Positions 1 to 64,000 of a stretch of 64,000 nt of DNA are shown here, piece after piece. The translations under genes and the position numbers were made by a program. The stretch is from Ashinkailepas kermadecensis (lineage: Eukaryota; Arthropoda; Thecostraca; Neolepadidae): positions 248,001 to 312,000 of the forward strand of contig JAOTOM010004737.1 of NCBI GenBank assembly GCA_034440615.1. Reading direction: 5' to 3'. Position 1 is the stretch's first letter, and every line of letters begins with the position of its first letter. The notes beneath the pieces were generated by a model. The model had not been told where the DNA came from. It saw nothing but the letters and a program-made list of their open reading frames with translations, and did no database searches.

Positions 1-3000
1 GTGTATCCAGCCGAGTGGTTCCCTCCACAAGACTGAAGTGTATCCAGCCGAGTGGTTCCCTCCACAAGACTGAAGTGTATCCAGCCGAGTGGTTCCCTCC
101 ACAAGACTGAAGTGTATCCAGCCGAGTGGTTCCCTCCACAAGACTGAAGTGTATCCAGCCGAGTGGTTCCCTCCACAAGACTGAAGTGTATCCAGCCGAG
201 TGGTTCCCTCCACAAGACTGAAGTGTATCCAGCCGAGTGGTTCCCTCCACAAGACTGAAGTGTATCCAGCCGAGTGGTCCCTCCACAAGACTGAAGTGTA
301 TCCAGCCGAGTGGTTCCCTCCACAAGACTGAAGTGTATCCAGCCGAGTGGTTCCCTCCACAAGACTGAAGTGTATCCAGCCGAGTGGTTCCCTCCACAAG
401 ACTGAAGTGTATCCAGCCGAGTGGTTCCCCTCCACAAGACTGAAGTGTATCCAGCCGAGTGGTTCCCTCCACAAGACTGAAGTGTATCCAGCCGAGTGGT
501 TCCCTCCACAAGACTGAAGTGTATCCAGCCGAGTGGTTCCCTCCACAAGACTGAAGTGTATCCAGCCGAGTGGTTCCCTCCACAAGACTGAAGTGTATCC
601 AGCCGAGTGGTTCCCTCCACAAGACTGAAGTGTATCCAGCCGAGTGGTTCCCTCCACAAGACTGAAGTGTATCCAGCCGAGTGGTTCCCTCCACAAGACT
701 GAAGTGTATCCAGCCGAGTGGTTCCCTCCACAAGACTGAAGTGTATCCAGCCGAGTGGTTCCCTCCACAAGACTGAAGTGTATCCAGCCGAGTGGTTCCC
801 TCCACAAGACTGAAGTGTATCCAGCCGAGTGGTTCCCTCCACAAGACTGAAGTGTATCCAGCCGAGTGGTTCCCTCCACAAGACTGAAGTGTATCCAGCC
901 GAGTGGTTCCCTCCACAAGACTGAAGTGTATCCAGCCGAGTGGTTCCCTCCACAAGACTGAAGTGTATCCAGCCGAGTGGTTCCCTCCACAAGACTGAAG
1001 TGTATCCAGCCGAGTGGTTCCCCACAAGACTGAAGTGTATCCAGCCGAGTGGTTCCCTCCACAAGACTGAAGTGTATCCAGCCGAGTGGTTCCCTCCACA
1101 AGACTGAAGTGTATCCAGCCGAGTGGTCCCTCCACAAGACTGAAGTGTATCCAGCCGAGTGGTTCACAAGACTAGTGTATGCAGTGGTCCTCCACAAGAC
1201 TGAAGTGTATCCAGCCAGTGGTTCCCTCCACAAGACTGAAGTGTATCCGCCAGTGGTCCTCCACAAGACTGAAGTGTATCCAGCCATGGTTCCCCACAGA
1301 CTGAAGTGTATCCAGCGAGTGGTTCCCTCCACAAGACTGAAGTGTATCCAGCCGAGTGGTTCCCTCCACAAGACTGAAGTGTATCCAGCCGAGTGGTTCC
1401 TCCACAAGACTGAAGTGTATCCAGCCGAGTGGTTCCCTCCACAAGACTGAAGTGTATCGCGGGCCTCCCAAGACTGAGTGTATCCAGCCAGTGTCCTCCA
1501 CAAGACTGAAGTGTATCCAGCCAGTGGTTCCCTCCACAAGACTGAAGTGTTCCAGCCGAGTGGTTCCTCCACAAGACTGAAGTGTTCCAGCCAGTGGTTC
1601 CTCCACAAGACTGAAGTGTATCCAGCCGAGTGGTTCCCTCCACAAGACTGAAGTGTATCCAGCCGAGTGGTTCCCTCCACAAGACTGAAGTGTATCCAGC
1701 CGAGTGGTTCCTCCACAAGACTGAAGTGTATCCAGCCGAGTGGTTCCCTCCACAAGACTGAAGTGTATCCAGCCGAGTGGTCCCTCCACAAGACTGAAGT
1801 GTATCCAGCCGAGTGGTTCCCTCCACAAGACTGAAGTGTATCCAGCCGAGTGGTTCCTCCACAAGACTGAAGTGTATCCAGCCAGTGGTTCCCTCCACAA
1901 GACTGAAGTGTATCCAGCCGAGTGGTTCCCTCCACAAGACTGAAGTGTATCCAGCCAGGGTTCCCTCCACAAGACTGAAGTGTATCCAGCCGAGTGGTCC
2001 CTCCACAAGACTGAAGTGTATCCAGCCAGTGGTCCTCCACAAGACTGAAGTGTATCCAGCCGAGTGGCCTCCACAAGACTGAAGTGTATCCAGCCGAGTG
2101 GTTCCCTCCACAAGACTGAAGTGTATCCAGCCGAGTGGTTCCCTCCACAAGACTGAAGTGTATCCAGCCGAGTGGTTCCCTCCACAAGACTGAAGTGTAT
2201 CCAGCCGAGTGGTTCCTCCACAAGACTGAAGTGTATCCAGCCGAGTGGTTCCCTCCACAAGACTGAAGTGTATCCAGCCGAGTGGTTCCCTCCACAAGAC
2301 TGAAGTGTATCCAGCCGAGTGGTTCCCTCCACAAGACTGAAGTGTATCCAGCCGAGTGGTTCCTCCACAAGACTGAAGTGTATCCAGCCGAGTGGTTCCC
2401 TCCACAAGACTGAAGTGTATCCAGCCGAGTGGTTCCCTCCACAAGACTGAAGTGTATCCAGCCGAGTGGTTCCCTCCACAAGACTGAAGTGTATCCAGCC
2501 GAGTGGTTCCCTCCACAAGACTGAAGTGTATCCAGCCGAGTGGTTCCCTCCACAAGACTGAAGTGTATCCAGCCGAGTGGTTCCCTCCACAAGACTGAAG
2601 TGTATCCAGCCGAGTGGTTCCCTCCACAAGACTGAAGTGTATCCAGCCGAGTGGTTCCCTCCACAAGACTGAAGTGTATCCAGCCGAGTGGTTCCCTCCA
2701 CAAGACTGAAGTGTATCCAGCCGAGTGGTTCCCTCCACAAGACTGAAGTGTATCCAGCCGAGTGGTTCCCTCCACAAGACTGAAGTGTATCCAGCCGAGT
2801 GGTTCCCTCCACAAGACTGAAGTGTATCCAGCCGAGTGGTTCCCTCCACAAGACTGAAGTGTATCCAGCCGAGTGGTTCCCTCCACAAGACTGAAGTGTA
2901 TCCAGCCGAGTGGTTCCCTCCACAAGACTGAAGTGTATCCAGCCGAGTGGTTCCCTCCACAAGACTGAAGTGTATCCAGCCGAGTGGTTCCCTCCACAAG

Positions 3001-3769
3001 ACTGAAGTGTATCCAGCCGAGTGGTTCCCTCCACAAGACTGAAGTGTATCCAGCCGAGTGGTTCCCTCCACAAGACTGAAGTGTATCCAGCCGAGTGGTT
3101 CCCTCCACAAGACTGAAGTGTATCCAGCCGAGTGGTTCCCTCCACAAGACTGAAGTGTATCCAGCCGAGTGGTTCCCTCCACAAGACTGAAGTGTATCCA
3201 GCCGAGTGGTTCCCTCCACAAGACTGAAGTGTATCCAGCCGAGTGGTTCCCTCCACAAGACTGAAGTGTATCCAGCCGAGTGGTTCCCTCCACAAGACTG
3301 AAGTGTATCCAGCCGAGTGGTTCCCTCCACAAGACTGAAGTGTATCCAGCCGAGTGGTTCCCTCCACAAGACTGAAGTGTATCCAGCCGAGTGGTTCCCT
3401 CCACAAGACTGAAGTGTATCCAGCCGAGTGGTTCCCTCCACAAGACTGAAGTGTATCCAGCCGAGTGGTTCCCTCCACAAGACTGAAGTGTATCCAGCCG
3501 AGTGGTCCCTCCACAAGACTGAAGTGTATCCAGCCGAGTGGTTCCTCCACAAGACTGAAGTGTATCCAGCCGAGTGGTTCCCTCCACAAGACTGAAGTGT
3601 ATCCAGCCGAGTGGTTCCTCCACAAGACTGAAGTGTATCTCCTCCACAAGACTGAAGTGTATCCAGCCGAGTGGTCCCTCCACAAGACTGAAGTGTATCC
3701 AGCCGAGTGGTTCCCTCCACAAGACTGAAGTGTATCCAGCCGAGTGGTTCCCTTCACAAGACTGAAGTG
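1..3769. repeat. 37-bp minisatellite, about 100 copies
   Basis: Head-to-tail copies of a 37-bp unit (GTGTATCCAGCCGAGTGGTT, then CCCTCCACAAGACTGAA). The array runs off the left edge, so its true size is larger. Most units are identical. Units with one- or few-base losses cluster at about 1020-2080 and again at 3500-3660. Because 37 is not a multiple of 3, three units make a 37-residue periodic reading. The - strand unit has no stop codon in any frame, which leaves open frames of about 900 codons that I regard as non-coding. It probably lies in the receptor intron upstream of exon A. Confidence 0.97.
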
Positions 3770-4439
3770 CGCATCGCCACCGAAACGTCCAGCGAAAGGT
3801 GCCCCTCTCAGAGAAATCGACGCTTGTAATGAAGGTCCACACACACTCCGTCTGTTTGTTGTCCAGACCAGTGGCACCCCCTAGGGGTGAGTGATGCATC
3901 GCCCCCTGGACGAGTGCTCTCAATCTCGATAACAGGCTGCTCCGGGTCCACCGGTCTGCAACGCTGGTGCGCTTAGATGATACATACCTCTGATGAAATA
4001 TTGCTGCTGGTGGCAATATGCTCCAATACAGCCAGTAATGTCGCCAATGAAAATGCAGCTCATCGCCAAGGGGATGAACTGGTTATGAGAAAGGTCACTG
4101 TAAAACAAGGAACACTACTTGTTCTTCAAGAGTGGATTGTTGTTCTGCTTGTTCTACAATAGCTACTTTACGAAAGCGGTCGTCTATGCAGCTCGGTTAA
4201 CTTTGCAACTCTTTCACCCGGAAAAATGGAACAAAAAGCGGGCCATCGACTTGGTGTCCTGGAACCACGGACAAGAGTGGGATGAGTGGGAACGAGTGGG
4301 AATTCGCCTTCGGCTCAAAATCGTCGCTACTCGTGTTCATCTGCATTCTAAGATGGAAAGATCAGTCGGCATCTGAACAACTGCGGTGGATGCCCCAGTC
4401 GAGGAATACTGGCTGCGTTCACCAGGCGTGAAGCGTCCG
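3770..4439. other. Unique sequence between two minisatellites
   Basis: No family, splice-bounded exon or repeat recognised. The short open frames show no known motif. Confidence 0.5.
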
Positions 4440-4650
4440 CCAGGCTGGACACACATCCAAGTCTGCACACAACCGCCGTCCGCCAGACTGGACACATATC
4501 CAAGTCTGCACACGACTGCCGTCCTCCAGACTGGACACATATCCAAGTCTGCACACAACCGCGGTCCGCCAGGCTGGACACATATCCAAGTCTGCCCACA
4601 ACCGCCGCCCGCCAGGCTGGACACATATCCAAGTCTGCATGCAACCGCCT
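4440..4650. repeat. 43-bp minisatellite, about 5 copies
   Basis: Five copies of a 43-bp unit starting CCAGACTGGACACATATCCA, with a few substitutions per copy. It lies in the same intron as the 37-bp array and is unrelated to it in sequence. Confidence 0.93.
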
Positions 4651-5278
4651 TCAGAAATTGAAACTGGAAGCTGATAGCGGGCGGTTTCATTGCCAGGCCA
4701 TGGCCGTGTCGGAAGTCCGTCAGCACGCAGCCACCCGCTGACTGTCGGCCCCGGCACCGCAGAGCCGAGCACTTCCGCAACCTAGCAATTCGTGGCGACC
4801 TTATCGTGACGCAGCTATTCGTGGCTGCCGCATCGTCACGTAGCTATTCCTGGCCGTCGTATCGGCCCTGAAGCTCAATCTGGCGCGCGTCCCAATCGAG
4901 CAGCGCGTACGTTATATATTTACGTGTTTGATTTGATCTGGACGAGAGGCACATAGAGACGCAGACACGGGGCACAACGCGCACCAAACTTAACGCGTCC
5001 GCCGTGGTGGCATGCCCGTGGGCCTCGCTGCGGAACACCTGGACGCACCGGCGGAGCCAGGCAGTGGGCAGGGTGTGGGAGTGCTTGGGCCATACCCGCT
5101 GTGCGGCGTTTGAGATGTCAAAAGGACGCTAAACGGAGGAAATACAACATATCCAGCAAAATTTGACTCCGGAAATTTGGAATCAGCCCTGTGCGTGTGG
5201 CGCATCATCTTGTGTGGTTCCACTTTCAAGGGGCCCTCGGGCAATTGTCACGAAATATGTTCGCTTTCTATCCAACAG
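4651..5278. other. Intronic sequence before exon A
   Basis: No further GABA-B-like exon is visible here. The last 20 bases form the 3' splice site of exon A. Confidence 0.5.
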
Positions 5279-5449
5279 ATGTCGTTCGGCGCTTTTTCTC
5301 CAGCACTGAGCGACCGAACGTCGTTTCCGCTCTTCTTCCGGACGTCGCCGCCCGAGTCGGCCCACAACATGGCGCGGTTGGCGTTTGTGACGCACCACAA
5401 GTGGGACTGCGTGGCTACCCTCAGTCAGAACCTGGATATGCATACGCTG
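5279..5449 (+). CDS. GABA-B-R: GABA-B-type receptor, exon A (ligand-binding domain)
   Basis: Encodes 57 residues beginning MSFGAFSPALSDRTSFPLFF, followed by a FRT..PES.HN.AR segment, then AFVTHHKWDCVATLSQN, and ending HTL. The S-P-A-L-S-D/N-R..FP.FFRT..P...HN.AR pattern is the family hallmark of GABA-B ligand-binding domains; its serines lie at the GABA carboxylate contact in R1 subunits. The W-D-C-V-A-T segment matches the GWxxVAT strand. The acceptor is TATCCAACAG at 5269-5278 after a pyrimidine-rich stretch, and the donor is CTG|GTGAGT at 5450. The exon is phase 0 at both ends. The methionine at 5279 is not the protein start, because about 150 residues of domain should precede it. A 28-bp minisatellite starts at the exon end and repeats its last bases and donor. 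Confidence 0.85.
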
Positions 5450-5727
5450 GTGAGTGCACGTGGCTGCCATGACGCTGGTGAGTGCACGCCGTCGTCATGG
5501 CTCTGGTGAGTGCACCTGGTTGCCATGGCGCAGGTGAGTGCACGTCGTTGCCATGACACTGGTGAGTGCACACCGTTCCCATGGCAATGGAAAGCGCACC
5601 TGGTTGCCATGGCACTGGTGAGCGCGCGTGGTTGCCATGGCACTGGTGAGCGCGCGTGGTTGCCATGGCACTGGTGAGCGCGCGTGGTTGCCATGGCACT
5701 GGTGAGCGCGCGTGGTTGCCATGGCAC
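5450..5727 (+). repeat. 28-bp minisatellite built on the exon A splice donor, 10 copies
   Basis: Units start at 5450, 5478, 5506, 5534, 5562, 5590, 5618, 5646, 5674 and 5702. The unit is GTGAGTGCACGTGGTTGCCA followed by TGGCACTG. The first five start GTGAGT, the sixth is GAAAGC, and the last four start GTGAGC. Each is preceded by CTG, CAG or ATG, so nine of ten units carry a good 5' splice-site sequence. The tail of exon A (ATGCATACGCTG) matches the unit end (CCATGACGCTG), so the repeat period reaches into the exon. Confidence 0.93.
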
Positions 5728-6478
5728 GGACTCGATATGTCACTGGATGGGATGCAGCCCGTGGCGATAGTGTTATCAGTGAATCGATGACGTTAGCGGC
5801 AGATATTTGCTCATTTTTGGACTTCAGCTCTAAACTGGCCAAAATCATGTCGATTTGGGCCCTTGGGAACCTGGAGTTGAAAGAGGACATGGATGCGAGT
5901 ATTCTTAGCTGTTTCCTTGTCGTCGCACTGCTTATTTTTGGCTGGATCGCACCATCCGCAACCTCGGGAGGTATAACAATTTGCCGCAATGTTCAATCAG
6001 CGAACAGACCCCATCACCATGTGCAAATAATAACGCTAGCATTTGTTCCACTTAATGTGTTGCAAAATGGCGTCAACACGCAAAACGGATGTGGTGTTTG
6101 GTTGAATACTCCCTCCTCTCCCCTTTTTGACGATGCTTCATAAACTGGCAGATATATGGTAATGAAATTGTGTGACGTTTTACAAATTGATGGGCATATC
6201 CTGTACAACAACAATTTGGAAATCCGTTGATAAATATAGAAACTGCGAGGATGCAAAGTCCACCAACCGGCCGGCTCGCCGGCCCAGCCTCCGGAAGTCC
6301 AAGGTCACACAGGTTCGTTGGTGCAGTGGAATGGTGACGTGGTGTGGTGCGGCGGCCGATTTCGACCTTATTTGATCCTGAAGGCCTGAGTTCATGTAAT
6401 TTATACTGACGAGAGTTCACTACAGCCATAATCTACCCGCCAGATTTTGTGCTCCCTGCTTCAGTAGTTTTGGAGATC
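5728..6478. other. Intron A-B, unique part
   Basis: A + strand open frame crosses 5712-6143 but has no recognisable motif and starts in the minisatellite, so I do not call it a gene. Confidence 0.45.
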
Positions 6479-7546
6479 TTAACACGCGCACGTCCGGGGG
6501 GGGCAGATATCTGCCCCCCTGCGGTTTTTCCTAATTTGCCGCCATACTAATCGGGTTAGCAAGGCCAAACCTCGTATGGCTGCTCAATAGTCTTTTCCGC
6601 ATATCCTCAGAAATTTTTGACCTTCGGTCATCTCAAGTCAGGTCACCAGGTCAGGCGAAGTGACCCAACATCCCTCGGAGTCTAGGTGGCATCACTTCCA
6701 CAATAATTGGGTGATTGATTTCAAACTTATAACACGTCATGATCTCATCAGGGACTATAATATATATCTCGTTTTTTTCGTAGCATTGACCTGAGGTCAG
6801 GTCGCGGCCATGGCTTCCCCCATTATAGGCCTATGGTAAAATATACAAATGTTTCTTGGTTACATATTTGTTCTCGGAATGACCTCACAACGGTCATGGC
6901 GTGTAATTGGAAGCTATTCTCAATGTTACCGCTGACATTTTTGCTCAGTGACCTCACCAAGGTCATCTGAGGTCACCTGAGATCACTAGCACATTTCTGC
7001 GCATTATATCGCACTGCATTGAGCTAGAAGGCTGAAATTACCGTCATTGTGCTTATATCGCCAAGACGTGTCGATTGATACATTACATGGCCTCCTTAGG
7101 CTACCTCATGACCTTGACCTGAGGTCATAGTTTCGGAGTTGACCTGACCTTAAATCACACAGCGTATTGTCGATAGCACATTTCAGGGACTGTCGAATAG
7201 CATTCCCCGTTTGTTTCTATCTGTTACAGGTCCTGAGATATGTGTCAATATCCGAGGGTCCCACCCGATCTGGTCGAATTTGACCTATGATGACCCAGTG
7301 ACCTAAATATTGACCTGAACGAAAAAAATGACCGAAATACTTTCGATAGAGCTTGTCACCAGCTATCCAATGCCGTTTTCCGTTTGTCGCTACCTAGCAT
7401 AGTTCTGGAGATCTTAGGGGGGCAGACATCTGCCCCCCCGGACCGGCGAAGTTGGCGCGGACCGCCGGACGTGCAAATGTTAAGGGGGCCGAATGTGCTC
7501 CCCTCCGGTGCGCGTTATATGAGAGGCCCTCCGGCGCGCGTGTTAA
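6479..7546. mobile_element. TTAA-flanked non-autonomous element, CACGCGC ends (copy 1)
   Basis: It starts TTAACACGCGCACGTCCGGG (6479) and ends GGCGCGCGTGTTAA (7546), so both edges are TTAA with CACGCGC inverted termini. This is the target-site form of piggyBac-type elements. Just inside each end is a G-run/C-run palindrome (GGGGGGCAGATATCTGCCCC at about 6496; a similar one at about 7418). The interior has no transposase and is packed with AGGTCA/TGACCT half-sites (for example 6781-6800 and 7105-7125). It shares both ends with 25033-25552. Confidence 0.68.
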
Positions 7547-8354
7547 TTAGCTCTTCGGCTTCTCGTCAAAGTGCGCCAGTATACGAGAAACGCTCCTCTA
7601 TCCCAAGAGAGTTGTCTTAGCTAGGAAATTCCGAAGGGCTGCATTGAGACAATGCTCAACGTTTCGCCACCAGACCATCATCAGGAGACCTTCATTATCT
7701 GACATGCTTTGTGATGAGCTCCTGAACCTGTGCTGAAGCGGGGTATATCTTGCGGCAGTGAAGGCAACCAGATGTCAAGATCCGACCTGGCCACTTTGTG
7801 GGGTAGGATGGGGGGATGGGGGGGGCATTAGGAGCTAGATCAATGTTAGCATTTGACAGGGATCCAGCTCTGGAACTGCGGGAGTCACCCCAACCATTTG
7901 GATAGACAACAAGCAAGAGCCAGGACCCAGCCAGCCAGACGTTTGTGTTATTGAATCGGCAAGGACGAAATTCTGTTCTTTGGTTTTTCAGCGTCTGACC
8001 ATAGCTTAGAATGGTTCAATTTTCATAGGAAACAAACATTAGATAGGGTGCACAATTATGTTGTTGCCAAAGATGTTCAATGTATTGGCATCCAATTGAC
8101 TGTTACACGACTTCGATGCAAAAACGCAGTTGATTAAATACGAACCACTTTTATTCTTGAATGGTGACAACTGTAGTCGCCTGATGCCTACTTCCCAGCT
8201 CTGTAACCATCATCCTGAGGGATTGAGGTTGTCAGATATGTTTTACTGCGCATTACAAAAACAACAAAAACAATTGTTATCTTAACATTGAAATTCATGC
8301 GTAACATAACGGAGGTGGACGAAGGTAAGTTGTTTGTATCATATTCCACAACCT
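7547..8354. other. Intron A-B, unique part
   Basis: No recognised coding or repeat family. A G-rich run (GGGATGGGGGGGGC) lies near 7810. Confidence 0.4.
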
Positions 8355-8487
8355 GCCACTCCGGCCCCGACACCGTTGCTATGCCCAGCCACTCCGGCCC
8401 CGACACCATGGCTATGCCCAGCCACTCCGGCCCCGACACCGTTGCTATGCCCAGCCACTCCGGCCCCGACACCGTTGCTATGCCCAC
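8355..8487. repeat. 33-bp minisatellite, 4 copies
   Basis: Four near-identical 33-bp units (GCCACTCCGGCCCCGACACC, then GTTGCTATGCCCA). As 33 is a multiple of 3, both strands read open through it, but there are no exon borders and no conserved product. It lies about 400 bp before exon B. Confidence 0.92.
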
Positions 8488-8896
8488 CAGTTACGCCCCA
8501 GCAGGGGCAAAACTGCATTAATTGCTCTCATTTGACCGTCTGGGATGTTATGCAAAGCCAAACAGAACATTGGCAGCTACAGAAATATAGTCGGGTCCTG
8601 CCTAGCTCATTCGCTGGAATATTACTCATTATGCACAGAAAATAAAAATGAATTCTGCTTGCCATTCTTAATATGGGCGATACGAATACCAGCATGGAAA
8701 AAAATGATTTAACGTCACACATTGCTGACTTCTAATATTCGTCAGTTGGTCGCCTAATCATAGGCATCTCCGTTCATTGGGATGTGGGATGTGGCTCCAG
8801 CACAAGGCACCAGTTATTCCCGCTCGTGTGAAACGTCCAGAGATGAAGGTGCCGAGCTGCTGCTGTTGACCTGTGGCCGTCGTGTCCACCGGCCAG

Positions 8897-9001
8897 GCTA
8901 TCAACGATCTGGTCACCGAGCTCGAGAGGAACAACATAACCCTTCTGGCGACGGCCACGTTCACCATCAACGACTACCAAGAGCAGATGAGCACACTTAA
9001 G
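8897..9001 (+). CDS. GABA-B-R: GABA-B-type receptor, exon B (ligand-binding domain)
   Basis: Encodes 35 residues, AINDLVTELERNNITLLATA, then a TFTINDYQEQ-type segment ending STLK. It follows exon A without a gap in the family alignment (HTL+AINDLVTELE corresponds to the helix after the ATLSQN strand). It holds one N-glycosylation sequon (N-I-T). The acceptor is ACCGGCCAG|GCT at 8896/8897 and the donor is AAG|GTGAGC at 9002. It is phase 0 at both ends, so 105 bp keeps the frame. The upstream intron contains the 28-bp array, a TTAA-flanked element and a 33-bp array. A short GGCTAC microsatellite lies 50 bp after the donor. Recognition rests on reading the protein by eye; the fit to neighbouring exons on both sides makes chance unlikely. 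Confidence 0.86.
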
Positions 9002-9049
9002 GTGAGCGCCATGATGATACGTGGATACCTGGCAAACGTTGTCGCCGCA

Positions 9050-9093
9050 CGGCTACGCCTCGGCTACGGCTACGGCTACGGCTACGGCTATGG
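9050..9093. repeat. GGCTAC hexanucleotide microsatellite
   Basis: About six tandem copies of a GGCTAC/GGCTAT-type hexamer, starting some 50 bp downstream of the exon B donor. Confidence 0.85.
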
Positions 9094-10367
9094 CATGTCT
9101 ACGTCGGTTGACTTGCGCAAGTTCTGCACGTAATGGCTCTTTTCAGAAATGCTTGTCCGCATTTCTTTTTCAAAGCGCAAATTTACTTATCGCTTTCGTC
9201 GCAATTACCATCGTTGTCGCTCTCTAACACTTCGTGAGACGTCTTAGGTCATCTTATGCGCTTTTTTATTCCGGCACATAAATGCTCAACTGAAGGCATC
9301 AAAATCCACCGTAGCCATTCAGCCTGCTATGTGATTAAACAAAGCGAATCGGCCTAATACGAATATGGCCGAATGCGTCAGTTTTTCCCACTGCAGACAA
9401 CTGCAAAGTGTGCATTGTCTAACCTGACCACGGTCTAAAGGCAGAATTAATTGTGTCAAGTTGTTTAAATACGCTTTTAATCCCAAATGCATCCGTTACT
9501 TTTTGCGACGTTTGTTGTGTGTTGTAACGGCATGAAGTCCAAGCATGTGTCTGCAACCCGGAACCGCATTGGCCTAGTGTTGGCATTGTTCGCGTACGAC
9601 CGCGATCGACGCATTTTGCTGCCACCAATGAAAGCGGCAGTGCGTGTTGCGGATCATGTTGAGTAGTAGGAGCTCCAAGATGCAACCGCGCGTATTCAGC
9701 TGCCACTTCATTTAGAGTATTTGCTGTTGTCGCAACGCCTGCATTGTCATCCACCCCAATACTCTGCCAAACCAACAGCCGCTTACCCTTTCCACCACCA
9801 CGCCAACGCCGTCGCTACACTATTCCGGTCGGAAATGCGAGAGCCCAAGCTAGCTGTAGCGAGCGTCAGGCCATAATCGGTGGCCTTGGGTCGCTTTATC
9901 TCTCTCCCTCCGGCTGACGGCCGCTGGCTTTCAACGCACCCCTAGCGGCCCGACACACACGAATGATGCAGGCACGGGGACGATCGTCCTCGGCATTGGC
10001 CCGCTAGTGCTTTAATTTAGATTACGGTCGTTCGGCGTTGTCGCGTACATCTTGTAGGAGTTTCCCAGTGCGACCTCGACGCAGCCGAGAGGAATGGGAT
10101 GGGCGCGGACGTGGCTCTGGCAGGTTAGGAAGTTGGGCCGAGTTCAAGCGGAGGTGCAGACGTGGAAATGAAACTGTGGTTCGGAAGATTAAGTTCGCTT
10201 AAGACATATTGAGCCTGAATTAGTGTAGTGGAAGTTTTTGGTTGAGCTAGTGGAGGGAAAATTATATTGAGCGGGGGCGTGGTGCGCGCCCAATTTTGCG
10301 TATGCAACTAGCGAGTCAGGTGTGTTCGAACGTATATTAGTGTGACGTGCCACACGAACATTTATGT
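9094..10367. other. Intron B-C, unique part
   Basis: No recognised gene or element. A - strand open frame at 9419-9775 has no known motif. Confidence 0.4.
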
Positions 10368-10545
10368 GGACGCTACATGACCAATGAAGTCGATACGCCC
10401 TGAAGCCCAAATAACTAACTAACTAACCAATATTTATGGTGTGCCGGCTGCCGTACCAGCCGTATAGCGCCATCCGCCATCCATTGCCCAAATGTGGCGC
10501 TACATGACCGATTTAGTCGATGCGCCCTAAACCAAAAAAAAAACT
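10368..10545 (-). repeat. Two copies of a dispersed repeat fragment
   Basis: Two related segments, 10368-10428 and 10494-10545, share GCTACATGACC, then a GTCGATRCGCCCT segment, and end in A-rich or AACTAACTAACC sequence. A third copy in the other orientation is at 16513-16576, preceded by TTGGTTGGTTGGTT. The simple-sequence end suggests a retroposed (SINE- or LINE-tail-like) family; the family is not identified. Confidence 0.5.
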
Positions 10546-10916
10546 GAGTCCAAATGCCGTGACAAATTGAGCACGAGTAGAGAGGATCAAACCCGGGCGT
10601 AGCCACGAAACCCAGTGCAAGCATTAGCACGGAGCAGGAGGCCTCGGATTAAGCACGGGTCCCGGACGGGTATGCGGTGTGAACGGATATGGGCGGTATA
10701 TCCCGGGTGATGGGCACTGGTAGGCTGACTCAAGCTTTAGCACAGGCCCCGCTGTTCTCACGAGGCTTTGTCCTGAAGGACCTTCAGAAGGGAGCGTCTA
10801 GAAGGCAATGTTTAGCAGGAAGATTTGGATAATTTCTGATTGGTGGTATCAGGAGAAGTAAGCCTGGCATTCCGTTGTTCGACGGCACGACTTGCAGGGC
10901 GGACTTGAGCAACACA

Positions 10917-10988
10917 TGGCAGCGCCTGGCGGCATCTGGCAACACCTGGCAGCATCTGGCAGCACCTGGCGGCATCTGGCAACACCTA
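10917..10988. repeat. 10-bp minisatellite (CTGGCRRCAY)
   Basis: About seven decamers of the form CTGGCGGCAT / CTGGCAACAC / CTGGCAGCAT, with a 20-bp higher-order alternation. Confidence 0.88.
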
Positions 10989-12594
10989 CCGGCAACCACT
11001 CATCGTATCCAGTTCGAAAAGTGCCGTATATCTGGCGGGTTTTTCTGGAACAATACCACGGTAACACGGTTGTTCTAAGTAATTTGGCGATGGAGAAGTA
11101 CCCTGATGCACAGAAGAAATGTTCCGGAGATGTACTCCGATACACAGAGGAAATGTTCCAGACGTATCCGAAGACACCACTAAAATGAGGATTAATATTA
11201 GCAGCGCGAGATAATTATCTACCCTTCGCAGTGCGTGGGGGAAGAATTTGACCCTATCCCCGCACCCATTAACTTCTGTTCTAAGCAAAATAGAGATATG
11301 TGGTAAACGACATGGTGTAGCTATATCCTTACAATTTTAGACTTACTGCAAGCAATTTCCCCATCTCTTTTGGTTAACCTTCCAGGTCAGCCGGTCAATG
11401 TCAGGGTGCTGTCAGACAAAGTATTTGTTCTAGTTGTCTGACCCTGGTTGTAAGACAGTTGCAATTTCTTCTTCAATATAAATGCTATGACAATTCAACA
11501 CTTTGTCTAACACAGGCGGCACGTGCAAAGATTAAGGTCACTGAACCCATCAAGATCAAACACCTTGAAATATGGGATAAACTATTGAAGATGGCAGCTT
11601 TCGAAGCAAATGGCATTCAGGAGACGTGAATAAATGACCCCCAAGCAACAATATGTGCTTCCATCGTTCTTCAGCATTTGCAACCCACAAATTCTCAAAT
11701 GTGTATATTTTGTTATTTCCGCACCAAAAGTAGAGCAAAAAGTAATCGAACGTTTTTAAGTCGAACTTCTATAACCTAAGCACTTATGAAATGAACTTGT
11801 CGTCCAAAATTACCCTGGATTCGCTATTTGTACTTCGCAAAAATCTAATTTTAGTATTTTAGTATCTAAGAGTGCATGGGACACTTCTACCTTCGGGAAG
11901 TTTCAGGTCATATCTTAATAACCTGATCTAATATTAACTTGAAGTCTGGGACGCTTTTAGAGAACATAATTTTCCCCCAATGCATTCCGGGTCTCCGAAC
12001 ATTTTGACGAGTCACAAAGTTATTGACAAAGAAACATTTATATAACTCTTCCTTCTACCTAGCGACTTGACCTGAAGTCACGTTTTGTTTTATGTTTTAT
12101 TCTTTGATAATGTTCTATGCACCCATGTTTCACGTTTCATGGATTGATAACAACACAATGTGTGCTCATTAATTGTCAGCTATTCAGGCGGTACCTCAGA
12201 AAAGACCAGAGTGAGAGGGATCAAAATGACTCGTCGCACTGTGAGAGTTAAGGTGGCCTGGTCAGCAAGCGAGCTCAACTTAATCCATGAAATCCACCAG
12301 CTTGCTACCAAATGTGGTTCAAATTCAAAATTCAGCTAAAGCTGTCCCACTAAAAGTTCCGTGCGAAGGGTGCGTGCCGAAAACCTTGGTGAGAAGGGCT
12401 AGAAGACGTTTTCCACTTTTAGTACATCTCAGCTCATTTCTGAAGTTCAGCTACTTCGACATCCGGCTCATCCATTTCATGAAGCAATTTGCGCCCGCTT
12501 ATCGGTAGAGCACGACACAATCACAACTTTAGTAACTTCTTTGGTCTCGCCCGAAGCACGTCTTCTGCTTCCTATGGCTCGTCTGCATCGCGTT
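10989..12594. other. Intron B-C, AT-richer unique part
   Basis: No gene recognised. One TGACCTGAAGTCA half-site palindrome lies near 12069 outside any element I could bound. Confidence 0.4.
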
Positions 12595-13270
12595 TCTGCA
12601 GTGGGAGGCCTGCTCAATGATTACTGCTGGGTACTGCCGGGTGATGCCAGGTGATGTCAGGTGATGCCAGGTGATGTCAGTTGATGCCAAGTGATTCCAG
12701 GTGATGCCAGGTGATGTCAGGTGCTGCTGTGAGCTGCTCAGGGCTGCCTTGTCAAGGCAGCCAGGTGCTGTCGAACGGTGGCATATCAGACTTGCCATCC
12801 CTAGATACTGTCAATCTGAAAGGTGTCAGTTGATGCCAAGTGATTCCAGGTGATGCCAGGTGATGTCAGGTGCTGCTGTGAGCTGCTCAGGGCTGCCTTG
12901 TCAAGGCAGCCAGGTGCTGTCGAACGCTGGCATATCAGGCTTGCCATCCCTAGATACTGTCAATCTGAAAGGTGTCAGTTGATGCCAAGTGATTCCAGGT
13001 GATGCCAGGTGATGTCAGGTGCTGCTGTGAGCTGCTCAGGGCTGCCTTGTCAAGGCAGCCAGGTGCTGTCGAACGGTGGCATATCAGGCTTGCCAGCCCT
13101 AGATACTGTCAATCTGAAAGGTGTCAGTTGATGCCAAGTGATTCCAGGTGATGCCAGGTGATGTCAGGTGCTGCTGTGAGCTGCTCAGGGCTGCCTTGTC
13201 AAGGCAGCCAGGTGCTGTCGAACGCTGGCATATCAGGCTTGCCAGCCCTAGATACTGTCAATCTGAAAGC
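12595..13270. repeat. Compound minisatellite: 10-bp units then a 149-bp unit x4
   Basis: 12610-12725 is a decamer array (CCAGGTGATG/TCAGGTGATG). It is followed by four 149-bp units starting at 12676, 12825, 12974 and 13123, each of which contains a short run of the same decamers. Every unit also holds a 21-bp odd palindrome, GGCTGCCTTG-T-CAAGGCAGCC. Copies differ at only a few bases, so the expansion is recent. Confidence 0.93.
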
Positions 13271-14369
13271 TAAAGCTGTCCGGCAGTGACTACTACGACC
13301 AAACGTGCCATATTAAAGGAGTCCTTCAGGACGAAGGCTCACGAACACGGATGCTGTCACGCACATGGATGCTAGCGCTTGTGCCAGTTTGAACGCCGGG
13401 CCTAGACCCGAGCAGTTCAGGCCTTCTTGCCGCGGTGCACTGTCTGTGTTCAATCGAGCAGGCTTTCAGGCCCGGATTGAACCCTGGAGCGCGCTTTGAA
13501 CAATCGATCCGGTGCAGAACTCGCGGCTAATTAGCAGTCGATGGAGCAAAAAAATAACAAACAAACAAAAAACAGGCCGCCTCCAGAACTGGATCCAGCC
13601 CAGAACCCAGAGGCGAAAAAAGCCAACGCCACGCCGACGCACGTCGGTGACAGCTAAAGGGACACGGAACACTAATGAGACAGCCAAAGGCTGACATGTA
13701 TTTTTATTTCCAAGCTTCAAAAAACTTATTAAAAAAATAAATAAATCGTATCAGTCCATTTCTGGGCTAGTTTATATTAGAAGATAGCATATTTGATATA
13801 GTGGTAGCGTCCTTATGAGACAGCTGCTGGCTGAAAAAAAATCTGCGGCACAGGTGCCGAACTATGCTAAATTCTCATAGACGTCGGCGGTATGCCGGTG
13901 ACACAGCAAGTGAGCTGTCTCATGCGGGACATTTGTGGCGCGTTGAGCCTTATTGAATGACCTTGCTGAACGAAGTGAATCGGGTCCTGGGAAATGACGT
14001 CATGGAAGTTAAGGGCATCTGCTTGCCTTTAATTAGCGCAATAATTCGTGAAACAAAAAAAGCAAATCAACACGAAGAAAAAAAATTTCACGCAACTCCC
14101 AACAGATACTAAAAACATAACCACTTTCTTTCATGGATCCGCGGGTACATATGTAGTTTTCTGGGATGTCATTTGGAGAACAAATTATACCTGGTGGTTT
14201 GAATGTTTTCCCCTTGAATGGTATGAAATTAAATCTCCTTGAACGGTATGAAATTAAATAGCCTTGGGTTTCCCGGGATCTTTGTCCACCGGTTGGTTCG
14301 TTCACCAAGTCCTCGGTGGGAATAATGACAATTCTGTGTTCTTTTTTGCCCTCGTGAGGAGCTGGAACG
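13271..14369. other. Intron B-C, unique part
   Basis: No recognised gene or element. Short A-rich tracts lie near 13545-13570 and 13725-13745. Confidence 0.4.
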
Positions 14370-14592
14370 ATGGGGAAGTCAACGCCTTTTGCACCGTCAA
14401 GGAAGAAGGTGAATTGGGGCTATGAAAGCTGTAATTATGAAGGAGAAATGCGCAACATAAAGAGGAACAACAAGTTGAGGCACGGAGGGCAGCTCTTGCG
14501 CGTAAAGAATATGTCCTTCGGTGTTGGAGGAAAGTGGGAACGATGGTGCAGACCGGTGCCCAATGCTGATGTCAACGCATCACCAGGAGCAG
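14370..14592 (+). CDS. Possible orphan exon, unrecognised basic protein
   Basis: The open frame starts at ATG 14370 and reads MGKSTPFAPSRKKVNWGYES, then a basic stretch (RNIKRNNKLRHGG) and RVKNMSFGVGGKWERW. It can end at a splice donor GCAG|GTAATT (14593). Nothing in the family is recognised and there is no visible partner exon. It marks the start of an AT-rich block, so it may belong to an unrecognised transposon. Weak call. Confidence 0.18.
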
Positions 14593-16180
14593 GTAATTAA
14601 TGTTTTTTTTGGTGGTGATTCACTGGACAATTCCATGCAAGCAAGGAATTTATTTTCTTGTGCTGGCTATGCCTGCTGACCAGATTTACGTACCTAGGTA
14701 GGTAGGTAAGTAGGTGCCTACCTACTGAAGGGTTCTGTCTGTGCTTTGTAATCCTAAATGTGGACAAGAAGTTGTGGAGTAATGCAATATGGAGAGGGTG
14801 CTTTTCTTTCAGCCTGCGACATCTGAATCTCTGATTATGCTGTCCAGTGAGTCTTGAGCATTTTATTGCAGAGCTGTTAATTGTTGGACAATACCATTCA
14901 ACCCCCAGATAAGAAGAATGAGATAATAATTTGCTGGAGAGGATGATGTTCTGGGTGGCAAAAATCTACCAATAATCAATTTTTCATATTGTACCATGTC
15001 CACATTCCCAAGATACAAATTAGCTTCAACTTCTGGCAGCAGGCTGACTTTATTTGATGTGGATTTAATACATCTAGTTGTGCCACTGAAATGTTCAATA
15101 ATGTAATGTCAATAGGTTACATCACACCATTCCAATTATGTCTATTCCTACTAAATCAGAATCTTTGTGTGCTGCTGTAACCACAAAAGGTATTGTGTAT
15201 TGTTATCACATCCTTCACATCTGCATCATTGTGATTTGTGGCAAATTGGAATTCAGCAAAATTTAGCCATCCATGACACCTAGACAAATATGTTTACAAT
15301 TTTAGATCAACTGTATTCATGCTCTTACCTTTAAGCCAGCCAAGACAACATGGTAAATTTGTGCTTGGAAGGTGTTTTTTTTTATTCTTGGACCTTATAT
15401 TTTTCAGTGCAATAGTTGTGAAGGTGACCAAGATGATGAGACCACCCATTTTCTGTGCAGAAAATGGGTGCAACAGTAAATTTATGTACAACAGTAAAGA
15501 AGTGAATGCATAAAAAATATAAATAAAAATTAACCATAACCTGACCTCCCCTTGAATAAAAAAATACAAAAAAGGAAACTGGAAAATTTCAAACAATTTG
15601 TTTTCTTCAAATTACCCAACTTATAAAAATTTAACACAACCAAATGAAACCTGACATAATATTCTTTGACAGGAAAACAATTTCCAATTTTGTTTTGAGG
15701 ATTTTGCTGATTTTTTACCACTTCCAGCTTATGAAACCAAAACTAGCCTAACCAAACCTAGTATTATTGCAGTTTAAGGTAACCACAAGACAAGTTTTGC
15801 ACACATTTTACTTCATAAAACATACAAAGGGGTTAGTTTTCGTTAAGTTAGGTTAGGTTAGGCTTTTGTTGTAAGTTATGCTTTTTTGGGAGAAAAATGG
15901 GCAATTAAAAAAAATGTGAAGTATTCTTTGTTCAAAAACAGCTTAGGGTGGGTTAGGTTAGATTTGGTTAGGTTTTTTGCTTTTCAATTTTTAAAGAAAA
16001 GAATTGTGTGCAAATTATTCATTTCTTAACAGATTGCATGGAATGTTAGGTTAGGTTAGGTTATGTTACATATTTTTCTTTATTTTGAATGTTACTTTGT
16101 ATGCAATATTACAACAACTTTGTATGCTACTTACTTACAACTTTGTATGTTATACTTTGTATGCTATATGCCGCCTCCAC
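14593..16180. other. AT-rich block with GGTTAGG and GGTA motifs
   Basis: Composition is clearly more AT-rich than its neighbours. It holds a GTAGGTAGGTAGGTAAG patch (14692-14712); a 12-bp perfect inverted repeat ACCCATTTTCTG-TG-CAGAAAATGGGT at 15444-15469; and short GGTTAGGTTAGG patches (15844-15862, 15957-15982, 16047-16066), with AACCAAACCTA in the opposite sense near 15747. The GGTTAGG patches are too short and scattered to be a telomere. The block may be a decayed transposon: its GGTA motif recurs in the Harbinger-type element at about 54355-54410. Confidence 0.4.
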
Positions 16181-16429
16181 CGGCGTCCCCCAAAATTATT
16201 TTGTGGATTTGATGGTGACAAAACTCACGATTCGAAACATAAAAAGTGCTACTCTCCAATTTCTAGCTGAAATATGTATCAACTGCAATGATGATCAAAC
16301 ATGCTTTTTAAACGCGGCGAAGCAAGCGTGTGAGGCACTTGTTTTATTAACCATATATGCAAAAAAATTGAGACAGCTCACAGGTTCGTCGGTGACAGCT
16401 TCAGCATTTTTTTCACCCCTGCCAGAACC

Positions 16430-17060
16430 ACAGAGCGGAGACACTGCCGCGGGTTGTGCGCGCCCATCCCCGGACCACAGAAAGGCCACCGCCCTTTTGC
16501 ATGCAGCCATCTCAGGTTGGTTGGTTGGTTATTGGGTTTTACGACACGTTGACCGTTGAGTCATGTAGCGTCGCCAATCTCTCACGCCGATTGGCCGCGG
16601 GAGAAGCAGGCTACCGCAGGCTATCAGGACCGATCCCAGGACCACGCAGGAAGGCCGCTGTCGGTCTGTGTGCGGCCATCGCAGCGCCACAGGAGGTGAC
16701 GCGGCGGTGCGGCGCGGGACGGACGGTCTCCAGCCCCGGAGACCGCGGTTCGGAGAAGTGAGAGAGCGCGTCGCGTCGTTCGAGCGGCCACCACTCACGT
16801 GGGCGTGGCAGTCCGGGGTGTGCGCGGCGTGCGTCGGCTCGGCAATTGCTCGTTCACTACCGCCGAACGCGTCCGAGCCGTGAATTTTACAGCGGCACTT
16901 TGCCTCCCGGCGCCTCCCAGTGAGTGGTCTCCGGACTGCGGTGCGGATCCAACAGGCAGTGGTGTCGGACGGAACTGGGGGCGGGCAGCCAACAATAATC
17001 GCGGGAAAAGTGGGCGCCACTTTGCACGTGTGTTGTCTGCGTCACCTCACGAATAAGATG
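16430..17060. other. CpG-rich segment containing a dispersed-repeat copy
   Basis: Unusually GC- and CpG-rich compared with the AT-rich block before it. It contains, at 16513-16576 (- orientation relative to the 10.4-kb copies), the TTGGTTGGTTGGTTATTGGG...GTCATGTAGCGTCGCC repeat. There is no convincing start codon context or conserved protein. It could be an unidentified element or a CpG island. Confidence 0.3.
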
Positions 17061-18659
17061 GCGCAGAGAAGGACTGCATGCTTTCATTTAAAATAATATT
17101 TTGGCATGTTATTTCGATCATTTATGTCGCCTTAACTAGACGCTTGGCGTCGGCATCATTGATACCAATGCATCCACAACGCTATCCAGTCATCCGTGCC
17201 GCCGAAAAAAATGTCTACCAGCTGCCCCTAACAATGCACACTGTGATGAGCTGCCCATGATGATCCGTACACATCGTGATGGGCTGCCCATGGTAGTCGG
17301 TGCACATAACAAGTTTCCGCACCATCTGGTGCCCAGCAACACTGCCGATGTATACGCTGGGGAGCGACTGCCTGTGAGGCACGCTCCATCCCCCTGACCT
17401 TGACCTGAGGTTAGTGCAGCACTGCCAGTTGACAGACTCGAAGGCCACCCCGGTTTTCTCCGTCCCGTTGAAAATGGGTTTTGTGTTGAAAGATGAAATC
17501 GTACTTGCCCTTTCCTCGCAGTGCGGGGTACCAACATCGGGATATAGACCCATGTACTTAGGCCGACAGTATCAGAACCAGACGTTTTGATATTGTCTGG
17601 CCTATACTTGAAAAGGAAACTTTGAACAATCGTCATATGTTGCAGGGCTGCTGGACGCTGAAGATCAAATCACTGTTAACGCTAAAATTGTAATGCATAA
17701 CTTTTACGATAGAGACTATTCTCTCCTTGTTTAACAATTTATGGCGAACCACAAGGGTTCAGGTACTCGCGACCCGCGCTCTCACGAGCGGTTTGCTATC
17801 TCATTGCATTACATGTACGCCACGGTAGCGTTGTGTGGGAGAGAAGCACCTTGTTTGTGCGCGGACGTTCCCCGTGAGTGCGCACGCCCGTAATTGCTTC
17901 AGTGAACTCCGGAGAGATGGGCGAGTTCGGCCGAAAAGAGACCACCGTCTCCTCCGAGATTCACCGCTGCACAGGTGCATACCACAATTCCGCGCCAGAC
18001 TTACTGCATGGTCAGACGCTGCCAGCACTGGCAGTGGCGACATTCACGGATCTCAGAACTGATCGAACAGCACCGCTCGCTCAGCTGTCCTGACCACCCG
18101 TGGAGGAGATCCATTCGGCCGAGAAAGAAAAACGATGACACGGGCTGAAATAAATGGTCCTCAACATGGTCCTTGACATGGACCTCATCGCCTGGGAGAT
18201 TATGCAGGCCAAGACGAGCGCGCGTTCGTTATCACATTTATCCGCCGTACGCCCTGTGAAGAGACAATTTTATGTAACCAAGATAACCAAGTTACTTTTC
18301 TTTACTTTGCCGTCCCGTTGCTACATATTGTGTTGACATTTTGTGTTGATACTGTTAAGCATCGCATGCCAGCGCAGTGAGTGTAGGACTTAGCGACCCG
18401 CCAATCATTAAATATTTCCTGTTGTAGTCCAAAGTTTGGACTTCCTTCTGCCGTTCATATGCCCAAAATCCCGCACTGTTTTTTTAAGCAGTGGCGTTCA
18501 TTGCTTACATCTGCAAGGGCACCCCCCCCCCCCCTCCTACCCGCCCTGAGTAAGCTTTTTTTATTCAAAATGGTCTCGTGGTACCCATCGTTATTAGATG
18601 CGTATCGAAAGATGATCACAAACTATCTCCAATATATCCCCAAGGATGGGCGTGTATAA
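17061..18659. other. Intron B-C, unique part
   Basis: No gene recognised. TGACCTTGACCTGAGGTTA at 17396-17414 is an isolated AGGTCA-type cluster. A C13 run lies near 18520. Confidence 0.4.
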
Positions 18660-18925
18660 TAATTTTGCGGAGTACACCATGTACCACAGTACCACAACAG
18701 GGTAGTAGAACACTGGAACCAGCTGTCAGAAACCATTGTCAGTAGCAACACACTGAACATCTTTAAGAACAGCATAGACAATCATTATAAGAATAGGGGG
18801 CTTGTTTTTCTGTATTCCAGGGAGAGTTGATCAACACATTTGATGGACAACTGGTTCGTGTACAGAGTGCAACCAAGAAGGGCCCTTGTGGCTCATAGTT
18901 GCACTGATCTTTATGTCTTTATGTC
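18660..18925 (+). mobile_element. LINE 3' end (CR1/RTE-like reverse-transcriptase C-terminus)
   Basis: From 18699 the frame reads RVVEHWNQLSETIVSSNTLN, then IFKNSIDNHYKN, and stops at 18828. The RVV..WN.LP..VV....L..FK..LD pattern is the conserved C-terminal end of reverse transcriptases in CR1- and related LINEs. After the stop comes a short 3' UTR, then a tail of repeated CTTTATGT (18910-18935), typical of LINEs that end in microsatellites. The element is heavily 5'-truncated, as usual. It lies in sense orientation within the receptor intron. Confidence 0.72.
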
Positions 18926-18935
18926 TTTATGTATT

Positions 18936-19852
18936 TGCTTAAAAAGGAGAAGAATAGCTCAATAATCTTCATCTCACGCTGATTATTCCGCCTCCCTCCC
19001 CACGCCAACACTAAAAACCAGGACTCTGTTCATGCGTGACGACAGGAATTTCAACTCCACCACCAACTTCTATGGCGGCAACACCGAGTTGCAAACCGTG
19101 CGATTTGTCGATGCACCCCTGACAGCCAGTGCATCGCTGGCTGTCAGACGATGGTGACGGGCTCTCAGTCGATCTAGGTAAACATTTCTGAGGCATTGTG
19201 TTGCTATTGACATGTCAACAGTTTTGTGGCGATTTATAGTAAGTTTCGCCGTGCCTTGATTAAACTATGCCTCATATTATCGCTTATATAGTAATATATA
19301 TGGAAATATTAGAAGACATTAACCTATTGGATGTCCATTTTCAATGTCAACTCTTGTGATCGTCTCACAAACAGTTCAGGTGTTGTTGATGCAATGGCTT
19401 CATGTTTGGAAGCTGAGATCGACTCACCTCATTTGCATTATGCACCAATGGCACCTGTCAGAGATCAGGGGCTAACGAGGTAGTCTGTAGTCTACATACC
19501 CCCTATCGACCTAACATGGACCAATCCCTCCCCCCCGTGGAGGAACTAATCTGATGATAATGCTTGCAACGTGCAATTGTACAGCTTTCTCGAATTGTGC
19601 AACAGACCATAATTGGCTATCCCAACTTTGCTGGAAGCCGTTCCTCGTGCCTCAGTCTGAGTACACACACGCATACGCTTAGAGGCTCTCACCATCCTCA
19701 TTTGTTGCATTAGTGTGTGCTGCTGGGAAGGAGGACAGCTACCACGGCGGATAAATAGAGGAGTGAGGGGGATATGGCTGCATTAATGCCAAGAAAGACC
19801 GACCCATGGCGGATAATTATAACTCAATAAATGCATGTCTTTGAAATCACAC
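18936..19852. other. Intron B-C, unique part
   Basis: No recognised feature. C-rich runs lie near 18995 and 19530. Confidence 0.4.
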
Positions 19853-20437
19853 ACTCACCCATCAGCTCGCCAGTACAGTAGCCCCCCCACACACACCCAT
19901 CAGCTCACCAGTGCAGCAGTACCCCCCCCACACCCACCCATCAGCTCACCAGTGTAGCAGTACCCCCCGCCCCCCACACACACACACATCAGCTCACCAG
20001 TGCAGTAGCCCCCCCCCCCACACACACACCCATCAGCTCGCCAGTGCAGTGCCCCCCCCCACACACACACACCCATCAGCTCACCAGTGCAGCAGTACCC
20101 CCCCCCCACACACACACCCATCAGCTCGCCAGTGCAGTAGCCCCCCCCCCACACACACACCCATCAGCTCACCAGTGCAGCAGTATCCCCCCCCACACAC
20201 ACACACAACCATCAGCTCACCAGTGTAGCAGTACCCCCACCCCACCCCACACACACACACACAACCATCAGCTCACCAGTGTAGCAGTACCCCCCCCCCC
20301 ACACACACACACATCAGCTCACTAGTGTAGCAGTACCCCCTCCCCCCCACCCCCCACACACACCCATCAGCTCACCAGTGCAGCAGTACCCCCCCCCCCA
20401 CACACACACCCATCAGCTCACCAGTGCAGCAGTCACC
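19853..20437. repeat. About 45-bp minisatellite rich in C-runs and CA repeats
   Basis: About thirteen copies of a unit containing CATCAGCTCACCAGTGCAGC, then AGTAC, a run of 5-10 C, and a short CA tract. Length varies mainly in the C-run and the CA tract, so it combines a minisatellite with internal microsatellites. Base calls in the C-runs are doubtful. Confidence 0.92.
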
Positions 20438-20732
20438 CCCTCATACACACGTGGTTGGTGTGCTTCCCTTCTGCCCGAACATGGACCCCCTGACCGTGGG
20501 TGTTTTTATTATATTAAAGTGGCAAGTGTCCCCTCAATGTTGTCTTTGCCTCTCCCCAATTATTTCGATTTTTAATGTGGGACATTATGGAGTGTGCCCC
20601 CAATTCATTTTGACCCACCCATTGCCTCATGTTCATGCATTGTGACCCTCAATTGTTTTCAGAAATTAACACCCCTCCTCCTGACGTCTTCGACAGGTCA
20701 ACATATGCGGATCTGTGGTTAGGTAATTGCTA

Positions 20733-20763
20733 CATATACATACATACACACATACATATATAT

Positions 20764-20842
<79 letters not shown>

Positions 20843-20851
20843 TATATATAT

Positions 20852-20945
<94 letters not shown>

Positions 20946-20985
20946 GCATATATGCATGTAGCTAGATATACATGTACATATATAG
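20733..20985. repeat. Long TA dinucleotide microsatellite
   Basis: Nearly pure TA over about 20754-20931, with two short interruptions (TATAAATATA, TATGTTTATA), flanked by CATA and TGTA tetranucleotide borders. It is self-complementary, so it can form cruciforms. Confidence 0.96.
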
Positions 20986-21532
20986 ACATGTTGTGTGATT
21001 GTAAATTGTCGATCAATGACATTTTTGGGTGTGGCACTGCATTATCCGCATTATCGGGGTCGTTTTTTTTTGCTGCGTAAAAGAACGGTAAGGATAATAT
21101 GGGAAGCCCGGACACACGAACCATATCCGGGAATTTCGGGAACTGTGTAAAGCCTGTAACTCGTCAGTAGTTTCAGAAACCCTCATGGTCTTGGAGAGGC
21201 GACTATTCTGACAGCCGTATTTCGGTCGACCCCAACCAAAAGCTGGTGCCCCAGACCACCTTCTGATGAGCATGAATGTTACAGCCCTGGCTCAGCCCTT
21301 CCCCCTCCCCCGTCCCTCTGGTGACGCTTCCCATGTATGCTCTATTTGTTTTTGGAAAAGCTGTCTAGCTAGATGAATATCATTATTGATAAGCTATTAA
21401 TAAATATAAGAAATATAGATATTGATAAGTTATCACGCATGCCCCTTTCTTGTCTTTCTGCATACTCACTTCTTCACGCTACTGCTTTCCCGCCCCAATG
21501 CTCGTGCAATGACAGTGCTTACTTCCTGGCAG
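20986..21532. other. Intron sequence before exon C
   Basis: No repeat or further exon. The pyrimidine-rich tract at about 21450-21530 leads into the exon C acceptor. Confidence 0.45.
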
Positions 21533-21598
21533 GACCGGGATGTCCGAATCATCGTCGGAAGTTTTTCGCCATCAATTGCAGGACACATATTTTGCGAG
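21533..21598 (+). CDS. GABA-B-R: GABA-B-type receptor, exon C (ligand-binding domain)
   Basis: A 66-bp micro-exon of 22 codons: DRDVRIIVGSFSPSIAGHIF followed by CE. The (T/D)RII(I/V)G.F strand and (I/V)FCE motif are the second-lobe signature of GABA-B subunits. The acceptor is CTTCCTGGCAG|GAC after a long pyrimidine-rich run, and the donor is GAG|GTGAGA at 21599. It is phase 0 at both ends. The residue after GSF is Ser. In GABA-binding R1 subunits this is a Tyr that contacts ligand, so this subunit may not bind GABA in the R1 way (inference). The cysteine of FCE is conserved. It sits between introns of 12.5 and 37.2 kb. Confidence 0.82.
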
Positions 21599-22316
21599 GT
21601 GAGACCTAGTGCCGCTACGTGTTTGGTTTTGTTCCTGCCACGATAATGGGGCCATTCTATCCGCCTGAACAACTTTCTACGTTACTTTTGTTCAGCGGCG
21701 TGATACAGCAATTATGATGATATATTTATTCTCCAATATCAAATTATACCTTATGTGCAAATTTTCCCCCGATTACGAGCGAGGGCGACGCATCAGCAAG
21801 TTTCTTCCCGTGTATGTAAGACAAAAGCTAATCTATGCCACCCAGCCTTGAGCATCGCTCTTTTGATGACTAATAACTTTTGTTTGTTGCTGCGTTTCAA
21901 GTACTAATTCCTTCATTCAGAATGAAACGTTTACGTTTATTTTTTGACGTTCGTGTTTTTTGCCACGATATCTTATTTGAAGTACGTTCGTTTTTTGCTC
22001 AACACACAGAATTTCTGATGGCGCGAAGTGAGGGTTTGTGATGGAGCTGGAGTTCAATGAGAGAGACGTTTGCATGTGGAGGTGCAGCGTGCTGAGGTCG
22101 AGGGGCAGCCAGCCGGGCGCCGACGACGCCCCTCGCGTGACCTGCACGCCCCGGGCCGGACGACCGGCTGGCCGGTCAGCGCGATGTACAGCGCCGCACC
22201 GAGCGACGATGTGCAGCGTGAACTGAGCGGAAGTGGAACACAAAGGGCAGCGACACAAGTGCGACGCCTGAACCCCCAGTTGCGGTCGGTTCACAAGTTC
22301 CCTGTCGCAGTCGGAT
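21599..22316. other. Intron C-D start, unique
   Basis: Unlike exons A and D, no tandem repeat begins at this donor. 22080-22230 is GC- and CpG-rich. No gene recognised. Confidence 0.4.
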
Positions 22317-22840
22317 GCCAGATCCCGTGCCCAGTGTCGCAGTAAGATGCCCAATCCCATACTCGCTGCCGCAGCAAGATGCCCAATCCCATACTCGCTG
22401 CCGCAGCAAGATGTCCAATCCCATACTCGCTGCCGCAGCAAGATGCCCAATCCCATACTCGCTGTCGCAGCAAGATGCCCAATCCCATACTCGCTGTCGC
22501 AGCAAGATGCCCAATCCCATACTCGCTGCCGCAGCAAGATGCCCAATCCCATACTCGCTGCCGCAGCAAGATGCCCAATCCCATACTCGCTGTCGCAGCA
22601 AGATGCCCAATCCCATACTCGCTGTCGCAGCAAGATGCCCAATCCCATACTCGCTGTCGCAGCAAGATGCCCAATCCCATACTCGCTGCCGCAGCAAGAT
22701 GCCCAATCCCATACTCGCTGCCGCAGCAAGATGCCCAATCCCATACTCGCTGCCGCAGCAAGATGCCCAATCCCATACTCGTTGTCGCAGCAAGATGCCC
22801 AATCCCATGCTCAGTGTCACAGTAACACGCCTAATCCGGT
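22317..22840. repeat. 32-bp minisatellite, about 16 copies
   Basis: Units of 32 bp (CAATCCCATACTCGCTGCCG, CAGCAAGATGCC) with mainly a CCGC/GTCGC variant position. Edge copies are degenerate. Open frames of 150-270 codons on both strands come from the stop-free unit. Confidence 0.96.
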
Positions 22841-22850
22841 ACCAGAGGCA

Positions 22851-22898
22851 TATGATAGCATGTGATAGCATAGGATAGCACAGGATAGCATAGGATAG
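22851..22898. repeat. 10-bp minisatellite (TAGGATAGCA)
   Basis: Five decamers TRKGATAGCA directly following the 32-bp array. Confidence 0.85.
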
Positions 22899-23689
22899 TT
22901 GTAGCCCGCCTGTTCCCCTCGTTCGTTCGTCGAGCACGCATTATGACGCGTTGTGCATAAGACGTGCATGCCTTATGATGCATGCACAACAGGCATTTCT
23001 ATTGTACTGGCTCGGCGAGTGTAATCAGCTGCGGCTGGCGTGATCACGCTGCCATCCGATTGACGGCGATGCCGGAACACGGTGGAGTTCCAGCGGTATG
23101 TTCCAGCGGTAACACTGTGTGACGATGGGATGCTTGCCTGAGCTCCACTTGTTGGGTGATGTGACTGGGATCGATACGAGAGTCATGTCGGAACCTGCAC
23201 TTGAAGCTGTTCCAGTGAGCCGGACAGCGATTCGTGGCCACTGGCATCGAACACTGTGCCGGGATCAATCCATGTCGCTTAGGTCATGTCGGACGTGTCC
23301 ACTATCTTAAGAGCGGCAACGGGAGGACCTCATGTATGCTTATATATGTTCACGAGTTCCTATCGGAATGCATGATAGTGCGGTGCGCATAGTGACCTAT
23401 GTAGTGCTGTGCGTATCTGGCATAAAGTTTGTGTGTTCACACCGATACTTCTGAAATCAATATTGCCTACACGCGTAAAAATATTTTTCCCCCCCAACCC
23501 TCACCTCCAAAAATGGGGAACTTGGGATTACTAAAAGAGTATTGTTACTAAAAGCGTTCGCCGCACCGGCATGACATAATAACTGCCAAATCATTCCCGG
23601 TAGAAATTATCCGATATGGTAAGGACGTAGCGGAACTGAAAATAACCGATATAATTGAATTTCACAAGAAAACTTTCACGAAGCGCGCG

Positions 23690-24010
23690 CGCGCACACAC
23701 ACACACACATACATACGTGTTTACCGTGACTACCGAGGACTATGGCCTGGCAGTCACTTACGAGGACACCCTTTAGTTTCCACTGGAGAAGCATCGATTT
23801 TTTATGTTATAGTGCAAGATCTGCCGAGTAAGGTGGAGGGTCGATTTGGGAGGAAACACCCAATCGTTGGCCTCTAGTGTGAATTGGAATACCGAGGACA
23901 TCGAGAAAACCTATGACAATGTGTGTAGCGTCTCATGTTTACCATACATGTTTATCGTGAATACCGAGGACCGTTGCCTGGCGGTCAGTAGCGAGAAATC
24001 CCTTTGACAT
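23690..24010. repeat. ACCGAGGAC-type dispersed repeat beside a CA microsatellite
   Basis: GCGCGCGCACACACAC at about 23688-23708 is followed by GTGTTTACCGTGACTACCGA, CTGGCAGTCA, and later copies of ATACCGAGGAC (23891, 23962). The same wording (ACCGAGGAC, GTGTAAACA, GCCAGGTG, CA repeat) occurs at 44225-44400 in the opposite sense. This suggests a dispersed element of unknown class. Confidence 0.5.
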
Positions 24011-25032
24011 CCGAGAGCAGCGTGTATGTCGTATATCATAATTGGTGTGCCTGTGCGTCATGTGTGTCCGTGATAATCGCCTGTGTGACGTCTAAATAAC
24101 CTATTCCCACTGGTGGCGGCTTCCTGAGCACAGGGCCGCTGTCCCCCAAAAGCAACGTATCGTAGCCTGGTGTGCAAAGTTGTGGGGGATAAAAATTATT
24201 GCGAGACACAATATCCTACTGAAAGGTAATTGCATTCAGGTCGCATTTGGGCGAAGATTGTGCAGGTCCTATCCCCCATTCTGGAATTTGTGGGGTCACA
24301 TCCCCGCGGCTTCCGTAATATTTATACCACTTGAGAAGAGTTAGGGCCTAACAACTCGTTGATGCTATCGCTTAGAGCATAACTGTACTTTTTAACCGAA
24401 AATAGCCTGAAAATATCGAAGGACTAGTCCACATGCCCCTCTTCTCAGCACCTAAGTCCATGCTTGCTTCAGTCATTTTCCGAGAGAAGTTCATTCACAA
24501 TGGCGTAGCCAGGTTTCCCCACTGGGAATTCCGCGAGCCGCAAGGGCTATCCGTCAGGTAAAAGTTGAATATTAAACACGTGTCTCAAAACATCGAAGTG
24601 GTTTTTGTCAGGAACGTGGATAATGTACTTTGCTCGATAAGGATTTGATTTGAATTCGTAACGAACTTGCCGCTTTATAATTTAGTCGTGCAATTGTATC
24701 ACCATTGTTAGCTTTTATCATGGACATCGCCAACACTGGGATATTTCGGATCCGGGCTCCACCTGATATTTCTTAGTAGGGTCTGATCAATTTCGGGAAA
24801 ATACGATATTTGACAACAGCGGTGGAAACCTGTCTCGCCAACTCTTGGGTGGGTCCAGGTCACTGGAGGATCCATCTGACCAATTGACAGAGACCAAACT
24901 ACTCAATTTTCACTGCAACCTACAAACAAAATCATGGATGTTTGGAGAAAAAATACATTGATAGGGCCCAATGCATGGAGTCAATGTGTGGTGCCAATTT
25001 GGTTGACATGGCCCTCCACACATGGTCCCATG
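24011..25032. other. Intron C-D, unique part
   Basis: No recognised gene, exon or repeat. Confidence 0.4.
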
Positions 25033-25552
25033 TTAACACGCGCACTGGAGGGGGGGGGCGAAATCCGCCCACCCCTCCGGTTTTTCGTACATAACTGCAG
25101 ATTTTACCGGTCGTTTTCGCGATTTTCTGCGTACCTGCTTAGAAATGACCGGCGCGTCGTTTAAAGTAAGAAAAATGGAAATCGGTCGAAACATTTTCAA
25201 GTTAGGGGCCGTTAAAGTAAAAAAAAAATCCCAGCGCCAGACCACAAAAATCGGCGCTGATGCGCTTCCGTATATTTGCAAAAGGGAAGTGTTCTTGGCA
25301 ACACTAGCGACTTGTTTGATGTATATTGATATGCTCAATAAAATTTTGACAAATGTGACCTCATTTGACCTTGAAGATATTAACCTAAGGTCATAAAATG
25401 TGCACACAATAGAGTTCACTACCGTACCCATCCACCCTGCGAATTTCATTCCTCCAGCTTTAATAGGAGCCGAGATCTTAGGGGGGGGGGGCGGAATCCG
25501 CCCCCCCCTCCAGTGCGCGTAATTTTCAGAGGTCCTCCAGGGCGCGTGTTAA
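25033..25552. mobile_element. TTAA-flanked non-autonomous element, CACGCGC ends (copy 2)
   Basis: It starts TTAACACGCGCACTGGAGGG and ends CCTCCAGGGCGCGTGTTAA, giving inverted termini inside duplicated TTAA. G-run/C-run palindromes sit inside both ends, as in copy 1 at 6479, and the right end repeats a second inner terminus (CCTCCAGTGCGCGT) in both copies. The 520-bp interior has no transposase and one AGGTCA cluster at about 25355-25395. TTAA target and GC-rich termini fit a piggyBac-type MITE. Confidence 0.72.
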
Positions 25553-28003
25553 GATAACACATTGTTGGTGGAGTGAAAGTAAAGGTAGTCGGACTGAGAC
25601 CACACCAAAGATGTAGGAAACTTAATCCATGCCCATGGCCACATTTCTCCTTGGATTTAGGGCACTTCACTTTGAACTTGGAAATGTAGGACATGGAAAA
25701 CTACAGAAATAATTGATAATGATGCATACTTGACGACACTAGCAATAATTGAACATGAAAGACTTTTGACCCCGTCTTTTGTGCACTAGGGTGCCCCTAA
25801 AAATCAAACAAAACCAATAATTTGGGATGCATCTTGCTCCAATTATCCTTGTCAACACAAGCATGCATGCAAAATTGCACGTCGATCCAACAAAATTTAG
25901 ACGTGGCGACAAAAGTTCTATTCTTGCTAACGTCGCTTACGGGTTTTAAATAGAAAGTTCATGGTCCCGTCGCATCTTTTTTGTTTAAACAAGACAGCTG
26001 AGCAAACAATGTTAGCACATTATGTTCATCGAAGTTTCGTCAGTTTTTGATGAACCTGTGAATGTTGTACGACTTCATTTGTTAAGGTATCCGCTGGATT
26101 TTAGACCCTCGTTTTAGGTATTGACAACGTACACTGTGCGTGACAAAAAGTGTGCATAGCGGTCATGGAAAAAGTGGGACAGCTTTCCACATGGCATGCT
26201 TCTTGATGGGTACAATGGATATCGGCAGCCGATTTAGCCACGTAGAAACCTCACGTCATGTGCCGACTTTGGGGCATGCTTTGTGAACGTGCTCACGACA
26301 TCGCGCATGGGTGCAAGTACAAGCGGATAACTTAGCAATCGTAACTCGTACAACTTTTATAGGCATACAAAAAAGAGATGAAACTTGAATGTATATAACG
26401 TGTTGAGGTCATTTCACTAGCTATCTAATTTAGAACGTTGCGATGGGGCACGATCTTTAGATACATACCTCGTAAGTTGGAGTGACAAGAAGCGACATTT
26501 GTGACGACCTCTAATTTTTGTCGGATCGACCTGTATTTGCGTTAAAAAATTTGTATCGCTAATGGTGATCGAGACAAGATGTAATCCGAGCGATTTATTC
26601 TTCGGTTGTTTGTTTGCTTCGGTTCGTGTTTTTTTCTTCTATTTTCGGTTGTTTTTCGGCCCTTCCAATGGGACACCATATTGTACACGTACATGTTGGG
26701 ATTTCCCGTGAACACACCGGTTTCGGCGCATTTCAAGTGGGTTCTTAGCAGAATTTCAGATGGATTCAGGAGGATCTCCCGATGTTTTATACGATTTATA
26801 GCAGGTGCACCATTACCACGCGAAGTCTTTCAAAAAGCGCATCACCTGACTGCCTTCAGGAATTTTGTGCTTAAGCAAAGGAAGAAGCTCAGCTGACTTT
26901 TTTTGCTCAAAGTTGCACGCAAAATGCACAAAAGAAGTAAATTTCTGGTTTGGACTGGCTTTCTATAGATAATATTGCATTATCCATATTTGGCAAGCTG
27001 TTATAAGGACACACCATGTTTAGCAATGTCTGTGAGTCTCAAGAAAATCAGATTACGAAGCCCAATGTGTTCATCAGCAAGATTCATTTTGCTATGGTAG
27101 CCCACGGGTTTTGAATAAAAGGTTCTTGCTCTCTGATGCCGATGCCCACCTTCACGGGGCTTCTCCGCACAAGAGGCTCGAAATAAAGGGAGGGAAACTT
27201 GGACATGTGCCCCATCCATGGAAATGTGGCGACTCTCTGGCCGGGAAAAAGCACCCACGATAGGCTGCAATGCACCATGTCCCCCACATGCTCAGCATAT
27301 TTTTTTAAAGCAAAAGACGCCTTTATCGGAGGAATATGTGCCCTCTTTATAGGAAAAGCGTCTCCAAAGAGGAATAGATTCCCATTTGGTATGCACCGGT
27401 GCAACCAGTGACCCTCCCCAGCTCAACAAATTGTCAGTCTAAGGTGCCCCTATGGACCTTCACAGTGGCTCCCTTCCGAGGAAATGGCGTCCCTCCAAAC
27501 GATAATTACAAACAGTTCTTCGCCTTGATGAATGAACAGCATGGTCTGAGCATGGCGTTGATATGTTGTTACTACTCCGAATAATGGCTCTTTGGAGGTT
27601 TGGGAACATTTCTCTATTTGGCCCGTCTTGAGTCAGTGACAGACGATTTTGACCTGAAATTTGTTCCAGATATGCAAAACAGATGTATATGAAGGTACCA
27701 CAGTTACGTGTATCTGTGTCTACCTCAAAACCTGAGGAGGTGGGATGGGGCTTCCGAGAGAGCCTCACCCCGGTCCGGAGAGAGTACTATATGAGCGCGA
27801 TATATTTCTTCAAGTCATTCAGTTTACAGTATTTAATAACATTCGGTTGAGTTCACAAGCTAGAACATATAAATATACCTCTAACTGAGCCCGTTTAATC
27901 TCAAATGCCATTCTACACGAACTTTACATGGCGCTCATAGTTATATTTCACAAGACCTCAGCCACTATTTTGGAAACTATATAGTGGGAAAATCGATATA
28001 TTC
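25553..28003. other. Intron C-D, unique part
   Basis: No recognised family in either strand. Open frames at 27001-27770 show no known motif. Confidence 0.4.
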
Positions 28004-28312
28004 TTAACCCGCGCGATAACTTTTCTGATTCCAAATTATTTTTGTTTTGTCAAATCTCCCCCAAAATGAACTCACCAGAGCCAAAAACATGATGTAAGTC
28101 ATGATGCGTATCGTGAAAATCTAGGCCCCATAGTGACGTCACTTTTTGGGGATACAATTTTATGGGTGGTCCCTGGCCCTACTCATCGAGCGCTTTCCGA
28201 TGATACCTCTTTTGTTTTCGTGCGACGCTTAGTTTGGAGATTAGAGGGGGGGTTTGTATCAACCATCCGAGACGGGGTGTGAGGATATGACCGGAAAGAC
28301 GGGGAGGGTTAT
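28004..28312 (-). mobile_element. TTAACCC-ended MITE (short copy)
   Basis: A 309-bp unit bounded by TTAACCCGCGC (28004) and GGGGAGGGTTAT (28312). Read on the - strand it starts ATAACCCTCCCCGTCTTTCC, then CCGGTCA..CTCACACCCCGTCT and a C/G-run. It shares CCAAACTAAGCGTCGCACGA and a TGACGTCA stretch with the copies at 38401, 42946 and 49235. Confidence 0.62.
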
Positions 28313-28472
28313 GATCACCCTGTTTGCTATCAATGTTATCCCTCCATGACGATGCGCTATGAAAACACCCCTCTTCCTTTTGCTTTATTCATGTAATCTA
28401 CGATCATGTTCCCCAGGTCCGGGCAGAAGAATAGGGAAAATACCATCGAAAAACCAGAAGAGGAAGGAGCTT

Positions 28473-28796
28473 TCATTCCATATTCATCATACCCTTAACC
28501 GCATGTAGACAGTCTTCACTTGTAGTACGACCATTTGAGGAGTTCTTTTCCATTTGGGTTAATTTGCGGAAATCTATAGCAGTCAGATAGTCGTTGATTC
28601 GCCGATACCTATAATCTTTATGACATGTAGATTCATATAGTTTATGAAACGATGTGTTGCAATATTCCAGAATGTCTCTGTTGTCGGAAATAAGCTGCCC
28701 GTCTTCTGTTTCCAAAACACTGATGTGTCCTGAGCATTTCATTGGTAGCACATACCGAAGAAGTATTTTGTACGTATCTAACCATGCTTTACCCAT
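28473..28796 (-). pseudogene. L1-like LINE ORF2 fragment (endonuclease-RT linker)
   Basis: The - strand reading contains HISVLETEDGQLISDNRDIL, then EYCNTSFHKLYES and LTAIDFRKLTQMEKNSS, ending near a TTSEDCLHAVKGM segment. This is the order seen before the reverse-transcriptase fingers of L1-type ORF2 (G.+..d...I......F+..LY.s ... L...+kLt.eek..l......eEl..A+k.m). The RT catalytic part is absent. It lies next to a + strand endonuclease piece, see 29150-29441. Confidence 0.58.
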
Positions 28797-29149
28797 CTCA
28801 ATCTAGACCATAATTTGCAGGTCAAACTATTTTGTTCCTGGTATGTATTTGCCCGATCACAAACAGTTGCGTATCTGCTTTAAAATTCGTTGGTAGAACG
28901 GGAGACAAGAACAGTCAGTCCCATATTGTTTTAGTCATTTAATATAATTTCTTCTTCTCTTCTCTGCCTGACCTTGTCTTTACTGCTTCTGATGCTAGTC
29001 ACTCGAATGGCACTCATTATCAATTCTAGCTTCAAACCCAAATCGTAAGCATTGTTTTGTATATATTGTCGTTACCATTATTCATTTTTAATCTATGCAG
29101 GCACACTGCAAATAAAAAGTCATCTTCGACAAGGGTATTGTTAAGTCAC

Positions 29150-29441
29150 CATAATCCAGGTCCCTTCGCATATGTATACAGCATAATTGCAAAATTTCCT
29201 AGGCTGTGGTCGCTACACTATGACTTGTGTGGAGATTTAATCTCACGACTATTGAAATTAGACGCTGAAGCATCTGATTACCGACCAAATTCGACTATCA
29301 AAAAGATGCATCACATTTTAAGTGAACTGAAATTCGTGGACGTTTGGCGTGAAAAACATTCCAGAACTGCCAGGTATACCTGGCGGAGACGTAACTCTTT
29401 AATTAATTCAATAATCAAGATTTGCCTACGTGTTCAGCAAT
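29150..29441 (+). pseudogene. L1-like LINE endonuclease C-terminal fragment
   Basis: The + strand reading ends with a DYRPNSTIKKMHHILSELKF, VDVWREKHSRTARYTWRRR segment. LvDvWR..hP....YTW.. is the conserved C-terminal part of the apurinic-like LINE endonuclease; the SRID that should follow is decayed (NSLINSI). Its orientation is opposite to the linker fragment at 28473-28796, which in an intact element would follow it on the same strand. Confidence 0.58.
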
Positions 29442-30721
29442 AGTTGTTGGTTACACCATGCATTACAGCATATCGAAATACAGCCAGATATTTGCGTTCG
29501 CTTTTCCTGCTTAGGCTGACATTTCTTCCGGCTAATCTGAATTTCAATTATTTTTAGGTTATGCCGACAAAATGGCCAGTCGAAATTAAACGAAGTGTAT
29601 TTTGATGATAAATGAATAGACTATATATACCGACCGATCCGACTATATACCAACATCAGAGCATGCTAGCCGAAGCCATACGTAGACTGACATGGCCAAT
29701 TAATATATTCGTGATCGGATACCGGCACCATTGTGTAATCAATCTTTCTCTCCGTCGATTTTTTTTCGGATGTTGATTCACTTCATATGACAGCAACCTA
29801 AATACATATTCGTTTTTCTTCTTCAAGCTGACATTATTAAAGAGCGTCGTATTAGGCCCACCTACTTGAGCGAATATTTTCTAGCGTGCAATTAACACGT
29901 CAGTCCAGGCCAGGCTTAGTGTGACATGAAGCAAGCTTGCCACAGGTGTGGATAATGTTCTGCTGAAACAATATACAGAACTACGTGTTGATTCGGTAAG
30001 CTTCTTCTGCGCTCGCCAGGATACGACAAAGGCGACAGATGAATGCCTCCTTTGGGGGGGGGGGGGAAGCATCATCCAAAATCGTTCATCACCTACCACA
30101 CTTTTGGTTCGCTTAACTTTAACCCTCTCACGTTCAGGAGGGTATCACATCCCCCCCCCCTTCTTTGCGACCGCGACAAAACGGTACCGGTTAGCGTGTG
30201 GCCTATTAGTGTAACTTCTTTTTGCTGGATTATGCGATATAAATATAATGCGATATAAATATAATTTAGTTCCCTAAGCATTGGCGTCAAAGATGAAACA
30301 TCAGATATTTTGTAAGGAATTCGTGAATTGTTGGCAATTTGTCTCTTTGGATCTGATTGCATAATGAAATATGCAAGAAGATACGCTCCTTGTGTCCATC
30401 AATGACTGTTATCATGCTCCTTATTGTCCCCAAATGGCGAATGTTGAATGTGGCATGACGATAGACAACTCAGCTGATTAATTTACACAGGCTACTAAGT
30501 TTTTTTTGCAGGTGACTCAATGCCAATGATCTAACTTGACGTCAGATAATCTGTTTTAGCTTCTGAGTTAGTTCGGGATTTAACTTTGACGCTGAAGCTA
30601 AACGTGGCGTCAATTTTTAGTCGCAGGTACGAAATAATGTTATCGGGTAATATTTTGCAAGTTTCCGAAAGCATGTCAACCCTTCGACCTAATCATACTC
30701 TTGAACTGTACGGCAAGATGC
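29442..30721. other. Intron C-D, unique part
   Basis: No recognised gene. A G12 run is near 30055 and a C10 run near 30152. Confidence 0.4.
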
Positions 30722-31063
30722 CGCCCCGGTAGCTCAGTTGGTTAGAGCGCTGGCCTGCTCTGGTCTCCCCTGTCCTGGCAACGCAGGGTTCGAGTCGCTT
30801 CGCGCGCTCGCATTTAGCCCCCGGCTGGGAGGGTCAGTTGGCAGCTGGCCCGATAAGGCCGGGGACGAGCTACCGGGCGGCCGTGTCGGTGCATTGACGG
30901 CACGCTAAACTTTCGGTCAAAATTATGCCGTTGAACTGGAATTATGGATCGGGTGGTGGGGCCAGGGTTCACGCAACAAGCTCTGCTTAGCAATAGGACC
31001 CTGGTTCATAAAGCCACCCCAACAAGAACTCGGATTAAATTTATTTAAAAAAAAAAAAAAAAA
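30722..31063 (+). mobile_element. tRNA-derived SINE with poly(A) tail
   Basis: The head is tRNA-like: A box TAGCTCAGTTGG at 30730-30741 and B box GGTTCGAGTC at 30787-30796, spaced as in a tRNA with an insertion. It is followed by a body of about 230 bp that includes GGTGGGGCCAGGGTTCACG and CCCTGGTTCATAAAGCCACC, an imperfect inverted pair, then ATTTATTT and an A-tail at about 31047-31065. The candidate target duplication AAGATGC is at 30715-30721 and 31064-31070. The A and B boxes are the internal RNA polymerase III promoter. Confidence 0.85.
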
Positions 31064-31070
31064 AAGATGC

Positions 31071-32480
31071 AACAATTTGTAAGTTGTTCGTATCCCGATA
31101 TATTGAGGAATGATGCGCTAAATATTTGAAGCGCGTACGCTATTGTTTTCACAGAGAACGATCAAATGTCACAATTCTCGAATTTTGCGAAAAAAAGTCT
31201 TAGCACGAACTGAAAGGTGTGGGATTCCCTCACTATTCGTACATACCTCAAAACCAAGAAGCTGACCAAATTCATTCTTTCTTTCCAGTCGAATAGACAG
31301 ACAATTGTTTCCAGTGCGACGCTTAAAAAGAAAGAATATAATCTATTGGAACTATTGTACGTTATTCACGTACAACTTATTTTTCATCGATTTTCTCACC
31401 CCATTTCGTCCCGTATTTTGCTACGGGGCGAAATGGTGTGTGAAAATCCATAGAGTGCTATAAGAGGAAGACTTCTGGTTTCCTTTGTTGTAAAATATGC
31501 AAACTATATTGGTTACGTCTATCTGTGCTAGGCTTCCCAGTGAAGTGTACACATCAGTTAGGCCAATAATGGCAAATCGTAAATAGGACAAGGTTGAGCA
31601 CATTTAATATAAATTTACCCAGATCGGAGTACGGCCACCACATTTACACAGTGGGAGTTCCCTATAGCCTGCAGCCACGCTGCATATTTGATATTCCCAG
31701 CATTCATAGTTTCTTTTATGTGTCATAGATTCATCGTGATTACGGGGATTATATTCCCTCCTCATGTTCTGGGGCGAGTAATTTTCCGAGGCCTTCCAGC
31801 ACACATGTCAACCCCTGCAGTACGAGATGAGGTGAATTTGACTACCACGAAGCTTTCTTCTAAGCTAGATAGAGATATGTGGTAAATTACATGGTGTAGC
31901 CTCATCCGTGAGCTTACAGAGTTATATGAACACTTTTGTCTAACTTTGGTGACAAACTTTTCAAGTCATCTCGAATAAGTCAATATCCGGGTGCAGCCAA
32001 TCACCAAGTCGTCGCCGTAGTCTAGTCGTGGAACCAACGCAATATCTTGCTTTAATGCCCAAACTTCACACATTCAATTTATTGCTTCAATGCACAAGTA
32101 TCAGTACACAAACCTCTTGGGTTACAATCTCAGGAGAACTTCACGTAACTGATGCCGGTATGAAATACGCAAGGATGAGGATCAAAGTCGTAACCGTTGT
32201 GAAGCTTTTCATCGGAGAGATGAAGAGCGAAATTTGGTAGCACACCTACTGTTTTCAGAATTGTTTTCATTTTCAGACAAAAAATTAGTTACAGTTGACC
32301 TTGTCAAAACAACAATCATGATTACATAATAAACCATATGTTTTAGCAAAAGCGACAATAGTATTCCCCGTAACTAAGTTATCTGCCTCTTGAAGGCGCT
32401 ACCCATGCGCTGCGCCCAAGTGACAGTCCTATTGCTTCAGCCGTGTCCCTTGAAAGAGGTTCGTGATACAGGCTGACAGC
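31071..32480. other. Intron C-D, unique part
   Basis: No recognised feature; the open frames are short. Confidence 0.4.
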
Positions 32481-33482
32481 GATGTACGTTGTCAAGTTCA
32501 GCAGCAGAGACATGGAAATCAGTGACAAAGAGAGGGTTGGTCGTCCTGTTGATGCCTCGGACGACGAACATGCGGAAAAGATTCGGTCAATTACTTGTAA
32601 ATGACCGTCGAGCCACCACCAGACACGTATCAGCTGAGTCAGTACTGTGTGAATGCATGATACGCCACATCGTGACGGGGAAGTTGAATATGCGAAAGAT
32701 CACTGCCAAATTTGTGCCAAGACTTCTCACTAATGATCAGAAAAAGGTCCGGATCAGATGCTGTCAGAATATGTTAAGCAAGTTGGGGGTGGACCAAAGC
32801 TTCCTTGCTAAATGACCTACCCTGGTCGATGTACCCCCACCCCAAAAAAACACAATCTTCATCGTCTACCAAAGCTTCCTTGAGAAAGTGATCACATCAG
32901 ATGAAAGTTGGGTCTACTGTTATGATCCTGAACGTAAAATAATACATATGCAATGGGTCTCTTCAGAATCAACGCGACCCAATAACGCCAGGAAGGCAAG
33001 GGACAAGAAGAAACTGATGTTCATGATCTTCTTCGACTGCAAAGGCATTGTGCACTTGGAGTGGGTCCCCATCCAGCAGACCGTCAATAAAAGTTTATAT
33101 CTAAAAGTTTTCCGGTGACTTCGAGAGGACGTCGGAAGGAAGAGACTGGTTTTCCCACAACGACAACGCGTCGGCGCACATAAGTATGCTGGTGACCGGC
33201 TAGATGACATGTGGGGATGAAGACGGTTCCCCACCCTCCATACTCGCCAGATCTGTCTCCCTGTGCTATCTGGCTTTTATTGAAGCTGACGTCTGTGTTG
33301 AAGGGGAAGAAATTCAGCAGCGTGGAGGCCATGAAGGATGCATCGCAGGACGTTCTCAAGCTCCTATCGAAGAACAGCTTCCACAGGTGCTTCCAGCGGT
33401 GGAAGAGTCGCCTGGGCCGGCGTGTGGATGCGGGAGGAGAGTATTTCAGGGCTGTTCGGGGTGTTTTTCTTCGTGGCCTGAA
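32481..33482 (+). pseudogene. mariner-family transposase, inactive
   Basis: Family parts appear in order but in shifting frames. GRPVDASDDEHAEKIRSI lies in the linker before the DNA-binding helices. Then come LNMRKITAKFVPRLLTNDQK and ITSDESWVYCYDPE (first catalytic Asp, about 32895), IFFDCKGIVHLEW, HNDNASAHIS (second Asp, about 33160), PHPPYSPDLSPCAIWLLLKL (third Asp) and FHRCFQRWKSRLG near the end. DDE-type mariner transposases cut and paste DNA at TA sites. Breaks include frameshifts near 32590, 32810-32880, 33150 and 33210, and an in-frame TGA after KVFR at about 33117. Terminal inverted repeats were not found. A cut-down domesticated use is unlikely given the breaks. Confidence 0.85.
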
Positions 33483-35314
33483 TAAAGTATTCTTTCTGCA
33501 TTTTCTCATCACATTTTATCACACTACGTTAGCTGAGAGAAATAATCCAATAAAACATTTCGCCCTGCCGTTTTGAATGTCGCACATACTAACATGATTC
33601 GTTAACTATGTGCTTTGAAATCGGAATAACGCATCCTAAGTGTGCTCGCATGCATAACACACATTTAAGCGATAGTTGTTCACTTCCTATGAAATTGAGA
33701 CAGACATATGCGAAGAAAAAACTAAGTACGGCAGTCAAGACAATTTCAAATCGTGTAGGTGATGACAATGTGTGCACCCCTATTTTAAATATCAATAAAT
33801 AAATATTTTGTCTTATACCATGATGCGTACCAAGGTCAACGTCAAATATAAAGCGAAGGTTGAGTACCACGAAACATGTGAACTGCTGGATCTGACCATT
33901 TTGAAACAGATAGTGCTTAGAAAAAACCGTAAGTGAAACCAACACAAAGGCAAATTTTATCCCGTTGTGGTAAGACAAACGAAAGGAAAAATGCAAAATG
34001 TTTGAAAAGTCTGGCAGCTGTTTGCAAGTAAGTCAGTAATGTGAATTTATCGAATCAGGTGTACCAACACTCCCATCAGAAACGAAATCGGCTTGGAAAA
34101 TTACCCTGCTTTGACCATGTTTACCTCACAATATTCCATATCTTAGCTCCCAGTACACCCGCACGTACTCTCGACTAGAGTTGCCACTTTCTGGTGTAGT
34201 GGCACGGCACGACAACCCGTAAAATGGCACGTGTGCCTTTTTCTGTGCAATGTCCGAATTTTCCGTGCCACTGCCGTGCCAGTGACGGCTTATCCCTAGC
34301 AATAACATTAAAGCATAGATCTAACATTGGCATAATACTGAACCCAAGTGCCCAAGATTACCAGGCAAAAGGGCTTAAGAAAAGATGTGTGGAATAACTC
34401 TGAAATGTAGAGAGACAGTGCTGATTTAATCAGTGTGTGGAATGTTTTGCAGATCTGTTATTGTTTGCTTTCGTCATGAATCGTGATTTCCCTCGTTCTT
34501 AAGATGACCCCTTTTCTTTCACCGTTCCCTTTGGTGTGCCATCATCCAGCTTGCTGTGCCATATGTCGTGCCGTGCCAGAATCTGCTGTGCCCGTGCCGC
34601 GTCTCATGCCAGTTTTTTTTTAAACAGAAAAAGTTGGCTACTCTATCTCGACACATATCGGGTCATCAGTGGCCTAATCCAGACAATGACTTGCAACCTA
34701 GAACACTATTGAGAGATATAACCTGTCCGTACGTATCTTCAGGTTTTCCCCCAAAAAATCATTAGCAACAACATTACGTGAAAAGATGTATCGGTCTAAG
34801 TTTCCATTTTACCCGATGACCTCACCTGAGGTAACTTTTTTGTTTCTTAGCTCTATCCTAATCATTTCGCGCTTAACTTCAATTTATCTTTTGGCTGTAT
34901 ATTATACGGTTTGTGAGATATAATCCATTCACATCTCAGAACTGCACTGAGAAGAGGTCGTCACCTGATTTTGACCGATCCTAACTTCGTTAAGCTAATA
35001 GACTGCACCTTAATCTTTGACATCATGAACGTTCATCAATTGTCGGATGACATGAGAAATTACCAAAGTGCTGCTTAGAACGGGTTATGAGTTATTTCAG
35101 AAAACCATAGAAGGGTCTAATTAATCCCTCCACTGCGAGAACCAAGATAATCTAAGATAGTAGTAGTAGCACTAGTAACCCGAAGTATGCAATGGCGTAT
35201 CAATCACGGCAGCTGATCGCATTTGCTTTGCTATTCTTTTGCTTCGCTAGCACTCCCAGTTTTGAAATACTTGGAGAGGTAACAATCACCTGTCCGATTG
35301 CTGGTTGAGGTGGC
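33483..35314. other. Intron C-D, unique part
   Basis: No recognised gene. GACCTCACCTGAGGTAAC near 34818 is an isolated AGGTCA-type palindrome. Confidence 0.4.
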
Positions 35315-35619
35315 AAAATGTAATGCAATGTAATGTAAAATGTAATGTAAAATGTAATGTAAAATGTAATGTAAAATGTAATGTAAAATGTAATGTAAAA
35401 TGTAATGTAAAATGTAATGTAAAATGTAATGTAAAATGTAATGTAAAATGTAATGTAAAATGTAATGTAAAATGTAATGTAAAATGTAATGTAAAATGTA
35501 ATGTAAAATGTTATGTAAAATGTAATGTAAAATGTAATGTAAAATGTAATGTAAAATGTTATGTAAAATGTAATGTAAAATGTAATGTAAAATGTAATGT
35601 AAAATGTAATGTAAATGTA
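35315..35619. repeat. 12-bp minisatellite (AAAATGTAATGT), about 25 copies
   Basis: Near-perfect dodecamer array with two single-base variants (GTTATG). The 12-bp period gives a four-residue periodic open frame that I do not regard as coding. Confidence 0.97.
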
Positions 35620-36599
35620 GCGTAAGCTCGATCAGTAACTTTCTGTCTCCTTCCATGTCAGGCCAGTGGCCTGAAACCTGACCCTTCACTTTATTCGGGG
35701 ACTACTCTGATGTGCCATAGCAATGGATGGTCCGGACGCCCCTCCCCAAATAACTCGAAATCCCCCCCCCGTGCCATTGCGCGCCGGCGACGGACACTGG
35801 AGGCGGGTAGCGACGAACACAGCCTTCGGCGGTGGTCTATGCCGTGTTGTGTTCAGCTCTATTTACAAAGCACTGAATTAACCGAATCGGCCGACGAATT
35901 GGCCGCCGAATGCCACGTTGCATTCAGCAGGCGAATCAGCACCTTGAGGCTGGTTTGCTGAAAAACATGAGGAGCAGTGTGTTCAGCCATTCTTCCCAGC
36001 CATGACCGTTCTGCATACAATTTATGTACAACATTTTGACAGAGGTACTCTGTCAGAATTTGAATTTGTCAGAAATTACCCCATTTTGTCAGAGGTACTC
36101 CCGCTGTGTCTCCCTTCCTCCGGTTCCAGCATCCCTGACGACAGTGCTGACATGCACTGGCCTGGCAAGGAGCATTATGAGGTGCGTGACTCCAGAAGCT
36201 GACAAGGAATCCTGATGTATACATTTGGACGTGCCAGGCGTATTCATCATGTTGGCCCAAGGAATGCTAGGGAAATCGTCCCCATTGCGTTACGTTTCAG
36301 AAGTTTGTTCGTTAGTTTTTCACGTAATTTCGCCTTCGCTAGCAAAAGCCGTGATATGCTCAGTAGTGATCACGCTGCAAGAAATCAAAGGCTCTTTGTC
36401 AGCTACTGCAGTCCCACACCTCATGGTGCTCCCTACCACATCAGTCAATATCAATTACGCGGTTAAAGCTGATAGAACTGGAAGAACAGATGTGGCTGCA
36501 CCTCTCACTTCATCAAAATTACAGACAGATAATGTGGTGAAAGATAAAAATGACCCTGACACTGAATATGTCCTCTCAGATTTTGGAACTTCGCACTAA
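35620..36599. other. Intron C-D, unique part
   Basis: No recognised family; overlapping short open frames at 36000-36600 have no motif. Confidence 0.4.
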
Positions 36600-36870
36600 T
36601 CCCCATGAAAACTGTGTTGTCGGTGAGGGATACAGGAGACTCCCTGACCGACACAGAACGACCCTCTACGACACAGGAGGACCCGCAACTGGCGCAGAAT
36701 GCTCCTCACACGCACGAGGACCATGACCGATCCAGAATTCCTCTGATGGACACAGGAGGCCTCCCGATCGGCATAGGAGGCCCTCTGACTGACAGAGGAG
36801 GCCCTCGCTGGAACATGAGGACAGCCTGACTGACACTGGAGCGCCCCTCACTGATACAGGAGATACCTGG
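36600..36870. repeat. Degenerate minisatellite (GAGGACC/GGAGGCCCT motif)
   Basis: Irregular copies of a roughly 20-27-bp unit with ACAGGAGGCCTC / ACTGACACAGG wording. Strong divergence between units suggests an old array. Confidence 0.6.
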
Positions 36871-38400
36871 TGATTTAAGGATTGCATCAACCCTTCTAGA
36901 TAAAACGTTATCAATAAAGAACAGTCAACTTAATATATTCTTTGATACAGGGTGCTTCTTGCGAAATTATGTTGTGAGCCTATGCGAAAACCTGGTATTC
37001 GAGCCGTTTCAGCCAAGGCAGTAGAGGAAGCCGCCAGCCAATAACAGAGCCTCGATTTTGTCTAAGACACGATCCTGGACCATTTTGGTCAACCTAATTA
37101 CTTGGCTCTGAGCATTTGGGAACAGAGAACCGATCGTGTCGTGCTCATGGGATGCACAGACCTAAGTTGAAATAGTATAAGTGTTGCCATAGGCTTATGA
37201 TGGAGTTCAGTACTGAACTCATGCAGTATGAAACTCCCCAAGTTCGAAAGCCCAGAAGCTCTCAGTCTATCTATCTCGGCCTAAAATCCGAATAACTCAG
37301 GAGCTGAACAAGACCATCCGAGGTCCAGCTAGGCCATCAACCTTTAATTACTTTGGAAAGCAAGCCTATGCATGCACATTAGCTTAGTTGTCCATCATCC
37401 TACTGCATCCAACATTTGTCATTTGTGGGCAACAAATGACATTGACCACAAATGAGTAATTGCCGATAATTCACACTCGTGTGAACAACGACAGACATAT
37501 TTTCGCTTATCGCGTCATAGCGTAATGATCTGATCAGGCATTTTCATTTTTCATCTAATGAAGCCAGCAATAGATGGTCCCATCAGCTACAACAGGCAGT
37601 GGCGCCCCAACCCACGTCGTTCCTCCGTAATCGCAAACAAAATAATCGGGATGCATTGATACTCGCCTCACCCCTCCCAGACCCCACACGGGCGGGGGCC
37701 AAAGCGCATGAAGCCAAATTGCGCTAAGTCCGGAACGGTTTTGTGTAATGCTTTCCCTCCCAAAAAATTAGAAACGAGGGCCTGCAACCGTCGCCTCTGC
37801 CGTATCCTGGCCAGAGCAGACGAAGTGGACCACATCAATGCGCTATTGTACATATTGCTTCAGCACAAATTTATTTACAAATGCTAACATATTGGGAACT
37901 TACCTCTGTGCTCGCTATACCTGGCCTAGGCTCAGGCATCGATTACACGACAGAAAATGTTAGCTTAAGCACGTCAGCCTGAATAGTGCGTCGTGGGATA
38001 ATGTCAGCCTTCACAGGAAGAAGATTTTGCATGTGATGTAATTCATCTGCAAGCAATCCATTCAGCCAATGTCGGAGAGATCTAAAAAAAGAAGACTGGA
38101 TCCAATTCGTAAAGTTCAGTTGGTGCGCATAGCTTCAATAGTTTACGGATAGGACATTCAAACGTCAATTTAGCGACTAATGATCTTCCTTTGTCATCCA
38201 CAAAACTTTTTCCATCTTACAAACCAGTTTCAGCAAGCGAGGAAGTAAAGTCAATACACCAGAATTGGGTTTGCTTCCACCACTAATGAAGGGTGTCTCA
38301 TCCCTATTCATTTTCGAAACTTTATCGTCTTCAATATTGGAGTGGGCTTCCTGCAACAACTTAGTTTAAACGATAAAACATTTAACTTAAAAGCTATACA
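36871..38400. other. Intron C-D, unique part
   Basis: No recognised gene or repeat. Confidence 0.4.
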
Positions 38401-38950
38401 TTAACCCGCCCCGTCTCTCCGGTCAGATCCTCACACCCCGTCTTGGGGGGGGGGTGATGAAAACCCCCTCTATCTTCCAAACTGTGGGCCGCACGAAAAT
38501 GAATCGAGTGTCACCGGAAGGCTCTCGACGAGTAGGGGCCAAAAATGTCCTCTATTTTTAGTTGTAAAAAAATGAAACTCAAAATTCCGGTTCTTAAAGA
38601 TTTGTTTATCAAGAACATGTCATATCTCCATTTCTGATATAGATACGGAGTTAAAATGCACGCCATTTGATAGCTTATTACACAACGCGTAATGATTTCC
38701 AAGTAAAATTTGCTGTTGGACAAATATAGTGGCACGCGCCGGATCGGGCTTTCGGGACAATTTCGTGGAATCGGGAGAGAAGGGAATCCAAACGGCCCTT
38801 CTATCTTCGGAACGAAGCGTCGCTAGAACATGAAAAGCATACATAGGAAAAGCAAAGCATATAAAAGTTTTCCATGATTCTGACCCACAGCATACAGCCC
38901 TCCTCCGGCTCTCCTCCTAAAATGACGTCATTATTCTGAGTTTATAACAC
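38401..38950 (+). mobile_element. TTAACCC-family element, left end
   Basis: Starts TTAACCCGCCCCGTCTCTCC, then GGTCAGATCCTCACACCCCG, a G-run, CTTCCAAACTGTGGGCCGCA, a GCTCTCGACGAGTA box, and later AAAATGACGTCATT. These blocks occur in the same order at 42946-43200 and, on the - strand, at 28312-28004 and 49235-49100. The right end is not recognisable. Confidence 0.6.
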
Positions 38951-39420
38951 CACTAGCTACGTCCTTTTTAGCCATTCGGCTCAAATTTGTGATTCATCGC
39001 AAAGCTGAAGGTATTTTGAAATACAACAGACGTATCGTGGATGGAAAACTTCGAACGTTAAAATGTTCAAAGCTTAATTTCAGTTAAACTGTTGGATTAT
39101 CAGCATCGTATTTTGTATCAAAAAGTTTGCACCTGATTTGTACGTGATAGAATTTAGAATGTCAGCCATACTGATAGTACGTCTTACTCCGTCGTCTACA
39201 TTCCTTGCAGAGACAATCTCTTTGTACATTAATGAATGTATTCATATCACACTAATCTCGTGTTCATGGATTCAATCATCATGAAATGTACAAGCATGAG
39301 GAGATAAAATCCACCAACATGATGTGTGCACTGGCAGCCTCACACGCCACATGACGGCCTCGCACACCGGCTACTCACTGTCACTCGCCTCTCCAGGCGC
39401 TGCACAGACCGAATACACTT
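38951..39420. other. Intron C-D, unique part
   Basis: No recognised feature. Confidence 0.4.
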
Positions 39421-41362
39421 TCATCGTCGTGCTGTGGGCGGTGCAGGCTGGAAGTCGGCACACTGCGCACGCTGTGACCCGTCTGAGTGTGTTCTTCCTT
39501 TTTTTTTGTAGCCGCGGCCGTGGCTCCCTTGTATGCACAAGCGGCAGCGGCCCTTCTTAGCGGCGGGCTCAGGCCGCGCGGTGTCAGGGGCGGCCCCAGA
39601 CGGCCCGGACCGGTCCACATGCTGATCGAGTGCCAGCTCGAGGGCTCGTCGGGCTTGCAATTGCAGCACACCGCCACTCTGTTACAGAGCGGCGCGCTGC
39701 TCCAGGTGCGGGCGAATGAGCTGGGCGCTAAGATGTTTGAGGTACTGCCGTCGCCCTCCGTGGCGGTCGTCGCAGCACTCGGCTGTGGGCTGCGCTTCAC
39801 AGAATATGTGGTAGCCGTTGAGGCCTGCCACGGACACCAGGTACATAAACACCCGCGTTGGCCACCGTTGTGCAGGGGCGAGGCACATGGTGCTGGCCAA
39901 GATTGCGTCGCATGTGTCGACGTCCCCTTTCGTGCTGTTGTAATACAGCAAAAATTCTGGCTTGCTGCTCTTCCTGTCGACCAACGGCTGCCGATGCTTC
40001 GTGGAAGCCACCAGGACGACCTTGCCAGCCCTGGGACAATGAGATGCGAATTGCACTCCGTTCCTATGCACGATCATCGTGCTGTTGGGCTGGCGGCCGG
40101 CAGCTGACTTCAGCTCCTGGGGCAGGAACTGTCAGTTGGCTCGCAGGGTGCCGACTACCGACAGCTTGAGGTCGTCGCGCAGCGTCTCCATCACATCGAT
40201 GGAGGTATAATAGCGATCCATAGTCACGTTGCGCCCGGTGCCGGCTAAATCACACACCATGTGACGCACCAATGCCGGCACCGACGATATCTGGATGTTG
40301 GGCGGCGCGAGATCCGGGCGGGCGGGTCGTCCAGCATAGGGCCATATTTTCCAGATATATCTGGTGTTTGCATCGGCCACAGCACGCATCAGAATGCCGG
40401 ACCGGTCAGGCTTGGAGGGCATGCACACCCGGATTCCGCACCGTCCACGGAACTTTACCAGAGTTTCGTCCAGTGTGACGCACTCGCTGGGTGAGTAGTG
40501 ACGCCGCAGATTCGCATCTGCTTCCTGAAACACCTCCAGAGCCAAACAGAATCTATCGGCCATGCATCGCTCAGCCCGTGTTTCAGGGTCGTCCAGTGTG
40601 ATGGCTGACATCAGCCGCGCGTACCTGAAGTAGAAAATGGCGGCGCGGAACTCCGGCGGAGCGCACGGGCCGATGAACAGCTCTCGTGCCGGCTCCTTGG
40701 GAAGCGTGCCGCGCAGTACCGCCAGGCCGATGAATGCTGTCATCTCGGCTACATCTGTCGGCTTTACGAGATGAGCGCTCTTCTCATTCTCAGGCTGCTG
40801 TCGGCGAAGTATGTCTAGCTTTTGTTGGTGTGACGCACTACATTTTCTATGACTTGGGGCGAGACAAAGAGTTCGAAGGCTTCGACTTCCTTTGTCACCG
40901 CTTTCGCTTCACGGCTCTTCAGCCCGGGTTGCTGTGTTAGGAGGTTGGCTGCATCGCGACGCCGGCGGGCTGGCCCGGGCTGAGTTGTCCACTCGGAAGG
41001 AGCATCGCCGCGCCTGTGGACCACATAGGTGGCAGGTGCCTGCTCCAATTCCTGGAGACCAGCCTCATCCAGCTTTCGTTGCGATTTTGTCAGCTCGCGC
41101 TGGGCCCTTCTCGGCGTAGTTGACGGCGTGGCGGCGGAGACGGCGGCAGCGACGGCGGCAGCGGCGGCGGCGGTGGAAGAGATGACGGCGAGGGTGACGG
41201 CCGTGGGGGCAGGAGCGACGCTTCACCTTCCTCTTCGTTGTAGGACAGCATTTCCACATGGTCAGACTCCGACTCTGTCCCGTCTCCGCACTCCGAGCCG
41301 CTGCTCGAGTCTGCCATGAGGCGCACTATCTCTTCGCGCGTCAGGTGGCGCGAGTAAGACAT
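39421..41362 (-). pseudogene. piggyBac-family transposase, inactive
   Basis: The - strand start MSYSRHLTREEIVRLM at 41362 opens an acidic/serine N-terminus, typical of the family, followed by a proline-rich stretch. FELFVSPQVIENVVRHTNKS (about 40880) opens the DDE_Tnp_1_7 domain. The catalytic frame 40743-40135 holds TLDETLVKFRGRC (first Asp) and TMDRYYTSIDVMETL (second Asp). The same frame continues with KVVLVASTKH and YNSTKGDVDTCDA (third Asp) and KHLSAQLIRPHLEQR, and ends in a Cys-rich tail (CRLCIQGSHG...RAQCADF). Breaks are frame changes between N-terminus, linker and catalytic part, an in-frame TGA at 40134-40132 and a TAA at 39684-39682. The catalytic region is otherwise well kept, so the loss is fairly recent. 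It is antisense to the receptor gene. Confidence 0.9.
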
Positions 41363-41839
41363 TTTTGACCACTGGAGACGCGTGCTACTCACACCACTGT
41401 CTTTGGGCAACTAGCTGCCTGTGTATTTGCCATGGGCTAGACACACTGTACCCAGATGGTGTTTTCCCGGCGAGCGAGGACGAAAGCAAACAGAGGTGTA
41501 ACCCACACGTGCGAACGGATGCTGTCCCTATGGGTGAAGTGCGCAAACAAAAGTTATGGCCCTTCGCCACACGTGCGCTCAGATGCTGGGTCGGATATTG
41601 TCGCACCCTTGTCAAGCCTAACTTCGTGAACATTTTTCGATTACTTATCGTGTTGCAGGGCCAGCCTACTCTCTCCCTGGTCAAATCGTGGTTTGTCATG
41701 TAGATTTGCACACTGGCAAGCGCTACATGAAATTGAGTTCACAGATACTTTCCATAGCAACGTGCCTTGCTTGGAAAGTAGGTGACGATAGTTCGTGTTG
41801 ATTTTTACACGACCAATTTTGTATGCATTTGCCGTCATA

Positions 41840-42949
41840 CGACGATGACCTAGGATGAATTTGACCTTGACTATGATTTATCATGTTGGTTGCATTGGGT
41901 AATTTGATGCTGTTTAGGCCATGAAACTCGAAAATATAACACACAAATAAGGGTATCTAAATATACTTGGTTCACATTGCGGCCTTTACCTTACCGTGAC
42001 CTCAGGCCATTGACGGAGGTCGAACAAATTTGATAGAGAACTTCTGAATCTTCAGCATGCATGCAAAGCCCAAGAAGGTAGACATCAAAGCATAAATATT
42101 TCAACAATAGTCACATTGACGCAAAATGGGCCAAAGTGGCAGTGACCTTAGGCCACTGACCTGACCTCAAGTACAAATTAATGGTATGTGTTGCAATCAC
42201 TGCCAAGTTGTGGCCATGTGGTACCATCATTTCAATATATTTCGCGAGCATGAGCTATCAATCCTCATACAGAGAAACCGTTATAGCACAATCACCTAGG
42301 ATGACCTTGACCTTGAGTTTGATTCATAGTTTTGGTTTCTGGGAATAATTTAGATCGTGAAATGCAATTTTGATACCATGCAAGCCTTGATACCTTGAAA
42401 TAAACCATAAAAACAGGAGTGTCGAAATAGGTTTAGCCCACTTAGCTTACACTATTTTATCCTGACCTCAGGTCACTTCACGAAGGTCAAGTAAATTTGA
42501 TGAGGAAATTCTCCTGATGCTTCCGCATACATACCAAGGTAAAAATGGGGGTTGAAGGGTATACATGTTGCAACAATGGGAAAATTGGCCCGAAATGGAC
42601 CCAAAGTTGACCATGACCTCAGGTCACTGACCTAGTCTCAAACAAAAAACCGAGATATACGATTTGTAGGCATTGCTCAGATGTACTCATCTGCCACGTT
42701 TCATGTAAATATCTTTTCATTTGTATGAGCTATCGATCTTGAAATATTTTCGAAGGTGGTCCTCTTTGACCTCAGCTAGCCCAATGACCTCACATTACCT
42801 GAAGTTGAAACTGCCAGGTCAGACGCAAAAAAGATCAAAGAAAGGGTACTAAAAGCTTCGCGGCGCTGCGCGCTGTCGTTTTCCCGCTGTCCTAGGAAAA
42901 CCTGTGGGGGTGGGGTCGTTAAAGACCTCCCCCCCCCCCCAAGAGTTAA
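41840..42949 (+). mobile_element. TTAACCC-family element, centre and right end
   Basis: Rich in TGACCT/AGGTCA (41990-42020, 42140-42170, 42300-42320, 42463-42490, 42610-42635, 42765-42800). It is the inverted homologue of 48180-48900: both carry ACAGGAGTGTCGAAA, then GCCCACTTAGC, then a CAGGTCAC block in order. It ends with GCTTCGCGGCGCTGCGCGCT, a C-run and TTAA at 42946. The left end is missing. Confidence 0.62.
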
Positions 42950-43775
42950 CCCATCTCGTCATTCCGGTCATATGCTCACAGATGCACCCCTCCCCCCGTC
43001 TCTGGGGAGGGGGTTATTATATAACTATCTAATCTCCAAACTAAGCGTCGCACGAAACCGAAAGAGGGGTCATATGAAAGCGCTCGACGAGTATGGCTTG
43101 AAACCACACCCAACCTTTTATCAACTCAAAATGTGACGTCACCAGGGGTTATATGTGGTCACGATTAGCGTCAAGTTTTACGCCCTGGGGAGTTAATTTT
43201 GGAGATTTTAAAACAAAACTTATTTGGTATCAGAACAGAAAGACGAAATGGACCTTGGTCCAAAAACGTTCACCCACCCAAATTTTTTGAAGTTGCAAAA
43301 TTTAGAGTTTTCAACTTTTTTGGATTTGTATGTTTCTAATTGATAGAACATACCGAGAGACGTTCTTTTAATTAAAATTAGCCCCATAGAAATTGCTCAC
43401 CTTAGCCAGAACCTGTAACTTCATCCCCAATAGGGAAATATGTCGAACAAGTAAGTCATCAAAAACGCAAAATTGCAAACATTCCTCTGGTGCGCTTTAT
43501 TGCATCCCTAAAGATAAGTAAACGCTTAAAGTCGCATTCAAATATCTTTACCCGTGAAAGCGTGACGACTGGATGAACATTTTTGGAGGTGACCTCACTT
43601 GACCTTGATTAGCTCGGGGTCCGTGAACGACCTGACCTCAAATTTCACATAACATGTCAAATTGACGTAGGAACAGGTATGCCAAATTTCGGCGCGCTGC
43701 CGCGCGCTATTTTTTATTACCCGCTAATAACCTTGGGGGCGGTTTAAAGAGACCACCCGAAACGGCGCGGGTTAA
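42946..43775 (+). mobile_element. TTAACCC-family element, both ends
   Basis: Starts TTAACCCATCTCGTCATTCC and ends ACGGCGCGGGTTAA at 43775. It contains the same left blocks as 38401 (CACCCCTCCCCCCGTCT, CCAAACTAAGCGTCGCACGA, GCTCGACGAGTA, TGACGTCACC) and a right end similar to 42850-42945 (GGCGCGCTGCCGCGCGCTAT). It shares its left TTAA with the preceding element. Confidence 0.64.
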
Positions 43776-44176
43776 GATGCAAGCCCACAGATGTTTTTAA
43801 AACTTATTTCACTTGAATATTTATGTAGGGCACCAGATGTTCTCACCCTCGGTTGTACTAATGTATAATTGCAAAGTGTGGCCCATAGTAGCTGTCTTAA
43901 CTCCTAACCTCCAAGCCTCAGTCATATCCCATCCCATTGGAATGGTACAAATCGACCTAACCGAAGCGCCAATCCCTTTGCAAGAACAGGATTTTCCGAA
44001 CGCGTGTGCCGGCCGCCCGCCGCGAGCCGAGTCGGCCGGAGCCAACTCGGCACCCTCCCGACCACTGGCCCGTCCTGCCTTGCACCAAGCTGCGAGCATG
44101 AGTGGGGTCAAGTTGCAAACATGAGCGCGTCGTGTCTGCACTGCAATTTTCGGCTTGCTCACACGAAGTCTGCGTA

Positions 44177-44447
44177 GTACACACACACACACACACCTGC
44201 TGAACACACACGGTCATATATATTGTGAAAACCGAGTATGTCGAGAAAATCCGTCAGGGGGCTGGCAAGCATCTGATAATGCTTCAGCCGAAGTTTGAAA
44301 ACCGAGGACGTAAAAATGTCCTCGGTATACACTTCATGTCCTCGGTTGCCAGGTGTGTAAACAGAAAATAGCCTCGGTATGCACGAATTACAAGCGTACA
44401 CACACACACACACACATATACACATGCACATACACACACCTACACAC

Positions 44448-44490
<43 letters not shown>

Positions 44491-44513
44491 TGCACATACA
44501 CACACCTACACAC

Positions 44514-44562
<49 letters not shown>
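44177..44562. repeat. CA microsatellites flanking an ACCGAGGAC repeat copy
   Basis: CA tracts at 44177-44195 and about 44397-44562, the second with TATACACATG interruptions in a larger repeat. Between them, 44225-44396 holds GAAAACCGAG, a hairpin ACCGAGGAC-GTAAAAAT-GTCCTCGGT at 44301-44326, and GTCCTCGGTTGCCAGGTGTG, the inverted counterpart of 23700-24000. Confidence 0.85.
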
Positions 44563-44566
<4 letters not shown>

Positions 44567-46223
44567 ATGCCTTCTGAAACCTAATCTCTTATCAGTGGTT
44601 ATAATTCTACCAGACTTGCATATACATTGACAGAAGTGTTCTATGTTTCATCAGTATACGGAACGATGAATGGGCCCAGTAAGGACAGATTTAGGAACAA
44701 GTTGTATTCATAAATTTACACTTATCGTGGCTTGATATTCTTCTGGTATGTGGAGCAGTTAGTTTTGGTGCCAAGATCTCAAGTGCGTGCTTTATAGAAT
44801 GTTTGATGTTGCTGCTTGCACCTGTTTAATGTTGCTGTGTTTTTGTCAAACTTGTGCACCCTGAGGAAGGTTCGGCGATCAAGTATAGGTGTATCTTTTG
44901 TGTCTTTTCCTCCCCTTTTTAACATGACCAAAAGACTTCTGAATTGAAAATATTGCAATCTACCCCATTGGAAACTTATACCTGGTAAGTAGTTAGGCTG
45001 ATACTGCCTATCGGATGCCTGTACCTGGCATGTAGGTAAGATGATCGGGCTTGGTGCAACGGAACTGTCTCCAATGGCACATGTGAACATTTTGTTTTAA
45101 TATGCAAAAGCACCTAAAAGCAGGATCACCGTGTTCTTTTTACATTTGCGTTACACCATACACCATATTTAGCGCACACTTACCGCATGGTAAGGTCAAT
45201 AAAGACATCTGTAATAAGTCGCCAGGTCATGCAAAGTCGGTGCCTACGTCATTTCACGACTCCCTGGGCAAACCGGGCGAAAATTATGGCCACGGCCCAA
45301 TTGCGTGGTCGAATTTCCTCACGCTTCTTCCCAAAAAGTGATGCAATTCCATATTTGAGATGATAGCTGATTAGCAGGGCATTTTGAACGGCGCGACCAT
45401 TCAGGTAGCCCCGTCATAATCTACAGCACTTCCCGAGACTATACGCGCAAAGTCTAGTTTCGATCTTTAGGCTGCTTAAATATATTCAGCAATGTTTTCA
45501 GTAAGAACTCTAAAGCATGAACTGTTAGTTACGTGTGCTTCCAGAATTTCACGTCAGAAAAGTCCGGGTTAAGAATCATGTAAGTTCTGTTCAAAGGTCA
45601 GAGGATATATTATTTGGGAAGATGTTATATAGGACTATGTTTTCTTCGTCCTTCCAAGATGAGGCCAACGCAGTGATCATTTCTATGCTAACTACGCTGC
45701 GGTTCTGCAGTTATATTCACGTTATATTCACGTTTTATTCACGTTTTATAGTGCAGAATCGCGCTTGCCGTTGCGAAACTCCTACAACCTTTCCGGCTGG
45801 CTCGCTGAACCTTTGTTCAGGTGTAATATCTTCTTGCTAGCTGCACTCTATATTTTACTTCATTTGCTTCCTGCGACCGAAACGACCCACTTGGAACTAA
45901 TGCATTTGGGAATGTAATATGCAGCATCAAACAAAGCAAAGCAAGCTAGCAAGCCAGTATTGACTTTCTCCTTCGTCCTTGAAGAACGTCTGAGAGTTGC
46001 CATTTGGGAGCAAGACCTGTGGTCGAGTCAGGGCCCAGCTATTTGGCGTATCTGGTAAACATTTTGCGTGTGCATGTGGTTCTTCAGTTGCCATCATCGT
46101 TTGAAAGGCAGTACATGCCAAATTGCATATCTCTTTATAGCAAGCCCACGTGTCGAGACTGAATGAAGGAGGCATGGCATTGGGAATGGCGAAATCGTAT
46201 ACTAAAGTGCTTCATTTTTCTTC
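44563..46223. other. Intron C-D, unique part
   Basis: No recognised gene. A short ACGTTATATTC/ACGTTTTATTC triple repeat lies near 45719-45750. Confidence 0.4.
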
Positions 46224-46231
46224 ATGTCACC

Positions 46232-46906
46232 CACTGGCGAATCCAGGGAGGGGCCATTCCGGCCATGGCCCCCCCGAAGCGCTTAAAAGGGGGGCCATAG
46301 TGTCTTTTGGCCCCCCGAAACCAACAGAAGTCAAATAAATTAAAATGCAGTAACCTTTGCCGAGGTTAAAAAATAGCGTCTGGATGAAAGAATGTCCAAT
46401 TTTAAAGGATTTTTGTATTAAAATAATTGTTTGGAAGCCAGTATGGTAGCATAGTAGATTCTGACACACATCGAGGGTTCCATGGTGCTCAAGTTCTGCT
46501 TACAGCAAGAGTTGACAAAATCGGATCCGCCAGTGTGTACACGTGCACGAACGTTGACGTGGTAGAAGACGTTGAACGTGAACGTGAACGTTTTGGTAAA
46601 CAAGAACACAAATCCGGTAACATAGAAACGGTGGAGGTAGGCTAGGGCTCCTACACAGGAAATTATGTTGTCAATTATTATTTAAGTTTAATTTTAATTA
46701 TTATTTAAAAAATCGGCCCCTTTGCCAAATAGTGGTCGCAATCCGGTGTTTTTAACCAAAAATAGTGGGAGAATGGGCACCCTCCAAATCCGTTCGACCC
46801 CTCCCCTGATGCAATTCCTAGGTACGCCACTGGGGGAGGGGGAGGGGCTGACGCCGAAAACCGAAAGTTGGCCCCCCCCCAAACCGGTGGGCTAGATCCG
46901 CCAGTG
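46232..46906. mobile_element. hAT-type non-autonomous element with 8-bp target duplication
   Basis: The target duplication ATGTCACC is perfect at 46224-46231 and 46907-46914. Inverted termini are CACTGGCGAATCCAG on the left and CTAGATCCGCCAGTG on the right (13 of 15 match), each followed inward by a C/G-run block with GGCC. The 675-bp interior has no transposase. An 8-bp duplication with CA..TG termini is the hAT superfamily pattern. A second inner terminus-like piece (GGTACGCCACTG) at about 46821 hints at nesting. Confidence 0.83.
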
Positions 46907-46914
46907 ATGTCACC

Positions 46915-47894
46915 TCGTAATTTTACTTACAAATCGTGCCAAATCATCATTCGGTTTGTTTTGTAGCACCACTTTATCAATTAATTCAAGCATTGTGAAA
47001 TGAACTCCAAATTAATCCTCAGCTAAATTCAAAGCACGTCACTGAGCACTACCTTTTACACCACTTCTCAAAGACATCCACAGATTCTCACACGTATATG
47101 TTCGATATACGTGGGTTCAGTTGGCAAAGCGGTATTCCCATGACAAACAGCCATGGACGCGAATATCAATGAATGGAGTGATCATGGAATGGCGTAGTGA
47201 GGGGGTGACTGAACCAGACATAATGTGGCATGGTGGGCAAGATATGGAACACAATGGCAAGCCATCGGCTGTTTGCGCATAAGCAGGCGAATGGAGGCAA
47301 AGTGCGCAAACTGGAAAAGCATAGCAAGAAGTGTGATGCAGCAGAAGTAGATGATGCACAAATCTGCATTGACGTGGCTGAGCCACGTTGCATTATGCAC
47401 GGTAGGACTGGGTAATGCAGCGTAAGCTAACTGCCGTTCGGGCCAATCGGATGCGGAAATTGTCCGGACCAGACGGTGAGACGGGGAGAACAACATGCCG
47501 GCCATCGGAAAAACATCCGCTTCCGCGGTCTAACAAGGCAGTAAACTGTGCCTGCGATTTCACGGTGTTGGTTGCCAACGATCGTGGAGCAGATTCTGGC
47601 CAAATTGTCGCAGCGAATATGTGGAGGCAAAGCCAGAGTCGCCACCATCTGCGTAACCATAAGATTGAAATACAAAATACAGGCGCATTTATGCTTAAAT
47701 GTTGTGCTCAGTCGATGATCCAAGCTATTTTGGATCATTGGATTGTTACTATTATGAGGGTTAATTGAAGGGGGTAAATTGACATCCCTTGGCGCTTGAC
47801 ATCTGTTCGATATGTGTATCATTACTTGACGTGGATTGTGATAGAACTAGCCAGTTTTGCAATGACATATATTTGTCACACAAGCCATCAAACA
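46915..47894. other. Intron C-D, unique part
   Basis: No recognised family; overlapping open frames of 60-130 codons without motifs. Confidence 0.4.
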
Positions 47895-47987
47895 ATGCGG
47901 CATAGCTGTGTGGTGTTAGGCAGCTGCGTGCTAGTGTTCGGCGCCTTAGCGGCGTCTCGTGTTATTGGGACCGAAGACAAACCCCGA
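47895..47987 (+). CDS. Possible first exon encoding a signal peptide (nested gene?)
   Basis: From ATG 47895 the frame reads MRHSCVVLGSCVLVFGALAA, then SRVIGTEDKPR, and meets a splice donor CGA|GTGAGC at 47988, phase 0. The first 20 residues have the short basic start, hydrophobic core and small-residue end of a secretion signal, with likely cleavage after about residue 20. The frame is open upstream of the ATG, so the start is chosen because of the signal shape. No second exon or family was recognised. It could be a chance frame or the 5' exon of a small secreted-protein gene inside the receptor intron. Confidence 0.3.
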
Positions 47988-48119
47988 GTGAGCCTACTCC
48001 CGTGTATGTGTGACACAACTTCGTACGAGCGACACGATCGTTGCCGGTCCGACCGTCGCACTTTTGAAATTTCACGAACCATTTTGTTACGGCGCTTCAA
48101 GTTATAATGCTTCGGTCAG

Positions 48120-49235
48120 AACATGACCAGTGACCTATTTCATCATAAACACCCCCACTAAGGATATTTTCGGCGATAGAAAAAATGGCGGCGCGCCTCG
48201 CCGCGAAATTTTCAGTACCTTTTCCGTCATCCAATTGGCGTCTGATGTGCAAGTTTTAACCTAAGGTTATGCAAGGTCATTGACCTAGCTCAGGTCAAAG
48301 AGAACCACTTACCTAAATGTTTCCTGGTCGATAACGAATCTCGATAAAGAGATATTGAAATGCAATTTGGTACGTGGGTACAATTAGGCAATGCCTATCA
48401 AACATAGATCTCGGATTTGTGTTTGAGGTCGGGCCAGTGACCTGAGGTCATGGCCAATTATGAACCAATTTTCGTACATTTGTAGCATGCATGCTGTTCT
48501 AATCTGATTCTTCCTTTGATATGCATGCATACATACGAAGAGAAATTACTTTTCCAATTTGATGGACCTTCATCGAGTGACCTGAGGCCAGGTCAAGATA
48601 AAGTGCGCTAAGTGGGCAAAACCAATTTCGACACTCCTGTTTTATGGCATATTTCGAGTTTGCATGGACTAAATACTATCAAACTTGCATTGCACGTCTT
48701 AAATTACCGAATGGTACTACAACTTTGAATTATATTCGACGTCAAGGCCTTACCTAGGTCATTGCTCTATTACAATTTATATATGCTTAGGGTTATATTG
48801 AAATGCATATATTGAAACCACATGATTGCAATTTGGCAGTGATTTCAGCACGTCTGTCTTGGTCTTGTGTTTGACGTCAGGTCAATGACCTAAGTCCACT
48901 GCCAATTTTCGTCCATGATGAACCTATTTGACTATTTGTGAGCATTCGCTGCGTAATTAGCTATCAAATGGTGTACGTTTTAACCTTGCGTCTTTACCAG
49001 AAATGGAGATATGAAATGAATGTTGAAAAGTCAATTGTTGTCTGTAAAAAACCGACTTTTTCGGTCTCAAACCTGTTTTAAAATACGAAATGAGCCCAAT
49101 TTCTGGCCATACCCATCTTCAATTGATTCCCGGTTCACGTTCATGGACCGCTTAGCTTGGAAGTTAGAGGGTTAGAGGCCCCCCCCCGAGACGGAATGTG
49201 AGAATCTGAACGGAGAAACGGAGCTAAATGTATTT
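48120..49235 (-). mobile_element. TTAACCC-family element, near full length
   Basis: On the - strand, from 49235, it carries the left blocks (CTCCGTTTCTCCGTTCAGAT, TCTCACATTCCGTCTC, a C/G-run, CTTCCAAGCTAAGCGGTCCA). The AGGTCA-rich centre is at about 48900-48240, and the right end (CGCGGCGAGGCGCGCCGCCA, CACCCCCACTA-type) at about 48220-48150. It is the only copy here with left, centre and right parts together. Its outer TTAA sites are decayed. Confidence 0.58.
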
Positions 49236-50206
49236 ATACCAGCTTTCGCCGCCTTTTTTCCTCCAAGTGCGTGTATTTTTGATGAAATGAAAGGTTTTAC
49301 GACGGGACACCGACCAGGGACCACCTGGCCAGCCACCGGCCACGTGGTTATGTCGTCAACCTATGCGCCGCCCACTTGGTTATGAATCGTGCTTTGGTAC
49401 TGATGGTTTGGAGGGATGAGAACTATGCAACTCTATGAGATGCACCCATGGTTTCCGCCACCTTTGGGAATCAGCGGTATTAAGCTCTCATTTTAAAATG
49501 AAAATTACATTTCGTCGTTGGGCACTAGCTAACTTCAAAATATAAATATCCCTAGGCATGACTGTAATGGAGCCACTGGGTGCAGTTACTGAACCGCAAT
49601 CAAATAGACATCGGTACTTACACACTTGCGTACTTGTGGCATAGACATCGGTACCAACACACTTGCGTGCTTGTGTCATAAACAGAATGCGAGTGTGCCA
49701 TTTGCAGCGTAGTCCTGCTGTGTTGAAGGTAAATGAATGAGTGCTGAAGGAAAGAAGGGGTGTTTTTCTCATTTCGCTCATCGATGGCGCCTACGTTTTT
49801 TGGGCACGTTCAGCTGTCAATGTAATATAAACTGTAAATACTTGCAAATCCTGCCGGGCGATGTTTGAAGCCGAACTTGGACGGCCTTTGCATCGGCCTG
49901 GGCATTGGCTTCTGGCTGTTTTTGAGCACTTCAGCAGCCAATCGTTGCGATAAATTGTTGGCGTTTGAAAATCGTCGCACTGCAGGATAAAGTGGAGCGA
50001 GCGACGATACGTTAGCATACTGTAAATATTTATTTATATATATTGTTTCATTCGAATGCATTAGCATATCGTAATATGTAATTCGGAATTACTCTGCCCA
50101 TGGAAGGAGAGCGAGATTGGTGCATGTCTTCAACGCCATCCAAACACTTTACCAGTGTGGATTTTGCTGGGCAGATTTACTCCAACACTCCGGCACCAAT
50201 TCAGGG
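49236..50206. other. Intron C-D, unique part
   Basis: It contains a two-copy tandem at about 49607-49680 (GACATCGGTAC..ACACACTTGCGT). No gene recognised; a - strand frame at 49810-50067 has no known motif. Confidence 0.4.
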
Positions 50207-50540
50207 CAAGTCTGGCGGGCTGCGAGGCACAGTCAGGCTGGCTGTGGGGGACAGTCAGGCTGGCTGTGGGGGACAGTCAGGCGGGCTGTGGGGCACAGTC
50301 AGGCTGGCTGTGGGGGACAGTCAGGCTGGCTGTGGGGGACAGTCAGGCGGGCTGTGGGGGGCAGTCAGGCGGGCTGTGGGGCACAGTCAGGCGGGCTGTG
50401 GGGGACAGTCAGGCGGGCTGTGGGGGACAGTCAGGCTGGCTGTGGGGGACAGTCAGGCTGGCTGTGGGGCACAGTCAGGCGGGCTGTGGGGGACAGTCAG
50501 GCGGGCTGTGGGGGACAGTCAGGTGGGCTGTGGGGCACAA
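50207..50540. repeat. 22-bp minisatellite, about 15 copies
   Basis: Units of GGCTGTGGGGGACAGTCAGG plus CG or CT, with CA/GA and C/T variants. Three open frames on the + strand result from the stop-free unit. Confidence 0.95.
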
Positions 50541-51540
50541 ATTCCCTGCATTTTGCTGCACACAACTGAGCTGGTTGCTGCTCATTGCTATATATCACTA
50601 ATGACACCGATTTCCCTGACGTCCTTTCAGATATTTGTCGAAGCCATGGCGCAAACATGCGCTGTGTAATACATCTGGATTGGTGGAACTAGTCAATGGA
50701 ACCTTCGTCCATTCCAGTTTTTCCATCACACAACCACGTCGAAACTGGTCCCCGCACGATCTTTGATTACACGTTCCGGCTGATTCAACAAAAATGAAGT
50801 TTATTTTGAATCAAAGTGCAGCTAATTCAAACCGATGACCAGTAACGGCACCTCTTGCAGTTAAACTTCCAAACTATTGCACCAGACATTGAATATCTGA
50901 TCCAACTCACTGAAACAAGCGATGTCATTGCTGTGCATTATAATAATATCAACACTCGCTGCAACCACGCAGTGACGCATTGTGAAAGAACAATGCGCCA
51001 ATTTACGAAAATTTGTGTCTGTGTGAACATTTTTTTATCCACGTGCAAATTGTTCAATGTCACGTCTTGTCATTGTCATTGGCAGGCCTGAGTGCTCTTC
51101 TGCCGCGAAAGGTGCTGGCAGTCGCGGCCAAACATCTGGTGGTGGGCAGACACCTGTCAGCTGCATTTGAAGCGGCGGTGGCTCAATTACGTACTTATCG
51201 AATAATTTGCCCAACCTGTCACAACCGTGTGAACACCAGGCAGTCCATCGGGGAATTTGAATTGAAATCGACGGTAAGTCCCCTCCCGAAGAACCGGCTC
51301 GTCCGCGTGGGAACGGATTTCGATCGTTCTTGCGAATCGGGATGACTGAATAATTGTCGTGAACACCAATCATTTCTGACACGATATTTTGGACATAAAA
51401 TTGAACTTCGTGGAATTTTAAAGCAACAGTTTTCTTCCAAACTTCTATTCCGTAAAATACGCTAGAGGTACCTAACTTTTAGCTTCATTTAAACTTCTTC
51501 GAACTTTAGAGCTTCGCTTAAAGTCACTGAGCTGGCACAC
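50541..51540. other. Intron C-D, unique part
   Basis: No recognised gene or element. Confidence 0.4.
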
Positions 51541-51960
51541 TTCTGGATCGAGTTTTATGATACCCACGACGTGTTAGGGGGCAAGCCCTCCCACTGCACA
51601 CCGGTCGTGTCAGAGGTTCCAGAAGGGAGCATATGCATGTCTCTTTTATTCATATGTCTTACAGCAGACCTGCGTTGTCTGATTGAAGCAAGTCGCATTA
51701 TGTGCGCCGACGACATGACACTGTTTCGCCGGATTAAATATGCTGCCGACACATCAGCCCTTCTGGCTGACATGCAGATCGTCTCGCCATGTGGTCGTGC
51801 ACTTGACACCTGAAGCAAACCCCAAAGACGCAGCGTGAGCACATTTGTCCCGCGTACATCACCAGTTGAGGCTACATATAATGCACTCGAACGCTCCGAT
51901 CTGGAATGTCACACTGAGATGCACCACCTGGAGGTCATTCGCGATAACGAGCTGACGCCT
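51541..51960 (+). pseudogene. LINE reverse-transcriptase fragment (Jockey/CR1-like)
   Basis: The + strand frame has PVVSEVPEGSICMSLLFI, matching the VPQGS.LGPLLF motif of non-LTR reverse transcriptases, then an IMCADDMTLFRRI segment with the catalytic (F/Y)ADD box (here CADD, about 51702-51713) followed by ADTSALLADMQIVS. Both motifs have altered residues (GP to MS in the first), so it is inactive. Decayed downstream sequence may reach about 52440 (RTIFGLRVPRR). No 5' or 3' end found. Confidence 0.66.
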
Positions 51961-52984
51961 TTTTACCTCGCATCGATCCAATCGTTACCAGGGCAAACGG
52001 CATGCCACAATTAGTTATCAGAAGCACGCAGCTGTCCCTACCCGCACGCGATGTCAGTCCCAATCACTGCTCCGTAGACATGAGCCGACAACACACTCGT
52101 CCTATTCGTACTGGAGTGCGGCTGCACTACGTGGGCGGGCGCAGCTGCAGCCACCTGAAGCAGCCCAGAAGCAATTCAGCGCAAGTCTTCACTGCGACTG
52201 GCTGTCAAGTCTGACAAGTCTCACCGTTAAATCGATGGCGACAGTCTCCCAGCTGATTCTGGCATGTGCTCGATCAGGTTGCAGTTCGCTGAATTTGACC
52301 TGATGTTCATGCGCAGTTGTTTTCCGTAAACGACTGGATGCTACTGAACTGCGGACCATCTTTGGGCTCCGTGTTCCGAGGAGAATCACCTCCGATCCCC
52401 TGGACGGTGTCACTGGACGGTGTGCTGGAGTGAATACTGTTCAGCCAAACGTGTTTCGCTTTGTGCTTCTAATCGGCAACGCTAATTTAAACATTTGCTA
52501 TTTCGTGGATTTTACATCCACTCCCTGTTCTGTCAAAACGAACGTGCGCCACTATCCAAGTTCCCTTGGCACATTCATGTGATAACGTTTCATATACCCC
52601 GTTTACATGAGTCTTCCGATTAGGTTTGACAGTAAACGTAATTCCGTTCCAGCTAAAATCCCAACGGCTCGAAAGCGTTTACATGAGCAAACGTGAGTTT
52701 TCCGTTAACTTCGCGGAATTCTCATGCTGCCAAACTAACGGAAGTTTAAACGGAATTTACATTGATGGCGCAGCGCGGCAAATATTTCTCATTTAATGCG
52801 CCAGTGCTGATAGGCATATTGCCGTGGCGTGTCGTATTACGTCGATTTCAACCTTTTTACCAAGCAGTCAGATCTTGGGTCCAAAAAGGTCCTATAGTGT
52901 TATCGGCTACTGTTTCTCTTTATCAAGCTGAGGGGCGATTTCATCAGTTATTCTGGTTGCTAACACATAATTCGCTTCATATAA

Positions 52985-53612
52985 GTGGATCAGACTCGGG
53001 GCGAATTTGTGCTGTCATCTGTCCTGCTGACTGTAATATTTGCATATATACAGGTAGAAGCAGCGAGAGAAGCATTGTTTAAGAGTGTTGAGATGTTGAG
53101 ACGTTCAAGAAGGATCAGGGAGTTACGTCGCCAAATCCGAAGGAGAAAGGCTTTACTGCTGGTTCAGTTTCTCCAAATAAATTGTAGACCAAATGCGAGA
53201 AGTGTCTGGATGCTGCCTCGTAGAAAGCTGTGGTTCAAGGATGAAGTTTTTAAGATGTGGGATGATAGTAGATGGCTGGAAAACTTCAGAATGACAAAGA
53301 CCTCATTCATGAAGCTTGTGAATTTACTGCAAGGAAAGCTTGAACCATGTCAAGATGCAATCAGAGCCCATTCCACTTGAACAGAGGATTGCGATGGCAT
53401 TGTATAGTCTTGGAAGCAGCGTGGAATACAGGGTCGCTGCAAACCAGTTTGGCCGCCATAAATCAACAGTATGTATGGACTGTGGAATGCTTGAAAGATG
53501 TGATCTTTCTGGATTGGTGGAATCCATAACATCACCCTCTCCAGAAAATTATCCTATCATTTCCCCATCACCTGGATCCTTGACCTGGAATTGCACTACA
53601 GGATATTCGTTA
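52985..53612 (+). pseudogene. HARBI1-like transposase fragment
   Basis: The first frame carries a basic stretch (RRSRRIRELRRQIRRRKALL), then RRKLWFKDEVFKMWDDSRWL and ENFRMTKTSFMKLVNLLQGK. A frameshift at about 53345-53365 leads to EPIPLEQRIAMALYSLGSSV and EYRVAANQFGRHKSTV, the helix-turn-helix of the Harbinger family (EPIpleKRvAiaLw.LatG.eYR.i...FGv..STV). The DDE catalytic half is missing, so it cannot transpose by itself. It lies inside the terminal repeats at 52595 and 55514. Confidence 0.74.
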
Positions 53613-53697
53613 TAACGATCCATGATCTGTCATGGTAAGCAAAAGCATTATCTACTGAGAAAAAAGTTATGTGGGAGAAGAGAGGGGGGGGGGTCCA

Positions 53698-54920
53698 AAC
53701 ACTTCAGACATCATGCAGCAAATAGCTTTACTACTGCTTGTGTATGGCCGAACCAGTAATTGTACTGTGTTTACTGAACACAGAAATGAACAAGCTATCC
53801 ATATTGAAACAGTTCCTTTTGATGAAAATCCTCTAACCACTTGCAAAGAGCAACTTTAAAATGGATAATTATTTCATAATGGTGTGCTGTATTCTGAACA
53901 CAAAAATTTAGTTGTGCAGGATTACTCCACTGTAGCTGTTGTGGTACAAGTTATTAGCAACTCCTAAAAAAATAATGGTATAATTATTTTGTTTTGTTTT
54001 TAAATCAGAGGTAACTTCATTATCGTTTTCTTAAACGAACTGCTCTCGGAAGCATAAAATGGCACCTGCAAACTTCCCTAGCTCCATACACAAAGAATTG
54101 GTAGAACCATGTGACTGGATCTTTGTATTTTGAAAGAAGAAGGTCCATTGTTTATGAATACCACCATCTTTTTGTTATCTATGTGCTGAAAGTGATGCAG
54201 ATGTCGAAAGTTAGGTGTTCAGGAAATGGAACATGTTCGGATACCCCCACTTCCCCACCTTCTTTAAGTTAGTCCAATCTCCAAATATGCCATGTATCCA
54301 GATGCACATTTTCCACAATTCCTTCATATTCACATCCACTGGAAGTTTGCAGGTAGGTTGGTAGTACCTGCCTTGGTAGGTAGGTCAGTAGGACCTAGGT
54401 AATTATGGGAAGCAGGGGTATCTGACCACCTCTCCATTTCCCAAATACATAATTTTGTATGTCTCCTGCATCACATTCAGCACATACATAAAAAAGACGT
54501 AGTGTTCATAAACAATGGATCTTTCTCTACCAAAATATGAAGGTCTGATCACATGTCCTACCAATTATTTGTGTACAGAGCTAGCAAAGTCCATGGGCAT
54601 CATTTGTTGGCTTCCAAGAGCAGTCTGCTTGATAAAACCATAAGGAAGCAACCTCCAATATTTTTGTTTACCATTGCACCAGTATTTTTAGTGGCTAATA
54701 ACTTGTACCACAACAGCTGCAGTGAAGTAGTACTGCACAACTACATTTTCATGTTCGGAATATGGCACACTACTGCGAAATAATTGTTTATGGTTGCTGT
54801 TTGCAAGTGGTTAGAGGCTTTTCATCGAAATGAACTGTTTGTAGTGTGTTTACACTACAATTACTGGTTTAGCCATACATAAGCAGCAGTAGAGCTATTT
54901 GTTGCATGATGTCTTAAGAG
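53698..54920. repeat. Large imperfect inverted repeat inside the Harbinger-type element
   Basis: Arm 1 (53698-54262) is a diverged reverse complement of arm 2 (54412-54920). Examples are GACATCATGCAGCAAATAGC (53702) against GCTATTTGTTGCATGATGTC (54893), and GTTGTGGTACAAGTTATTAG (53938) against CTAATAACTTGTACCACAAC (54694). The spacer of about 150 bp has a GGTAGG-type simple repeat (54350-54410). Confidence 0.72.
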
Positions 54921-55514
54921 TTCAGAACCCCAACGCCAATGTAGGTAAATACGTACCCGAGCGTTTCGTTGCCCTTTTTCCGTCAATGGCAGCGTACATC
55001 TGAAGGTCCAGCAGCACTCCCAGCATAACTGCAACTTCGGTATCATCCCATTGTTTGGGCATGACTCGTGCTCAAGGTCAAATACAGCCAATCTAATGCC
55101 TGTATTAAATTACCTTCAGACGCGCTTCCCGTCCTGGCCTTGACTGGCCTTGGCCGACTTGACAGCAGCGCCAGAACCGATAGTGCAGCGCTGACGTATG
55201 TAAGTTGGATATGAGATACATCCGAGTTATATTTATTATATAATGGCGTAAAACATGTTCAAACGTAAGTACCTAATATATTTAATGGTATTGTAGTTAC
55301 TAATTAGCTTTAAGTCGTAAACAACTTCACGTTAGTGATGAAAATGACCGCGAAGATTGCGTTATTTTGAAACTGCCAACTTCCTAAAAGTGATTTTACG
55401 ATAAAACTTACGTTAGTTTGGTAGCACTTCCTGCCCGGCTACATGAGCCAACTTTCGCGTGAAAGCGAAAATAACGCAATCGTTCCGTTATTTTATGCTC
55501 ATGTAAACGGGGTA

Positions 55515-56489
55515 AATGACTGTGTCCGCCAGCATAGCGATTTGAGCAGCGATCGTTGGATGTAGTTGTATTATGTATGTGACTTTGAAGCTGTACATGG
55601 CTACATCACGAATTGGGCGCATGTCTGTTGATGCTTTACAATAAACAACTGCAACAAATAGTTCCAAAATCATCCGTGTCTATGGTTGGTGTGGTATGTA
55701 GTTTTGACGCCATTGAGCAATCGTCGGTGTCGGCGTTATCGTGGATGCCGTCAAATGTCACTGAGGTTAGGTTGTGCTAGTTGACTGCAGATTGTCGTAT
55801 TCTTTTTTTGTAAATGTCGCGACCTCCACGTCGCATCCAAGGTCGCCTCCACATCCTCCATGGCCCATTGCAAGTCGGACACAAACGGTACCGTCAGTAG
55901 GCATGGGTGTACTTGATCACGATGCATTCAACTTCCATATGTGGTGCAGCTATTACCTAAGTATGTTCTATGTGGGGGCAATACATTGTCGGTCACTTGG
56001 ATCATAGACTGTGCCGCTTGGCAGCTATTACTCGTATTTATACTGCGCCGATTCACATTCAGGTCTTTCATTACTGAGTGCCAGGATGGCGACCACGGGT
56101 CAGTGTTCAAAGGCAGGAAGTCGCGTTTGCGGTCGTCACGTGACAATTTGCCCTGCAGCCATGAAGGGAGACCGGCGGGTCTATGCTGTTCCTGCCTTGC
56201 ATGCCTCGGTCGGACACACAACCTTGGCCGTTCAGTGGGGGGGAAATATCGGACTCCTGTCGACAAGGAACAACTGATCACTATGTGTTTTGGACTTCGG
56301 CAGCATAGAAAGGGGAGAAAAGGTGTATGATGTCAATCAATGCTTCCTTGTTCTTCCGAGGTTGTTGTCGGGTCCCTGAGATCTTCTACGAGGCCGAATG
56401 TAGTAATCTATGCTGTCATCACGACCGAGATAGAAAGGCCAACAACACTTTGTATGGCTGTATTATATGGCTGCTGTCGGGCCCTTAAC
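55515..56489. other. Intron C-D, unique part
   Basis: No recognised gene; open frames at 55928-56330 overlap on both strands without motifs. Confidence 0.4.
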
Positions 56490-56890
56490 ATCTACGAGCC
56501 CATACAAACGTTCGCAGGCATTTTGAAAGTCTACGGGCCCCTACGAACGTCCATGGACGCTTACGAACGTCTTTGGGCGCTTTCAGATGCTTATGGGCTC
56601 ATACGAATGTCTGCGGGCCCTTAAGAACGTCCACAGGCCCTTATGAACTTTTACCGGCCGTTACGGATGTCCACAGGTCCACACACACGAGCATCTAACG
56701 GACCCAACGAACACCTGCGAGCCATTACGAACGCATATGGGCCATTACGAGCGTTGTGGGCCATTACGAGCGTTATGGGCCATTGCGAACGCTATGGGCT
56801 ATTACAAACACATACGTGCCCTTACGAACGTCTGCAGACCCTTCCGAATGTGTTCGGGTTCTTACGGTATACGGGTCCTTGTAAACGATT
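56490..56890. repeat. Degenerate ~20-22-bp minisatellite (GGGCCCTTACGAACGTC)
   Basis: About eighteen diverged units of GGGCCCTTACGAACGTCYAC type, with some copies shortened. An old array by its divergence. Confidence 0.75.
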
Positions 56891-57399
56891 ACTTATCGCT
56901 TACCGATTACTGAGTCGATGTCTTTTCCAGTGATGTTTTGACTTCCTGCATCTGGATGCATGATTAGGCAGTCTGCATTCCTTTTTGCCAACAGTGCATG
57001 TTTACATAAACATTTTTTTTGTGGGGGGGAGGTGGAGCGGTTCCTATTTTTCTACAGAAGAAACGGTGCCTGTTTCGAAATAAAGGACGAAATTCGACGA
57101 CTTGATTTTTTTTCGGGCGGCAATTCTTGGCTACGTAGCTCCCAACTATGATACAATTTCCAATTGTTGCACTTGTTTGATTAATTCAGTTTGAGTGCTA
57201 AATTAATTAATTGGTTGATTACATTACACGTGTTTGACTAAGAAACCCATGTCGTAGGTATGCTTCACATATTGTACAGCGTGTGTCATTATATTATTGT
57301 ATATATTGGGCACCGTATGACAAGCAAGCTATGCATACTTCAGATGAAAAATACATATATCTGGAGCCCTCCATGGGCTCCATGTTGCACGTTGCGAAT

Positions 57400-58012
57400 G
57401 TATCGCTGCTCGTGTCGGTCGGAGGCGGGCTGTGGGCCGGCTGTATCGCTGCTCGTGTGGTGCCTGTCGGTCGGAGGCGGGCCGTGGGCCGGCTGTATCG
57501 CTGCTCGTGTGGTGCCTGTCGGTCGGAGGCGGGCCGTGGGCCGGCTGTATCGCTGCTCGTGTGGTGCCTGTCGGTCGGAGGCGGGCCGTGGGCCGGCTGT
57601 ATCGCTGCTCGTGTGGTGCCTGTCGGTCGGAGGTGGGCCGTGGGCCGGCTGTATCGCTGCTCGTGTGGTGCCTGTCGGTCGGAGGCGGGCTGTGGGCCGG
57701 CTGTATCGCTGCTCGTGTGGTGCCTGTCGGTCGGAGGCGGGCCGTGGGCCGGCTGTATCGCTGCTCGTGTGGTGCCTGTCGGTCGGAGGCGGGCCGTGGG
57801 CCGGCTGTATCGCTGCTCGTGTGGTGCCTGTCGGTCGGAGGCGGGCTGTGGGCCGGCTGTATCGCTGCTCGTGTGGTGCCTGTCGGTCGGAGGCGGGCTG
57901 TGGGCCGGCTGTATCGCTGCTCGTGTGGTGCCTGTCGGTCGGAGGCGGGCTGTGGGCCGGCTGTATCGCTGCTCGTGTGGTGCCTGTCGGTCGGAGGCGG
58001 GCTGTGGGCCGG
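57400..58012. repeat. 52-bp minisatellite, about 12 copies
   Basis: Units of TATCGCTGCTCGTGTGGTGC, CTGTCGGTCGGAGGCGGGCC, GTGGGCCGGCTG with one main C/T variant. As 52 is not a multiple of 3, long frames of 230-290 codons on both strands cycle through all phases of the stop-free unit and are not genes. Confidence 0.96.
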
Positions 58013-58526
58013 CCGCGCCTTCCCGTCAGTCAGTCTCACGGTCAGTCAGCTGGCAGCCGCGACAATTACCGTTGCAGCCTCCCGTCGGCGACCACTTATC
58101 ATGCATTGTTGGCCACTAGACCGTGACCTGACCTGACATTGACCTGAAAGTTTTCATACCAGTGCAACTTCATGCGCTCTATACGCATATCCAGTTTTTT
58201 TCGTAGCTATATTTGGAAGGTGTGACCAGAGCGAAACATGATTTCAAAGCTCCATGCGTCTTATGACCTCGTGGACTGGCTTGAGGTAATCTAGACTAGT
58301 TTGATGCGACGAAGTGTACATGTACTCATTTAATATGTCTCCCTATGCTTGCTCCTTTGCAATATAATAAAACAAACAAGGTCATGAATCAAAACCTTCA
58401 AACTCCAAGGGGAAGGGTTCAATTTTGAAGTAATTGTGAGGTCATTATCATCATGAGCACTGTATCCTTTTTAGCAAATGATCTCAACTGAATGTGGGAA
58501 AGGTATTGAAGGTTTCAAGCCCCTAT
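58013..58526. other. Intron C-D, unique part
   Basis: A GACCTGACCTGACATTGACC cluster at about 58122-58145 is AGGTCA-like. Nothing else recognised. Confidence 0.4.
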
Positions 58527-58576
58527 CTTTTCCGATATCATCCAAAGTAAGCGTACTTTGGATGATATCGGAAAAG
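58527..58576. repeat. Perfect 23-bp inverted repeat with 4-base loop
   Basis: The left arm is 58527-58549, starting CTTTTCCGATATC and ending AAAGTA. The loop is AGCG at 58550-58553. The right arm, 58554-58576, is the exact reverse complement. A G12 run and a C18 run follow within 100 bp. Confidence 0.95.
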
Positions 58577-58810
58577 TCAGCCCGGGGGGGGGGGGTTAAG
58601 CCCTTCCCCGGACACGCACCGGTGAACTGGTGGACGTCAAGTGTTCCCTTCGCCCCCCCCCCCCCCCCCCCCGCCGCACATTTCGTTATTCATTAGTAGG
58701 ACTCTCTCAGTTTACTGCAACCACTTGGTAGCGGACGTGTCGCCAGACACCGTGTTTGTACTGTGGGGAGCAGACGCAGTTCAGGCGGCATCTGCGCCTC
58801 GATGTTGCAG

Positions 58811-58999
58811 GCCTACCGTCTGGGCATGTACGGGGCGGACTACGTGTGGCTGCTGTACGGCGACACCAGCTCCAGCTGGTGGAGGTCGCCGGTAGGGGGT
58901 GGCTGTCGACCTTCGGAGCTGCGCGCCGCCACCAGGGGACTCCTGCTGGTGGACAGCTTCGCCGAGACGCCGCCAGCGGTGAAGACCGTCTCCGGACTG
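58811..58999 (+). CDS. GABA-B-R: GABA-B-type receptor, exon D (ligand-binding domain)
   Basis: Encodes 63 residues beginning AYRLGMYGADYVWLLYGDTS, then SSWW, a glycine-rich stretch with a conserved-type Cys (GCRPSELRAA), TRGLLLVDSF, and ending VKTVSGL. It continues FCE from exon C into the CEAY+.+.+G..Y.W family motif, the WW motif and the C..+EL..A...L(L/I)V segment. The acceptor is CGATGTTGCAG|GCC. The preferred donor is CTG|GTGGGT at 59000, phase 0 like all other borders, and at the place where family members read (I/V)SGL. A 99-bp tandem repeat begins in the last codons (from 58984) and copies this donor, so a later unit could also serve as donor. The open frame continues through several units, so the exon end carries some doubt. 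Confidence 0.83.
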
Positions 59000-59540
59000 G
59001 TGGGTGTCGGGGACGGGGTGGTGGCGGGAGGGGAGTTGGGGGTGGTGACCCACGGCGGCGAGGGAGCCGGACAAACGGTGGAGACCGTCTCCGGACTGGT
59101 GGGTGTCGGGGACGGGGTGATGGCGGGAGGGGAGTTGGGGGTGGTGACCCACGGCGGCGAGGGAGCCGGACAAACGGTGGAGACCGTCTCCGGACTGGTG
59201 GGTGCCGGGGACGGGGTGATGGCGGGAGGGGAGTTGGGGGTGGTGACCCACGGCGGCGAGGGAGCCGGACAAACGGTGGAGACCGTCTCCGGACTGGTGG
59301 GTGTCGGGGACGGGGTGGTGGCGGGAGGGAGTTGGGGGTGGTGACCCACGGCGGCGAGGGAGCCGGACAAACGGTGGAGACCGTCTCCGGACTGGTGGGT
59401 GTCGGGGACGGGGTGATGGCGGGAGGGGAGTTGGGGGTGGTGACCCACGGCGGCGAGGGAGCCGGACAAACGGTGGAGACCGTCTCCGGACTGGTGGGTG
59501 CCGGGGACGGGGTGGTGGCGGGAGAGGGAGAGGGTGATCG
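58984..59540 (+). repeat. 99-bp minisatellite built on the exon D splice donor, about 5.5 copies
   Basis: Units start at 58984, 59083, 59182, 59281, 59379 and 59478 (one is 98 bp through loss of a G). Each opens GACCGTCTCCGGACTG|GTGG, the same words as the last codons of exon D plus its donor. As 99 equals 33 codons, the exon frame stays open through the first three full units until the 98-bp unit shifts it. Copies differ at only a few bases. Confidence 0.93.
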
Positions 59541-61169
59541 ACGGCAGGTAGTCAGCCGGGCAAAGAGTTGCGAACAACACGGTGTCCAATGAGGCCACGT
59601 GAATATTCCATCAGGAAATTATATCGGGACACCAATATCAGGACCAGGTACTGCGAAACGACCATACCAGAGGTATTATTTCAACAAAGTGCAGAGCTAG
59701 AAGTGCTGTTTCTCGCGATAACGAGACGATTTTGTATTACAAATGACACACAATAGAGCAACGTCGATGTGCTATATTTAGTTTTGGTGCTGGACGTGCT
59801 GCAACATGTCGATGGCTCTGATGGTCAGCTCGTTTCTTTAGTCATTTGCGGTGGTCAGACTTGGGCAGTGACCCGAAGCAAAATGACCAGCTATGCGTTA
59901 CTCCTTTATCTGCACTTGCATACGCATATGTGGCACTTAAGCCTACTTCGTATATGCTCAGCTACTTGAATATTTTATCAGCGGAATAACATCCATGAGT
60001 GGATGACAAGAGCAACGAACTTTGAATTGAGAGGGACATGATCGTTTTGAGGTCCATTGTTTCCATGCAGCGCCCGAAAAATGTTAAGTTAAAATGTTAA
60101 GCCGATATAATGTTAGATGTAATGCCATGCTTCACGACATTTCGAGCACACTCCCCTTTCCGCCGCCCCCATATGTGTTAAATTTTACCATCGGGATCTA
60201 TGGTATCGTACTGTTAACGTATGCTGTCTACTGTTCAGATGCGCGCCTTCTATTGGACGTCATTGTGTATGAAACACAATCAGTACTTCGTAACCCCCCT
60301 GGAAGCGTTCAGTATCTTATCCTGTATAACGGTGGGCAGTGAGTGATAACGTCTCGATATTTGCGCCGCGGTTTTGCGTCAGCGTATGAGGACACATTAC
60401 CGAGCACTCCTTCCGGGAGCACACCAGAGGGCGCCAGCCGAAGGTGTTCGTTGCGGCTGACTGGCGAGTGGGGCGTCAATCTGCGCGACGAGTCACGCCT
60501 CCACCTGCGCCGCCGACGCCAGAGACATGGGGCGCCTACGACCGTGTCATGGTGTGCATATGCACGACCTGATTATTACATTTGTACTTTTTCCGACCGC
60601 AATGTAATTAGTTACTGGTATAGTGAGACCAGTACCTAATCGGATGAATATGATGTTTGATGGAAATGAGTGTTATTGCGATGTCAGGCAACTAAGAGCA
60701 TGCATTGCTCTTATCATGTCATATCATGCCATGTTAATGTCATAGAGCCTGTACGGAATACATCTGGATACCCCAATGCATCTGAATCGACAACCTGCAA
60801 TTTGTATGCAAGGCTGTTTGTACATTTATATACTAGAGATATAATGCATGTTTGAAGTTATGAACAGCTCTCAGCCAGTAACGAAATTGTTCTCGTCACT
60901 ACATCCGAAGAAAAGTGTTTGTCCAATGGGACCGAGCACCTAACACAAGCCGTGCGTCGACGCCGAAGTGTGTTTTTAGCTCGGCCTGATCGAGATCTGA
61001 ACTTGGTTCCAGCGCCGTTCGAGAAATCACACGACGGCACAACCGACAGTCTCGTCGAACAACACCCTCCCGCTGCCACTCGCCGTCTCAATTCGCGAAG
61101 TAATGCAGACGAGAATTGCATGCAAATGCAATTCGCGAACTAATGCTCAATACGGCGCCGGAAATCCGC
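59541..61169. other. Sequence after exon D, next receptor exon not found
   Basis: No GABA-B-like exon or mobile element recognised. The interval is probably the start of the next intron. Confidence 0.4.
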
Positions 61170-61567
61170 GACATTTGTGACGTCTCTGGTGGTCAAGGCG
61201 TTGCCACATGTGGCGGCTCGACATTTGTGACGTCTCTGGTGGTCAAGGCGTTGCCACATGTGGCGGCTCGACATTTGTGACGTCTCTGGTGGTCAAGGCG
61301 TTGCCACATGTGGCGGCTCGACATTTGTGACGTCTCTGGTGGTCAAGGCGTTGCCACATGTGGCGGCTCGACATTTGTGACGTCTCTGGTGGTCAAGGCC
61401 TTGCCACATGTGGCGGCTCGACATTTGTGACGTCTCTGGTGGTCAAGGCGTTGCCCCATGTGGCGGCTCGACATTTGTGACGTCTCTGGTGGTCAAGGCG
61501 TTGCCACATGTGGCGGCTCGACATTTGTGACGTCTCTGGTGGTCAAGGCGTTGCCACATGTGGCGGC
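61170..61567. repeat. 50-bp minisatellite, 8 copies
   Basis: Eight exact 50-bp steps from 61170 (GACATTTGTGACGTCTCTGG, TGGTCAAGGCGTTGCCACAT, GTGGCGGCTC) with only two single-base differences. Very recent expansion, or possibly an assembly-sensitive locus. Confidence 0.97.
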
Positions 61568-63131
61568 GATGCCAAATGTGCTGCACGCTGCAGGTCTTTC
61601 GGTTGTCGCATGTTTCGGCAAACCATGTGGTGCTCGGGGGACTGTCGGAGGAGCAGCCATGTCGAAATAGCGGCCAATGCTGCACTGCATAAGACCACAG
61701 CCGGAATATAGACCAAGACTGCGTTTCCTGTCAGCCAAAGTACCGGAAGCAAATCAAGATATGAACGCAATATTTTTCCACAAGACTCAGTGCAATATTG
61801 CCAAGGCAGTCGATATTAGCACAATCAAAGCAGCTCCCAGAAACGGGCAGTGAATGCAAGCCAGAAGAAGGTCCAGATTTGTATCGGCTGTACGGCAAAA
61901 ATCAACTGAAGCAAAACAGGCTTAAAGCCCGATGGTGCCGACGAGTGACTGCCGACATCACCAGCACGGTCGATGGCTGGGCACACTATTCACACAACAA
62001 CAACAACAACAACAGCCATCGCGCGACTAATTCGGATGAGACTCGAGCACATATCTGAATGTCACCTGGTGGTCGTTGATTACCCAGACAAAGAGCGGCT
62101 GAAGGCTATAGAGTTGGTTTTCCTTCGAGCATGTTCTGCATGCTATTTGCTGATGGTGTCTCTGCCGGCAAGCTTACATGCAATGTGTCGTTCGCACACC
62201 TGGTGTTCATCAACTGCCGTTGCCTGGTGCAGTGCGGCGGCATGAGGTTCAGCGGTCGAGAAGAAAAACCACACGCGGCGACACACTTCGGCTTATAACT
62301 TGCATCGCGGCACGGGGTATTTTCAGCGACGACCTTCACCGCTTATGTGTCGCCCGAGCGTGTGCTTCCAATGGCGGCTGCCGAAATTGGCCCATAACGC
62401 ATCCCGTCGCCGGCCGGTCGACAATAACGTAACGCAAACGATCATCAGCTGTCCAAACGGCCAGAAGATCGCGGTAAGCTGGCCCCAGGCGCATATTCTT
62501 GCGACGATGAACAGCGCCCGTCGTTTGCGGCGGGACCGCGTGACAATATCACACTCTCTTCGCAGATGAACGCAGGCCCATGTGTGCCAAGCGTGCGCCG
62601 AAACAGTTCACGTCGTTCTCGGCGTCCTCGCCACGGCAGGCCAGCCGTCCTGTGTCAATACTACCGCTGCTTATCGGCTCATATGAGATCCTTCGCAAAC
62701 ACAATCGACTGTGTGTCGGCTCGGCTCTTCTGTCGAGAGCCGGTCCGAGGGGCGCTCTTTGCATGGCAGGCGTGCGCCCCACCGGGCCACGTGCGTCCAA
62801 GCTGAAACGAATGAGCCGCATTAGCATAAAGCGCGAGTGGAGCGCGTCGGCCGACCTGAGCGGTTGCCGCAAAAACGGAAACGATGGAGGATCAGGTGGT
62901 GGTCGCGAGGCGCGGGAAGCACATTCAAATTGGCCGTGCAGGGACTCAGAGCGGCGCGCTGGTTCGAGAACTGGCACCTGTTGCGCCCGAACGTGTTTCG
63001 CTCCTCAGCGCCGGACAATCAAGTGAGAGTTGAGATAGTGCGTGCATCGATGTGGATAAATTAAGCACGTGCGGTGAGATGTCCGAGGGAGGAGATGCAG
63101 CAAAAAGGTGCCCATTAATCTCACATCCCTT
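61568..63131. other. Unique sequence, CpG-rich in its second half
   Basis: AAC trinucleotide repeat at about 61995-62013. 62200-63060 is CpG-rich with overlapping open frames on both strands (for example 62580-63026 +) that show no family motif. Confidence 0.4.
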
Positions 63132-64000
63132 TTAACCCGTTAAGGACCAGTGGGACCTTTTGGCACCATGTGTCCAGAGTGGTTTATGAGGTAGTCTTCT
63201 TGTAGTGATAACCAGCCGCTTATTGTATTCTTATTGTGTCAGCCGCTTATCAGTTTGTGAGAAGGGTGGGGGTGGTATTTGGTGGAGCCTAAAGTCGGCA
63301 GAAATAATAATGTCAGAGGTTACCCTTGATAATGACTATTTTTGTTTACTTTTTCCGGGGACGTGATTTATCACTGACAGTGATCATGTCATTGACCGTC
63401 GACACGACAGATATGCGATGCCTAATTGCATGACATATATAACCGGACCGCGCTGGACGCCGCCAAAGTTTGGCGGTACCAAATGGACCCACTGGTCCTG
63501 AGCGCTGGCCGTAGAGGGATGATTGGGCGCGCGGAAGGGGAGCGTAGTGCGTGCTTGGGAGTGTGCTAGCGTCGTTTCGTCGGCGAACAATTTGTTGCTG
63601 CTGCTCGTAGGAATCGCCAAGTTCAGCGTTATGCCATGAAAAACGAAACGGTGTATATTTGCGAGCGATATTTGCGAGCGAATAAATCGAAATGATCGGC
63701 GACATCTATCTGGAAGATGAAGATGAGTTGTCTGTCGTAAACGTGCCACCTCACTGATCTCAGTGATGCAAGCGAGCTGAATGACGATGCCACTCGACCA
63801 GCAGAAGTGCACCACGTTCCTGGCATCCTGGAAGTGCAGATCAATCGTGACCTGGATGAATCCGAACAGGCGGACCCTCCAAGTCAAACGTCCCAGCAAA
63901 GCGGCGACGCAAGGAGAAAAACGTGCCAGTGTGGCGGCATATTTCACCCGAGTACACTGGATAGGAGAATACGTGCAATTCGGCACGATGCATCTCCCGT
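63132..64000 (+). mobile_element. piggyBac-like element, 5' end (runs off the window)
   Basis: TTAACCCGTTAAGGACCAGT begins at 63132, a TTAA target followed by a piggyBac-style terminus. AGGACCAGTGGG..., 25 bp at 63143-63167, recurs inverted at 63475-63499 (22 of 25 match), giving a subterminal inverted repeat. Downstream, ATG 63692 opens MIGDIYLEDEDELSVV and, after a frame change, an open frame at 63741-64000 reads HLTDLSDASELNDDATRPAE and continues to the edge. Acidic, Ser/Asp-rich N-termini are usual in piggyBac transposases. The catalytic part is outside the window. No close sequence similarity to the transposase at 39421-41362 was seen in this part. Confidence 0.5.

Follow-up and report, generated by a model that had tools for sequence, protein, structure and literature searches.

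The window examined in this study, a stretch of 64,000 nucleotides of the Ashinkailepas kermadecensis genome (contig JAOTOM010004737.1, positions 248,001 to 312,000), contained part of a GABA-B-receptor-like gene, one exon of which, termed exon D (E5), ended inside a minisatellite. Exon D was 189 nt long and held an open reading frame of 63 residues; it was preceded by TTGCAG and terminated in CTG/GTGGGT (the slash marking the exon-intron boundary), and its phases (0 on both sides) agreed with the facing ends of E4 and E6. Comparison with the PDB matched exon D to structures of GABA-B receptor subunit 2 (9jqx_B, E 1.5e-6; 4f11_A, E 0.0018), and the 4f11 alignment extended through ..KTVSGL of the exon (..KTISGK in 4f11). 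Searched against 5.8 billion protein sequences, exon D had no match at E 0.01; a Pfam scan covering two frames of 48-63 kb was likewise empty, as were Rfam and ARAGORN. About 235 nt upstream of exon D, the intron contained an inverted repeat with perfect arms of 23 nt around a 4-nt loop (58527-58576), with a run of 12 G (58584-58595) and then a run of 20 C (58653-58672) downstream of it. The features at exon D were as follows.

58811..58999, + strand: exon D (E5) of the GABA-B-receptor-like gene, phase 0/phase 0, placed by PDB match, tblastn, splice sites and frame
58977..59530, + strand: 99-bp minisatellite over the 3' end of exon D with six exon-end and donor copies, from TRF and a core-copy search
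59000..59005, + strand: authentic 5' splice site GTGGGT of exon D
59099..59104, + strand: decoy donor 2, which would add 33 codons in frame without a stop
59198..59203, + strand: decoy donor 3, which would add 66 codons in frame without a stop
59297..59302, + strand: decoy donor 4, which would add 99 codons in frame without a stop
59395..59400, + strand: decoy donor 5, use of which would read past a stop at 59342
59494..59499, + strand: decoy donor 6, use of which would read past the same stop at 59342

TRF reported the array with a period of 99, 5.6 copies, 97% matches and a score of 1050. Its core, GACCGTCTCCGGACTGGTGGGT, occurred six times (at 58984, 59083, 59182, 59281, 59379 and 59478, with spacings of 99, 99, 99, 98 and 99), CTG/GTGGGT was identical in all six copies, and the last 23 nt of exon D fell within the array. 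An earlier note on this DNA had described a 99-bp array that begins in the last codons of exon D and repeats the GTGGGT donor in every unit, and the TRF array with its six copies bore this description out. For the window as a whole, TRF gave 50 rows (overlapping rows counted) with a best score of 6363, compared with a mean of 0.1 rows, a maximum of 1 and a best score of 58 for 20 first-order Markov sequences of the same length and composition. The top-scoring array in the window was a 37-bp minisatellite of about 100 copies at 1-3639 (reaching about -72). In favor of an assembly or sequencing artefact, repeats are hard to assemble, and a DNA search of the assembly gave a single match for the locus and hence no second haplotype for comparison. 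However, the units differed from one another by shared substitutions, one unit measured 98 bp, and similar arrays were found at many loci on many contigs, making an artefact highly improbable.

The next exon located after exon D lay at 83003, giving an intron of about 24 kb. Rogers-type intron gain, in which an exonic AGGT is duplicated in tandem, would, like the present array, involve a tandem duplication at an exon end that includes a donor. Introns gained in this way, however, have the duplicate at both bounds, and here the array stood only at the 5' end of the intron; this reading was rejected as very unlikely. A similar relation was found with the intron gain by tandem genomic duplication described, for example, for a potato RdRp gene (PMC4974935): in both cases a tandem duplication copied splice signals, but at exon D no new intron arose and the array occupied one end of a long intron.

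The exons of the gene were located by tblastn with human GABBR2 and by splice-site inspection, yielding 12 exons (E1-E6 and E8-E13). In window coordinates these extend from about -26 kb to +114 kb, and two or more stretches of the receptor were not found with this query. A Pfam scan of 3.7-18.6 kb matched the receptor domain at E3. Three further features of the gene were relevant to the arrangement at exon D.

5279..5449, + strand: exon E3 of the same gene, directly upstream of the 28-bp array
5447..5727, + strand: 28-bp minisatellite that begins in the last codon of E3; of its nine GTGAG(T/C) donors, one is authentic and eight are decoys
21533..21598, + strand: exon E4 of the same gene, with an array at neither end

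Donors lay inside arrays at six of the 12 located exons, with units of 68 bp (E1), 44 bp (E2), 28 bp (E3), 99 bp (E5), 61 bp (E9) and 101 bp (E12). Two of the 10 located acceptors also lay in arrays: that of E6, with a 42-bp unit and 14 upstream decoy acceptors scoring equal or higher, and that of E11, with periods of 24/48/94; the E2 acceptor adjoined an array. The acceptor of E9 as set mismatched the phase of E8, and by eye a site 4 nt upstream would fit; an array was present at neither. The note's statement that the 99-bp and 28-bp units are unrelated agreed with an inspection by eye, which revealed little in common beyond CTG/GTG, while its conclusion that the arrangement arose at least twice in one gene proved an understatement: with six donors, two acceptors and one further, adjoining acceptor, the arrangement occurred at least eight times in the gene and was not confined to donors. 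Two other arrays in the window carried donor-like words: a 43-46-bp array at 19848-20450, the reverse complement of which repeated the donor-like ACTGGTGAGCTG, possibly an exon-end array on the other strand and possibly a matter of chance, and a 149-bp array at 12675-13269, which contained CAGGTGATG and beside which tblastn with human GABBR2 found no receptor exon.

The frequency of such arrays was determined in the assembly (908 Mb, 4689 contigs) on a sample of 120 exons from three families, namely PF01094 (the ligand-binding family of the receptor itself), PF00063 (myosin) and PF00225 (kinesin), with the exon-D gene excluded. Each splice point was scored as lying inside a TRF array or not, and 110 donors and 116 acceptors from the 120 exons passed the score limits. 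PF01094 gave 38 matches, 30 of which were cut as loci (8 being without a locus) and 28 used, omitting the exon-D gene itself (L026) and L004, whose calls and arrays were the same as those of L005. Myosin contributed 77 of 78 matches, the first having been dropped as nearly a whole domain in a single open frame, and kinesin contributed 15 short exons, picked by hand on thirteen contigs from the 80 listed among 125 matches. L089 and L100 were uncertain. Two PF01094 loci (L003 and L023, C3176:124669-125317) were apparent halves of one receptor exon in different frames, the relative L002 being fully open; an assembly frameshift or a decayed copy seems to account for the split. Two related receptor exons on different contigs (L025 and L028) each carried a 61-bp acceptor-side array; either the array predates the split of the copies or the exons are alleles. 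A myosin exon (profile 376-436) was present in three neighbouring copies both at C4393:525744-529328 and at C4673:1283675-1287020. Arthropod Mhc genes contain mutually exclusive exons in an arrangement that these triplicated copies resemble.

Splice-boundary arrays recurred across the genome and were not specific to donors. They covered 9/110 donors (myosin 5/72, ANF 4/25, kinesin 0/13) and 12/116 acceptors (myosin 7/75, ANF 3/26, kinesin 2/15; 11/116 without L053, whose acceptor call was doubtful, having no AG copies), or about 1 in 11 exon ends of both kinds, and donors and acceptors did not differ (Fisher p 0.65). Three donors reached by an array went uncounted (L132, with an array over the match end and no passing donor, and L101 and L121, with arrays from the first intron base); adding them gave 12/111 donors, still no excess over acceptors. 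Clear examples included a myosin exon (L067) followed by about 10 repeats of a 39-bp unit and a set of three equal-score acceptors 74 bp apart (L116). Donor arrays other than that of exon D had units of 21-109 bp. Points 30-240 nt into the intron lay in arrays in 16-19/110 cases on the donor side and 20-27/116 on the acceptor side (22/114 at 240 nt), so that 15-23% of intron points were covered overall, and coverage had already reached 17/110 and 20/116 at 30 nt; exon points 60 nt inside were covered in 1/110 and 2/116 cases, respectively. Across the 174 kb around the receptor gene (C4240:188001-362000), 93 tandem arrays covered 17.3% of the sequence. The earlier note had called for a test of other genes of this species, and arrays were found across all three families. 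It had also set a genome-wide test beforehand, in which overlap with 5' splice sites was to be compared with 3' sites and intron positions; in the sample donors stood above neither, and the note had named an overlap no higher than chance as refuting its suggestion.

Array edges, as distinct from array coverage, were concentrated at exon borders. Array starts fell at -35..+30 nt of donors 16 times against 5.1 expected (3.1-fold, P 8e-5), and acceptor-side edges fell in the same interval 14 times against 5.4 expected (2.6-fold), the expectation being taken from the density 60-240 nt into the intron. The clustering held at each of five thresholds, with P from 8e-6 to 2e-4 at donors and from 1.5e-3 to 4e-3 at acceptors; these P values are optimistic because exons of one gene are not independent. 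Either exon borders favor the birth of arrays, or selection and deletion push arrays against exons.

The interpretation given in the note was supported in part: the arrangement recurred and array starts were 3.1-fold enriched at donors. A link to 5' splice sites in particular, by which R-loops, GT-rich slippage or some other process there would start the tandem duplication, was not supported, as acceptors lay in arrays as often, acceptor edges clustered as well, and donors were covered less than intron points. The six of 12 receptor-gene donors in arrays also speak for a donor-specific process (binomial P 2e-4 against the sample, P 0.009 against 17% coverage), an excess whose weight is limited by the gene having been selected for its donor arrays. 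The coding strand of the exon-D array was strongly G-rich (294 G, 107 C, skew 0.47) and could form R-loops or G-quadruplexes, and positive skews at E12 (0.33) and E3 (0.18) agreed with the R-loop suggestion; however, E1 (-0.22) and E2 and E9 (both -0.02) did not follow, and in the sample the skew averaged 0.03 over nine donor arrays (-0.19 to 0.25). The units were not GT runs. A donor-specific origin thus appeared unlikely.

A process acting at exon edges of both kinds, in which edges are hot spots of minisatellite birth or termination (through recombination or repair bias, for example) beyond mere tolerance, would account for the clustering at both boundaries over the five thresholds and for the coverage already reached 30 nt into the intron. 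The same pile-up could be produced by selection truncating arrays at the exon or by deletion of the spacer between array and exon; in addition, boundaries were covered less than introns, and exons that belong to one gene or to paralogs do not count as independent. We regard hot spots as a possible but rather doubtful explanation. Only tentatively, then, might exon borders be seen as preferred points, about 3-fold at donors and acceptors, where minisatellites begin or end, with splicing picking the exon-proximal of up to 15 near-identical sites; if exon definition picks the proximal site, splicing would therefore tolerate border arrays and exon ends would evolve in concert with the arrays of their introns.

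The decoys were generally not weaker than the sites they copied. Among those scored, 36/41 decoy donors equaled or exceeded the authentic donor in strength, from a copy tracker that ended early in E3 and L022 and was out of register at the last exon-D copy, and 29/43 in-register decoy acceptors equaled or exceeded the authentic acceptor. Since most of the decoys scored are as strong as the authentic site, position, not motif strength, must often decide. In competition experiments with duplicated splice sites, the choice among identical copies depends on exon context and proximity; the present arrays likewise place several identical sites in cis, but as natural constructs in many genes.

The note had also suggested a selective advantage of extra donors, which would be kept as insurance against donor loss or as regulated alternative 5' sites. 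The open, in-frame decoys 2-4 of exon D and the identity of the donor in all six copies are consistent with this suggestion, but decoys 5 and 6 lay beyond a stop, and all eight E3 decoys would shift the frame or meet a stop if used. Donor conservation gave a divided result. Over all 14 arrays, the donor 9-mer varied less than 9-mers drawn at random from the unit (43 vs 82, P 0.005), whereas 11 clean arrays gave no extra conservation of the donor relative to the remaining unit (32 mismatches against an expected 36.6). The complex arrays E1, L021 and L022 were dropped after the 14-array result was known; the signal was discounted because copies were cut by donor matching and these three arrays drive it, and we judged it to be an effect of copy cutting. 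Among the best-scoring TRF periods of the sample, multiples of three made up 4/9 at donors and 5/12 at acceptors, and one of the six donor periods of the receptor gene (99) was a multiple of three; these fractions showed no clear frame bias and were near the 1/3 expected if the copies are untranslated. Acceptor arrays were equally common, which donor insurance does not explain. Retention of the donors for their usefulness was accordingly considered improbable.

The reading we favor, at a probability of roughly 0.7, is that the exon-D array is a minisatellite of the kind termed a mirage, in which tandem duplications fall over exon ends in a minisatellite-rich genome and the extra sites are intronic passengers. 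We infer that the array was founded by a tandem duplication whose segment took in the last 23 nt of exon D and 76 nt of intron, after which it would have expanded within the intron while exon D retained the first, authentic donor. The further copies, with their exon pieces and donors, would be intronic and removed with the intron. The spliceosome would take the exon-proximal copy because it is the sole copy bordering an exon with an acceptor, as expected under exon definition, and duplications at either exon edge could survive as long as the proximal site is used. Boundary arrays would be general because minisatellites are abundant in this genome (17% of the 174 kb) and edge duplications are tolerated at either end. 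Against this reading stand the 2.6- to 3.1-fold pile-up of edges at exon boundaries, which uniform founding does not predict, the unusual richness of the receptor gene in donor arrays and the 14-array conservation signal.

Among known systems, the exon-D array was closest to the mirages of amphioxus, minisatellites across exon-intron boundaries in Adh3 and the globins BflGb6 and BflGb9, for which the published account (PMC3087553) gives units of 10-72 bp in Adh3 and 150-160 bp in the globins and regular splicing that, by RT-PCR, was seemingly undisturbed. It is of the same kind in a distant phylum, agreeing in all four features compared: tandem units over the exon boundary (58977-59530 over 58999/59000), splice signals within the copies, 5' and 3' boundaries both affected, and unit length within the reported span, the 99-bp unit falling between the two reported size ranges. 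A further resemblance is that inner copies are alike and edge copies more divergent. Unlike amphioxus, the host is an arthropod and not a cephalochordate, and here the arrays were counted over 120 exons of three families, with as many as 14 in-register decoy acceptors scoring no lower than the authentic one. A muscle myosin exon of the assembly (L071) scored 129-137 bits with its five best PDB sequences, those of insects and a spider, and at most 110.5 bits with the others listed, of which squid, scallop and vertebrates came next; this placed the genome with arthropods and led to the rejection of amphioxus as its source. A study of C. elegans minisatellites and alternative splicing (PMC4039745) likewise considers intronic minisatellites alongside splicing. 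In the titles and abstract openings covered, no splice-boundary arrays in arthropods and no genome-wide count were reported.

Whereas amphioxus mirages were described in single genes in the text covered, the arrangement was repeated here in an arthropod, at both exon ends and with decoys mostly as strong as the authentic sites. Gene prediction in minisatellite-rich genomes may misplace exon ends where such arrays occur. The many natural constructs mean that ordinary RNA-seq would reveal how the spliceosome selects one of several identical sites, and exon D is a good locus for testing this choice because decoys 2-4 are in frame and open and decoys 5-6 are not. The arrays also bear on how far repeat turnover extends into coding ends.
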